DNA of 43,605 nucleotides from an uncultured Ruminococcus sp. (GTDB lineage Bacteria > Bacillota > Clostridia > Oscillospirales > Ruminococcaceae), in NCBI GenBank assembly GCA_902780505.1, contig CACZFN010000014.1, positions 1-43,605 on the forward strand, written 5' to 3'. This document shows positions 1 to 43,605 of the stretch, piece after piece. How positions within the stretch are numbered: position 1 is the first letter of the stretch; every line of letters begins with the position of its first letter. Position numbers and translations under genes: made by a program. The notes under the pieces were generated by a model. It did no database searches. It was not told the origin of the DNA and saw only the letters and a list, made by a program, of their open reading frames with translations.

Positions 1-2992
1 GCGAGAGCGTTAAACAGTCGTTTTTATAAACCGTTTCACTGGGAACAGCAGGTATATCCAGTGTGTAGAGACACTTGTATGTTTCGCCTTCCTTCGGTGA
101 ATAGCTCTGGTACATGAGCCCCGACTTGTTCACAATAGAAGTATCTATGGTCTTTTCGGTGTAGATATGATACGTCTTGCTCGCCTTGAGTTCGTACTTG
201 CCCTCTGTGCCTGTTACGGGTTTTTCTTCCTTGGCTGCATAATCATACTCTGCAACCTTGACAGCACCAAGGTTAGAAACCGTCAGGCTTATCGGCTTGT
301 AGTCGATCTTCGCTGTGCCGATCTTTTTGGGCGCAACGTTTTCGTAGTTAGCGCCGCCCTGTATCTTGTAGTATACATTGTACTCGCCGACGTCTTTCTT
401 TGTGGGTACTTCGTCTATCCATTCGGTGGTTACTTCTGCTATATTAACAGGCTCTAAAGTAATAGTTTTATCATTTGGATTAATGGCGGTTACCTTAATA
501 CCATCGCAGCCGGCAGGTAATAGATGATCTAAACTATCACCACTTTCACCGTAGCTAATCCTAAAACCATTGTATAAATAGAATTTGCAACGATGTACTA
601 AACCGCCAGTGGGGTACGGATATGTTTTGCCGTTTATTATAAAGCTGTAATATTGAGGTAAGCTAAAGCCAACGCTGTTATTTGTAGTGTAAATCTTATT
701 AACGACAATATCACTTTCATTTAGGTAATAACCAGATATACTACTATTATTCTGAGAAAAAACCGTTACCCCTTCTTTAGAGCCTAAAATACCATACTCC
801 ATCTTAACCTGATCTGTGTCAGCAGTGCCTTCGGGGTTGATATCAGTCCTCAGGCTGCCTTCGTTGATAAGTGCCTTATCTTCGTTGTTGTAGAACAGGT
901 AATTAACGTCATCATTTTCAGTCTTTATCGTCGGGGCGGTGTAGTCTGTGCCTGCTGTGAGGTCAGCCTTAGCGATCTCAACATTAACGCTGTCCTGAGT
1001 GAGGGCGTTGTAGTTAGTGCTTTCGTCAGCCTTGTAATAAACGGTGTATGTACCTGCCTTGGTCTTTTTGGGGATATCGGTTGACCAGTTATATTCACCG
1101 TTTTGATAATCAGAAGCCTTAACAAACTCTGCGGTCAAGACCTTATTTTCCTTGTCAATGCCTGTGATAAGCAGTGAATCTAGTGAATCTACTGTTTTCG
1201 ATAAAAAATTAGAAGTACTGCCGTGCGTTATTTTTAAATGAACACCAAGCTCTTCAAGATCAGAAAGGCAAAGGTTTATTCTATTTGAGCCTACAGCCGG
1301 CAAATATTTAGTATCGCCAATTTGCATTGAATAATTAACCGGTAAAGAGATACCATCTGAACCAGTGGGCTTATAGATATCACCCTCTTTAATGCTATTT
1401 ACGTCGAGAATGAGGTTATTTTCTTGGATCACATAGTATGTAAAAGTCGCATACTTTACCCCTGCCTCCGCAGGTGCTGTCACAAGATTCTGTGCGTTGC
1501 CTGTGTAGGTGAGATCGTTAGGCGTAACAGACGGGTCAACCTTGTTTATCTTTGCTGTGCCGAGGAGTGTCGGTGCAAGTGCGCTGTAGTTGTCATCTGC
1601 ATCGACCTTGACGATAACTTCATATTCGCCTGCGTCCTTGGCTGTGGGGATATCATCATCCCATGATTCGGGGGAGATGTAATATTCATCGTTGCCGTCA
1701 ATTTCTGTTATACTATTCGTATTAAAAAACTCACCGGCGATAATTTGTTTTTCGGTATCAACACCGGTTATTATAAAGGCATTTGTGTTGTCGGGAAGGG
1801 TATAATCGCAGCCATGTAAACGGTATGCGTTGGATTCGTTCTTATAATAATTAATAGGATCTGTATCTCTATTAGCCTCATAGGTTGTCTCGCCTACTTT
1901 AAGTGAATACCCTTCAGGGAAAAACAAGCCTTCATCATTATTGGGCACATAAACTTGACCCACTTGACCACTGATATTAGTCGTTTCAAGATAAACGCTG
2001 TCGTTTTCATTAATATACGTAGTTCCGTTGATATGTGTTCCCACCGCATACTGTGCCGTGCCGACTGTTACAGCGGAATTTTTGCCTTGGGGAAGGGTGA
2101 TAAGATTATGCTCTTGAGTATCGTAGTTTCCCGTGTATCCTGTAACGCCCTCAATCTTCTGCGGGGTAGCGGGGTTTACAATCCACAATACATCTTTTGT
2201 ACCTTTATAAAGCCCCTTGCCGGTTATAGTAACAAAGTAATTTCCGGCATCTATAACCGATGTAACGGGGGAATCTTCGTCCTTTACATATTCAATACCG
2301 TCTAACTTTGCCTTGTGGTATGTAATCGTGTAGTCGGTGTCTTTGACAAGGTTAACATAATCAGAAGAATTATCGTCATAAATAGATATAGTAGGTGTCA
2401 GCGCAGAGCCTGTGTAGGTTGAATCAGTATTGACATTGATAGTTGAAGATGACAGGTCTGTCTGTTCAGCGTATGTGATAGCTACTTGGTTTACAGTATA
2501 ATCAAATCCGCCTGGGTTTGGATTATAGAATGAGAATGATTTTGAATTAACATTCGTTATTGTAAGAGTATAATTACTATCATTATAAGTTGCCGTCCCG
2601 CTAGAGACATTTATGGATTCTTTATAGAGGTTGGTATAACCACTCGCCACAATAAAAGATACACTCTTGATGACATAATTATCAGGCATTGATTGGTTAG
2701 CATTTATTGTAACTGGAGCATAGGTAGGTCGAAAGCCTTTAATTGTGGTGTTGGGATAAACAATATAGTTTCCCGAAACATCTACATATTCACCATTAAA
2801 TATCGCAGTACCATTACCTAATTCTTCATCGTACAAGCTTATCGTCTCTGTCTTTGTGTTCTCATCATAAGCCGCACTTGCAGTCAGCGTACTGTCCAGC
2901 AGCCCTCCCCATTCAACGTTCGCCGTTACATTACTTGCTACAATAGCGAGCGCCATTACACCTGCGGCTGCCTGCTTCCATGAGTTTTTCAT
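1..2992 (-). CDS. Large secreted Ig-like/MBG-type repeat surface protein, 3' end outside window
   Basis: An open frame runs from an ATG at 2992-2990 to the window edge, about 997 codons with no stop in the parts I translated; the C-terminus is missing. The start follows AAGGAGG by 8 nt. The N-terminus is a signal peptide (MKNSWKQAAAG, hydrophobic core, then TASAA before YDEN, residue about 41). Downstream are repeated beta-rich modules. Each ends with a pattern like D-I-P-T/K-K-A-G-x-Y-x-V-Y-Y-K-x-D-x-x-x-N-Y and starts with a Y-T-G motif; copies lie near 1555-1670, 995-1110 and 335-440, and a variant near 2170-2290. This resembles the MBG/YDG-type bacterial Ig-like repeats of clostridial surface proteins. 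It is probably an exported adhesin or cell-envelope protein. The anchoring signal (sortase motif, SLH or dockerin) would lie beyond the edge. Ligand unknown. It is monocistronic, with its own promoter at 3062-3089. Confidence 0.8.
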   Translation of the reverse strand, partial: MKNSWKQAAAGVMALAIVASNVTANVEWGGLLDSTLTASAAYDENTKTETISLYDEELGNGTAIFNGEYVDVSGNYIVYPNTTIKGFRPTYAPVTINANQSMPDNYVIKSVSFIVASGYTNLYKESINVSSGTATYNDSNYTLTITNVNSKSFSFYNPNPGGFDYTVNQVAITYAEQTDLSSSTINVNTDSTYTGSALTPTISIYDDNSSDYVNLVKDTDYTITYHKAKLDGIEYVKDEDSPVTSVIDAGNYFVTITGKGLYKGTKDVLWIVNPATPQKIEGVTGYTGNYDTQEHNLITLPQGKNSAVTVGTAQYAVGTHINGTTYINENDSVYLETTNISGQVGQVYVPNNDEGLFFPEGYSLKVGETTYEANRDTDPINYYKNESNAYRLHGCDYTLPDNTNAFIITGVDTEKQIIAGEFFNTNSITEIDGNDEYYISPESWDDDIPTAKDAGEYEVIVKVDADDNYSALAPTLLGTAKINKVDPSVTPNDLTYTGNAQNLVTAPAEAGVKYATFTYYVIQENNLILDVNSIKEGDIYKPTGSDGISLPVNYSMQIGDTKYLPAVGSNRINLCLSDLEELGVHLKITHGSTSNFLSKTVDSLDSLLITGIDKENKVLTAEFVKASDYQNGEYNWSTDIPKKTKAGTYTVYYKADESTNYNALTQDSVNVEIAKADLTAGTDYTAPTIKTENDDVNYLFYNNEDKALINEGSLRTDINPEGTADTDQVKMEYGILGSKEGVTVFSQNNSSISGYYLNESDIVVNKIYTTNNSVGFSLPQYYSFIINGKTYPYPTGGLVHRCKFYLYNGFRISYGESGDSLDHLLPAGCDGIKVTAINPNDKTITLEPVNIAEVTTEWIDEVPTKKDVGEYNVYYKIQGGANYENVAPKKIGTAKIDYKPISLTVSNLGAVKVAEYDYAAKEEKPVTGTEGKYELKASKTYHIYTEKTIDTSIVNKSGLMYQSYSPKEGETYKCLYTLDIPAVPSETVYKNDCLTLS

Positions 2993-3061
2993 GGATTTTT
3001 CCTCCTTGTTATAATTTTAAAAAAAAACGCCGGTTTCCCCAAAGCGCTTTTATTCCTGTAT

Positions 3062-3089
3062 ATTATAACTATCACGACCGGCTTGTCAA
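3062..3089 (-). promoter_or_regulatory. SigA-type promoter of the surface-protein gene
   Basis: On the minus strand, TTGACA (3089-3084), a 16-bp spacer and TATAAT (3067-3062). Both hexamers match consensus. It lies about 70 bp upstream of the ATG at 2992. Confidence 0.75.
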
Positions 3090-3153
3090 GAAAACACACT
3101 GAATTTGCTGTAATTTCCATTTGCACCGGAACGACGATTTTTTGCATTTTGCA

Positions 3154-3192
3154 TAAAAAATCAGGCGGCGCACATTTAAAGTACGCCGCCTG
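3154..3192 (-). terminator. Intrinsic terminator after pyrD
   Basis: Reading the minus strand, a perfect 9-bp GC-rich stem CAGGCGGCG / CGCCGCCTG (3192-3184 and 3170-3162) with a 13-nt loop is followed by a T run at 3160-3155. It begins 15 bp after the pyrD stop codon and ends the hydrolase-pyrK-pyrD transcript. Confidence 0.85.
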
Positions 3193-3206
3193 AATTGTCT
3201 GTCTGT

Positions 3207-4118
3207 TTACCAAGGCTTTACCGTGCCGATAATGTCTGAAAGCCTTTCAACGCCGTTGTCTGTGCACCAGCGTTCAAGCCCGTCAACTATCTTTACCGGC
3301 ACAAACGGATCTGAGAATATTGCAGCACCTACCTGTACGGCAGATGCCCCCGCCATCATCATTTCAACGGCGTCCTCCGCCGAAGCTATACCGCCCATGC
3401 CGACAATGGGTATCTTTACCGCATTTGCCGTCTGCCATACCATTCTTACGGCAACAGGAAATACAGCCGGCCCCGAAAGCCCGCCGACGTTGTTTCTGAG
3501 CACCGGCCTTCTTGTCTTTATATCAATACGCATACCGAGCAGTGTGTTTATAAGCGATACCGCATCTGCGCCGTTTGCTTCAACGCTTTTTGCAATGTCG
3601 GTTATGCTTGTGACATTGGGCGAAAGCTTTACCATAAGCGGGATATCCGTTGCATCTCTTACAGCCTTTGTTACTGCGCCCGCGACCTTGCAGTCTGTCC
3701 CGAATGCCGCGCCGCCCTGCTTTACGTTCGGGCAGGAGATGTTGAGCTCTATCATATCGACACCGCTGCCGTTGAGCATAGCGGCAAGCTCGCCCGATTC
3801 TTCAACCGTTGAACCTGCGATATTTGCGATTATCCTTGTTCCCTTTGTTTTCAGGTTCGGCAGCTCGTATGACAGGAATTTTTCCACACCGCCGTTTTGC
3901 AGCCCGACAGAGTTTAACATTCCTGCTGTTGTTTCAGCCACCCTCGGCCCGGGGTTGCCCATACGTTCATAGCGTGTAGTGCCTTTTACCGATATTCCGC
4001 CAAGCTTTGACAGCGGATAGAATTTTTCATATTCCCTTCCATAGCCAAAGCACCCGCTTGCGGGGATAACAGGGTTTTTAAATTCCACACCCGCTACCGA
4101 TACACTTAAATCAACCAC
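3207..4118 (-). CDS. pyrD: Dihydroorotate dehydrogenase (NAD-type, class 1B catalytic subunit)
   Basis: Oxidises dihydroorotate to orotate with bound FMN in de novo pyrimidine synthesis, passing electrons to PyrK. It carries the class 1 features: PASGCFGYG near the N-terminus, the substrate/active-site loop NISCPNV with the catalytic Cys expected of class 1B enzymes, and the FMN-phosphate region GMGGIASAEDA followed by GASAVQVGAA near the C-terminus. I place the start at GTG 4118-4116, giving 303 aa, the normal family length. AAGGAGG lies 9 nt upstream inside the end of pyrK, and the longer in-frame reading would add about 21 unrelated residues. The gene overlaps pyrK by 8 nt, which suggests translational coupling of the two subunits. 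Confidence 0.95.
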   Translation of the reverse strand: MVDLSVSVAGVEFKNPVIPASGCFGYGREYEKFYPLSKLGGISVKGTTRYERMGNPGPRVAETTAGMLNSVGLQNGGVEKFLSYELPNLKTKGTRIIANIAGSTVEESGELAAMLNGSGVDMIELNISCPNVKQGGAAFGTDCKVAGAVTKAVRDATDIPLMVKLSPNVTSITDIAKSVEANGADAVSLINTLLGMRIDIKTRRPVLRNNVGGLSGPAVFPVAVRMVWQTANAVKIPIVGMGGIASAEDAVEMMMAGASAVQVGAAIFSDPFVPVKIVDGLERWCTDNGVERLSDIIGTVKPW

Positions 4119-4884
4119 TGAAATCGACCTCCTTGCTGTCAAATACGGGGCCGTCCTTACATACGTGTGAGAATATCTCACGCCCGTCCTTTACAGTCCT
4201 GCATACACACACAAGGCATGCGCCTACGCCGCAGGCCATGCGCTGTTCAAGTGACACCTGACATTCGATCCCGTTTTCCTGCGCTATTGCCGCAACGTTT
4301 TTGAGCATCACCATAGGGCCGCAGGCGTATATGATATCGGGGCGTTCTTTTTTTATTTCTTCCCGCAATGCATCGGTCACAAACCCCCTGATACCAGCCG
4401 AGCCGTCGTCAGTGCAGAGGACAGCGTTCACACCTGCCGCCCTGAATTCCTCCTGCAATATAGCTATCGAGGAATTCCTGAAGCCGCTTATCGCCCTTGC
4501 ATTGCTGCCGTATTTTTTTGCAATGCAGAGCATTGGCGGTGTACCGATACCGCCGCCAACACATATCGCTTTTTTGCCGCTTTCAAGCACCTTGAAGCCG
4601 TTTCCGAGCGGTGCGATGATGTCAATGTAGTCGCCGCAGTTGAGTTCGGATATTTTTTCGGTTCCGCTGCCCCTTACTTCAAAAACCAGCCGTATAGTGC
4701 CGCCCGCCTTGTCGATATCGCATATTGAGATCGGGCGCCGCAGGAAAAATCCTTCAGCGCTGACCTGAACAAACTGCCCGGGCTGCGCTTCGTCCGCCAC
4801 TTTCGGGCACAGCACTGTCAGGTCAAACATTCCCTTAGCAATCGCTTTCTTTGCAATTATCGGGTATTTGCCTTGTGTGTACAT
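4111..4884 (-). CDS. pyrK: Dihydroorotate dehydrogenase electron-transfer subunit
   Basis: A 257-aa FAD and 2Fe-2S protein that carries electrons from PyrD FMN to NAD+. Visible features are the flavin-binding RRPIS motif (residues 49-53), the NAD-binding glycine-rich GGGIGTPP (110-117) and a C-terminal iron-sulfur cluster with cysteines 218, 223, 226 and 242 (C-x4-C-x2-C-x15-C). Length matches the family. The gene starts 4 bp after the hydrolase stop codon and overlaps pyrD, so the three genes form one transcript. The Shine-Dalgarno (AAGGGGG) lies within the end of the hydrolase gene. Confidence 0.95.
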   Translation of the reverse strand: MYTQGKYPIIAKKAIAKGMFDLTVLCPKVADEAQPGQFVQVSAEGFFLRRPISICDIDKAGGTIRLVFEVRGSGTEKISELNCGDYIDIIAPLGNGFKVLESGKKAICVGGGIGTPPMLCIAKKYGSNARAISGFRNSSIAILQEEFRAAGVNAVLCTDDGSAGIRGFVTDALREEIKKERPDIIYACGPMVMLKNVAAIAQENGIECQVSLEQRMACGVGACLVCVCRTVKDGREIFSHVCKDGPVFDSKEVDFSG

Positions 4885-4888
4885 CTCA

Positions 4889-5650
4889 TTATTCCCCCTT
4901 TAATCTTTTCAGTACAAGCTCTCTCCACCTTGCACGCGCATCGGGAGAAAAGCCGTGTGTTTCGTTTTCAAATACATCAAGCGTGATATCGCACCCGAGC
5001 GCTTTCTGCTGCCTGTAAAGCTTTTCAGAGTAGGAAAGCCTTACTATCGGATCTTTGTCACCGTGAGCTATAGTTATCGGAAGTGAAAAGAACTTCATCA
5101 TTTCATAAACATCAAATGCGGGAAGCTCGTCGATATATTTTCTTGATATTTCCATATTCATCAGATTTAGCGTATCACTTTGCCCGAAATCGACACTTTT
5201 CATGTCTTCGGGAATACAGAATGCGGGGTAGAGCAAAAACAGCCCGGATATCTTATCCTGCATTGACACCCCTGTAAGTGATGCCACGAGCCCGCCCTGG
5301 CTTTCGCCGTAAAGGTACAGCTTTTTGGACTGTTCAGGTCTTGTGCGCCTTATGAATCCTATAGCGTCCTCACAGTCAAGAACTTCTGTTTTCAGTGACA
5401 TTTCTGTGGTCTTGCCCATAGATGTGCACCTGTTGCCGCCGCCGCGGAAGTCAAAAACAAGTGCTGTATACCCCTCACCCGATAACGCAAGTGCTATGTC
5501 ATCAAGATCCTGCATACAGCTGTTGTACCCGTGGCAGAGTATAACGGCGGTGTCGTTTCTGTCCTCCTCACGTTCCGGCTCGTAGATAAGCCCGTATACC
5601 CTTGCCGAGCATGGGGCAAACATTACTTTGATCTTTCTTATGTCCTTCAT
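4889..5650 (-). CDS. Alpha/beta hydrolase, serine aminopeptidase/esterase-like
   Basis: A 253-aa cytoplasmic protein with no signal peptide. It has the alpha/beta-hydrolase core: CHGYNS oxyanion region near residue 39, nucleophile elbow GESQG (Ser117), the acid loop HGDKDPIV near residue 200, and the catalytic His in ETHGFS (His232). The layout fits the Hydrolase_4/YqkD-like esterase group. The substrate cannot be read from the sequence. It is the first gene of the pyrK-pyrD operon, although no link to pyrimidine synthesis is evident. Start ATG 5650 follows AAGGAAGG by about 6 nt. Confidence 0.85.
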   Translation of the reverse strand: MKDIRKIKVMFAPCSARVYGLIYEPEREEDRNDTAVILCHGYNSCMQDLDDIALALSGEGYTALVFDFRGGGNRCTSMGKTTEMSLKTEVLDCEDAIGFIRRTRPEQSKKLYLYGESQGGLVASLTGVSMQDKISGLFLLYPAFCIPEDMKSVDFGQSDTLNLMNMEISRKYIDELPAFDVYEMMKFFSLPITIAHGDKDPIVRLSYSEKLYRQQKALGCDITLDVFENETHGFSPDARARWRELVLKRLKGE

Positions 5651-5710
5651 ATCAAACCTTCCTTTGCGTCCGTCATCGCATCCGGATTATTTTCTTAATC
5701 TGTTTATACA

Positions 5711-5739
5711 ATTATACCACACATAAGGGGCGCAGTCAT
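5711..5739 (-). promoter_or_regulatory. Promoter of the hydrolase-pyrK-pyrD operon
   Basis: On the minus strand, ATGACT (5739-5734), a 17-bp spacer and TATAAT (5716-5711) with an extended -10 (TGG before the hexamer). The -35 is weak (4/6). It is about 60 bp upstream of the hydrolase start. No pyrimidine attenuator or PyrR site was recognised. Confidence 0.55.
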
Positions 5740-5850
5740 TACTTATTTTTGAATTTTTATATCAAGCCGTTTTTGTTTGTGATTATTTGTATTTAATTGT
5801 GTTCGGATAGTTTTAAATTGTGAAAAATGAATGAAAAAATCCTTTTTTTC

Positions 5851-5879
5851 TTGACAAATCATCTAAAAAGTTTTACAAT
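5851..5879 (+). promoter_or_regulatory. SigA-type promoter of the ltaS-like gene
   Basis: TTGACA (5851-5856), 17-bp spacer, TACAAT (5874-5879). The leader to the ATG at 5960 is about 75 nt. Confidence 0.75.
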
Positions 5880-5959
5880 ACTAAGGTAAGATAACTTGAT
5901 AATAGTCTATCGTTTATATAGAGATAGCGCATATCAGAGCGCAAATAAAGGAGATAAAT

Positions 5960-8242
5960 ATGTCAAAGATAAAAAGCTTTTTTAAAGATCTGCCCGTAAA
6001 GCTAAAAGGGTATTCTTCATCAAATATTCTGTTTCTGGTATTTGTTGGCTCGGCACTTATTAATTCGTTTCTGCTAAGGGTGTTTACGGTAAGGTTTACA
6101 TATAATTTTATCAAGCCTGTCCTTGCCGATATGGCGGCGGTGCTTATAATCGGTATGTTCGGCTACCTTATAAAGCCCAAGCGCCGGTTTATCTATTATA
6201 TGATATTTAACTGTATATTCGTATTCCTGTGCATCACAAATTCTATTTATTATACTAATTATAAGTCATTTGCGTCGGTTTCGCTTATTTCTACCGCATC
6301 ACAGCTCGGCGGGGTTATGGACGCTGTCACAAAAAATATAATGGAAGCCAAGGACCTTACATTTTTTTGGTCTGTACCCGCACTTATAGCTACATATGTA
6401 CTGATCAAAAAGAAAAAGCCCGACTATTTTGAAAAGATCGCCGAAAAGAAAAAAGGAAAGAAGTATTTTCTCGGCACATTTACGGCGGGGCTTGTGTTTG
6501 CGGCGTGTGCGGCAATTATGTTCACCGGTACAGACTACAGCCGGCTTCGCAAGCAGTGGAACCGTGAATATACACTTGCCACATTCGGGCTCTATACTTA
6601 TCAGATAAGCGATACGGTGCAGAGTATCTATTCAAAGATAAATATGATGTTCGGATATGATGAGAGCAAAGAGCAGTTTACTAATTTTTATACCGATAAG
6701 GACAGCAAGGACGCTGTCAGCAAGCAGAATGATTACAGCAATATCTTCAAGGGCAAGAATATGCTTGTTATTCACTGCGAAAGTATGCAGAACTTTATGC
6801 TCGGTTCATATATGAACGGTGAGGAGGTAACGCCGAACCTTAACAAGCTTGCATCTGAGGGGCTTTATTTTTCAAACTTCTATGCACAGGAAAGTGTCGG
6901 CACAAGTTCGGACAGTGAGTTTACCTTTTCCACCTCGCTTATGCCGGCATCTACAGGTACAGTCGCTATAAACTACTGGGACAGGGATTATACCTCTATC
7001 CAGAAGCTTGTAAAGGATAAGGGCTATTTTGTTTTCAGTATGCATGGCAACAACGGCTCTTACTGGAACAGAATGAACCTGCATAATTCTCTCGGGTACG
7101 ATAAGTTCTTTAATTATTCGACTGACTTTGATATTGATGAAACTATCGGCTTAGGTCTTTCAGATAAGTCATTTTTCAGGCAGGCAGTGCCTAAGATAAA
7201 GGAGATTGACCAGAACAACAAGAACTGGTACGGCGCGCTTATCATGCTTACAAACCATACACCGTTTACGGATATCGAGCGTGTAAGTGATTTTGATGTG
7301 GATTTCAAATATAAGAAATATGACGCTGCCACCGGACTTTACGAGGAGGTAAGTGCACCGTTTTTAGAGGGCACAAAGCTTGGCAGTTATTTCAAGAGCG
7401 TTCACTATGCCGATGAAGCACTCGGTCAGCTTTTGCAGGATATGGACGACGAAGGCCTGCTTGATGATACAGTGGTCATCCTTTACGGTGACCATGATGC
7501 AAAAGTGAAGGAAGAAGAATACGATTATTATTTCAACTATAATCCATTTACCGAAGAAGTTCTTGATGAAGATGATGCGGGGTATATCCCTGTTGATGAT
7601 TTCTATTATAACCTCAACAGAAAAGTGCCTTTTATCGTATGGTCAAAGGAGGGCGGCTATGAACCCCGTGAGATAAAAAAGGTAATGGGTATGTATGACG
7701 TTTTGCCGACACTTGGCAATATGTTCGGCTTCAACGATCCGTATGCTCTCGGACATGATGTATTCTCGATAGGGGAGGATAAGGAAAACGTCGTTATATT
7801 CCCAAACGGCAATTTTGTGACTGACACTATCTACTTTAACAGCCAGAAGGATATCTATTTTGATGTCAAGGATTATGAAAATGTTGCAATGCACGCTTCC
7901 TGCAATCAGGCGTATAAAGATACCCCTGTTCCCATATACGAGGAAACAAGGGACGGTATCTATAAAACTACGGAAGATATGACCTACAGTCAGTCAGCCT
8001 GTGATGCAAGAAAGGACGACGGAGTAGTTGATGATACGTATATCGAAGCGTATTCCGGTTATGCTGAGGAACGTATAAATATATCAAATTCGATAATCTA
8101 TTATGATATGATCAATAAGACTGCTGACGGCTTCGGTACACTTGACACACCCGACGAGATAGCCGACGAGGAACAGCCTGATGGGTATTCGGTATTCTCA
8201 CCGCCCTCACAGCATAAGAACAAGCACATAGCTGCGGCATAA
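5960..8242 (+). CDS. LTA synthase-like membrane phosphotransferase (sulfatase fold)
   Basis: A 760-aa polytopic enzyme expected to transfer glycerol-phosphate or a similar group outside the membrane to build lipoteichoic or other anionic polymer. About five membrane segments (roughly residues 21-41, 52-71, 77-97, 131-149, 170-190) precede an extracellular sulfatase-fold domain. Metal/active-site elements are HCES (Glu274), the nucleophile region VGTSSDSEF (313-321), MHGNNGSYWNR near 361 and GDHD near 510. In the LtaS motif GKTSD the nucleophile is Thr; here the aligned residue is Ser316, with Thr315 beside it. A C-terminal extension of some 150 residues follows the catalytic core. RBS AAAGGAG sits 6 nt before the ATG. 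The enzyme is solitary, with its own promoter and terminator. The exact polymer is not evident. Confidence 0.85.
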   Translation: MSKIKSFFKDLPVKLKGYSSSNILFLVFVGSALINSFLLRVFTVRFTYNFIKPVLADMAAVLIIGMFGYLIKPKRRFIYYMIFNCIFVFLCITNSIYYTNYKSFASVSLISTASQLGGVMDAVTKNIMEAKDLTFFWSVPALIATYVLIKKKKPDYFEKIAEKKKGKKYFLGTFTAGLVFAACAAIMFTGTDYSRLRKQWNREYTLATFGLYTYQISDTVQSIYSKINMMFGYDESKEQFTNFYTDKDSKDAVSKQNDYSNIFKGKNMLVIHCESMQNFMLGSYMNGEEVTPNLNKLASEGLYFSNFYAQESVGTSSDSEFTFSTSLMPASTGTVAINYWDRDYTSIQKLVKDKGYFVFSMHGNNGSYWNRMNLHNSLGYDKFFNYSTDFDIDETIGLGLSDKSFFRQAVPKIKEIDQNNKNWYGALIMLTNHTPFTDIERVSDFDVDFKYKKYDAATGLYEEVSAPFLEGTKLGSYFKSVHYADEALGQLLQDMDDEGLLDDTVVILYGDHDAKVKEEEYDYYFNYNPFTEEVLDEDDAGYIPVDDFYYNLNRKVPFIVWSKEGGYEPREIKKVMGMYDVLPTLGNMFGFNDPYALGHDVFSIGEDKENVVIFPNGNFVTDTIYFNSQKDIYFDVKDYENVAMHASCNQAYKDTPVPIYEETRDGIYKTTEDMTYSQSACDARKDDGVVDDTYIEAYSGYAEERINISNSIIYYDMINKTADGFGTLDTPDEIADEEQPDGYSVFSPPSQHKNKHIAAA

Positions 8243-8249
8243 TAAAAAA

Positions 8250-8275
8250 AGAGGCTTTGGATAAGCCTCTTTTTT
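8250..8275. terminator. Bidirectional terminator between the ltaS-like gene and spoIVA
   Basis: An 8-bp stem AGAGGCTT (8250-8257) / AAGCCTCT (8263-8270) with a 5-nt loop, flanked by an A run on the left and a T run on the right. It can serve both converging genes. Confidence 0.85.
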
Positions 8276-8277
8276 AT

Positions 8278-9747
8278 TTACAGTATAAAGCATATAAGCC
8301 CCGAACAGCCTTCGTTTATCATTCGCTCGACAGTTTCACGCAGCTTCCTGCGTGCGTCATCGGGCAGCTTGTTCATTTTCGCGGCTAAGCCTTCGTTTAC
8401 AAGTTCGTGCAGGCTCTTGCCGAAAATGTTTGACTGCCATATCTTGTCTGGCTCGTTTTCATAGTCGCTCATCATGTACATCACAAGCTCCTGCGATTGC
8501 TTCTGTGAGCCAACAATGGGTGCAACTTCTGCATTGACAGTCGTTTTCATAATATGTATCGCCGGGGCAGCGGCTCTTAACCTTACGCCGTATTTTCCGC
8601 CCTGCTTGATTATTTCGGGCTCAGCAAGGTCAAGCTCGTTTATTGAGGGCATAACTATCCCATACCCTGTTTTTTCTACATCATCAAGTGCATCTTTGAA
8701 TTTCTCGAAACGCTTCTTTGTCTGTACAAGTGAAAGTATCTGCGGCATAAGGTCGCTCTCATTTTCAATGTCAAGCCCTGTGGTCTCGCCTATTATCCTG
8801 AAGAATAACTCCTGCCTTATACCCGCTGTTATCACGGCTGTGCCGGTCGAAAGGTCAGTGCTTGTGACATTGCAGCCGGTTATCTGCTCACACTCTCCGA
8901 GAAGTGACGCATACTTGTCTATATCGCGCAGTGTGTCTATATCCTTTGCACTTGAACGAACGAAAGAGTATATCTCTTTTCTCAGCCAGTGTTCCCTGTC
9001 AAGTGTATTTATCCATGTGGGCATCTCTATATTGATTTCCTTTAAGGGGAATGAATATAAAAGCTCTGTAAGTATCTTCTCCACATCTTCATTGTTAAGT
9101 TTGGCACAGCTCAGCGGCAGAACATTTCTCTGATATTTTTCACTGAGTCTTTTTGCAAGGGCAATGCTCTGTGCATCTGTCGGATCAAGGCAGTTGAGGA
9201 TTATCGCAAAGGGTTTGTTTATCGCTTTGAGTTCGTCGATGATCCGTTCTTCACATTCTTCGTATTCTGCACGCGGCAGGTCTGTAATGCTTCCGTCTGT
9301 CGTTATAACAAGGCCTACGGTAGAATGTTCGGTTATGACCTTCTGTGTCCCCACTTCCGCTGCCATATTGAAAGGAACTTCTCCTTCAAACCACGGCGTT
9401 GTCACCATTCGCGGGGCTTCGTTTTCTATATACCCGATGGCTGACGGTATAATGTATCCGACACAGTCTATCATTCTTACGTTCATTTTCGCACTGCCAA
9501 GAGTTATGCTGACAGCTTCCTCGGGGATAAACTTAGGCTCCGTCGTCATTATCGTGCGCCCGCCTGATGACTGGGGGAGTTCGTCTATCGTGCGCTCTTT
9601 CATCTGGTCGCTCTCAATGTTCGGTATAACGGTTTCCTCCATAAACCGGTTTATAAATGTCGATTTGCCTGTTCTTACAGGACCTACTACCCCTATGTAG
9701 ATATTGCCCTGCGTTCTTTCGGCAATACCTGAATATATGTCTTGCAT
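8278..9747 (-). CDS. spoIVA: Stage IV sporulation protein A, coat morphogenetic ATPase
   Basis: SpoIVA polymerises by ATP hydrolysis on the forespore surface and forms the basement layer of the spore coat. This 489-aa protein has the family's length and layout: an N-terminal P-loop GPVRTGKS (residues 22-29), the following TIDELPQS and GGRTIMTTEP signatures, a Walker-B-like MIDCVGY, and the short C-terminal tail (CSGLICFIL) needed in this family for localisation. Start ATG 9747 follows AAAGGAG by 7 nt. It is 19 bp downstream of the sipL-like gene and shares its transcript. This is strong evidence that the organism has a sporulation programme. Confidence 0.97.
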   Translation of the reverse strand: MQDIYSGIAERTQGNIYIGVVGPVRTGKSTFINRFMEETVIPNIESDQMKERTIDELPQSSGGRTIMTTEPKFIPEEAVSITLGSAKMNVRMIDCVGYIIPSAIGYIENEAPRMVTTPWFEGEVPFNMAAEVGTQKVITEHSTVGLVITTDGSITDLPRAEYEECEERIIDELKAINKPFAIILNCLDPTDAQSIALAKRLSEKYQRNVLPLSCAKLNNEDVEKILTELLYSFPLKEINIEMPTWINTLDREHWLRKEIYSFVRSSAKDIDTLRDIDKYASLLGECEQITGCNVTSTDLSTGTAVITAGIRQELFFRIIGETTGLDIENESDLMPQILSLVQTKKRFEKFKDALDDVEKTGYGIVMPSINELDLAEPEIIKQGGKYGVRLRAAAPAIHIMKTTVNAEVAPIVGSQKQSQELVMYMMSDYENEPDKIWQSNIFGKSLHELVNEGLAAKMNKLPDDARRKLRETVERMINEGCSGLICFIL

Positions 9748-9766
9748 AGTGCTTTCTCCTTTCTTT

Positions 9767-11326
9767 TCAGCTTATTAGCGGTATAAGAAGCATTTCGCCT
9801 GCACGGGGTGCGTTGACGTCAAGCTCGTTTTCCTGCTCTATCCCTTCGACAGATGTTCCGTATTTTTTGGCAAGTTCCCAGACATCCGCACCCTCGTCAC
9901 ACCTGCAAAGCTTTAAAGCACAGCTTTTTTCACGTTTTCTCGGTTTATCGGTATCTACCGTGATATCGGTGATGAATTCCGCTTCTGTGTTTTCAAAGTA
10001 GCTTCCTGATGTGATTATCACAGCTGTCAGTTCGGCAGTGCTTTCATCGCTGAGTCTGAATGAAACACTCCTTACAAATGCGTTTACGTTGAATACCGCG
10101 CCCTCTGAACAGGTCAGTTCTTTTCCGAGAGAACGTTCAAACGGTTCTTCTCTTTCGCTGTAAAACGGTCTGCCGCTTTCACTCTTTCCTATCACAGAGC
10201 ATTTCAGGTTCCCGAAAAGCGTGTATTCTTTTTTGTCTGCATCATACCTGACAGACACACCGCTTAGCTCTCCCCACGCATCAAAGATCTGCGAGATCGG
10301 CTCGTCAGCCGGCTTTATATTTATACTTTTGCTGTCTGAAAGGTCAAATTCTGTCGGGCTTCCTATAAGCGTAAGTGTTTCTTTTTTCAGGGTGGTCTCA
10401 TATCTTGTCGAATAGGCATCTGTCACTGCCTGTGTTTCACAAAGTTTCAGTGCCGTGATGCTGACAAGCAGCACGACTTCGCCCTCAAGTGTGGGCTGCC
10501 CTTCGCCCTTTGGTATCACTTCGCAGCTTATACAGCTTATGTCTACAGCGGTAGTGAAGCTTTCGTCTATCCCGTCAACATCGACCACCTGACTGAACGG
10601 AATAGTAAATTTCATGTTTTCAAAGCCCTCACTGCCGTCCTGAGAATTGCAGCTGTAAAGCATTGTGACCTCTGCATCGCCCTTTACCACAAGCTTGCCT
10701 GCTATGATCTTCTGTTCGCCTTTGAGCACCGCACAGCTGCATCTTATCATTGATGCGGGTGCTGGTTTGGAAGCACCAAGTTCAAATTCTTCCACTATGG
10801 TTATGCGCTTGGCTGCCGTTATCAGCTTTTCGGGGCAGGTAATGTTCCTGCGCTTTAACTGTATCCCGCTGCCGAAGGCATTAAGTAAAAGCTTTCCGCT
10901 TTCTTTTGCGGTAACTTTTATCTTTACCGTAACAGCCCCGCGTGCATCGATACGGCGCTTGTTTACGACTCTGCAATTTATGTAGTCGCACACAGGTGTC
11001 AGGCGTACATCAGCATTTTTGACACTTTCGGGCAGGTCAATGCTTTTTGAATAGGAAAGCTTCTGTTCAACGAAGCTTAGCGTAGAGCTGTTTTCGCTTT
11101 CATAAAGTATCCTTAGTGTTACCGCAAGCTCAAAGTCAAGCTTTGCCCCGTTTACGTCCCATGATATGATCTTTGGCTCTGCCTTGCAGCCCTGTATCCT
11201 GAAAATGTCAGGGCAGTAATCCGCAAGAACAAAATCCTTTTCCACGCTCAGCTCACAGCTGTCATCTAAAATCGTTTTCAGGCAGTCAAAGCTTTCGCGG
11301 TCAAGTTTAAAGTCGTTTGCTGTCAT
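9767..11326 (-). CDS. sipL: SipL-like coat morphogenetic protein (DUF3794/SPOCS plus LysM)
   Basis: A 519-aa protein with no signal peptide or membrane segment, made of repeated beta-rich DUF3794/SPOCS modules and a C-terminal LysM domain (last about 45 residues: CDEGADVWELAKKYGTSVEG, then NAPRAGEMLLIP). This architecture is that of clostridial SipL, which binds SpoIVA through LysM and is needed for coat assembly around the forespore. Adjacency to spoIVA supports the assignment. I take ATG 11326 as the start: GGAGG lies 9 nt upstream, and the N-terminus MTANDFKLDRESFD fits. The longer in-frame reading to 11473 would add 49 residues that do not look coding and would swallow the promoter. A SigE-like promoter precedes the gene. 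Confidence 0.88.
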   Translation of the reverse strand: MTANDFKLDRESFDCLKTILDDSCELSVEKDFVLADYCPDIFRIQGCKAEPKIISWDVNGAKLDFELAVTLRILYESENSSTLSFVEQKLSYSKSIDLPESVKNADVRLTPVCDYINCRVVNKRRIDARGAVTVKIKVTAKESGKLLLNAFGSGIQLKRRNITCPEKLITAAKRITIVEEFELGASKPAPASMIRCSCAVLKGEQKIIAGKLVVKGDAEVTMLYSCNSQDGSEGFENMKFTIPFSQVVDVDGIDESFTTAVDISCISCEVIPKGEGQPTLEGEVVLLVSITALKLCETQAVTDAYSTRYETTLKKETLTLIGSPTEFDLSDSKSINIKPADEPISQIFDAWGELSGVSVRYDADKKEYTLFGNLKCSVIGKSESGRPFYSEREEPFERSLGKELTCSEGAVFNVNAFVRSVSFRLSDESTAELTAVIITSGSYFENTEAEFITDITVDTDKPRKREKSCALKLCRCDEGADVWELAKKYGTSVEGIEQENELDVNAPRAGEMLLIPLIS

Positions 11327-11384
11327 TTTGTTTATCCTCCCGTGAATGTATTGAAATAAGCATACTGCGCTTTGTTTCTGATAA

Positions 11385-11413
11385 ATTATATGCACCCGGC
11401 ACCGCCTGTATTC
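11385..11413 (-). promoter_or_regulatory. Possible SigE-type sporulation promoter for sipL-spoIVA
   Basis: On the minus strand, GAATACA (11413-11407), 14 bp, then CATATAAT (11392-11385). The spacing and CATAnnnT form fit the mother-cell sigma-E pattern as known in Bacillus and Clostridium; the -35 is a partial match. It is about 55 bp from the sipL start. Inference only. Confidence 0.4.
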
Positions 11414-11500
11414 CATGAATTTTACAGTCCGTAAAAACGTACTGTCTATATATCGCCTGCATAAATCTGACAAAAAAGGTTACAATTTGGTTAATGCACC

Positions 11501-11530
11501 TTTACAAATATAATCTTTGTGTGCTATAAT
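11501..11530 (+). promoter_or_regulatory. Extended -10 promoter of the topoisomerase operon
   Basis: TTTACA (11501-11506), 18-bp spacer, TATAAT (11525-11530) preceded by TGC. The leader to the ATG at 11571 is about 35 nt. Confidence 0.65.
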
Positions 11531-11570
11531 AATATTTGATTTTGTTTTATTAATGTTTAAGGAGAGCTTT

Positions 11571-13562
11571 ATGGCAAAGAAAAAATATACTGATGAAGAT
11601 ATTACCCTGTTAAAGGGGGCTGACAGGGTAAGGGAACGCCCTGCGGTAATTTTCGGCTCTGACGGTATTGAGGGCTGTAAACATTCTGTGTTTGAGATTC
11701 TTTCAAACTCTATCGACGAAGCCCGTGACGGTCACGGCAATAAGATAGTTCTGACGGTATTTAATGACCGTTCGATCGAAGTCGAGGACTTCGGGCGCGG
11801 CTGCCCTGTCGATTATAATGCAAATGAAAAGAGGTATAATTGGGAACTTGTATACTGCGAGCTTTATGCGGGCGGCAAGTTCAATAATAATTCCGGCGAT
11901 AATTACGAGTATGCACTCGGTCTGAACGGGCTTGGTGCGTGTGCAACGCAGTATGCTTCAAAATATATGGACGTTACTGTTTACCGTGACGGGTTTAAGT
12001 ATTCACTTCATTTTGAAAAGGGCGAAAACGTCGGCGGGCTGTCTAAAGAGGAATATAAGGGCAGGCGTACCGGTACTGTCACACGCTGGCTTCCTGACCT
12101 TGATGTTTTTACCGATATAGATATCGAGCCCGAGTATTTTGAGGATATACTCAAAAAGCAGGCTGTTGTAAACCCGAACGTTGAATTTGTGCTCAAGCTG
12201 CAAAGGGAGAATAATTCCTTTGAGGAAAAAAGCTTCCTTTATGAAAACGGCATAAGCGATTATGTTGCCGAACTTGCAGGCGGGGAAAACCTGACTTCTG
12301 TACAGCTTTTTACCGGAGAGCGCAAAGGTAAGGACAGAGCCGATATGGAAGAATACAAGGTAAGGCTCAATGTCGCTTTCACATTTTCAAATAAAGTGGC
12401 TGTTACGGAGTATTTTCATAATTCAAGCTTTCTTGAACACGGCGGTTCGCCCGAAGATGCCGTTAAGCTTGCTTTTACAAATCAGATAAGCACGTATATC
12501 AAGGACGCAGGCAAGTATCTTAAAAATGAAAAAGCGATAAAATACGAAGACGTTTCCGATTCGCTCGTGCTTGTTTCAAGTTCGTTCTCGACTAAGACAA
12601 GCTACGCAAACCAGACTAAAAAGGCTATCACAAATAAGTTTATCAAGGAATGTATGACCGAGTTTTTGAAGCATAATTTGGAGGTATATTTCATTGAAAA
12701 CCCTGACGAAGCCAACCGTATCGCCGAACAGGCACTAATTAATAAACGCTCACGCGAAAGGGCTGAAAAGTCAAGGATAGATATAAAGAAAAACCTTCAG
12801 GGCAAGATAGACCTTGCTAATCAGGTGCAGAAGTTCGTTGACTGCCGTTCCAAAGACCTTGAAAAGAGGGAACTTTATATAGTTGAGGGTGATTCGGCTT
12901 TAGGCTCTGTCAAAATGGCGAGAGATGCTGAATTTCAGGCGGTAATGCCTGTGAGGGGCAAGATACTCAACTGCCTTAAAGCGGATTATGACAGGATATT
13001 CAAATCTGAGATAATAACTGATCTTATACGTGTTCTCGGATGTGGCGTTGATGTTAAAACGAGCAAGAACAAAGACCTTTCAACATTCAACATTGAAAAC
13101 CTTCGCTGGAATAAGATAATAATATGTACTGATGCCGACTATGACGGCTTCCAGATAAGAACGCTTATACTTGCCATGCTTTACAGGCTCACACCAAGGC
13201 TTATTGATGACGGATATGTGTATATCGCCGAAACACCGCTTTTTGAGATAACCGCAAAGGACGGCAAAAAGGAAAAGAAATACTTTGCCTATGACGAACC
13301 CGAGCGTAATGATATCCTTAAAAAGATAGGGGATAAAAAGTATACTATCCAGCGTTCAAAGGGGCTTGGTGAGAACGAACCCGATATGATGGCGCTTACC
13401 ACGATGAACCCCGACACAAGACGGCTTATAAAGATAGAACCGACCGATGCCGAGATGACCGAGTGGATGTTCAATATACTGCTTGGTGATGACCTTGCCG
13501 GCAGAAAGGAATTTATAACCAACAACGGTGCTGATTATCTTGATATGGCGGATATAAGCTGA
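11571..13562 (+). CDS. Type II topoisomerase B subunit (ParE/GyrB-like)
   Basis: An ATP-dependent DNA topoisomerase subunit of 663 aa. The GHKL ATPase is visible as ILSNSIDEARDG (ATP/Mg Asn) and YEYALGLNGLGACA (ATP lid). The TOPRIM domain has EGDSALGS (Glu439) and DADYDG (Asp521, Asp523), the metal ligands. The usual EGDSAGG reads EGDSALG here, and the protein is divergent from a standard GyrB. I chose ATG 11571 because AAGGAGAG lies 5 nt upstream; the longer in-frame reading has no RBS and overlaps the promoter. A partner A subunit lies at 14769 with one membrane-protein gene between. It is more likely a second, topoisomerase-IV-like enzyme than the main gyrase, which cannot be checked here. 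Confidence 0.85.
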   Translation: MAKKKYTDEDITLLKGADRVRERPAVIFGSDGIEGCKHSVFEILSNSIDEARDGHGNKIVLTVFNDRSIEVEDFGRGCPVDYNANEKRYNWELVYCELYAGGKFNNNSGDNYEYALGLNGLGACATQYASKYMDVTVYRDGFKYSLHFEKGENVGGLSKEEYKGRRTGTVTRWLPDLDVFTDIDIEPEYFEDILKKQAVVNPNVEFVLKLQRENNSFEEKSFLYENGISDYVAELAGGENLTSVQLFTGERKGKDRADMEEYKVRLNVAFTFSNKVAVTEYFHNSSFLEHGGSPEDAVKLAFTNQISTYIKDAGKYLKNEKAIKYEDVSDSLVLVSSSFSTKTSYANQTKKAITNKFIKECMTEFLKHNLEVYFIENPDEANRIAEQALINKRSRERAEKSRIDIKKNLQGKIDLANQVQKFVDCRSKDLEKRELYIVEGDSALGSVKMARDAEFQAVMPVRGKILNCLKADYDRIFKSEIITDLIRVLGCGVDVKTSKNKDLSTFNIENLRWNKIIICTDADYDGFQIRTLILAMLYRLTPRLIDDGYVYIAETPLFEITAKDGKKEKKYFAYDEPERNDILKKIGDKKYTIQRSKGLGENEPDMMALTTMNPDTRRLIKIEPTDAEMTEWMFNILLGDDLAGRKEFITNNGADYLDMADIS

Positions 13563-13578
13563 TCGTTCGGAGAAAAAC

Positions 13579-14748
13579 ATGAGTGATACCGAGAACTTAA
13601 TAGATACCTTTATGGGCATGATAGTAATGGCAGTTTTAGTATTCTTGCTCGTTTTGGTGCCGCTGCTGCTTATTATGTATAATACGCTTGTCTTTTCAAA
13701 AAAGATAAGCCGGGGAAAATACTTTCCCAAAAAAGGAAAGCTGCTTGATTTTGCAACTGTTATTTACGGCTTTGTGCTGCTTGTTTCGTGGATTTTAGCT
13801 TTTTGCGGTGATACAGAATGGTATGATCCTATAGTCCTCGGCGGGGGCGGGACATCTAATCATACCCCCATATCAGATGCTTACTCGGCTATGTTCTATC
13901 TGCCTGTGATATTGGGCGGTGTCTTTCTTCTTATTATGCTTCACAGCAAAAGCAAAAGGCCGCCGCTTATGACTGTTATCATGATAGCGGTCATTATGAT
14001 AGCCGATATCAAGCTCTTTTTGCTTGTGGTTCAGCTTATGCTCCCAGACGGCGAGGGTGATGCGGGCAGCGCTTACTTTTTACCGCCGCTTGTGTATGCA
14101 CTTAATTACCTGCTTGTCACGGTAAGGGCGATGCGTAAGGAGATATCCTCGCAGCTTGAATATCTCTCTTATAATAAAGAAAACGGCTCAGGGCTTTCAC
14201 GCAAGCTTTATGTGCTGCTTGATAGGTCATATAAATGGGTGATAGCGGGCTTTATCCTCCTGCTGCCCGTGATAGCTGTAGTGACTATAGTGTTTATACT
14301 TAAAGGTGAGGGCGCAGACGGCGTAATAAAGGAATTTACAGAAACAGCTGACTGGACGTTTTCTCAGAAAACGCCCCCGCCGCCTGAATACTATGAAGGA
14401 CACTACCTCTGTACAGTTGCCGCGGGCGGACACAGAAGGATAGTCAGGCCCACACGCTTTGGCGTAAGACGCGGCGAGCGGATAATAGTCAACCGCCAGC
14501 TTTGTACAGCCAATGCCTTTGAGGAGCTTATAATGAAAAAAACACCGCGCTTTCATAAAGCAGTGAGGGGTTTTTATGATAAGCACGGCTATCCGCTTAG
14601 CAAAAAGATAACAACAAAGCTAAGAGCTGATATAGTGTATCTGCTTATGAAGCCGCTTGAATGGCTTTTCCTGCTCACACTTTATCTTTTTGATAAATAC
14701 CCCGAGCGCAGGATAGCTTTGCAATATACAGAAAATACCTGTCATTAA
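13579..14748 (+). CDS. Polytopic membrane protein with conserved cytoplasmic tail (DUF6688-like)
   Basis: A 389-aa protein starting 16 bp after the topoisomerase B gene (RBS GGAGAA). Six hydrophobic segments are visible in the first two thirds: one near residues 12-35, then near 53-75, 95-118, 131-155, 165-180 and 215-240. A cytoplasmic tail follows, with YLCTVAAGGHRRIVRP, RFGVRRGERIIVNRQL and ANAFEELI; then a last stretch, LLMKPLEWLFLLTLYL, near the C-terminus. I associate this tail pattern with the DUF6688 family from memory, with modest certainty. Its function is not known. Its position inside the topoisomerase operon on the same strand, with tight spacing on both sides, means it is co-transcribed, though a functional link is not shown. 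Confidence 0.7.
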   Translation: MSDTENLIDTFMGMIVMAVLVFLLVLVPLLLIMYNTLVFSKKISRGKYFPKKGKLLDFATVIYGFVLLVSWILAFCGDTEWYDPIVLGGGGTSNHTPISDAYSAMFYLPVILGGVFLLIMLHSKSKRPPLMTVIMIAVIMIADIKLFLLVVQLMLPDGEGDAGSAYFLPPLVYALNYLLVTVRAMRKEISSQLEYLSYNKENGSGLSRKLYVLLDRSYKWVIAGFILLLPVIAVVTIVFILKGEGADGVIKEFTETADWTFSQKTPPPPEYYEGHYLCTVAAGGHRRIVRPTRFGVRRGERIIVNRQLCTANAFEELIMKKTPRFHKAVRGFYDKHGYPLSKKITTKLRADIVYLLMKPLEWLFLLTLYLFDKYPERRIALQYTENTCH

Positions 14749-14768
14749 TAGTAAAAGGAAATGATAAA

Positions 14769-17009
14769 ATGCCAAGAAAAAAGAAAACCGAAGAACCAAA
14801 GCGCCCTGTAAGCAATATAGATGCATATATCGCAGGGGCAGGTCAGGTAGTAGATGAACCTATAACACAGACGCTTGAAAAAAACTATATGCCATACGCT
14901 ATGAGCGTCATAGTTTCGCGTGCATTCCCGGAGATAGACGGCTTTAAGCCGTCACACAGAAAGCTTTTATACACCATGTATAAAATGGGGCTTATCACGG
15001 GCGGGCTAACAAAAAGTGCAAATATCGTCGGTCAGACTATGCGTCTTAACCCGCACGGCGATGCGGCGATATACGATACTATGGTGCGCCTTGCAAGGGG
15101 CAATGAAGCGCTTCTGCACCCGTATGTGCTCAGCAAGGGAAACTTCGGCAAGGCGTATTCAGCAAATATGGCGTGCGCCGCCCCGCGTTATACTGAAGCG
15201 AAACTTGAACCTATATGCAATGAGCTGTTTCGGGATATTGATAAAAACACTGTCGATTTTGTCCCGAACTATGACAATACAATGCAGGAACCGCTTCTTC
15301 TTCCTGCGACGTTCCCGTCAATACTTGTAAATGCTAATGTCGGCATAGGTGTTTCAATGGCGTCGGCGATCTGCCCGTTCAATCTCAAAGAGATATGTGA
15401 AGCCGCGATCGTCCGTATGCGGGATAAGGAAGCTGACCTTATCGGCATAGTAAAAGGGCCTGACTTCCCCGGCGGGGCATTCATGCTTTACGATGAAGCG
15501 GAGCTTGACAAGGTGTACCGCACAGGCAGGGGATCTATAAAGCTCAGGGCAAAGTATAATTACGTCAAGGACGGCAATCTTATAGAAATAACCGAAATAC
15601 CTGCAACTACCACTATTGAAGCAATAATAGAGAAGATAGTTGCACTTGTAAAGGCGGGTAAGATAAGGGAAATACAGTACGTCCGTGACGAAACGGATAT
15701 AACAGGCCTTAAAATAGCGATCGACCTCAAACGCGGCACCGATCCCGATAAGCTTATGCAGAAGCTTTATAAGCTCACTCCATTGCAGGATTCGTATCCG
15801 TGTAACTTCAATGTGCTCGTGCACGGCTACCCGAAAGTTATGGGCGTGTACGAAATTCTGGACGAGTGGATAGACTTCCGCGTTGGTTGCGTGAAGCGCA
15901 GAACTGCTTTTGATATCGAGCGCAAAAAGGAAAGGCTCCACCTGCTCAAAGGTCTTGGAAAGATACTTCTTGACATCGACAAGGCGATAAAGATAATACG
16001 TCAGACCGAGGAAGAAGATGAGGTCATCGGAAACCTTATGATAGGCTTTTCAATAGACGAGGTGCAGGCTGAGTATGTAGCGGAAATAAAGCTAAGACAT
16101 CTGAACCGTGAGTATATCCTCAAAAAGACGGCTGAAACCGACGAACTTGAAAAGGATATAGAAGAACTTGAAGATATCCTTGGCAGTGACAGGAAAATAA
16201 AGAAACTTATAAAGACCGAGCTTGAAGATGTTATCAAAAAATACGGGCAGGAAAGAAAGACACAGTTCTACTATGCATCTGACGAGCAGGAGGTAGAGAT
16301 AGAGGACGATACCCCGGATTATCAGTGTACATTCTTCCTGTCAAGAAGCGGCTATTTCAAGAAGATCACCCCGCAGTCACTCAGAATGTCAAATGACCAG
16401 AAGTGCAAGGAGGGTGACTTTATATCCCAGACAGTCGAAGCAACGAATAAGACAGAGATCCTTTTCTTTACTGATACCGCTGCTGTATATAAATCACGCG
16501 GATCCGATTTTTCCGATACCAAAGCAAGCGCTCTCGGTGATTTTGTTCCTGCAAAGCTGAGTTTTGACGAGGGTGCGAACGTGTTTAAAATGGTTACGAC
16601 TACAGATTATTCGGGCTACCTGATATTTGTTTTTGAAAACGGTAAGTGTGCAAAGGTCCCACTCAGTGCATATGCTACAAAAACAAACCGTAAGAAGCTT
16701 ACAAACGCCTACGGCACAAAGGCGAAACTTGTTGATCTGTTCTTTGTTGAAGAAAATGCTGAGATCATGCTGCGTTCGACAAACGGACGTATGATAATAT
16801 TTGATACTGCACTGCTTTCGCCTAAGGCCGCAAGGGACACACAGGGCGTTGCCGCAATGACACTAAAGGCAAAGGGCACAACAGTAGACAAGGCGTTTGT
16901 GATAGACACAGCAAAGGCAGAAGAACTTTCAAAATACAGAGTTAAAAATATCCCCGCAGCCGGCAGTTTTGCAAAGGATATAGAAGATCCCGATCAGATG
17001 CATTTCTGA
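14769..17009 (+). CDS. Type II topoisomerase A subunit (ParC/GyrA-like)
   Basis: A 746-aa DNA cleavage/religation subunit. The N-terminal core has NYMPYAMSVIVSRAFPEIDG, DGFKPSHRKLLYTM, the HGDAAIYDTMVRLARG region equivalent to the quinolone pocket, and the catalytic tyrosine in APRYTEAKL (Tyr141). A coiled-coil region with many Glu/Lys (about residues 415-490) and a beta-rich C-terminal domain follow. The segment before the tyrosine reads GNFGKAYSANMACAAPRY, unlike the GNFG(S)xDGDxAAxMRY of standard GyrA/ParC, so the enzyme is from a divergent branch. RBS AAAGGA precedes ATG 14769. It forms the A2B2 partner of the 11571 gene. No clear terminator follows. Confidence 0.87.
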   Translation: MPRKKKTEEPKRPVSNIDAYIAGAGQVVDEPITQTLEKNYMPYAMSVIVSRAFPEIDGFKPSHRKLLYTMYKMGLITGGLTKSANIVGQTMRLNPHGDAAIYDTMVRLARGNEALLHPYVLSKGNFGKAYSANMACAAPRYTEAKLEPICNELFRDIDKNTVDFVPNYDNTMQEPLLLPATFPSILVNANVGIGVSMASAICPFNLKEICEAAIVRMRDKEADLIGIVKGPDFPGGAFMLYDEAELDKVYRTGRGSIKLRAKYNYVKDGNLIEITEIPATTTIEAIIEKIVALVKAGKIREIQYVRDETDITGLKIAIDLKRGTDPDKLMQKLYKLTPLQDSYPCNFNVLVHGYPKVMGVYEILDEWIDFRVGCVKRRTAFDIERKKERLHLLKGLGKILLDIDKAIKIIRQTEEEDEVIGNLMIGFSIDEVQAEYVAEIKLRHLNREYILKKTAETDELEKDIEELEDILGSDRKIKKLIKTELEDVIKKYGQERKTQFYYASDEQEVEIEDDTPDYQCTFFLSRSGYFKKITPQSLRMSNDQKCKEGDFISQTVEATNKTEILFFTDTAAVYKSRGSDFSDTKASALGDFVPAKLSFDEGANVFKMVTTTDYSGYLIFVFENGKCAKVPLSAYATKTNRKKLTNAYGTKAKLVDLFFVEENAEIMLRSTNGRMIIFDTALLSPKAARDTQGVAAMTLKAKGTTVDKAFVIDTAKAEELSKYRVKNIPAAGSFAKDIEDPDQMHF

Positions 17010-17058
17010 TGCTTTGCAACTGCACTTTTGCCGGAAAGACCATTTTGTTCACCGTTTA

Positions 17059-17087
17059 TTGACATTTGCGGAAAAATGTGATATTAT
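17059..17087 (+). promoter_or_regulatory. SigA-type promoter of the zinc-ribbon gene
   Basis: TTGACA (17059-17064), 17-bp spacer, TATTAT (17082-17087). The ATG is at 17124. Confidence 0.75.
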
Positions 17088-17123
17088 GTAAATAACAGTA
17101 GAATCTGAAGGGGGATTGCCCGT

Positions 17124-17951
17124 ATGGATTGCCCGAAATGTCATAAGCCTGTAGGCGAAAATGACGCAGTATGCAAAAACTGCGGCCTTGTGCTTCGTGA
17201 AGAAGCTGCAAAGCCTAAAAAGACAGGCTTGCTCGGTAAAAGATCAAGCGAAAGAAAAAAGGATAAGACTGAACTTTCCTTTGTACGCCCTGTAAAGCGT
17301 GACGGCGGTGAGCTTTCAGCACCGGGGAGGACGGCTTTTGATAAGATAAGGCTTGGTATCATAGCGCTTATAGTGATAGCCGCGGCGGTTGTCGTTATAG
17401 TGATAATCCTGCACTTTGTGTCATCAGGCGGGGAAAAGACGGCGGAAAAGCTTTCGGAATATATAAACAAGCCTATGTCTATAGCTGAGGATAAGGTCGA
17501 AATACACCTCAAAGAGGAATCTGCGTTTGACGGTGTCAATAATGCAGTGAAATTTGATTATATCTATGAAGCTGATGATGATGTAAAGATAGATGATGTC
17601 AGATACCCCGAATGGTCAGTGGGCGTGAATGTTGATGAAGACGACGATATAACAAGTGTTACATATACCGATTTCACAGTGCTTGAAAAGAACCATAAGG
17701 GGATAAAGCGTGACGGCCTTATAAATAAGGACGATTTTGAAAGCGGTGATAAGCTTAAAAATGTTCTGAGTGAGATAGGCCTTGATGCTTACAGTATAAC
17801 ATACCAGATAATCGGTAAGACTTATGTTTTTAAATACTACTATACACTTGATAACGGTGATGCAAGGGCAGTTATACTTACGGCTGTCTTTGATGATGAT
17901 GACAGGCTCGATTATGTGACTTCGCGCTTTGTTTTTCCGTCAGATATGTGA
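17124..17951 (+). CDS. Zinc-ribbon, single-pass membrane protein of unknown function
   Basis: A 275-aa protein with three parts: an N-terminal cytoplasmic zinc ribbon (CPKC at 3-6, CKNC at 17-20), a basic linker, one membrane helix (about residues 77-99, Ile/Val/Ala-rich), and an acidic outer domain of about 170 residues with two similar beta-rich halves. The outer domain includes a YEADDDVKIDDV stretch and a C-terminal FKYYYTLDNGDARAV. I do not recognise the outer domain. The next gene, the PASTA pseudokinase, has the same plan (zinc ribbon, cytoplasmic part, one helix, outer part), so the two may act in one envelope-sensing system, but a terminator and a promoter lie between them. RBS AAGGGGG is 9 nt upstream of the ATG. 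Confidence 0.75.
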   Translation: MDCPKCHKPVGENDAVCKNCGLVLREEAAKPKKTGLLGKRSSERKKDKTELSFVRPVKRDGGELSAPGRTAFDKIRLGIIALIVIAAAVVVIVIILHFVSSGGEKTAEKLSEYINKPMSIAEDKVEIHLKEESAFDGVNNAVKFDYIYEADDDVKIDDVRYPEWSVGVNVDEDDDITSVTYTDFTVLEKNHKGIKRDGLINKDDFESGDKLKNVLSEIGLDAYSITYQIIGKTYVFKYYYTLDNGDARAVILTAVFDDDDRLDYVTSRFVFPSDM

Positions 17952-17956
17952 TCAAT

Positions 17957-17984
17957 ACCCCGCAGAAGCGGGGTGTTTTCTTTT
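17957..17984 (+). terminator. Intrinsic terminator after the zinc-ribbon gene
   Basis: ACCCCGC (17957-17963), AGAA tetraloop, GCGGGGT (17968-17974), then a T-rich tract. It starts 5 bp after the stop codon. Confidence 0.9.
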
Positions 17985-18063
17985 ATTAGCGGCAATTTTT
18001 GGACTTATTAGTTACAAAAAAGCTACAAATTGTTGCAAAGACTTCACAAAATGCCCGTAATTC

Positions 18064-18092
18064 TTGACTTTAATGCATTTTATTGATATTAT
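18064..18092 (+). promoter_or_regulatory. SigA-type promoter of the PASTA pseudokinase gene
   Basis: TTGACT (18064-18069), 17-bp spacer, TATTAT (18087-18092). The ATG is at 18128, preceded by AAAGGAGG. Confidence 0.75.
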
Positions 18093-18127
18093 ATTAAAGG
18101 TAATCATGTTTTAAAGGAGGGTTTTGT

Positions 18128-20020
18128 ATGGAAAAGGCACTTCGTCTGTGTATGGGCTGTATGAACGAACTTGACGAAAACGGCGTATGCCATTACTGCA
18201 ATTATACTGATGATACTGCTTTCCTTAAATCCTACCTTGCACCGAGGACTGTGCTCGATAACAGGTATATTATAGGCAAAATGCTTTCCTATAACGGTGA
18301 AGGCGCTTCATATATATGCTTTGACTCAGTTGCAAAGGAAAAGGTCGTGTGCCGTGAATATATGCCCGATACCCTTTGCGAAAGGGAAAGGGGCAGCAAT
18401 AATATAGCGGTCAACCCCGACTGCCTTGCAAAGTATAAGACGTTTATGTCGGAATTTGTCGAAACCAATAAAGTGCTTTCGCGTATGCGCAATCTTAACC
18501 ATATGGTCACGGCGAAAGATATCTTTTCGGAGAATAATACAACATATGTTATCCTTGAATATGTTGAGGGAGTGTCGCTGAAAAAATTCCTTCAGTCAAA
18601 TACGGGTTTTTTGACATGGGAACAGGTAAAGAAGCTCTTTGTGCCCGTTTTTACAACGCTTAGTATCATTCATAATGCGGGTATCATACATAGGGGCATT
18701 TCTCCCGAAAACATAATAGTTACTATAAACGGCGAACTTAAACTGACAGGCTTTTGCATAAGCTCTATAAGAACATCAAATACAGGGCTTTCACCTGAAT
18801 TCTACTCGGGGTATGCCGCACCGGAACAGTATTCGTCACTTGACTGGCAGGGAACATGGACTGATGTATATGCAATATCCGCAGTGCTTTACAGAATACT
18901 CACGGGTACAATGCCGCTTGACGCACTCACACGTATCAATAACGATACCATGCCTGAGCCTGCAAGGATAAACCCGCAGGTCCCGCCGAGGGTTTCGGCA
19001 GTGCTTATGAAAGGTCTTGCGGTTCGCGGCGAGGAAAGGATACAGACGATAACCGAACTTGTGACTGCACTTTTTGAACAGCCTAAGTATGTTGAACACC
19101 GTAAAGGCGCAACACAGACTATCCCGATAACCAAAGGCGGCGCTGATGACAGACCGCGCCCCCGTCCGCAGCAGTCACGCGGCGCAGCGCCGGCTAAAAA
19201 ACAGCCTGAAAAGAAGATTTCTGCAAAGGCAGCTGTCGCGGGGTGTATTCTGCTTGCGGCACTTCTTGGACTTGCGCTTTTCCTGCTTTACGAAATAATT
19301 ATTGCAGATCCGAATAAACAGGACGGCGTGACGTCAAGTCAGACGGCATCCCTTACAAGCACAACAACTACAGAAAAGCTTGCTGAACCTGATGAATCCT
19401 CAAACGCTCAGAGCGAACCTTCATCACAGACATCTGACCTTGGGACCGGCGCGGTTATGGCGAATGTTGTGGGGTACAGGTATGAAAGTATCAGTGAAAA
19501 ACTTGGCTCAAGCTTTAATATTACAGCAGATTATTTCTATTCCGACGAGTATGATGTCGGTGAGATAACCGCACAGAGTATACCCGCAGGCACCGATTAT
19601 GATCCGACAGTAAGGCATGACCTTGTGCTTACGGTATGTCAGGGCTCGGAATATGCAAGGGTACCTGAGTTTGCCGGTATGACCGAGGAGGAATATGTGA
19701 AGAAACTCGGTGATATGCGCATAAAATATAACGTTGTTGAGAGTGAAAACAGCGCAGCTAAAGGTACTGTCATCAATACAAGCAAAGGCGTCGGCGAGAA
19801 GATCAATATCAAAAACGGTGAAGAACTTGTGGTCTATGTGTCAACAGGGGAGAAGGAGACCTCTATAGTAACACAGAAACCTACGGAAACGCAGACCGAA
19901 CCGCCCGTTACAACAGAGGATACTACAGAGACCGATCCCGAGCCGGTAACAGAGCCTGCGGAGGCAGATCCGCCCGATGAAAAGACTACCACTGTGGAGG
20001 TAGAGGAGAATCAGGCATGA
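18128..20020 (+). CDS. Zinc-ribbon PASTA protein with degenerate Ser/Thr kinase domain (pseudokinase)
   Basis: A 630-aa membrane protein. Parts in order: zinc ribbon (CMGC 8-11, CHYC 21-24), a kinase-fold domain (about 45-318), a Pro/basic linker, one membrane helix (about 369-392), a Ser/Thr linker, two PASTA domains (about 442-505 and 509-573) and a Thr/Pro/Glu tail. PASTA domains bind peptidoglycan fragments or lipid II in PknB/PrkC-type kinases. The kinase fold is recognisable (ILEYVEGVSL hinge, N195 of the catalytic loop, YAAPEQY as the APE motif, WTDVYAISAVLYRILTG). The catalytic residues are replaced: the VAIK lysine is Arg76 (VVCREYMP), HRD is HRG (Gly190) and DFG is GFC (208-210). 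It should therefore be inactive as a kinase and act as a receptor or scaffold. The two zinc-ribbon cysteine pairs look intact. Confidence 0.88.
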   Translation: MEKALRLCMGCMNELDENGVCHYCNYTDDTAFLKSYLAPRTVLDNRYIIGKMLSYNGEGASYICFDSVAKEKVVCREYMPDTLCERERGSNNIAVNPDCLAKYKTFMSEFVETNKVLSRMRNLNHMVTAKDIFSENNTTYVILEYVEGVSLKKFLQSNTGFLTWEQVKKLFVPVFTTLSIIHNAGIIHRGISPENIIVTINGELKLTGFCISSIRTSNTGLSPEFYSGYAAPEQYSSLDWQGTWTDVYAISAVLYRILTGTMPLDALTRINNDTMPEPARINPQVPPRVSAVLMKGLAVRGEERIQTITELVTALFEQPKYVEHRKGATQTIPITKGGADDRPRPRPQQSRGAAPAKKQPEKKISAKAAVAGCILLAALLGLALFLLYEIIIADPNKQDGVTSSQTASLTSTTTTEKLAEPDESSNAQSEPSSQTSDLGTGAVMANVVGYRYESISEKLGSSFNITADYFYSDEYDVGEITAQSIPAGTDYDPTVRHDLVLTVCQGSEYARVPEFAGMTEEEYVKKLGDMRIKYNVVESENSAAKGTVINTSKGVGEKINIKNGEELVVYVSTGEKETSIVTQKPTETQTEPPVTTEDTTETDPEPVTEPAEADPPDEKTTTVEVEENQA

Positions 20021-20058
20021 TCGCTCGAAATCGTTTAAAAAAGTGTAAATAAAACTTT

Positions 20059-20084
20059 AAAGCCCTTGACATTGTCAGGGCTTT
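20059..20084 (+). promoter_or_regulatory. Dyad overlapping the pfkA -35 element
   Basis: AAAGCCC-T-TGAC, ATT, GTCA-GGGCTTT: 11 paired bases with one bulged T, covering the TTGACA of the pfkA promoter. It is followed by ATGTTATTATT, not a clean T run, so it is a weak candidate terminator for the upstream gene and a fair candidate operator. Confidence 0.55.
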
Positions 20085-20094
20085 ATGTTATTAT
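20066..20094 (+). promoter_or_regulatory. SigA-type promoter of pfkA
   Basis: TTGACA (20066-20071), 17-bp spacer, TATTAT (20089-20094), about 70 bp before the pfkA ATG. The dyad at 20059-20084 overlaps the -35 and part of the spacer. Confidence 0.7.
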
Positions 20095-20165
20095 TATGTT
20101 TGGTGATTAACGGTTTGTAATCGTTATTATTTTCAAAGCAGATTTTCAAAGGATGGGGATTTGAT

Positions 20166-21134
20166 ATGGCAAAGAAAATAGGCATTCTTACAAGCGGCGG
20201 TGACGCGCCCGGCATGAACGCAGCTGTAAGGGCTGTAACAAGGGCGGCTATCCAGAAGGGTATCGAGGTAGTCGGTATCCAGAGAGGCTATGTAGGTCTT
20301 CTTAATAAAGAGGTCGTTGAAATGACTTCCAGAACAGTATCGGGTATCATACAGAGGGGCGGTACCTGCCTTTATACAGCAAGGTGCCCTGAATTCCGTG
20401 ATATGGAAGGCGTTTTAAAGGGTAAGGCCGTTTGTGAGGAACTTGGCGTTGAAGGTATCGTCGTTGTTGGCGGTGACGGCTCGTTCAGGGGCGCAGGTGA
20501 CCTTTCAAGCGTTGGTATACCCTGTATCGGTCTCCCTGGCACTATTGATAATGATATACAGTGCACAGAATATACTATCGGCTATGATACCGCAATGAAT
20601 ACAGCTATGGAAATGATAGATAAACTTCGTGATACTACCCAGTCGCACGACAGATGCTCTGTTGTTGAGGTAATGGGCAGAAAGGCGGGCTACATAGCAG
20701 TAAATGTTGCGATCGCTGTAGGCGCTGAGGCTGTTATAACACTTGAACGTCCCTATAACCTTGATGAAATAGCTGCAAGAATGATAAGGGCTACAAAGAT
20801 CAAGAACGGTAAGCACCACTTTATAATCGTTGTTGCTGAGGGTGTCGGGCAGACTGAGAATATCGCAAGAACACTCCAGGAAATGACTGGTATCGAATCA
20901 AGGGTGACGGTTCTTGGCCATGTGCAGAGGGGCGGTTCGCCTACACTTCGTGACAGGGTGATCGCTACACAGATGGGCTATCATGCTGTAGAACTGCTCG
21001 AACAGGGCATAGGCAACAGGATAGTTGGTCTTAAAGACGGTAAGGTGTATGATATTGATCTTCAGGAAGGTCTTGCAATGAAGAAGCCCTTTATTGATGA
21101 CAGATACGATATCTTCTACGAAACAGCTTACTGA
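20166..21134 (+). CDS. pfkA: ATP-dependent 6-phosphofructokinase
   Basis: Phosphorylates fructose 6-phosphate to fructose 1,6-bisphosphate in glycolysis. At 322 aa it has the length of bacterial PfkA. Visible motifs: TSGGDAPGMNAAVRAV (ATP loop, residues 8-23), GGDGSFRGA (Asp of the Mg/ATP site), PGTIDNDI (catalytic Asp), MGRKAGYIAV, VAEGVG and GHVQRGGSP with the substrate Arg/His region. PGTIDNDIxxT with GGDGS is typical of the ATP-using rather than PPi-using form. It is monocistronic with its own promoter; the neighbouring folT has a separate riboswitch leader. Confidence 0.96.
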   Translation: MAKKIGILTSGGDAPGMNAAVRAVTRAAIQKGIEVVGIQRGYVGLLNKEVVEMTSRTVSGIIQRGGTCLYTARCPEFRDMEGVLKGKAVCEELGVEGIVVVGGDGSFRGAGDLSSVGIPCIGLPGTIDNDIQCTEYTIGYDTAMNTAMEMIDKLRDTTQSHDRCSVVEVMGRKAGYIAVNVAIAVGAEAVITLERPYNLDEIAARMIRATKIKNGKHHFIIVVAEGVGQTENIARTLQEMTGIESRVTVLGHVQRGGSPTLRDRVIATQMGYHAVELLEQGIGNRIVGLKDGKVYDIDLQEGLAMKKPFIDDRYDIFYETAY

Positions 21135-21149
21135 TAAACAAAAACAAAA

Positions 21150-21259
21150 CAGAGTAGAGCTACGAGCGTTAAGTGCCTGACGGACGGGGAGTTGCCGACG
21201 GGACGAAAAAGTAAAGGCGCAGACCTTTACCTTTGCGGTTCGTAACTCGCATCCCGCTG
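21150..21259 (+). ncRNA. THF (tetrahydrofolate) riboswitch aptamer
   Basis: The segment begins CAGAGTAG and contains GCGTTAAGTGCC, a GGGGAGTTGCC block, GGGACGAAAA, and ends GCATCCCGCTG. These are the conserved stretches of the folate-sensing THF riboswitch as I remember it. Helix partners are visible: GAGCTACGA (21156-21164) with TCGTAACTC (21240-21248), and the side hairpin GTAAAGG/CCTTTAC (near 21211-21230). It lies 102 bp upstream of a folate-type ECF transporter gene, which is a usual target. The terminator at 21282 forms the expression platform. Confidence 0.85.
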
Positions 21260-21281
21260 AATGTATGACTAAAGCTTTTAT

Positions 21282-21326
21282 CGGCTTTGCATTTGCCTGC
21301 GGGTAAATGTAAAGCCGTTTTGCTTT
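21282..21326 (+). terminator. Riboswitch expression-platform terminator
   Basis: CGGCTTTGCATTT (21282-21294) pairs with AAATGTAAAGCCG (21305-21317), 12 of 13 bases, followed by TTTTGCTTT. The loop contains GCGGG, which can pair with CCCGC in the 3' strand of the aptamer's closing helix (21253-21257), so aptamer and terminator states could interact. folT starts 36 bp later. Confidence 0.75.
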
Positions 21327-21361
21327 CCTTATGCAAAGGCGCAAAGAAAGGAAAATGTGTA

Positions 21362-21982
21362 ATGAAAAGCTTTTTTAAGATGTTTGCTGATTCCTTCAGG
21401 GAGTTCGGAAATTTAAGATGTATCGCAGTAACGGGCGTGTTTATTGCAATTTCAATGGCGATAGAGATGTTCTCGATCGATATCGGGTATGTGAAACTCA
21501 ATTTTGCGTTCCTTGCAATTGCAGTTATCGGTATGCTGTTCGGGCCGACTGTCGGCTTTTTTGCAGGGCTTGCCTGTGACGTTGTCGGCTTTGTTGCTCA
21601 CCCGACGGGGGCTTTCCTGCCGCTGTATACTCTCGTTGCGGGCTTGCAGGGGCTTATATACGGCTGCTGCCTGTATATGAAAAACGATACACATTCCATA
21701 GTGTTAAGAAATAAACTTGACAGCACTGAACGCGATATCACACTCTTTTTAAAAGCCGTGCTCGCAAGGCTGCTTGACGTTATAGTTATAAACCTGCTTA
21801 TAAATACCAAGCTTAATCTGCACTATGGCTTTATACCTAAGGAAGCTTATTCCACAGCGATAGTTGCAAGGATAGCCAAGAATGTTATTGAACTGTGTGC
21901 GGATATCCCGCTTTTGTTTATTATCCTGCCGGCCTGCCTTGCGGCTTATAAAAGAGTTGTCAGGCAAAAAGCAAGCGCTTAA
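21362..21982 (+). CDS. folT: ECF transporter S component, folate-type
   Basis: A 206-aa integral membrane protein that would bind folate and dock onto the shared ECF energising module. Family signs: an N-terminal TGVFIAISMAIEMFSI segment, FGPTVGFFAGLACDVVGF with a nearby HPTGAFLP stretch, and a C-terminal RIAKNVIELCADIPLL. About five to six hydrophobic segments are present. I chose ATG 21362 (AAAGGA 9 nt upstream); the longer in-frame reading would start in the terminator and add 25 residues unlike the family. The THF riboswitch and terminator directly upstream support folate as substrate and suggest shut-off when folate is ample. The ECF-T and A subunits are not in the window. Confidence 0.9.
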   Translation: MKSFFKMFADSFREFGNLRCIAVTGVFIAISMAIEMFSIDIGYVKLNFAFLAIAVIGMLFGPTVGFFAGLACDVVGFVAHPTGAFLPLYTLVAGLQGLIYGCCLYMKNDTHSIVLRNKLDSTERDITLFLKAVLARLLDVIVINLLINTKLNLHYGFIPKEAYSTAIVARIAKNVIELCADIPLLFIILPACLAAYKRVVRQKASA

Positions 21983-21993
21983 TTAATAGAAAG

Positions 21994-22013
21994 TTTACAA
22001 ATCCCTTTGTAAA
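21994..22013. promoter_or_regulatory. Perfect dyad upstream of the degV promoter
   Basis: TTTACAAA, TCCC, TTTGTAAA: 8-bp arms with a 4-nt centre, 12 bp after the folT stop and 4 bp before the proposed degV -35. It is AT-rich with no T run suitable for a terminator on its own; a regulator-binding site is plausible. Confidence 0.45.
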
Positions 22014-22017
22014 AAAC

Positions 22018-22046
22018 TATACAAAAGTCTAAAAGTATGCTATAAT
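22018..22046 (+). promoter_or_regulatory. Extended -10 promoter of the degV gene
   Basis: TATACA (22018-22023), 17-bp spacer ending TGC, TATAAT (22041-22046). The palindromic element at 22067-22240 starts about 20 bp later, so the transcript would begin with that element. Confidence 0.6.
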
Positions 22047-22066
22047 ATTTTTATACACTTGTATAA

Positions 22067-22240
22067 AGGCAACACCGCACAACCACCGCCTGACGGCTTT
22101 GCACGCCATCTGCTTGCGGATTTTCCGTCATTTCACCCAAATTTACCTTGAAATACGTTAGTATTACTTCGGTAAATTCGGGCAATCTGACGAAAAATCT
22201 GACTGCGCATCTGACGCACAATGGTCGTGCGGTGTTGCCT
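22067..22240. mobile_element. MITE-like palindromic element, 174 bp
   Basis: Terminal inverted repeats AGGCAACACCGCAC and GTGCGGTGTTGCCT (14 bp, perfect) bound a sequence whose two halves are imperfect reverse complements: ACAACCA/GGTCGTG at the ends, and AAATTTACC/GGTAAATTC flanking a centre near 22155. The element could fold into one long hairpin. Taking GGCAAC...GTTGCC as the ends, TAAA flanks both sides as a possible 4-bp target duplication. There is no coding capacity. It sits in the 5' leader of the DegV gene, 23 bp before its ATG. A shortened, diverged relative is at 32140-32213. Confidence 0.75.
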
Positions 22241-22263
22241 AAATTATTTCAGGGGGTTTTACT

Positions 22264-23130
22264 ATGTCTGTTGATTATAAACTTTATTCTGATTCTACCT
22301 GTGACCTGTCGGATGAAATACTTTCGCAAATGGATGTTCACCTGTTCCAGCTGGGCTTTGAAGTTGACGGGAAGACGTACTATGGGAACGAAATGCCGCT
22401 TACAGAATTTTATAGTGCTATGCGCAGCGGCGCTATGACAAAGACAACACAGGTCTCTCCATCTGTCTACGAGGAGGAATTTGAAAAATGTATAAAGGCA
22501 GGCTTCGGCGTTTTGCATCTTGCATTTTCTTCGGGGCTGAGCGGCAGCTATAATGCGGCCTGCATAGCTATGGATAATCTGCTTGAAAAATACCCGAAAG
22601 CCCGTATTATGATAGTTGATTCGCTTTGTGCTTCTACAGGGCAGGGGCTTCTTCTTATAAAGGCTGACAGGTTAAGGCGCAGCGGCATGGGGCTTGGTGA
22701 ACTTACAGAATGGCTTGAAAACAATAAGCTTCATACCTGCCATGTGTTTACAGTTGATGACCTTGAATATTTAAGGCGCGGCGGCAGAGTTTCAAGAACT
22801 GCTGCGGTAGCGGGCTCACTGTTAAATATCAAGCCTTTACTTCATGTTGATAACGGTGGGCACCTTATCCCTCTTGGCAAGGTAAGGGGCAGGCGTCAGT
22901 CGCTTGATAAACTTATCGAAATGGTGAAGGAACGCTGCGGTAACTGGGATAACAGCGAGGTATGTATCTGTCATGGTGACAGCCTTGACGACGCAAATTA
23001 CTGTGCGGATAAGCTCAGAGAGATTTTTGGCAAGGATACGATCGTGCATATCTGCTATACAGGCTCGGTCATCGGTGCCCATTCGGGGCCGGGAACTATA
23101 GCACTGTTCTTTATGGGTGATAAAAGGTAA
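22264..23130 (+). CDS. DegV/FakB family fatty-acid-binding protein
   Basis: A 288-aa cytoplasmic protein. DegV proteins bind a fatty acid and in known cases (FakB) present it to the FakA kinase for phosphorylation and phospholipid synthesis. Hallmarks: N-terminal DSTCDLSDE, TSQPS-like TTQVSPSVYEEEF, FSSGLSGSYNAA (acyl/headgroup Ser), VDSLCASTGQG, and C-terminal GRVSRTAA and IKPLLHVD, then GxHSGPGTIALFF near the end. Length matches. RBS CAGGGGG lies 6 nt upstream of ATG 22264, immediately after the MITE-like element. No fakA gene is nearby. Confidence 0.9.
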   Translation: MSVDYKLYSDSTCDLSDEILSQMDVHLFQLGFEVDGKTYYGNEMPLTEFYSAMRSGAMTKTTQVSPSVYEEEFEKCIKAGFGVLHLAFSSGLSGSYNAACIAMDNLLEKYPKARIMIVDSLCASTGQGLLLIKADRLRRSGMGLGELTEWLENNKLHTCHVFTVDDLEYLRRGGRVSRTAAVAGSLLNIKPLLHVDNGGHLIPLGKVRGRRQSLDKLIEMVKERCGNWDNSEVCICHGDSLDDANYCADKLREIFGKDTIVHICYTGSVIGAHSGPGTIALFFMGDKR

Positions 23131-23135
23131 TACTC

Positions 23136-23159
23136 TCCCCTGCGTGAATGCGCGGGGGA
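23136..23159 (+). terminator. Hairpin after the degV gene, possible terminator
   Basis: TCCCCTGCG (23136-23144) pairs with CGCGGGGGA (23151-23159) with one G-T pair. It begins 6 bp after the stop codon, but the following TTGTGCATTGTT is a poor T tract. Confidence 0.45.
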
Positions 23160-23242
23160 TTGTGCATTGTTATAAAAATCAATGGTTGTGCTTGTCTAAT
23201 ATAACGAATTGTAATAAATTTGTAATCAGGTATAAAAAATGC

Positions 23243-23271
23243 TTGACAAAGTGATAAAAAAGTGATAGAAT
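23243..23271 (+). promoter_or_regulatory. Promoter of the large cohesin-like gene
   Basis: TTGACA (23243-23248), 17-bp spacer, TAGAAT (23266-23271). The spacer holds two direct GTGATA copies 11 bp apart (23251, 23262). A leader of about 90 nt precedes the TTG start. Confidence 0.7.
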
Positions 23272-23366
23272 ATTTTTATGAATGAATGTTAATAAAACGT
23301 TTAAATATTTTTCGGCGTGTTTTTTACATTCAGTCTTAATTTTGGAACGAAAGGGATGTATATTAA

Positions 23367-26300
23367 TTGAAGAGTTTAAAGAGAACTCTGGCAATGTGCG
23401 CCGCACTTGCTATAGTTATGACAAACAGCGGTTATATTATTGATACTGCTGCGGCTGATGAACCGACTTTTGTGGTTACTACATCTAAGTCAACAGTTGA
23501 TCCCGGTGATTATGTCACTGTTACTGTTTCGGCTGCTAATAACACAGGTCTAAATGCCTGGAAAGTTGCTCTTGAATACAGTAATACTGTATTTGATGTA
23601 CTTGAAACCGGAACATATCAGGATATTGATGATTATGATGATGACGGTAATCCTATTTATGGTGAAGACACCCATACTGGATTTAGTGATCCGGAAGGAA
23701 ATGAATATGATTTCTTCGCTAAAACCAAGTTTAAAAAAGGCTCGGCTGCCGGTCCGAATGTGGATGATAAGAATACAATGATTTCACCAATTACATTTAA
23801 CTGGCAGTACGGTAATGGTAATGCTGTAAAGTCAAATGGTGTTATGTTTGAAGTTTACCTTAAAGTCAAAGATGATGCACCGGCTGGCGAGTATGTAATA
23901 GACTTGAGCTATGACAGTGGTGATATAATTATAAATGATGCTGATAATGTTGGTCAGTCTATAGAAGTTCCTTTTAATAAGCAGTCTGCTACAATTACAG
24001 TAAACGGCGCAAAGGTAGATCCTACATCAGTTACAGCTGATTCACCTATAACTCTTACATCAAAGGGCGCTACTAAGAAGATAACTCCTACTGTTCTGCC
24101 TGCTAATGCATCTGATAAGGCGGTTGCTTATACATCATCTGATCCTAAGGTTGCTACTGTTGCTGATGACGGTACAGTAACAGCTGTTGCTGACGGTGAT
24201 GCTGTAATCACTGTATATTTAAAGAATTATCCTAAGATAAAGACAACTGTTGATGTTAAGGTAGATACAAAGGTTGCAGTTACAAGCGTATCAGCTTCAC
24301 CTGCCAAGCTTACATTTACTAATAAGACTTCACAGAAAATAACACCTACAGTTCTTCCTGAAAACGCTTCTGATAAGACTGTTACCTACACAAGCGGCGA
24401 TACAAAGGTCGCTACAGTCGATGACAATGGTAATGTAACACCTGTTGCTAACGGTACAACAACTGTCACAGTTGCTTCAAAGGCTGATCCTACAAAGAAG
24501 GCTACTGTTGATGTTGAAGTTGATCTGCCTGTTCTTCCTACAGCTATTGATGCTTCAAATATTTCATTTGCAAGCAAGGACGATGCTGCTAAGAAGATAA
24601 GCTATACAGTTACACCTGAAAATTCTGATGACAAGACTGTTTCTTTTGCAGTTAAGGATTCAAGCATTGCAACAGTTGATGATGAAGGCAATGTAACACC
24701 TAAGGGCGAAGGCACGACAACTGTTACAATAACTTCCAATGCTGATAAGAGCGTTACAAAGACTATCACAGTTTCAGTTGCTCACAAGCATAACCTTACA
24801 AAGGTGCCCGCTAAGGAAGCTACATGGAAGGAAGAAGGCAATAAGGAATACTACACCTGCGACGGCTGTGATGAATTGTTCCTTGATGCAGAAGGCACAA
24901 AGACTACTACACTTGAAGAAGTGACTATCCCTGTTAAGGAAACCAAGATCATCAAAGCTAAGGAAGCTACCTGCGAAGCAGACGGCTACACAGGCGACAG
25001 AGTTTTGGTTGAAGATGAAACAGTTGTTTGCGAAGAAGGTAAGGTCATAAATAAGCTCGGCCACGACTGGGGCGAACCTGAGTATACGTGGAACGATGAT
25101 CATACCGAGTGCACAGCTAAGAGAGTGTGCAAGAGGGATAAGACACACGAAGATGTACAGACTTCTGTTTCTGTTTCGTCTGAGGTAACAAAGCAGCCTG
25201 AATGCGAGGCAAAGGGTGAAACAACCTATACTGCTAAATTCGCAGAGGAAACAGGGATCAAGGCAACTTCTGTAACAGTTGAGGATATCAACGCTCTTGA
25301 ACATGATTATGATTATGAAAACGCTGCCTATAAATGGGTGAAGAAGAATGAAGGCGGCTATGATTACACAGCTACAGTTGATTGCAAGAACGGACCGCAC
25401 CACATAGAGGTTAAAGCTGAAGTAGAAGCAAAGACTTCCAAGGACGCTAAGTGCGGCGAACCCGGTGAGGTTACTTACACGGCTACATTCAAGGACGATA
25501 GGCTCAAGGGTGCTGAAAAGACCGAGGATACAGATGCTCTTGAACATAACTGGAGCGACTGGACTATAGTTGAGGAAGCTACCTACGAAAAGGAAGGCAT
25601 CAGGAAGAGAACCTGCTCACGCTGCAAAGAAGAAGAAGTTGAGAACTACTCCAAGATGTTAGTGGCTACAGAGGTCAAGGCTGTAGAGCCTACCTGTGAA
25701 GAACCCGGCAACATTGCTTACTATGTAAGAGATGATAACGATCCTGAATTAAACGATAAGCTCTTTAAAGATGCGCTTTGCACACAGCCTATAACACTTG
25801 AAGAAACTGTTATCAAGGCAACAGGCCATGACTATGCGATCGAGTACACTTGGAGTGAAGACAATAAGACCTGCACAGCTGTAAAGGCCTGCAAGAACGA
25901 CGAAAAGCATAATATCGTTGAAAAAGCTGAAGCTGTTGAAAAAGTTACCAAGGAAGCTACCTGTGGTGAAAAGGGCGAAAAGGTATTTGAAGTTACGTTT
26001 GAGAATGAGGAATTTGAACCTCAGACCAAGACGGTTGAGATCGACGCTCTTGAACATGACTGGAGTGAATGGAAGGTAACCAAGGAAGCTACAGTTGACG
26101 CAGAAGGCGAGGAAACAAGAACCTGTGCTGTATGCGGCGAAACTGAAACAAGGAAGATCGATAAGCTTACTCCCGAGAAGCAGAATGATCCCGAAGGCGG
26201 CAACAAACCCGAAGGCGGAAACAAACCCGAAGGCGGCAACAAACCCGAAGGCGGTAACAATCCTGAAGGCGGCAGCGAAACTCCTTCAAGCCCTGTGACC

Positions 26301-26375
26301 GGTGCTTCGTCAGCAATGGCGGCTCTCGGTGCAGCAGCACTTGGTGCTTTAGTTGTATTTAAAAAGAGAAAGTAA
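23367..26375 (+). CDS. Cell-wall cohesin-like/Big_2 surface protein with sortase-like tail
   Basis: A 1002-aa secreted protein. Parts: signal peptide (1-30), a cohesin-like domain (about 34-213, opening FVVTTSKSTVDPGDYVTVTV and closing NKQSATITVNG), three group-2 Ig-like (Big_2) repeats (about 215-299, 303-386, 390-471), several His/Cys-containing repeats (about 474-935, of the H-x-W/Y...EATC/EEDG...RTC-x2-C type), a PEGGNK repeat and a C-terminal anchor: SPVTG (975-979), hydrophobic stretch, KKRK. Cohesins hold dockerin-bearing enzymes in cellulosome-like assemblies; whether this domain binds a dockerin is not shown. I use the TTG at 23367, with AAAGGGA 10 nt upstream; it gives the MKSLKR signal-peptide head, while the next ATG (23394) has no RBS. 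The SPVTG motif is only LPXTG-like. Confidence 0.75.
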   Translation: MKSLKRTLAMCAALAIVMTNSGYIIDTAAADEPTFVVTTSKSTVDPGDYVTVTVSAANNTGLNAWKVALEYSNTVFDVLETGTYQDIDDYDDDGNPIYGEDTHTGFSDPEGNEYDFFAKTKFKKGSAAGPNVDDKNTMISPITFNWQYGNGNAVKSNGVMFEVYLKVKDDAPAGEYVIDLSYDSGDIIINDADNVGQSIEVPFNKQSATITVNGAKVDPTSVTADSPITLTSKGATKKITPTVLPANASDKAVAYTSSDPKVATVADDGTVTAVADGDAVITVYLKNYPKIKTTVDVKVDTKVAVTSVSASPAKLTFTNKTSQKITPTVLPENASDKTVTYTSGDTKVATVDDNGNVTPVANGTTTVTVASKADPTKKATVDVEVDLPVLPTAIDASNISFASKDDAAKKISYTVTPENSDDKTVSFAVKDSSIATVDDEGNVTPKGEGTTTVTITSNADKSVTKTITVSVAHKHNLTKVPAKEATWKEEGNKEYYTCDGCDELFLDAEGTKTTTLEEVTIPVKETKIIKAKEATCEADGYTGDRVLVEDETVVCEEGKVINKLGHDWGEPEYTWNDDHTECTAKRVCKRDKTHEDVQTSVSVSSEVTKQPECEAKGETTYTAKFAEETGIKATSVTVEDINALEHDYDYENAAYKWVKKNEGGYDYTATVDCKNGPHHIEVKAEVEAKTSKDAKCGEPGEVTYTATFKDDRLKGAEKTEDTDALEHNWSDWTIVEEATYEKEGIRKRTCSRCKEEEVENYSKMLVATEVKAVEPTCEEPGNIAYYVRDDNDPELNDKLFKDALCTQPITLEETVIKATGHDYAIEYTWSEDNKTCTAVKACKNDEKHNIVEKAEAVEKVTKEATCGEKGEKVFEVTFENEEFEPQTKTVEIDALEHDWSEWKVTKEATVDAEGEETRTCAVCGETETRKIDKLTPEKQNDPEGGNKPEGGNKPEGGNKPEGGNNPEGGSETPSSPVTGASSAMAALGAAALGALVVFKKRK
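26190..26279 (+). repeat. 18-bp tandem repeat encoding PEGGNK units
   Basis: Five head-to-tail 18-bp units (CCCGAAGGCGGCAACAAA and variants) encode PEGGNK three times, then PEGGNN and PEGGSE, just before the cell-wall anchor. A flexible wall-spanning spacer; copy number could vary between strains by slippage. Confidence 0.9.
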
Positions 26376-26392
26376 TTTCTTAAATCAGATCC

Positions 26393-26425
26393 GGGGCAGC
26401 AGTAAATAGCTGCCCCTTGTTTTTT
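26393..26425 (+). terminator. Intrinsic terminator between the two cohesin-like genes
   Basis: GGGGCAGC (26393-26400), 8-nt loop, GCTGCCCC (26409-26416), then TTGTTTTTT. It lies 17 bp after the first gene's stop codon and ends 11 bp before the second gene's ATG. Confidence 0.9.
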
Positions 26426-26436
26426 GGGTGTTTTAT

Positions 26437-27411
26437 ATGTTTAGTAAAGTAATAGGCTGTACACTTGCGCTGTGTTTGTCGGCGTGGGCTGCTTTGCCTG
26501 CTTTTGCAGATGAAGAAAGCAGCTTTTCTGTCAGCAGCGCTGAAACCGACGGCGGCGAGTTCACCGTCAGAATTGAAGCAATAAACAGTGAGGAACTGTC
26601 AGCTTTCCGTATCCGGCTTGAATATGACAGTAATGCCTTTGAACTGTTGGAAGCTGAAGATGCCGATTTTGAAGGTATGGTGTTTGGTAAGACTGATAAA
26701 AGCCCTTTTGTCATGCTCTGGCTTGACGGAACAGGCATGCATAGCATTGATGAAGGCGTAGTTGCAAAGCTTACTTTTGCCTGTAAGGACGGCGCAAAGG
26801 CAGGAAGCTATGACCTAAGGCTTGCTTATGATGAAAGTGACGTTATAGATCTCAACGGCAATGATCTTGATTTCAAACTTAATGACGGTACTGTTACCGT
26901 AAAAGGCGAGGGTGAAGCCGTTGTTACCACTAAGGCAACAACTACGGCGGGCAAGAATACGACAACTCAGGCAGATACTACTGCTGAAAGCGGACAAGGT
27001 AAGTCAACAACGACAAAAAAATCCTCCGCAAGCGGAGGGGATAGTTCTTCCAAAGGCAATGACAGCAGCAGTAAGCAGGAGGTTGTTACAACTGCAAAAG
27101 CTGATGACAGCAGCACTAAATCGTCAGATGATACCTCCTCCGATGTGAGCAGTGGCGGCGGCAAGGAGGAAAATGACAGCAAAGCAAACTCGCAGGCGGA
27201 ATTATCCTCTGAACAGTCCTCTCTGACAGAAGATAAAGTATCGGATATCGAGGTGATTTTCAGCGCTGCCGACAGCTCGTCGCAAAGTTCTGACAGTGAA
27301 ACTTCGTCTGAGGATAACAAAAGCGTTATCCCCGCCGTAATAGCTTTCTGCGCGCTTATTGCGTTTGTGGCGGCGTTTGGCTTTATAGTTTATAAGAAAA
27401 AGCATAAATGA
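26437..27411 (+). CDS. Membrane-anchored cohesin-like protein
   Basis: A 324-aa secreted protein: signal peptide (to AFA-DEE, about residue 25), one cohesin-like domain (about 29-165), a long Ser/Thr/Glu linker (about 166-290) and a C-terminal membrane helix followed by KKKHK. The domain pattern is convincing for a cohesin: FTVRIEAI, FRIRLEYDSNAFELLEAED, VVAKLTFACKDGAKAGSYDL, a DLNGNDLDF turn and NDGTVTV at the end. A single membrane-bound cohesin recalls cell-surface scaffoldins of ruminococci. I prefer ATG 26437; an in-frame GTG at 26428 lies inside the GGGTG that may serve as a weak RBS. No promoter is visible between this gene and the first cohesin gene, so expression may depend on read-through of the terminator at 26393-26425. 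Confidence 0.75.
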   Translation: MFSKVIGCTLALCLSAWAALPAFADEESSFSVSSAETDGGEFTVRIEAINSEELSAFRIRLEYDSNAFELLEAEDADFEGMVFGKTDKSPFVMLWLDGTGMHSIDEGVVAKLTFACKDGAKAGSYDLRLAYDESDVIDLNGNDLDFKLNDGTVTVKGEGEAVVTTKATTTAGKNTTTQADTTAESGQGKSTTTKKSSASGGDSSSKGNDSSSKQEVVTTAKADDSSTKSSDDTSSDVSSGGGKEENDSKANSQAELSSEQSSLTEDKVSDIEVIFSAADSSSQSSDSETSSEDNKSVIPAVIAFCALIAFVAAFGFIVYKKKHK

Positions 27412-27432
27412 TCCTTGCTTTAAGGCATTAAA

Positions 27433-27470
27433 AAAGTCTGTACAATAAAATGTACAGACTTTGTTTTTTA
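27433..27470. terminator. Bidirectional terminator between convergent genes
   Basis: AAAGTCTGTACA (27433-27444) / TGTACAGACTTT (27451-27462), 12-bp perfect stem, 6-nt loop, A run before and T run after. It serves the cohesin-like gene (+) and the DUF624-like gene (-). Confidence 0.9.
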
Positions 27471-28286
27471 TCCTATTCTTTTTCCTTTTTTCTTTTTCTG
27501 CTTGTCCGTGTTTATCGGGGCTTCCTTTCCGCCCATATCCTCAAATACGGCCTCGTTATCACTTTTCAGGTAGTCGAATTCAGGGTTGTCCTCGCCAAGC
27601 TTGTCGTAATAAGGCTGTATAACGTATTTCCTTATTACAGGGTAGCAGTTAAAGCAGGTCACAAAACAAAGGAAGCTTGCTGTCCAGAATATCATAATAA
27701 ATATCGACAGCGGAAGCATCTGTATCATCAGAAGCCCTACTGTTATCCAGATAAGCAGCGTGATAAGTGAATGTTTAAGCCCAAGACTTGTCAGAAAGAA
27801 GGAATTCTTCAGTATCTGCCCAAGACTCAGCGTTGTCGAAACTATCATAAGGTAAATGTAAAAATGCATCATAAAAAACACGATAATGCACATAAGGCAA
27901 AGCAGGAAGGGAATATACATTACAGGGTTCTGTTGTGCAATAGTGCTGTAAAATGGGATAGCTACAATAAACGCTATAACAAAAACAATATCTATGATAC
28001 CCATTATAAACCCTTGCTTGAAATTGCTCTTGAATGCCTGCCAGAAATCATGCCAGATAAATGCGTGGCGTTCCTGCGAGTAATTCCTTGCAACTTTTGT
28101 CATTGCTGCTGTTGCGGGGCCGACTGTGATTATCGGTATACAGGCGAGCAGGTAAATAAGGTTAAGTCCCATAAGCACCCACATCCGCCTGCCGTATATC
28201 TCCATAAATTTAAACAGCCCTGTTTTTTCCTGCGGTGCCTTTGGTATACCGGGCCCCGCATTGTTGTAGTTTGAGAATAATCCCAT
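27468..28286 (-). CDS. DUF624/YesL-like membrane protein
   Basis: A 272-aa protein with about five or six hydrophobic helices. The N-terminus MGLFSNYNNAGPGI, the segment FKFMEIYGRRMWVLMGLNLIY and the ACIPIITVGPATAAM loop match the YesL/DUF624 family, often found near sugar uptake or cell-envelope genes; the function is unknown. The end is basic (KKKKGKRIG). RBS AAAGGA lies 8 nt before the ATG at 28286. It is the last gene of the prfB-to-YesL series, 22 bp after the SpoIIM-like gene. Confidence 0.8.
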   Translation of the reverse strand: MGLFSNYNNAGPGIPKAPQEKTGLFKFMEIYGRRMWVLMGLNLIYLLACIPIITVGPATAAMTKVARNYSQERHAFIWHDFWQAFKSNFKQGFIMGIIDIVFVIAFIVAIPFYSTIAQQNPVMYIPFLLCLMCIIVFFMMHFYIYLMIVSTTLSLGQILKNSFFLTSLGLKHSLITLLIWITVGLLMIQMLPLSIFIMIFWTASFLCFVTCFNCYPVIRKYVIQPYYDKLGEDNPEFDYLKSDNEAVFEDMGGKEAPINTDKQKKKKGKRIG

Positions 28287-28308
28287 TTTGTAACGTCCTT
28301 TCAGTTAT

Positions 28309-28905
28309 TTACACGTTTAAATGATTTGTATATATGTATGCACTTACGCTTGATATCAGTGAACCTATCCCGGCAGCGGCAAGAAGCACCATAAACTTTA
28401 CAGAATATAGCTTTGTGACTTCAATAAGCCCCCTGTCGGCTGTCTGTGAAAGAAGTGTCTTCAACACCGTACCTGACATGGCTATTGCTTCCTTTGAAGC
28501 TATGATAAGCACTAAAAGCGAAATGAAAGCATCGGGCAGAATAAGCATGGTAAGCTTTAAAGCCCCGCCGTCCGGCACAATACAGGCAAGTGCAGTGCCA
28601 AATCCGATAGCGCGGTATATAAGCACACAGACTGCAAACGGTGCCCCCGCAGCACAAAGCCCGAGAAGATACTGCACAAGCATAAAAAGTGCATTTGTGA
28701 AGAATACCCCCATAAGCTGCCTGCCAAGGTCATTTTCTTTTGAGGAGATAAAGCTGTCACGGCTAAGGCTGAGCGCCTCTAACTGCCGGCCGCTTAAATA
28801 GCAGTATATCAGCGTTCCGAACAGTACCCCCATAAGTGCCATAAGGCACAAAAACACATAAAGCCGCTGCCCGCCCGAAGCAGGCATACCTTTTGTATCT
28901 GACAT
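28309..28905 (-). CDS. SpoIIM/DUF95-like integral membrane protein
   Basis: A 198-aa protein with about five hydrophobic segments, including LYVFLCLMALMGVLFGTLIY near the N-terminus, LMGVFFTNALFMLVQYLLGL in the middle, AIGFGTALACIV, and a last segment near the C-terminus. Size and layout resemble stage II sporulation protein M, which helps drive peptidoglycan-degrading engulfment with SpoIID and SpoIIP. The call rests on general pattern and topology only. I take ATG 28905 (MSDTKGMP): AGGGG lies 8 nt upstream, and the longer GTG/ATG options would shift the RBS too close. It follows proC by 50 bp. Confidence 0.5.
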   Translation of the reverse strand: MSDTKGMPASGGQRLYVFLCLMALMGVLFGTLIYCYLSGRQLEALSLSRDSFISSKENDLGRQLMGVFFTNALFMLVQYLLGLCAAGAPFAVCVLIYRAIGFGTALACIVPDGGALKLTMLILPDAFISLLVLIIASKEAIAMSGTVLKTLLSQTADRGLIEVTKLYSVKFMVLLAAAGIGSLISSVSAYIYTNHLNV

Positions 28906-28955
28906 ATACATCACCCCTAAGCAATATATATGCGGGCAAGCCTTAGCTTATTCTT

Positions 28956-29756
28956 TTATTTTGAAAGCTCGTAAGCCCTCTTTGTGCAGGCCTTGCAGCA
29001 GTCATCAACGGCTTTTTTAAGCCCGTTAGCCCTTAACTGTTCAAGCCCTGCGATAGTCGTTCCGCCCTTTGACGAAACCATTGTGATAAGTTCTTCAAGT
29101 GTTTTTCCGCTGTCTGTTATCATTTTGGCAGAGCCTGTAAGCGATTTGGCAAACAGCCTTACAGCGGCTTCCCTGTCGATACCTACACTTTCTGCATATT
29201 CGATAAAATACTGTGCATAAAGGTATATAAATGCAGGCGACGAACCGTTTATTGCGATTATCTCCTTCATTTTATCCTTTGGAACTACACTGTAAATACC
29301 TGTTGAGCCGAAAATCTCACACACAAGTGAGAATTCTTCATCTGTCACATTTTCGTTTTTAGAAAGTGCCGTTGCACCCTCGCCAAGCAGCAGGGGAGTA
29401 TTGGGCATTACAAGCACTATCTTTGCATTTTTAACGGTCCTTTTGGCGTAGTATTCATCAGTCACGCCCGCAAGTATAGATACTATGACTGTATCTTCCG
29501 TCACCTGCGCTGCAACTTCATCAAGAACCTCGTCAAGCTGCTGCGGCTTTATCGCGAAGAAAACAAATCTGCATTTCTGTACTACCTCGGCAGCACTTGC
29601 AAGAGCAGTGATACCTGCCGCCTTTGCCCGTTCAAGAGCCGCATCTGATTTATCAAATGTGAAAAGCGCTGTATCCTGCGATTTGCTGCTGCCCATTATG
29701 CCCTGCATTATTGCAAAGCCCATATTGCCTGCGCCTATAAAACCTATATTTGTCAT
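28956..29756 (-). CDS. proC: Pyrroline-5-carboxylate reductase
   Basis: Catalyses the last step of proline synthesis, reducing pyrroline-5-carboxylate with NAD(P)H. 266 aa, family length. The N-terminal Rossmann motif is GFIGAGNMGFAI (residues 5-16). Further signs: FFAIKPQQL, ILAGVT, VLVMPNTP, and the C-terminal GSSPAFIYLYAQ and GGTTIAGL, which build the substrate pocket and dimer. RBS AAAGGA lies upstream of ATG 29756. It starts 6 bp after the ACT-domain gene, so they share a transcript. Confidence 0.95.
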   Translation of the reverse strand: MTNIGFIGAGNMGFAIMQGIMGSSKSQDTALFTFDKSDAALERAKAAGITALASAAEVVQKCRFVFFAIKPQQLDEVLDEVAAQVTEDTVIVSILAGVTDEYYAKRTVKNAKIVLVMPNTPLLLGEGATALSKNENVTDEEFSLVCEIFGSTGIYSVVPKDKMKEIIAINGSSPAFIYLYAQYFIEYAESVGIDREAAVRLFAKSLTGSAKMITDSGKTLEELITMVSSKGGTTIAGLEQLRANGLKKAVDDCCKACTKRAYELSK

Positions 29757-29762
29757 AAATCA

Positions 29763-30134
29763 TCATTCCTTTATTATATTGCAGCCGCCGTTTTCAAGCG
29801 CTTTGAGGGCAGCTGCAAGGTTATTCTTTTTTATCAGAATATAGTCAGTATTAAATGTAGATACTGCGAAGATGCTTATTCCGTTATCTGCCAGTATTGA
29901 CGCTACTCTTGAAAGTATCCCCACCAGAGAAAAATCAAGCTCGCCGGCCAGTTTAAGCCCGCACCAGCCGTCTTCACGTTTTATCGTATCAGCAGGTGTC
30001 TTTTCGGTCTCGCATACAAGTGATATTTCTTCCCCTGTTACACCGACAAAGCAAAAGCCGTTTTTAAGGTCAATATCATCAGTTTCTCTTACCTTGCATA
30101 CGGTAAGGTCATATTTTAAAACCTCGATGTCCAT
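29763..30134 (-). CDS. ACT-domain protein
   Basis: A 123-aa cytoplasmic protein made of two ACT-like halves. The C-terminal half, KLAGELDFSLVGILSRVASILADNGISIFAVSTFNTDYILI, has the expected pattern; quoted in parts, GELDFSLVGILSRVASIL then GISIFAVSTFNTDYILI. Such stand-alone tandem ACT proteins (ACT_7/CASTOR-like) bind amino acids. Position between prfB and proC would fit amino-acid sensing, but the ligand is unknown. The ATG overlaps the TGA region of prfB (one base between), with no strong RBS, so translation is probably coupled. Confidence 0.8.
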   Translation of the reverse strand: MDIEVLKYDLTVCKVRETDDIDLKNGFCFVGVTGEEISLVCETEKTPADTIKREDGWCGLKLAGELDFSLVGILSRVASILADNGISIFAVSTFNTDYILIKKNNLAAALKALENGGCNIIKE

Positions 30135-30135
30135 A

Positions 30136-31257
30136 TCAGCTTTTTTCTATCTTGCCAAGTGACAGGTCTTTAAGATATGCATTGATAAACCCGTCAAGGT
30201 CGCCGTCCATGACCGCCTGCACCTGTGTCGTTTCATAGCCTGTGCGGTTATCCTTTACAAGTGTATAGGGCATAAATACATATGAACGTATCTGTGAGCC
30301 CCATGCGATCTCCTTCTGAACACCCTTGATGTCGGAGATCTTATCCAAATGTTCCTGCTCTTTTATCTTTACAAGCTGTGCAGTAAGCAGCATCATAGCG
30401 TACTTTCTGTTCTGTACCTGTGAACGCTGTGTCTGACAGGAAGCTACAAGCCCTGTCGGTATATGCGTAAGTCTTACTGCTGATGATGTCTTGTTTATAT
30501 GCTGACCGCCTGCGCCCGATGAACGGAAAACGTCCATTTTTATGTCCTCGGGGCGTATCTCGACCTGGATACTCTCGTCGATCTCCGGCATTACATCAAC
30601 AGCGGAGAATGATGTGTGCCTGCTTCCTGAACTGTCAAACGGCGATATACGGACAAGCCTGTGTATCCCTGCTTCGCTTTTGAGGTAGCCGTAGGCATTT
30701 TCGCCTTCTATGAAAATCGATGCGCTCTTATACCCCGCATCACCGCCTTCAAGTATATCTATGACAGATACTTTGAAGCCGTGCTTATCTGCCCAGTGGG
30801 TGTACATTCTGTAGAGCATCTCTGTCCAGTCCTGCGCTTCGGTGCCGCCTGCACCTGCGTGAAGGGTGAGTATAGCATTGCGGCTGTCATATTCGCCTTT
30901 GAGCAGCGTTGAAAGCCTTATCTTTTCAAGCTCGTCACCAAGTGCGGTAAGTTCCTGCTGTATTTCTTCAACTACCGAATCGTCATCCTCCTCGGCTGCC
31001 ATTTCTATCATGACCTCGATATCCTCCGCCGAAGTCTTCAGCTTGTTGTAAGTTTCCACCTTTGCTTCAAGGTTCCTTGTCTGCTGCAATACCTTCTGTG
31101 AATTGTCAAGGTCGTCCCAGAAGCCCGGCTCAGCTGCTTTTTCATGAAGCTCGTCGATCTTCTCTTTGATGTTCTCGATATCGAACACCGAATAAACTTC
31201 CTCCACCTGCGGTTTGTACTTTTCAAGCTCTGATTTTAAATTTTCAAGAAAAACCAT
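30136..31257 (-). CDS. prfB: Peptide chain release factor 2
   Basis: Reads UGA and UAA stop codons. 373 aa. The peptidyl-tRNA hydrolysis motif is GGQ (250-252, in SSGAGGQHINK), and the stop-codon-reading tripeptide SPF is in RISPFDSSGSR, which marks it as RF2 rather than RF1. It is encoded in one continuous frame: the +1 programmed frameshift (CTTTGA near codon 25) that many bacteria use to autoregulate prfB is absent, and the N-terminal region reads through without a stop. RBS AAGGAG lies 6 nt from ATG 31257. It is the first gene of a minus-strand series with ACT, proC and the membrane genes. Confidence 0.95.
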   Translation of the reverse strand: MVFLENLKSELEKYKPQVEEVYSVFDIENIKEKIDELHEKAAEPGFWDDLDNSQKVLQQTRNLEAKVETYNKLKTSAEDIEVMIEMAAEEDDDSVVEEIQQELTALGDELEKIRLSTLLKGEYDSRNAILTLHAGAGGTEAQDWTEMLYRMYTHWADKHGFKVSVIDILEGGDAGYKSASIFIEGENAYGYLKSEAGIHRLVRISPFDSSGSRHTSFSAVDVMPEIDESIQVEIRPEDIKMDVFRSSGAGGQHINKTSSAVRLTHIPTGLVASCQTQRSQVQNRKYAMMLLTAQLVKIKEQEHLDKISDIKGVQKEIAWGSQIRSYVFMPYTLVKDNRTGYETTQVQAVMDGDLDGFINAYLKDLSLGKIEKS

Positions 31258-31372
31258 AGTCCTCTCCTTATGTTTTCATATAAATAATACCATACCTTTA
31301 TATTATATAACAAATCGTAAAAAAAGTAAAGAAAATTTTGTGAAAAGTATTCCTTTTTTTTGAAAAGTATGT

Positions 31373-31378
31373 TATAAT
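31373..31378 (+). promoter_or_regulatory. Extended -10 element for the zinc-ribbon membrane gene
   Basis: TATAAT (31373-31378) preceded by TGT gives an extended -10. No good -35 lies at 17 bp. The region 31258-31372 is AT-rich; on the minus strand it also contains a TATTAT-like -10 near the prfB start, too weak to call. Confidence 0.45.
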
Positions 31379-31442
31379 ATTTCTTTAGAGAGATAGACCG
31401 GGAACTGATTTACATATTATGGTCCAAAAAGGGGAGCTTTAT

Positions 31443-32138
31443 ATGTTTTGCGGAATGTGCGGCGCAAATAATGCCGACGGGGCTTCATATTGTGTGTCCT
31501 GCGGGGCACCTTTGGGAAATGATGCGGCAGGGACTCAGCCGCAGATCAGTCAGCAGGAACTTTCAGCGATAGGAAATGCCTTGTATGATTATTGTAAGGT
31601 CAAGCTTGATCCCAGGCTCAGCAAGGGCGGTATCATCGCCAGTATCGCTGCGGGACTCCTTTTGTTTCTGTTCGGGCTGTTTATCGGTGTCTATGCAATT
31701 GCCTTTACAGGCCTTGGTGCAGGGCTTATTGTTGCACTTGCCTTGTGGGCATCACACGTGTCGGCTGTAAAAAATGCACAGCGCCTGAAGAATATCTTTG
31801 ACCGTGACGGTGAGGAATTCGTACTTAGAGAATTTGCATCATCCCGTTCATTTGCACAGGATCAGTTCAGGATGTCGGGTTTTTATGTCTTTGCAAAGGG
31901 CAAGGCTGTATTCCGTGTTACAAGTATAGAGCGTGTAACAAGGGTAAAGGAAAGCACTAACCTCATACCTACAGGTGTAAGGCTCGATGTACTTATATCT
32001 GATGAAACAGATACAACAAATATAACCCTCTGCCGTCTGCATATGGGAAAGAGTAAAAATGAGGCGGAGGAATTGTTTAACGAGATAAGTGCTCGAAAGC
32101 AGTTTGCTTTTGAGCAGATGAATATGATACAGAACTAA
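31443..32138 (+). CDS. Zinc-ribbon membrane protein of unknown function
   Basis: A 231-aa protein with an N-terminal zinc ribbon (CGMC and CVSC, residues 3-6 and 17-20), two adjacent hydrophobic segments (about 66-85 and 88-105), and a C-terminal beta-rich domain of about 115 residues, possibly PH-like. I do not recognise it beyond that. ATG 31443 is chosen because AAGGGGAG lies 6 nt upstream and it begins right at the zinc ribbon; the in-frame ATG at 31419 lacks an RBS. A second zinc-ribbon membrane gene follows after a MITE-like remnant. Confidence 0.7.
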   Translation: MFCGMCGANNADGASYCVSCGAPLGNDAAGTQPQISQQELSAIGNALYDYCKVKLDPRLSKGGIIASIAAGLLLFLFGLFIGVYAIAFTGLGAGLIVALALWASHVSAVKNAQRLKNIFDRDGEEFVLREFASSRSFAQDQFRMSGFYVFAKGKAVFRVTSIERVTRVKESTNLIPTGVRLDVLISDETDTTNITLCRLHMGKSKNEAEELFNEISARKQFAFEQMNMIQN

Positions 32139-32139
32139 T

Positions 32140-32213
32140 GCAACGCCGCATAAAGATCGTGCGTAAGATGACGCAGTTCCTGCAAGCAGACCACATATAA
32201 AGCCATCAGCCGG
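32140..32213 (-). mobile_element. Shortened, diverged copy of the MITE-like repeat
   Basis: Read on the minus strand, this segment aligns by eye with the 22067-22240 element in two blocks. The first, CCGGCTGATGGCTTT followed by TCTGCTTGC, matches the left arm. The second, CTGCGTCATCTTACGCAC then GCGGCGTTGC, matches the right end. The centre of about 70 bp and the left terminal repeat are missing or unrecognisable. It starts 2 bp after the upstream stop codon and ends about 60 bp before the next ATG. Confidence 0.6.
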
Positions 32214-32273
32214 TCTTTGAAAGGTGTTTTTCAAAAGAAGCAGAGAAAACAAAATGAAAGGAGAGCTGTAAAA

Positions 32274-33272
32274 ATGGAAACAAACAGATTTCACGGCTCA
32301 CGCTGTATTTCCTGCGGTGAAGTTTTTGTGCAGGGTGACGACATTGTCGTTTGCCCCGAATGTGGTACTCCTTATCATAGGGAATGCTATAAGAAAGAGG
32401 GCAGCTGTATTAATCATACCCTGCATGATTCGGGACTTGCGTGGAAACCTGTTACCGAGGAGGAAGCTGCTGCGGCATCGCACAGCGAAAGCGGCAGGAT
32501 AAGATGTATGCGCTGCGGCGAGGAAAATGATGTAAACGGGATATTCTGTCTTAAATGCGGGCTGCCGCTGCATCAGAATGAACCGCCCGAACGTCCGTTT
32601 AACGAGGATTATAAGAATAATTACGGACAGCAGGTGCCGCCGGGACAGTTCTCGTCTGATGTCGACAGAATAGGCGACAGGGGCTTCACAGGTACAGTCG
32701 CCCTTGACAAGAATACTGAGATAGACGGTATAAAGCTTGAAGATTATGCAACATACGTCAGGGTGAATGTATTCTATTTCATAACCAACTTTTTCAGGTT
32801 CTTTAAGCTGAAAACAAAGCTTTCGTTCAATTTCGGCGCCGTGCTGTTCCCGCATTTTTATTTTCTTTTCCGTAAAATGTACGGTGTTGGTGCGCTGATG
32901 CTCTTGCTGTCTTTTGTTCTTGGCATACCGTCGTTTATCTATATGGGTACGCAGGACGTTCTCGGTCAGGGGCAGGTGTTTATCAAAAATGCAGGCTTTG
33001 TAAAAGGCGACACTTTTGAGCTTATCTATACTGTATGTGAATACGTTTCGTTTGTTATGAGGCTGGGCGTGGGTTTCTTTGCAAACTATATCTACTATTC
33101 CTCGGTAAAGAAGAATATCAAGAAGATACGCAGTGAAGCTTCTGATGATACCTCTGCAAAACAGGTGATCGCACAAAGCGGCGGTGTTTCGTGGCCTGCG
33201 GTGATAGTTGGCTTTACGGCGCTTTTCGGGCTGTTTACAGTGCTTATGCTCGTAGTAAATATAATGATGTAG
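32274..33272 (+). CDS. RING/zinc-ribbon membrane protein
   Basis: A 332-aa protein. The N-terminus is a RING-like or treble-clef metal site (CISC at 11-14, CPEC, then HREC) of the prokaryotic RING type. A second zinc ribbon follows (CMRC near 79, CLKC near 92). Then come a linker and a C-terminal half with about three or four hydrophobic segments, including FNFGAVLFPHFYFLFRKMYG, GVGALMLLLSFVLGIPSF and a last one near the end; this recalls DUF2628-type proteins. Unknown function. RBS AAAGGAG lies 10 nt before ATG 32274; the longer frame from 32217 lacks one. It is near the end of a plus-strand pair with the 31443 gene. Confidence 0.75.
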   Translation: METNRFHGSRCISCGEVFVQGDDIVVCPECGTPYHRECYKKEGSCINHTLHDSGLAWKPVTEEEAAAASHSESGRIRCMRCGEENDVNGIFCLKCGLPLHQNEPPERPFNEDYKNNYGQQVPPGQFSSDVDRIGDRGFTGTVALDKNTEIDGIKLEDYATYVRVNVFYFITNFFRFFKLKTKLSFNFGAVLFPHFYFLFRKMYGVGALMLLLSFVLGIPSFIYMGTQDVLGQGQVFIKNAGFVKGDTFELIYTVCEYVSFVMRLGVGFFANYIYYSSVKKNIKKIRSEASDDTSAKQVIAQSGGVSWPAVIVGFTALFGLFTVLMLVVNIMM

Positions 33273-33318
33273 CGCTATATTTGTTTATAAAAAATTTACA
33301 TTTTAAAGCAAATTGCGG

Positions 33319-33347
33319 TTGACAAAAACGGTCAGCTGTGATATAAT
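33319..33347 (+). promoter_or_regulatory. Promoter of the rpsF-ssb-rpsR operon
   Basis: TTGACA (33319-33324), 17-bp spacer, TATAAT (33342-33347): full consensus, as expected for ribosomal-protein genes. The ATG is at 33407. Confidence 0.9.
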
Positions 33348-33406
33348 AATTAAGTTATCCTTGCTTGTGATAAACACAGGCGAAATCCAAAGGGAGGTGC
33401 ATTTTA

Positions 33407-33697
33407 ATGGCAAAGTTATCTGAAAACTATGAAGCAATGGTCGTTTTCAGCCTGAAGAAGGAAGAGGAGGAGATCAAATCCCTTATCGAGAAATTCACAG
33501 GCATGATCAGTGCTGAAGGCTCGGATGTTACAACAAACGAGTGGGGTAAGCGTAAGCTTGCATATGCTATCAATTACGAGAATGAAGGCTACTATGTTCT
33601 CTGGAACTTCACAGCAAAGCCTGAATTCCCCGCAGAGCTTGAGCGTGTTCTCGGCATTACTGACGGCGTAATTCGTTTCTTGATAACACTGAAGTGA
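33407..33697 (+). CDS. rpsF: 30S ribosomal protein S6
   Basis: A 96-aa primary-type ribosomal protein that forms a pair with S18 in the 30S platform. It shows the alternating beta-alpha pattern of S6, with NYEAMVVFSL at the N-terminus, EWGKRKLAYAINYENEGYYVLWNF in the middle (quoted in two parts: EWGKRKLAYAI, NYENEGYYVLW), and ITDGVIRFLI near the end. RBS AGGGAGG lies 8 nt before the ATG. First gene of the rpsF-ssb-rpsR operon. Confidence 0.97.
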   Translation: MAKLSENYEAMVVFSLKKEEEEIKSLIEKFTGMISAEGSDVTTNEWGKRKLAYAINYENEGYYVLWNFTAKPEFPAELERVLGITDGVIRFLITLK

Positions 33698-33727
33698 TCG
33701 TTTGAGTGACAGAATGGAGATAGTTTT

Positions 33728-34261
33728 ATGCTTAACAGAGTTATTTTGATGGGTAGGATCACACATGACCTTGAAGTAAGGCAGACACCTTCGGGCGTTT
33801 CCGTATTAAGCTTCAGGGTAGCTGTTGATAGAAATTTTTCTGACCAGAACGGTCAGAGGCAGACTGATTTTATAGACTGCGTCGCATGGCGTCAGCATGC
33901 AGATTTTATCAACAGGTATTTTGGCAAGGGCAGAATGATAGCTATTGAAGGAAATCTTCGTGTCAGCACCTTTGATGATAAGAATACAGGTGCAAAGCGC
34001 AGCAAGATGGAGGTCTATGTAGATTCTGTATCCTTTACAGGTGAGCCTAAGAAGGACGGCGGTTCATATCAGGGCGGCTATCAGAATGGCGGCTATAATA
34101 ACGGGGGCTATAATAACAGCTATAACTCCGCACCACAGAATAACTACCAGCAGCCTCAGCAGTACCAGCAGCCTGCGGCACCTGCACAGCAGGAAAATAT
34201 GTCAATAGGCGGTATGGACGATTTTGAGGAAGTTATAAGCGACGACGGCGTTCCGTTCTAA
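33728..34261 (+). CDS. ssb: Single-stranded DNA-binding protein
   Basis: A 177-aa protein that coats single-stranded DNA in replication and repair. The OB fold covers about residues 1-105 (MLNRVILMGRITHDLEVR; later FIDCVAWR and GNLRVSTF). It is followed by a Gly/Asn/Gln/Tyr-rich linker and the acidic tip DDGVPF, which binds partner proteins. The spacing of 30 bp after rpsF and the position before rpsR are the common arrangement in Firmicutes. RBS GGAGATAG lies 5 nt upstream of ATG 33728. Confidence 0.97.
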   Translation: MLNRVILMGRITHDLEVRQTPSGVSVLSFRVAVDRNFSDQNGQRQTDFIDCVAWRQHADFINRYFGKGRMIAIEGNLRVSTFDDKNTGAKRSKMEVYVDSVSFTGEPKKDGGSYQGGYQNGGYNNGGYNNSYNSAPQNNYQQPQQYQQPAAPAQQENMSIGGMDDFEEVISDDGVPF

Positions 34262-34301
34262 AGGTGTGACATCTGATTTTTATTAGTTAGGAGGATAGAC
34301 C

Positions 34302-34544
34302 ATGGAAAGAGAAAGATCTGCAAGACCTATGAAAAGAGGTCGTAAGAAGGTTTGTATGTTCTGTGTTGACAGAGCTGAAACTATAGACTACAAAGATATC
34401 GTAAAGCTCAGAAAGTGCATGACTGAGAGAGCTAAGATTCTCCCCCGCCGTGTAACAGGCACTTGCGCTTATCATCAGAGAGAGCTTACAAAGGCTATCA
34501 AGAGGGCTCGTCACGTGGCACTTCTGCCTTACGTAGCTGATTAA
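34302..34544 (+). CDS. rpsR: 30S ribosomal protein S18
   Basis: An 80-aa protein and partner of S6. Signs are VCMFC and CAYHQR, the cysteine-bearing form of S18 (zinc-binding C+ type, four Cys in all), and the core [16 protein letters not shown], then [20 protein letters not shown] lies 8 nt before ATG 34302. Last gene of the rpsF-ssb-rpsR operon; a terminator follows. Confidence 0.96.
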
Positions 34545-34561
34545 TTTTACAGTCTTTAATG

Positions 34562-34595
34562 ACGGCGATATCCGAAAAGGGTGTCGCCGTTTTTG
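34562..34595 (+). terminator. Terminator after rpsR
   Basis: ACGGCGATATCC and GGGTGTCGCCGT form a 12-bp stem (two G-T pairs) with a short GAAAA loop, followed by TTTTG. Confidence 0.85.
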
Positions 34596-34611
34596 TGCCA
34601 TTATATAACAC

Positions 34612-34640
34612 TTGCAAAACCGGCGAAAATGTGTTATTAT
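34612..34640 (+). promoter_or_regulatory. Putative lon promoter
   Basis: TTGCAA (34612-34617), 17-bp spacer, TATTAT (34635-34640), about 50 bp from the lon ATG. The -35 is a 4/6 match. No CtsR or CIRCE heat-shock box was found. Confidence 0.5.
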
Positions 34641-34687
34641 AATTATAGATATAAATATCGGTATTGCAATTGAAAGGAGAGTGTCTT

Positions 34688-37099
34688 ATGAAGGATATTA
34701 AAATAGATAAAGAAAAGCTTATCCCGTGTGTGCCGATAAGGGACCTTGTGGTGTTTGAGGATATGACAGTCAATTTCGAGGTTGCAAGAAGCTCAACGAT
34801 AAAGGCTGTAAAAAAGGCAATGAACGGCGACGGCTATGTTTTTCTGATAGCACAGAGAAGTGTTGCGGTCGAGGAACCCGGGATAAAAGACCTTTATAAA
34901 AACGGTATGCTCGCTGAGGTAAGACAGGTGATAAAAACACCTGCGGGTATATACAGGTGCCTTGTTCACGGTATATCAAAGGCAAAGCTTTTAGAGCTTG
35001 CTATGGTGGAGGATTGCTATTTTGCAAGCGTAAAGATAGTGAATATCGGCCGCGAAAAGGTGAGCGATGTCGAACTTACGGCACTTATGCGGCAGGTCTC
35101 GGAAACGTTTGAAAACTACCTTGACGTTATCCCGAGGATACCCAAGGAACTATATTATGATGTTGCGGCTGCGGCAACGCCGAAGGAACTGTTTGAAGCT
35201 ATTGCATATAATATCCCGCTGCCTGTTGAGGATAAGCAGACTATGCTTGATATAAATACATACGGCGAACGCCTTGCATACCTGCTCTCGACACTTTCTC
35301 ACGAAATGGAAGTCAGCCTGCTTGAAAAGGAAATACAGAACCATGTGCAGACGGCTATAGATTCACAACAGCGTGAGTATTATATCCGCGAGCAGATAAG
35401 GGCACTTCATAACGAACTTGGTGAAGGCGGGGAAGTTGACGAAACCGATGAAGCACAGCAGTACCTCAAACAGATATCCGAACTTGAAGCAAGTGAAGAA
35501 GTGACAGAAAAACTGACATCAGAGGCTAAACGCCTTGCCAAAATGCCTTCGGGTACACAGGAAGCTGTTGTTATAAGAAACTACCTTGATACCTGCCTTG
35601 CACTCCCGTGGAGTAAAACAAGTGAGGACAGAAGGGATATAAAAAAGGCTGAGGATATCCTTGAAAAAGACCACTACGGTATGAAGAAGGTCAAGGAACG
35701 TATAGTTGAAAACCTTGCTGTGAGAATGATGACGCCTGATATAAAAGGTCAGGTCATTTGCCTGTACGGACCGCCCGGTGTCGGTAAGACCTCCGTCGGC
35801 AAGAGTATAGCAAGAGCGCTTGACAGAAAGTATGTCCGTGTTTCGCTTGGCGGTGTCAGGGACGAAAGCGATATAAGAGGACACAGAAAAACATACGTCG
35901 GCGCAATGCCCGGGCGTATAATTGAGGCTATGAAGCAGGCGGGCACTAAGAACCCTGTGATCCTGCTTGATGAAATAGACAAGATGTCAAACGACTTCCG
36001 CGGCGATCCTTCGTCAGCAATGCTTGAAGTGCTTGACGGCGAACAGAATTCGGGGTTCAGGGATCACTATGTAGAGCTTCCGTTTGACCTTTCCGAAGTG
36101 CTGTTTATAACAACGGCAAATACACTTGATACTATTCAGCCTCCGCTTCTTGACAGAATGGAAGTTATTGAACTTGCAAGCTATACAAGGGAAGAAAAAT
36201 TCAATATAGCTAAGCGCCATCTTATCCCTAAGCAGCTCAAAAAACATGGCCTTAAAGCTTCTCAGATGCGGATTGCCAATGATGCCGTATATGCACTTAT
36301 TGACAGCTACACAAAGGAAGCCGGTGTCAGAAAACTTGAAAGGGCAGTGGCATCGCTTTGCCGTAAGGCAGTAAAGGAACTGCTTAAAAACGAAGAAATA
36401 ACAAAGGTGACATTCAAGGCGTCAAACCTTGAACAGTATCTGGGGCATAAAAAATATCTGCCCGATCTTGCTTCCAAAAAGGACGAGGTAGGCCTTGTGA
36501 ACGGCCTTGCGTGGACATCTGTGGGCGGTGTTCTTATGCCGCTTGAAGTGCTTGTGCTTGAAGGAAAAGGCAATGTAAAGCTTACAGGCTCGCTCGGCGA
36601 TGTTATGAAAGAATCTGCGCAGATAGCTGTGAGCTATTGCCGCAGTGTGGCTTCAAAATATGATATATCACCCGATTTCTATGAAAACAAGGATATGCAC
36701 GTTCATGCCCCGGAGGGCGCTGTTCCTAAGGACGGGCCTTCAGCAGGCGTTACAATGGTGACTGCAATGGTGTCGGCACTTTCGGGCATTCCGGTAAGGA
36801 AGGACGTTGCTATGACAGGTGAGATAACACTTCACGGTAGAGTTCTGCCTATCGGCGGTCTGCGTGAAAAGCTTATGGCGGCATATAAGGCTGAAATGAA
36901 AACGGTAATTATCCCCGCTAAAAATAAGGGCGACCTTGATGAGGTAGACGAAGTTGTTAAGGCGGGACTTGAGATAATATTTGCTGATGACCTTAAAACA
37001 GTGCTTGATAACGCGCTTGTAAAGGTGAGCAAGCCGTTTAAGCCGTCAGAGCTTAAAACTGCGGGGCGCCCCAAAAAGCCTGTACTGACTGCAAACTGA
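34688..37099 (+). CDS. lon: ATP-dependent Lon protease
   Basis: Degrades damaged and regulatory proteins. 803 aa: an N-terminal substrate domain with coiled coil, an AAA+ module with Walker A GPPGVGKT (361-368) and Walker B LLDEIDKM, and the C-terminal protease with the Ser685/Lys728 dyad ([10 protein letters not shown] and REKLMA). The start ATG 34688 follows AAAGGAG by 8 nt; the extra eight codons of the longer frame carry the RBS. engB follows 28 bp later and may be co-transcribed. Confidence 0.97.
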
Positions 37100-37127
37100 C
37101 AAGTGACGACATATAAAGGAACATAAT

Positions 37128-37829
37128 ATGAATTACCAGAACGCACAGTTTTATACCTCCTTCGGCAGGCTTTCGCAGATGCCGAAGTCTGACCGGACAG
37201 AGATCGCCTTTTCGGGCAGGTCAAATGTCGGTAAATCTTCACTGTTAAATAAAATACTTAACCGTAAGGCACTTGCAAGAGTAAGCTCAATGCCGGGCAA
37301 AACGGTTACCATAAACTTTTTCAGCCTTGAAAATCTGTTTTTTGTTGACCTGCCGGGGTATGGCTATGCTAAGGTGTCAAAGCGTGAAAAGGAAAAATGG
37401 GGCGAGCTTATCGGCGGATACCTGAATGATGGTGAGCGGCAGCTTGAACTTGTGTTTCAGCTTATAGATATACGTCATGCGCCAAGTAAGGAAGATATAA
37501 TGATGATAAACTTCCTGATAGATAATGAGATACCGTTTGTTATTGTGTTTACAAAGGCGGATAAGATGAAGACTTCAAAGCTTGCCGCGCGTATGGAAGG
37601 GTTCTCGCGTGAGATACCATGCTTTGAGGATATAACATCAGTCAGAGCATCTGCCATGACGGGTGAGGGTATCGAGGAGATAAGAAGCATTATCGAGGAA
37701 GTAGCTTCCGGTACATTGCCCCAGGCCCTGCCGCCTGATGCAAACGACGAGTACGAGGATTACTATGATGAATATAATGATGACGACGGCCTGACTGAAG
37801 GCGGCTATCTGAAACCGCACTCTAAGTGA
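37128..37829 (+). CDS. engB: Ribosome biogenesis GTPase (EngB/YsxC/YihA)
   Basis: A 233-aa GTPase that helps assemble the 50S subunit. G1 GRSNVGKS (30-37), G3 DLPGYGYA, G4 TKAD near 139 and G5 SAMTGEGIEEI near the end are clear. The lon-engB order is common in Firmicutes. A C-terminal acidic tail of about 30 residues (rich in Asp, Glu and Tyr, then GGYLKPHSK) is longer than usual. RBS AAAGGA lies upstream of ATG 37128. Confidence 0.94.
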   Translation: MNYQNAQFYTSFGRLSQMPKSDRTEIAFSGRSNVGKSSLLNKILNRKALARVSSMPGKTVTINFFSLENLFFVDLPGYGYAKVSKREKEKWGELIGGYLNDGERQLELVFQLIDIRHAPSKEDIMMINFLIDNEIPFVIVFTKADKMKTSKLAARMEGFSREIPCFEDITSVRASAMTGEGIEEIRSIIEEVASGTLPQALPPDANDEYEDYYDEYNDDDGLTEGGYLKPHSK

Positions 37830-37857
37830 AAAGTATGTAAAAAATTTCAAAAACCCC

Positions 37858-37886
37858 TTTACTTTCATAAAGTAATGTGCTAAAAT
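37858..37886 (+). promoter_or_regulatory. Promoter of yerC with an overlapping dyad
   Basis: TTTACT (37858-37863), 17-bp spacer ending TGC, TAAAAT (37881-37886). A perfect dyad TTACTTT-CAT-AAAGTAA (37859-37875) covers the -35 and half of the spacer. A further TTTAC/GTAAA pair (ACTTTAC near 37905, GTAAAG before the RBS) lies in the leader. The dyad is a good operator candidate, possibly for YerC itself. Confidence 0.6.
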
Positions 37887-37937
37887 ATAAATGTGGCATT
37901 TTACACTTTACAGTAAGAAAGTAAAGGAGTTTTTTAT

Positions 37938-38246
37938 ATGAAAAATAAACCCGAGCTCAATAATCTTGATGAACTATATGAAGCTATACTTACCCTTGAA
38001 ACTGTTGATGAATGCAGGCAGTTTTTTAAGGACTTGTGTACTATACCTGAACTCAAAGCTCTTTCTCAGCGCTTCAAGGTGGCGCAGATGCTTACCGAAA
38101 ACCATGTCTACAGCGATATAGTCGGTGCGACAGGGGCTTCTACCGCTACTATCAGCAGGGTGAACCGTTCGCTTTCATATGACGGCGCAGGCGGCTATGG
38201 GATAGCGTTTGAGCGCCTTAAAAAGCATAAAAAGGATAATAAGTAA
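37938..38246 (+). CDS. yerC: TrpR-like DNA-binding protein, YerC/YecD family
   Basis: A 102-aa helical protein with the TrpR-superfamily helix-turn-helix: KALSQRFKVAQML then HVYSDIVGATGASTATISRV (positions about 51-80). YerC proteins resemble the tryptophan repressor but their ligands are not settled. The dyad in its promoter suggests autoregulation. RBS AAAGGAG precedes ATG 37938; its stop TAA overlaps the next gene's ATG (TAATG). Confidence 0.85.
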   Translation: MKNKPELNNLDELYEAILTLETVDECRQFFKDLCTIPELKALSQRFKVAQMLTENHVYSDIVGATGASTATISRVNRSLSYDGAGGYGIAFERLKKHKKDNK

Positions 38247-39013
38247 TGCCTTATTCGCAGTTTGCATACTTTTACGATAAGCTTCAGGCACAGGTGGATT
38301 ATGAGTCTGTAGCTTTGTGTATCGACAGCCTTGTAAAGCGCTTTGACGGCAGAAAGGGTATACTGCTCGACCTTGCCTGCGGTACGGGTACACTTGCAGA
38401 ATGTATGGCGGGGCTTGGATATGACGTTGTAGGCGTTGACGGCTCGGACGAAATGCTTTCGGCAGCACTTGATAAAAAGTTTGACAGCGGGCTTGATATC
38501 CAGTATTTGTGTCAGGATATGACAGAACTTGATATGTATGGTACGATCGATGTCACCGTCTGTACTCTTGACAGCCTCAACCACCTTGAAAGCCTTGAAA
38601 AGATAAAAAAGACTTTTGAGCGTGTGTCGCTTTTTGCATACCCTGACGGTATGTTTATTTTTGATGTCAACACCCCCTATAAGCATATGGAAGTCCTCGG
38701 TGATAATACTTTTGTGTATGAAATGGAAGGACTTTACTGCGTTTGGGAAAATGAATATAATGATGACGACTGCTCTGTCAGCATAACTCTTGACTTTTTT
38801 GATGAGCAGGAGGACGGCAGTTATCAGAGGTATCAGGAAAGCTTTAAGGAGATAGCTTTTTCTGAAGAAACTACCGATAAAGCACTTGAAGAAGCGGGCT
38901 TTGAGATACTTGCAAAGTATGATGATTATACCGATAAGCCTGTAACATATTGCACACAGCGTATTGTGTATGTCTGCAAAAAGAAAAATGAACAAGAGAA
39001 AGAAGAAAAGTAA
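38246..39013 (+). CDS. Class I SAM-dependent methyltransferase
   Basis: A 255-aa cytoplasmic enzyme. SAM motif I is LLDLACGTGTLAECMA (about 40-55), followed by VVGVDGSDEML with the acidic residue that binds the ribose; the later LDSLNHLES and FIFDVNTPYKHM fit a small-molecule methyltransferase type. The substrate cannot be read. The ATG overlaps the yerC stop by one base, so expression is coupled, and hslO follows directly with no gap. Confidence 0.85.
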   Translation: MPYSQFAYFYDKLQAQVDYESVALCIDSLVKRFDGRKGILLDLACGTGTLAECMAGLGYDVVGVDGSDEMLSAALDKKFDSGLDIQYLCQDMTELDMYGTIDVTVCTLDSLNHLESLEKIKKTFERVSLFAYPDGMFIFDVNTPYKHMEVLGDNTFVYEMEGLYCVWENEYNDDDCSVSITLDFFDEQEDGSYQRYQESFKEIAFSEETTDKALEEAGFEILAKYDDYTDKPVTYCTQRIVYVCKKKNEQEKEEK

Positions 39014-39883
39014 ATGGGAAGAATAGTAAGAGTGATCAGTAAAGACGCATCAGTTGTATGCTCGGCAATAGACGGAAAGGACATCGTAGGCGAGATCGAG
39101 CGTATACATAAAACGTCAGCGGTTGTTACCGCGGCACTCGGGCGGCTTTCGCTCGGGGCTTCACTGCTCGGCTTCGGACTGAAGGGTAAAAATGATACAG
39201 TAACGGTAAGAATGAACGGCGACGGTCCTGCGGGGGCGCTAATCGCTGTGGCGGACAGCTTCGGCAATGTAAAAAGCTATGTGCAGAACCCTGTCGTTGA
39301 GCTGCCGCTGAACAGCTTCGGTAAGCTTGATGTAAGGGGCGCTGTAGGCAGGAACGGAACGCTCAGCGTAGTTAAGGATTTGGGACTTAAAGAACCATAC
39401 TCGGGGCAGGTGCCTATAGTTTCGGGCGAGATAGCCGAGGATATAACAAGCTACCTTGCTATATCCGAGCAGATACCGAGCGTATGCGCACTTGGTGTGC
39501 TTGTAAACCCTGACCTGTCAGTTGCAAACGCAGGCGGGTATCTTATCCAGCTTCTGCCTTTTGCACCCGAAAGCGCCATTGATGTGATAGAGAATAATAT
39601 CAGGGGCTTGCAGTCTGTGACACAGCTGTATTCAAAGGGAATGACTGTAGACGAAATAGCTATGAAGACGCTTGAAGGGCTGGAGCCGAATATTCTTGAT
39701 GATTTTGAAGTAAGCTATAAATGTGACTGTTCTCGTGAACGTGTCGAGCGTGCTTTGCAGTCGATAGGCGAAAAAGACCTCCGTGAAATGGCGCAGGAAG
39801 AAACGACTGAGGTGAAATGCCATTTCTGCGATAAGGCGTATAGCTTTACAAGCGAGGAAATACTGGCGCTTATTAAAAAATAA
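39014..39883 (+). CDS. hslO: Redox-regulated chaperone Hsp33
   Basis: A 289-aa holdase that is activated by oxidative stress. The C-terminal redox switch is complete: Cys237-x-Cys239 and Cys269-x2-Cys272, which bind zinc when reduced. The N-terminal body starts GRIVRVISKDASVV and contains the LGLLGASLLGF-like segment and GDGPAGALIAVAD. The start ATG follows the methyltransferase stop codon immediately. The poly-T/poly-A stretch after the stop is not a convincing terminator. Confidence 0.94.
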   Translation: MGRIVRVISKDASVVCSAIDGKDIVGEIERIHKTSAVVTAALGRLSLGASLLGFGLKGKNDTVTVRMNGDGPAGALIAVADSFGNVKSYVQNPVVELPLNSFGKLDVRGAVGRNGTLSVVKDLGLKEPYSGQVPIVSGEIAEDITSYLAISEQIPSVCALGVLVNPDLSVANAGGYLIQLLPFAPESAIDVIENNIRGLQSVTQLYSKGMTVDEIAMKTLEGLEPNILDDFEVSYKCDCSRERVERALQSIGEKDLREMAQEETTEVKCHFCDKAYSFTSEEILALIKK

Positions 39884-39902
39884 GATTTTTTTAAAAAAAG
39901 CC

Positions 39903-39931
39903 TTGACAAAACTGTTGTTATGGTGTATAAT
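39903..39931 (+). promoter_or_regulatory. Promoter of the tRNA cluster
   Basis: TTGACA (39903-39908), 17-bp spacer, TATAAT (39926-39931): full consensus, 30 bp before the first tRNA. Confidence 0.9.
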
Positions 39932-39962
39932 AATTAAGTCGCATAAATAAGGCGGCTTATGT

Positions 39963-40038
39963 GGAAGCTTAGCTCAGCTGGGAGAGCATCTGCCTTACAA
40001 GCAGAGGGTCATAGGTTCGAGCCCTATAGTTTCCACCA
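39963..40038 (+). tRNA. tRNA-Val (anticodon TAC)
   Basis: The acceptor helix GGAAGCT pairs with AGTTTCC. The anticodon loop CTTACAA gives TAC, reading GUA/GUG valine codons. GGTTCGAGCC T arm, CCA encoded at the end. Confidence 0.95.
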
Positions 40039-40040
40039 AT

Positions 40041-40117
40041 GGCCGGGTAGTTCAGTTGGTTAGAACGCCAGCCTGTCACGCTGGAGGTCGTGGGTTCGAG
40101 CCCCATTCCGGTCGCCA
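40041..40117 (+). tRNA. tRNA-Asp (anticodon GTC)
   Basis: The acceptor GGCCGGG pairs with TCCGGTC (two G-T). The loop CTGTCAC gives GTC. CCA is encoded. It starts two bases after tRNA-Val. Confidence 0.95.
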
Positions 40118-40124
40118 TTTTTCA

Positions 40125-40144
40125 GGAGTTTTTTCAAAAACTCC
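40125..40144 (+). other. Hairpin between tRNA-Asp and tRNA-Gly
   Basis: GGAGTTTT, TTCA, AAAACTCC: an 8-bp stem in the 30-bp spacer. There is no T run after it. It may guide RNA processing or be a relic of a terminator. Confidence 0.5.
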
Positions 40145-40147
40145 AAT

Positions 40148-40223
40148 GCGGATTTAGCTCATCTGGTAGAGCGCCACCTTGCCAAGGTGGAGGTAGCGAG
40201 TTCGAGCCTCGTAATCCGCTCCA
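40148..40223 (+). tRNA. tRNA-Gly (anticodon GCC)
   Basis: The acceptor GCGGATT pairs with AATCCGC. The loop TTGCCAA gives GCC, reading GGC/GGT. CCA is encoded. Confidence 0.95.
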
Positions 40224-40228
40224 TATCC

Positions 40229-40302
40229 GGCGCTATAGCCAAGTGGTAAGGCGTAGGTCTGCAACACCTTGATCCCCGGTTCAAATCCGGGTGGCGCCTC
40301 CA
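40229..40302 (+). tRNA. tRNA-Cys (anticodon GCA)
   Basis: The acceptor GGCGCTA-region pairs with TGGCGCC. The loop CTGCAAC gives GCA. CCA is encoded. The top pair of the anticodon stem (T-T) is mismatched, common in this tRNA type. Confidence 0.93.
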
Positions 40303-40336
40303 AAAAGCACCTCGCATTAAGCAGGTGCTTTTTTGT
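40303..40336 (+). terminator. Terminator of the tRNA operon
   Basis: AAAAGCACCT (40303-40312), 10-nt loop, AGGTGCTTTT (40323-40332), then T run. It starts right after the CCA of tRNA-Cys. Confidence 0.92.
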
Positions 40337-40366
40337 TAATATGATTTTTGAAAGGGGAGCATTGTC

Positions 40367-41071
40367 GTGAAAAAACTGCTTGCGTTCGTTATCTGCCTTT
40401 TCGGCGTTATGGCGCTTTCCGCCTGTGCTGATAAGGACGAGGATATGTCTGTTACAAAGCCTGATGTCGATTTTGATTTTGATGAATTCTATGAAGCAAA
40501 TAAGGATAGTGATGCCGAAGCTGACGACAGCGGCAATGCTGATGAGCAGGATCCTGATGTGCCCTCCGGCACTGATGCTTCAAGTGAGGAGGAAGAACTT
40601 GAAGAAAGCGATTACGGCACCTGCTATCCTTCGCAGAATCCGGGCTACAGTGTGTTTGATACACAGTTTTTTCTCTATGAAATGCCTGATGAATGGGCGG
40701 ATACTTCCCGGGATAAGAATTTGCTCGGTCAGATGATAATACCGCCTGACAGCAACGGGCTTATTACGTTTATGATAACTAAAAGTCAGTTTGACGATAA
40801 AAGTATAAAGGATTTCTATGATGAACTTATCTCCGAGGGCAGGGAAGCTGATACTCAGGTAAGGCTTTTTGATGATAAGATAGGTTCGGCAGATGCAAGG
40901 GTGCTTGAATATAGTTCTTCACCGAATTATTCAACAAGGGCATACTTTTTTGAGGTGAACGGTCAGCAGTTCTATATGTTCTTCGCCACAGAGGGCGAGG
41001 AGGAAGTTATAGACTTCTCTAAAATAGAACCTCAGATGGAACATATACTTTCAACGTTTAAAACAAAATAA
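40367..41071 (+). CDS. Lipoprotein of unknown function
   Basis: A 234-aa exported lipoprotein. The lipobox LSAC (Cys20) follows a short hydrophobic signal peptide (MKKLLAFVICLFGVMA). A stretch rich in Asp/Glu/Ser (about 22-85) works as a flexible acidic spacer, then a folded domain of about 140 residues follows, with FFLYEMPDEWADTSRD near the start and YFFEVNGQQFYMFFAT near the end. That domain recalls PsbP/DUF1795-like small folds, but I am not confident. The start is GTG 40367, with AAGGGGAG 8 nt upstream. It has no clear promoter other than possible read-through from the tRNA operon. Confidence 0.8.
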   Translation: MKKLLAFVICLFGVMALSACADKDEDMSVTKPDVDFDFDEFYEANKDSDAEADDSGNADEQDPDVPSGTDASSEEEELEESDYGTCYPSQNPGYSVFDTQFFLYEMPDEWADTSRDKNLLGQMIIPPDSNGLITFMITKSQFDDKSIKDFYDELISEGREADTQVRLFDDKIGSADARVLEYSSSPNYSTRAYFFEVNGQQFYMFFATEGEEEVIDFSKIEPQMEHILSTFKTK

Positions 41072-41132
41072 GAATAAATCTGTCTTACTTACATATAATA
41101 GTACAAAACTGCTTTGAAAGGGTAGATGTACT

Positions 41133-41600
41133 ATGAATAGAATAAGTAAGACAGAATTGCTTATATGGGTGGTTGCACTTGAACTTTTCGGCGCTGTGAG
41201 TGCACTTGCAGGCGGTAATTTCTCGGGGTATTATGAAACGCTTAAAACACCGCCGCTTTCCCCGCCTTCATGGCTGTTCCCGATAATGTGGGGGATCATA
41301 TATGCACTGCTCGGCGCTTCTGCTTATCTTGTGTTCAAGGTGTCGGGTAAAGCTGACAAAACCACAAAAAGTATATTTGCATTGCAGCTTGCGGTGAACT
41401 TTATGTGGAATATTATATTTTTCAGGTTCCACAGCCTTGTAATTGCGGCGGCAGTGCTGATAGTGCTCACAGTCCTTGTCGGTATTATGCTTCTTGATTT
41501 TTACAGGAAAGATAAACTTGCAGGGCTGATGAATATTATCTATCTTCTGTGGTGTTCGTTTGCTTGTTATCTGAATATCGGCATAGTTATACTGAATTGA
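41133..41600 (+). CDS. tspO: TspO/MBR family membrane protein
   Basis: A 155-aa protein with five membrane helices. Family signs are the WLFPIMWGIIYALLGASAYL stretch (helix 2), LAVNFMWNIIFF (helix 3) and LLWCSFACYLNIGIVILN at the C-terminus. TspO proteins bind porphyrins or related ligands, and the bacterial role is a stress-linked one. RBS AAAGGG lies 9 nt before ATG 41133. It ends at the bidirectional terminator at 41605. Confidence 0.92.
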   Translation: MNRISKTELLIWVVALELFGAVSALAGGNFSGYYETLKTPPLSPPSWLFPIMWGIIYALLGASAYLVFKVSGKADKTTKSIFALQLAVNFMWNIIFFRFHSLVIAAAVLIVLTVLVGIMLLDFYRKDKLAGLMNIIYLLWCSFACYLNIGIVILN

Positions 41601-41604
41601 AATT

Positions 41605-41640
41605 AAAAAGGACTTACGCGTTTTTGCGCAAGCCCTTTTT
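41605..41640. terminator. Bidirectional terminator between tspO and the Xre gene
   Basis: AAAAAGG-a-CTT...AAG-c-CCTTTTT with an inner CGC/GCG, giving a long stem with A and T tails. It can stop both converging transcripts. Confidence 0.85.
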
Positions 41641-41847
41641 CTATTCTTCTTCAAATGAAAAGATCTCCTCAACAGTTACACCGAAGACTTTAGCAATATC
41701 CATGGCAAGCTTTAGTGAGGGGTTGTACTGCCCCTTTTCAAGCCTGATTATAGTTTCGCGTCTTACCCCTACAAGTTCAGCAAGCTCGCCCTGCTTCATA
41801 CCTGTCTTTGCCCTGTATTCTCTGAGCCTTGTTATAAGCTCTGCCAT
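41641..41847 (-). CDS. Small Xre-family HTH regulator
   Basis: A 68-aa DNA-binding protein that is nothing but a Cro/CI-type helix-turn-helix ([19 protein letters not shown] at the start; [19 protein letters not shown] as the [20 protein letters not shown] following), and a short acidic end. I take ATG 41847, with GAGGAAG 6 nt upstream; the longer frame up to 41940 starts with 31 residues of no family pattern. Such 65-70 residue Xre proteins often sit beside small membrane proteins and repress their own operon. The three dyads upstream of the operon (42864-42943) are the natural candidates. A 113-bp gap separates it from the upstream membrane gene. Confidence 0.9.
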
Positions 41848-41960
41848 TATTCTTCCTCGCTTTCGCATCCGGTGCTGTCTTTTTCTATGATCAGGAAGAA
41901 TATGTTTTTCAGAAGTGAATGAAGACTTTGCACAAAGCACAGAATAAATATTAGGTTATA

Positions 41961-42431
41961 CTACGAAACAGAGAAGCCTTTGTTTTCATCAAAGCCGCTG
42001 AGTAAACACATTATAAAAATAATCAGCAAACCGACCGAAAACAGAGTAAGAAACGCTATGTTGCTCGCTTTGAGTATATCGTACCTTGCAAGGTCGTCGG
42101 CAGGTTCGGTCTTGTATTTGGAGGATTTGCTCGTGTTGAGTGCAAGGGCGGCTACCATAGACAGAAGTACAAACGGGAAAATGAATGTATTGATGCGGCT
42201 GCCCTTGATGCCGAAATATTCCGCAACTGATATCCAGCCCATACAAAGTGCAGTGGAAAGGCTTGAGAGCAGTTCGTAAAATCTGCTTTTTTTGAAAGTC
42301 ATAACAGGGCGCTTGTCAATGCGGAATTTTTCCCATTCGAGGTCTATTGCCGCCTGCCGCCTGACATCACGCGGGAGTGTTTTGTCTTTTGAACGGGATA
42401 TCAGCGTAATAAGTTTTTCGTTTGTCTGCAT
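41961..42431 (-). CDS. Small membrane protein of the Xre operon
   Basis: A 156-aa protein: a charged N-terminal part (about 55 residues, with KTLPRDVRRQAAIDLEWEKF), then four hydrophobic segments (roughly 52-70, 78-98, 120-143 and adjoining), joined by a basic loop with NTSKSSKYKTEPADDLARYD. I do not recognise a family; it is like DUF-type membrane proteins found with small Xre regulators. ATG 42431 overlaps the Shine-Dalgarno region within the upstream gene (GGAGG 7 nt upstream). It starts 2 bp after the neighbour's stop codon. Confidence 0.75.
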   Translation of the reverse strand: MQTNEKLITLISRSKDKTLPRDVRRQAAIDLEWEKFRIDKRPVMTFKKSRFYELLSSLSTALCMGWISVAEYFGIKGSRINTFIFPFVLLSMVAALALNTSKSSKYKTEPADDLARYDILKASNIAFLTLFSVGLLIIFIMCLLSGFDENKGFSVS

Positions 42432-42433
42432 AT

Positions 42434-42847
42434 TTATTCCTCCTCACCTTTACTGCCGGAAATATCAAAAATAACAAATAGCAGGCTTCTCAGTGCGATC
42501 GTGATAAATGCTGCGGCGGCAAAAATATTTGCCGGTTTTTTCACAACATCTTCGTAAATATCACCATCACCTGCACCGCTTCCGAGAAACGAGAATACAA
42601 ATAACATTGCGACAGCTATGATATATGAAATGCCGGTTGCCCTGCCGAGATTTGTCTTGGCAAGCTCATCGGGCTTTTCGAATTTTCCTGTTCCGAAAAA
42701 ATGTGACATAGAAAATGACATGATAACAAGAACCACATTTATAAGCCATGCGAATTTGTTCGGGATAAGTATAACGACGGCAAAAGCGGTGCATACTGTG
42801 AATACAACAATGTGCTTGTTTCGCAGATTTGTAATTAGTTTGTTCAT
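42434..42847 (-). CDS. Small four-helix membrane protein, first gene of the Xre operon
   Basis: A 137-aa protein: MNKLITNLRNKHIVVFTVCTA in the first helix (quoted in parts: MNKLITNLRN, HIVVFTVCTAFAV), two hydrophobic segments in the middle, including WLINVVLVIMSFSMSHFFG, and a last helix near IFAAAAFITIALRSLLFVIF, then a charged end (SGSKGEEE). I do not recognise it. The start ATG 42847 follows GGAGG by 5 nt; the longer frame to 42862 has no better RBS. It is followed without gap by a second membrane gene, and then by the Xre gene. Confidence 0.75.
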   Translation of the reverse strand: MNKLITNLRNKHIVVFTVCTAFAVVILIPNKFAWLINVVLVIMSFSMSHFFGTGKFEKPDELAKTNLGRATGISYIIAVAMLFVFSFLGSGAGDGDIYEDVVKKPANIFAAAAFITIALRSLLFVIFDISGSKGEEE

Positions 42848-42863
42848 TATAGCCTCCTGCAAA

Positions 42864-42943
42864 GTGATTTATTTATCACCTTATGTGACAATAATATCAC
42901 AAAGCGGTGTGGCTGTCAATAGAAAAAGTGATGAATTTATCAC
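42864..42943. promoter_or_regulatory. Three matching 16-bp dyads around the Xre-operon promoter
   Basis: Plus-strand sites: GTGATTTATTTATCAC (42864-42879), GTGACAATAATATCAC (42885-42900) and GTGATGAATTTATCAC (42928-42943). All fit GTGAY-N6-RTCAC, 16 bp each. Start-to-start distances are 21 and 43 bp, close to two and four helical turns, so all three face the same side. The middle site covers the -10, the first lies in the leader, and the third is upstream of the -35. Confidence 0.8.
42891..42919 (-). promoter_or_regulatory. Promoter of the Xre/membrane operon
   Basis: On the minus strand, TTGACA (42919-42914), a 17-bp spacer and TATTAT (42896-42891). It is about 45 bp before the first ATG (42847). 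The -10 lies inside the middle dyad. Confidence 0.85.
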
Positions 42944-43047
42944 TTTTGTGGGTGTGAACAATTATCGGGGGCTCTGATTGTCACTTTTTAATGATAACGC
43001 CATTTGAGTTTATATAAAGTTCATAATTTATTAACCCAAAAACGTAT

Positions 43048-43076
43048 TGACAAATCATAAGAAAAGGAGTATAATA
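43048..43076 (+). promoter_or_regulatory. rRNA operon promoter P1
   Basis: TTGACA (43048-43053), 17-bp spacer, TATAAT (43071-43076): full consensus. Confidence 0.9.
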
Positions 43077-43139
43077 ATAAAGCTGTCGAACGAGAGAGTA
43101 AAAAATCTCCGGGACAGTAAAAAATATCGCCAAAAGGGC

Positions 43140-43168
43140 TTGACAAAAAGCAGCAAAGGTGATATAAT
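43140..43168 (+). promoter_or_regulatory. rRNA operon promoter P2
   Basis: TTGACA (43140-43145), 17-bp spacer, TATAAT (43163-43168): full consensus, 92 bp after P1. Tandem strong promoters are typical of rrn operons. Confidence 0.9.
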
Positions 43169-43296
43169 ATAAGGTACAGCCCCTCGGAAGGCTGTAAACG
43201 GTATCTTGAAAATTGAACAATAACGAGAAACACAAAACCCTTGGAAATTGCTTTGAGGAAACGAGAAGTAAAGAAGTCAAGCAAAGACTAAAAAAA

Positions 43297-43605
<309 letters not shown>

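What the first reader, a model, noticed from the sequence alone, without database searches (positions are those of the whole stretch)
42864..42943. Three helically phased dyads on the promoter of a small Xre/membrane-protein operon
Three 16-bp dyads share GTGAY-N6-RTCAC and are spaced 21 and 43 bp apart, about two and four helical turns. One covers the -10, one lies in the leader and one is upstream of the -35. The operon encodes two unrecognised membrane proteins and a 68-aa Xre regulator, the natural candidate to bind them. This suggests tight, cooperative autorepression of an undescribed membrane system. Operator-regulator pairing is inference.
Basis: partly seen in the sequence, partly recalled or inferred. 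Interest (0 to 1): 0.7.

Follow-up and report, generated by a model that had tools for sequence, protein, structure and literature searches.

The report
Conserved triple-operator promoter of membrane-protein operon
A Ruminococcus-like bacterium carries what looks like a small self-controlled switch: a short DNA-binding protein made from one operon with fast-changing membrane proteins, with copies of one DNA site at fixed spacing on its promoter; the arrangement recurs in many relatives and can be tested in the laboratory.

Summary
Three exact GTGAY-N6-RTCAC dyads lie at the stated places, 21 and 43 bp apart, and chance does not give them. A scan of about 85,000 genomes for two dyads 21 bp apart, blind to proteins, found 78 loci; in 72 of 78 a close homologue of the window's Xre lies downstream on the same strand. 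The third dyad, not in the search pattern, sits at -42 to -44 in 68 of those 72. In the reverse, protein-first test, 23 of 25 assessable operons (the window's included) carry the dyad pair; the two that lack it are the two whose Xre recognition helix departs from RRETIIRLE. Operator-regulator pairing is thus strongly supported, not shown biochemically. Best model: Xre dimers autorepress the operon, and the membrane proteins release Xre on an envelope signal, as proposed for CylR1/CylR2 and SdpI/SdpR. That last step is inference. New variant of a known kind.

The parts
42864..42879 (-). Leader operator dyad, GTGATAAATAAATCAC on the - strand, between the -10 and the ribosome-binding site
   Evidence: exact match; counterpart at +21 from the -10 dyad (required by the scan pattern; seen protein-first)
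42885..42900 (-). Core operator dyad GTGATATTATTGTCAC, contains the -10 hexamer
   Evidence: counterpart dyads in relatives found by protein
42928..42943 (-). Upstream operator dyad GTGATAAATTCATCAC, just upstream of the -35
   Evidence: counterpart at -42 to -44 in 61 of 65 plus 7 of 7 loci with the Xre, though not part of the search pattern
42969..42984 (-). Degenerate fourth dyad GTGACAATCAGAGCCC (2 mismatches), one half-site kept
   Evidence: exact fourth dyad one base further up in G005 and G006
42914..42919 (-). -35 hexamer TTGACA
   Evidence: in relatives 54 of 65 exact and 11 of 65 with 5 of 6, 17-bp spacer in all 65; 7 of 7 exact
42891..42896 (-). -10 hexamer TATTAT inside the core dyad
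42434..42847 (-). Gene 1: 137-aa four-helix membrane protein, short type; AGGAGG ribosome-binding site upstream
   Evidence: AlphaFold2 mean pLDDT 88.6; no curated family over cut-off
41961..42431 (-). Gene 2: paralogous membrane protein, long type, 156 aa; ended by an in-frame TAG before the last membrane helix of its relatives
   Evidence: relatives 185-194 aa; profile match runs through one TAG
41847..41960 (-). Residual open frame of gene 2 (37 codons and stop), overlapping the Xre start by one base
   Evidence: no further stop; 73% identity to G004 after the TAG, 77% before it
41641..41847 (-). Xre/PbsX-type regulator, 68 aa, HTH only, recognition helix RRETIIRLE
   Evidence: HTH_3 E 4.8e-16; nearest solved relatives by sequence 9k3w and CylR2 1utx
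41605..41640 (-). Terminator-like hairpin after the Xre gene, between it and the converging TspO-family gene

Best explanation
This is a self-contained autoregulatory switch of Ruminococcus-type bacteria. The 68-aa Xre protein binds, probably as dimers, to three dyads set on one face of the helix (21 and 42/43 bp apart). Two adjacent dimers cover the -10 and the start of transcription, and a third sits just upstream of the -35; together they exclude RNA polymerase from the operon's main promoter and hold it at a low level (inferred). The membrane proteins encoded before the regulator in the same operon are four-helix proteins whose conserved residues lie on the predicted cytosolic side (K-x-E-x-x-D-E-L loop and start of helix 3, end of the last helix, acidic tail), while the rest diverges fast. 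I propose that they hold or release the Xre protein according to an envelope signal, such as a membrane-active peptide or stress, so that the signal raises the amount of the membrane proteins. Shown by computation: promoter, dyads, their conservation, spacing, link to this Xre and covariation with its recognition helix. Inferred: binding, repression, cooperativity, topology. Conjectured: membrane signalling and its ligand.
For: Protein-blind scan: 72 of 78 loci lead to the same Xre. Third dyad at -42 to -44 in 68 of those 72, against a background of about 0.003 per offset measured in the 65 loci. Protein-first: 26 of 26 membrane-gene loci have the Xre, 23 of 25 assessable have the 21-bp pair (22 of 24 without the window), and the two misses have RRETIVHLE and RRETIGNLE instead of RRETIIRLE. 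The same trend appears in the DUF3796-linked Xre set; jointly Fisher p = 6e-6, not corrected for kinship. AT-centred dyads are nearly confined to this operon in its own genome. Membrane family: D 73 of 73 and E 71 of 73 in the loop; Xre 79% median identity against 29% for the best membrane pair over 1,953 pairs among 63 of the 65 loci. Precedents read in passages: CylR1/CylR2 (PMC3709268) and SdpI/SdpR (PMC1626106).
Against: No binding, expression or interaction data. No signal or linked biosynthetic operon was found; the divergent neighbour in the window is a 16S rRNA gene. Without the AT centre the dyad has 17 places in the genome against 8 for the reversed control, so further targets are not excluded. 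Two of seven DUF3796-linked RLE-type loci (L169, L170) lack the pair and the one VNLE-type locus (L182) has a weak one; the DUF3796 set alone is not significant (p = 0.10). A further upstream dyad, present in 34 of 65 loci, is often not at a whole number of turns (-90, -95, -102). A broken gene 2 in the window suggests that at least that copy can be dispensable. Neither membrane model matches a solved fold.
Confidence: 0.6

Rival explanations
1. Plain homeostatic autoregulation: Xre represses its operon through the dyads, but the membrane proteins are effectors (immunity, export or membrane repair) and do not signal to Xre.
For: All operator evidence fits equally. Fast divergence and 1-4 copies per operon suit immunity-type effectors.
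Against: Of the columns filled in at least 60 of 73 members, all that are conserved at 60% or more, apart from the start Met, lie near the predicted cytosolic face, which suggests a shared cytosolic partner; without relief the arrangement would be silent.
Confidence: 0.25
2. The dyads belong to another regulator (CRP/FNR-like or a global factor) and the Xre is a bystander.
For: GTGA...TCAC resembles the CRP half-sites (recalled); some dyad pairs occur without this Xre nearby (G074).
Against: The spacer is N8 between GTGA and TCAC, not the N6 of CRP (recalled). AT-centred dyads are nearly confined to this operon in its own genome. Operator presence follows the Xre recognition helix.
Confidence: 0.06
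3. Toxin-antitoxin-like unit: membrane proteins harmful in excess, Xre the antidote and autorepressor.
For: Small Xre after membrane genes; autorepression with several operators is common in such units (general knowledge).
Against: Copy number 1-4 with a conserved Xre. Matches of this Xre to antitoxin models in the 25 of 32 families shown stay under their cut-offs. The membrane genes' own Pfam matches are weak and under cut-off.
Confidence: 0.07
4. The dyads are by-products of an AT-rich promoter or RNA hairpins, not protein sites.
For: All three sit in an AT-rich promoter.
Against: 0 of 20,000 local shuffles have two dyads; position and spacing of the third kept in 68 of 72 loci.
Confidence: 0.02

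Closest known systems
CylR1/CylR2 of Enterococcus faecalis (regulatory pair of the cytolysin operon)
   Same: CylR2 is a 66-aa HTH-only protein, second nearest solved relative of the window's Xre by sequence (E 1.7e-10); CylR1, with three predicted membrane helices, is transcribed with it (PMC3709268 passages).
   Different: The Cyl pair controls a divergent biosynthetic operon; here the dyads serve the operon itself and the divergent neighbour is an rRNA gene. CylR1 was not compared by sequence. Recognition helix differs (SRQTI against RRETI).
SdpR/SdpI of Bacillus subtilis
   Same: Autorepressor and polytopic membrane protein in one operon; SdpI holds SdpR at the membrane when the ligand is present (PMC1626106 passages).
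   Different: SdpR is ArsR-type (recalled), not Xre; no SdpI family match appeared for the window's own proteins or among the 25 of 66 families shown.
DUF3796 (PF12676)-Xre pairs of Firmicutes
   Same: 15 of 15 DUF3796 matches, in 12 of 119 family genomes, have an Xre of this type close by on the same strand (two of the 15 share one Xre, so 14 distinct loci); same helix core RRETI; 6 of 14 loci have dyad pairs at exactly 21 bp, up to 3 mismatches in all, and between 10 and 60 bp only one pair at another spacing (44) was seen; profile similarity of the membrane proteins, hhalign probability 94%, E 9.6e-8 for a single comparison.
   Different: The window's genome has no DUF3796 match; six DUF3796-linked Xre proteins have GNLE helices and no such dyads.
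DUF2178 (PF09946) and DUF6442 small membrane proteins
   Same: 6 and 5 of 73 members match at E <= 0.01, best about 3e-5.
   Different: Unrelated membrane families match as well (TctB 6e-6), so this is no proof; no DUF2178 match in G000.

Membership tests
Small Xre/PbsX-type HTH regulators (CylR2-like) | about 66-70 aa, HTH domain only, no sensor domain | tested here: met
   68 aa, HTH_3 over residues 8-62; residues 4-67 align with 2-65 of CylR2 1utx
CylR1/CylR2-type two-protein systems | membrane protein encoded with the small Xre | tested here: met
   window operon; 65 of 65 loci have 1-4 membrane frames between promoter and Xre
CylR1/CylR2-type two-protein systems | membrane partner homologous to CylR1 | not tested
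   CylR1 belongs to a toxin locus and was not fetched
CylR1/CylR2-type two-protein systems | controls a divergent or linked target operon | tested here: not met
   divergent neighbour is the 16S rRNA gene; no further target evident among the AT-centred dyads of the genome; looser sites were not followed up
SdpR/SdpI | ArsR-type repressor with an SdpI-family membrane protein | tested here: not met
   repressor is HTH_3/Xre; no SdpI match for the window's genes at E <= 1
DUF3796 (PF12676) | match over Pfam's cut-off of 24.8 bits | tested here: not met
   no match in G000; not among the 25 of 66 families shown for 73 members
DUF3796 (PF12676) | acidic DE motif between helices 2 and 3, Xre close by | tested here: met
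   DEL here, DER in DUF3796; profile alignment pairs them; Xre close by
DUF2178 (PF09946) | match over cut-off | tested here: inconclusive
   6 of 73 at E <= 0.01, best 2.4e-5; none in G000
Autorepressed operon with cooperative operators | binding and repression by the encoded protein | not testable with these tools
   only conservation and covariation available

The most novel reading that the evidence does not exclude
One conserved repressor with a fixed three-operator promoter serves a changing set of membrane receptors: 1-4 paralogous four-helix proteins per operon, gained, lost and broken between species, each keeping the same cytosolic docking motif for the same Xre but differing elsewhere. 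It would be a modular one-repressor, many-receptors envelope-sensing (perhaps bacteriocin-immunity) switch typical of Ruminococcus and its close relatives.
Probability: 0.3. Interest if true: 0.72.

Novelty: new variant of a known kind. Interest (0 to 1): 0.52.

Why it matters
If true, it adds a signalling module widespread in Ruminococcus and its relatives, with a predicted operator, a predicted regulator and a new membrane family, in gut and rumen bacteria where (to my knowledge) few switches are understood. It gives a clean comparative test of how a small Xre protein is controlled by membrane proteins, a step that PMC3709268 (read in passages) calls not currently understood for CylR1/CylR2. 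The recognition-helix and operator pairs found here allow prediction of targets for the wider DUF3796-Xre class.

Tried and rejected
Gene 1 as query: 1 of 61 genomes (itself) and no confirmed locus in genome contigs; single sequences are too divergent, the alignment worked. A regulon: the AT-centred pattern GTGAYNWWWWNRTCAC gave 4 places in G000 (3 at the operon) and 1-8 in ten relatives, reversed control 0-2. Of the 15 places outside such operons (my count), seven were read: six lie inside long reading frames (L151, L161, L215, L216, L217, L219) and one (L214) just behind a different small HTH gene; eight were not read. No regulon is claimed, and none is excluded. The G032 hit (L038) has four stops in the matched frame and lies in flagellar-looking coding sequence (my reading): rejected as chance. 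The Xre paralogue at G000:C11 (L040) has another helix (SRQTI) and no dyads in front of its genes beyond one inside an upstream reading frame and one two-mismatch-type match: used as a contrast. L115 and L138 in the pattern scan have no -35, no upstream dyad and no Xre hit in their genomes: chance. L133 has the membrane gene but its contig ends before an Xre; L088 has the dyads with a different Xre (SRETICRIE) directly after them; L091 and L093 are DUF3796-Xre operons. Structure searches of both membrane models against the PDB gave nothing at E <= 0.001.

Literature: searches for DUF2178 with Xre, DUF3796, DUF2178, CylR2-like terms, YozG and DUF6442 (its listing was swamped by the place name Yozgat, so it settles nothing), Ruminococcus Xre operators and autorepressing Xre with small membrane protein showed no description of this system; the library is open-licence papers only. 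One passage notes a DUF3796 gene with an adjacent HTH gene (PMC11983580, passage read). PMC5774710 was seen in the listing only.

Full report
What is there. On the - strand near the right end of the window lies a short operon: gene 1 (42847-42434, 137 aa), gene 2 (42431-41961, 156 aa) and an Xre-type regulator (41847-41641, 68 aa), followed by a terminator-like hairpin. The best-scoring promoter on that strand is TTGACA-17-TATTAT. Chance does not explain them: no window shuffle of 400 had even two exact dyads within 80 bp, and no local shuffle of 20,000 had two. Gene 2 ends at an in-frame TAG; the frame stays open for 37 more codons up to the Xre start, with 73% identity to the G004 relative after the stop and 77% before it, and intact copies exist in relatives (185-194 aa). 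This looks like a recent break or an assembly error. Gene 1 and gene 2 are paralogues: a profile of gene 2 proteins finds gene 1 at E 2.4e-6, and an alignment pairs their K-x-E-x-x-D-E/D-L stretches.

Conservation, protein first. With the gene 2 alignment as query, 26 of 396 genomes of the same family have a match, the window's own among them. The best locus of each was examined: 26 of 26 have an Xre of the same type on the same strand, and 23 of 25 assessable loci have a dyad pair at exactly 21 bp with at most two mismatches in all; the 26th, G004, was dropped because its contig ends at the gene start. Without the window it is 22 of 24. Sister species G005 and G006 have four dyads (GTGA-N8-TCAC) spaced 42, 43 and 21 bp. 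R. albus KH2T6 has three at 43 and 21 bp (genome G187, named through its contig length of 161,685 bases).

Conservation, DNA first. A pattern of two dyads 21 bp apart with an AT-rich -10, knowing nothing of proteins, matched 78 stretches in about 85,000 genomes; 55 of the 78 titles name Ruminococcus (counted by eye), the rest mostly unnamed Clostridia or Oscillospiraceae. In 65 of 78 the Xre follows within 3 kb at E < 1e-30; seven more were cut only by the stored stretch, the Xre being found within 3 kb in the same genome and overlap of the two stretches verified: 72 of 78. The other six: L133 (membrane gene, then contig end), L088 (a different Xre), L091 and L093 (DUF3796-Xre operons), and L115 and L138 (chance). 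The third dyad was not in the pattern, yet it sits at -42 (25), -43 (35) or -44 (1) in 61 of 65 with at most one mismatch and in 7 of 7, with a background of about 0.003 per offset. The -35 was not in the pattern either: TTGACA, 17 bp from the -10, in 54 of 65 exactly and 11 of 65 with one change, plus 7 of 7. With the spacing left free between 16 and 46 bp, 29 of 396 family genomes have an exact dyad pair; by my reading 20 of these lie at such an operon (18 at matches, two read), with spacings of 21, 42 and 43 bp and two extra ones (17 in G417, 37 in G399). The other nine were not examined except G074. The reversed control pattern matched in 1 of 396. A further upstream dyad is present in 34 of 65 loci but its distance varies (-70 to -112, commonest -102, -90 and -101), often not a whole number of turns, so only the three are well phased.

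Who reads the dyads. All 65 loci have RRETIIRLE in the Xre helix, but they were chosen by their dyads. The fair test is protein-first: the two assessable loci without dyads, L066 and L068, are the two whose helix reads RRETIVHLE and RRETIGNLE; the other 24 read RRETIIRLE. In the DUF3796-linked set, RLE-type helices have the 21-bp pair in 5 of 7, GNLE-type in 0 of 6, and the one VNLE-type locus has a weak pair. Fisher: p = 0.003 for the first set, 0.10 for the second, 6e-6 jointly; the second set was allowed three mismatches, the first two, and kinship is not corrected for. That this stretch is the recognition helix rests on the known Xre fold and the alignment with CylR2. The Xre paralogue of the window's genome has SRQTI and no such dyad array. 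In the window's genome, AT-centred dyads are nearly confined to this promoter: two exact W6 matches, both here; with the slightly wider centre, three here and one elsewhere. The looser pattern without an AT centre has 17 places, three of them here, against 8 for the reversed control, so single further targets cannot be excluded. A local autoregulator is the simplest reading.

The membrane family. Across 73 members (71 chosen at 75% identity or less from 100 roughly called ORFs, plus the window's two) the D of the DEL stretch is invariant and the E is kept in 71. Among columns filled in at least 60 members, apart from the start Met every one conserved at 60% or more lies in that loop and the start of the third helix, or at the end of the last helix and the acidic tail, all on one predicted side (cytosolic if the N-terminus is inside: inference). 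AlphaFold2 gives four long helices and one short one for gene 1 (mean pLDDT 88.6) and, for the long type of G006, the same four plus an N-terminal helical hairpin (92.6). No solved fold matches. Pfam and NCBIfam give no match over a cut-off for the window's two. Profile comparison with DUF3796 gives E 9.6e-8 and 94% probability for the 73-member alignment and 2.5e-6 and 89% for the gene 2 alignment alone, each for a single comparison. Of 65 operons, 35 have one membrane frame before the Xre, 23 two, 5 three and 2 four (in L075 the fourth is only 83 codons long). Over 1,953 pairs among 63 of the 65 loci (L086 and L118 dropped for want of a called ORF) the Xre core has a median identity of 79%, the best membrane pair 29%.

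How it most likely works. Two Xre dimers side by side on the -10 and leader dyads, and a third upstream of the -35 on the same face, would shut the promoter (inference from position and spacing). Because the regulator is last in its own operon, its level is self-limiting. The fixed cytosolic motif beside a fast-changing rest suggests that all copies meet the same partner, most simply the Xre, while facing different signals. [quoted passage not shown] The window's Xre is closest by sequence, among solved structures, to a PbsX-family protein (9k3w) and CylR2.

Verdict. It is a new variant of the small-regulator-plus-membrane-protein switch, not a new kind.

Noticed in passing
window 43047-43075 and 43140-43168 (+): Two perfect sigma-70 promoters (12 of 12 hexamer matches, 17-bp spacers) in tandem before the 16S rRNA gene that runs off the window end; the Xre operon is divergent from it.
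   Followed up: partly
window 39963-40302 (+): tRNA cluster Val-Asp-Gly-Cys; ORFs listed here on the - strand are probably shadows of the tRNAs.
   Followed up: yes
window 41133-41600 (+): TspO/MBR family protein (E 7.4e-38) converging on the Xre operon; a similar-looking gene (by eye) lies within 3 kb downstream of the Xre gene in G004, G005 and G006, with one or more genes between.
   Followed up: partly
L211 2033-2069, L212 2003-2039 and L213 1977-2023 (genome G074): GTGAY-N6-RTCAC dyad pairs at 21 bp (L211, L212) or 31 bp (L213) without a close Xre of this type in the 4 kb read (L213 has a longer, distant one, E 3.9e-5); L211 precedes other membrane-looking genes. Another regulator may read the same site.
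   Followed up: partly
L088 1042-1078 (+): Same two-dyad element directly before a different small Xre (SRETICRIE helix), followed by a longer membrane-looking protein; no four-helix gene between.
   Followed up: partly
L168-L182: 15 of 15 DUF3796 matches have an Xre of this type close by on the same strand (two share one Xre, so 14 distinct loci), splitting into RLE-helix and NLE-helix classes; the operator of the NLE class is unknown, and a quick look for another 21-bp palindrome pair found none.
   Followed up: partly
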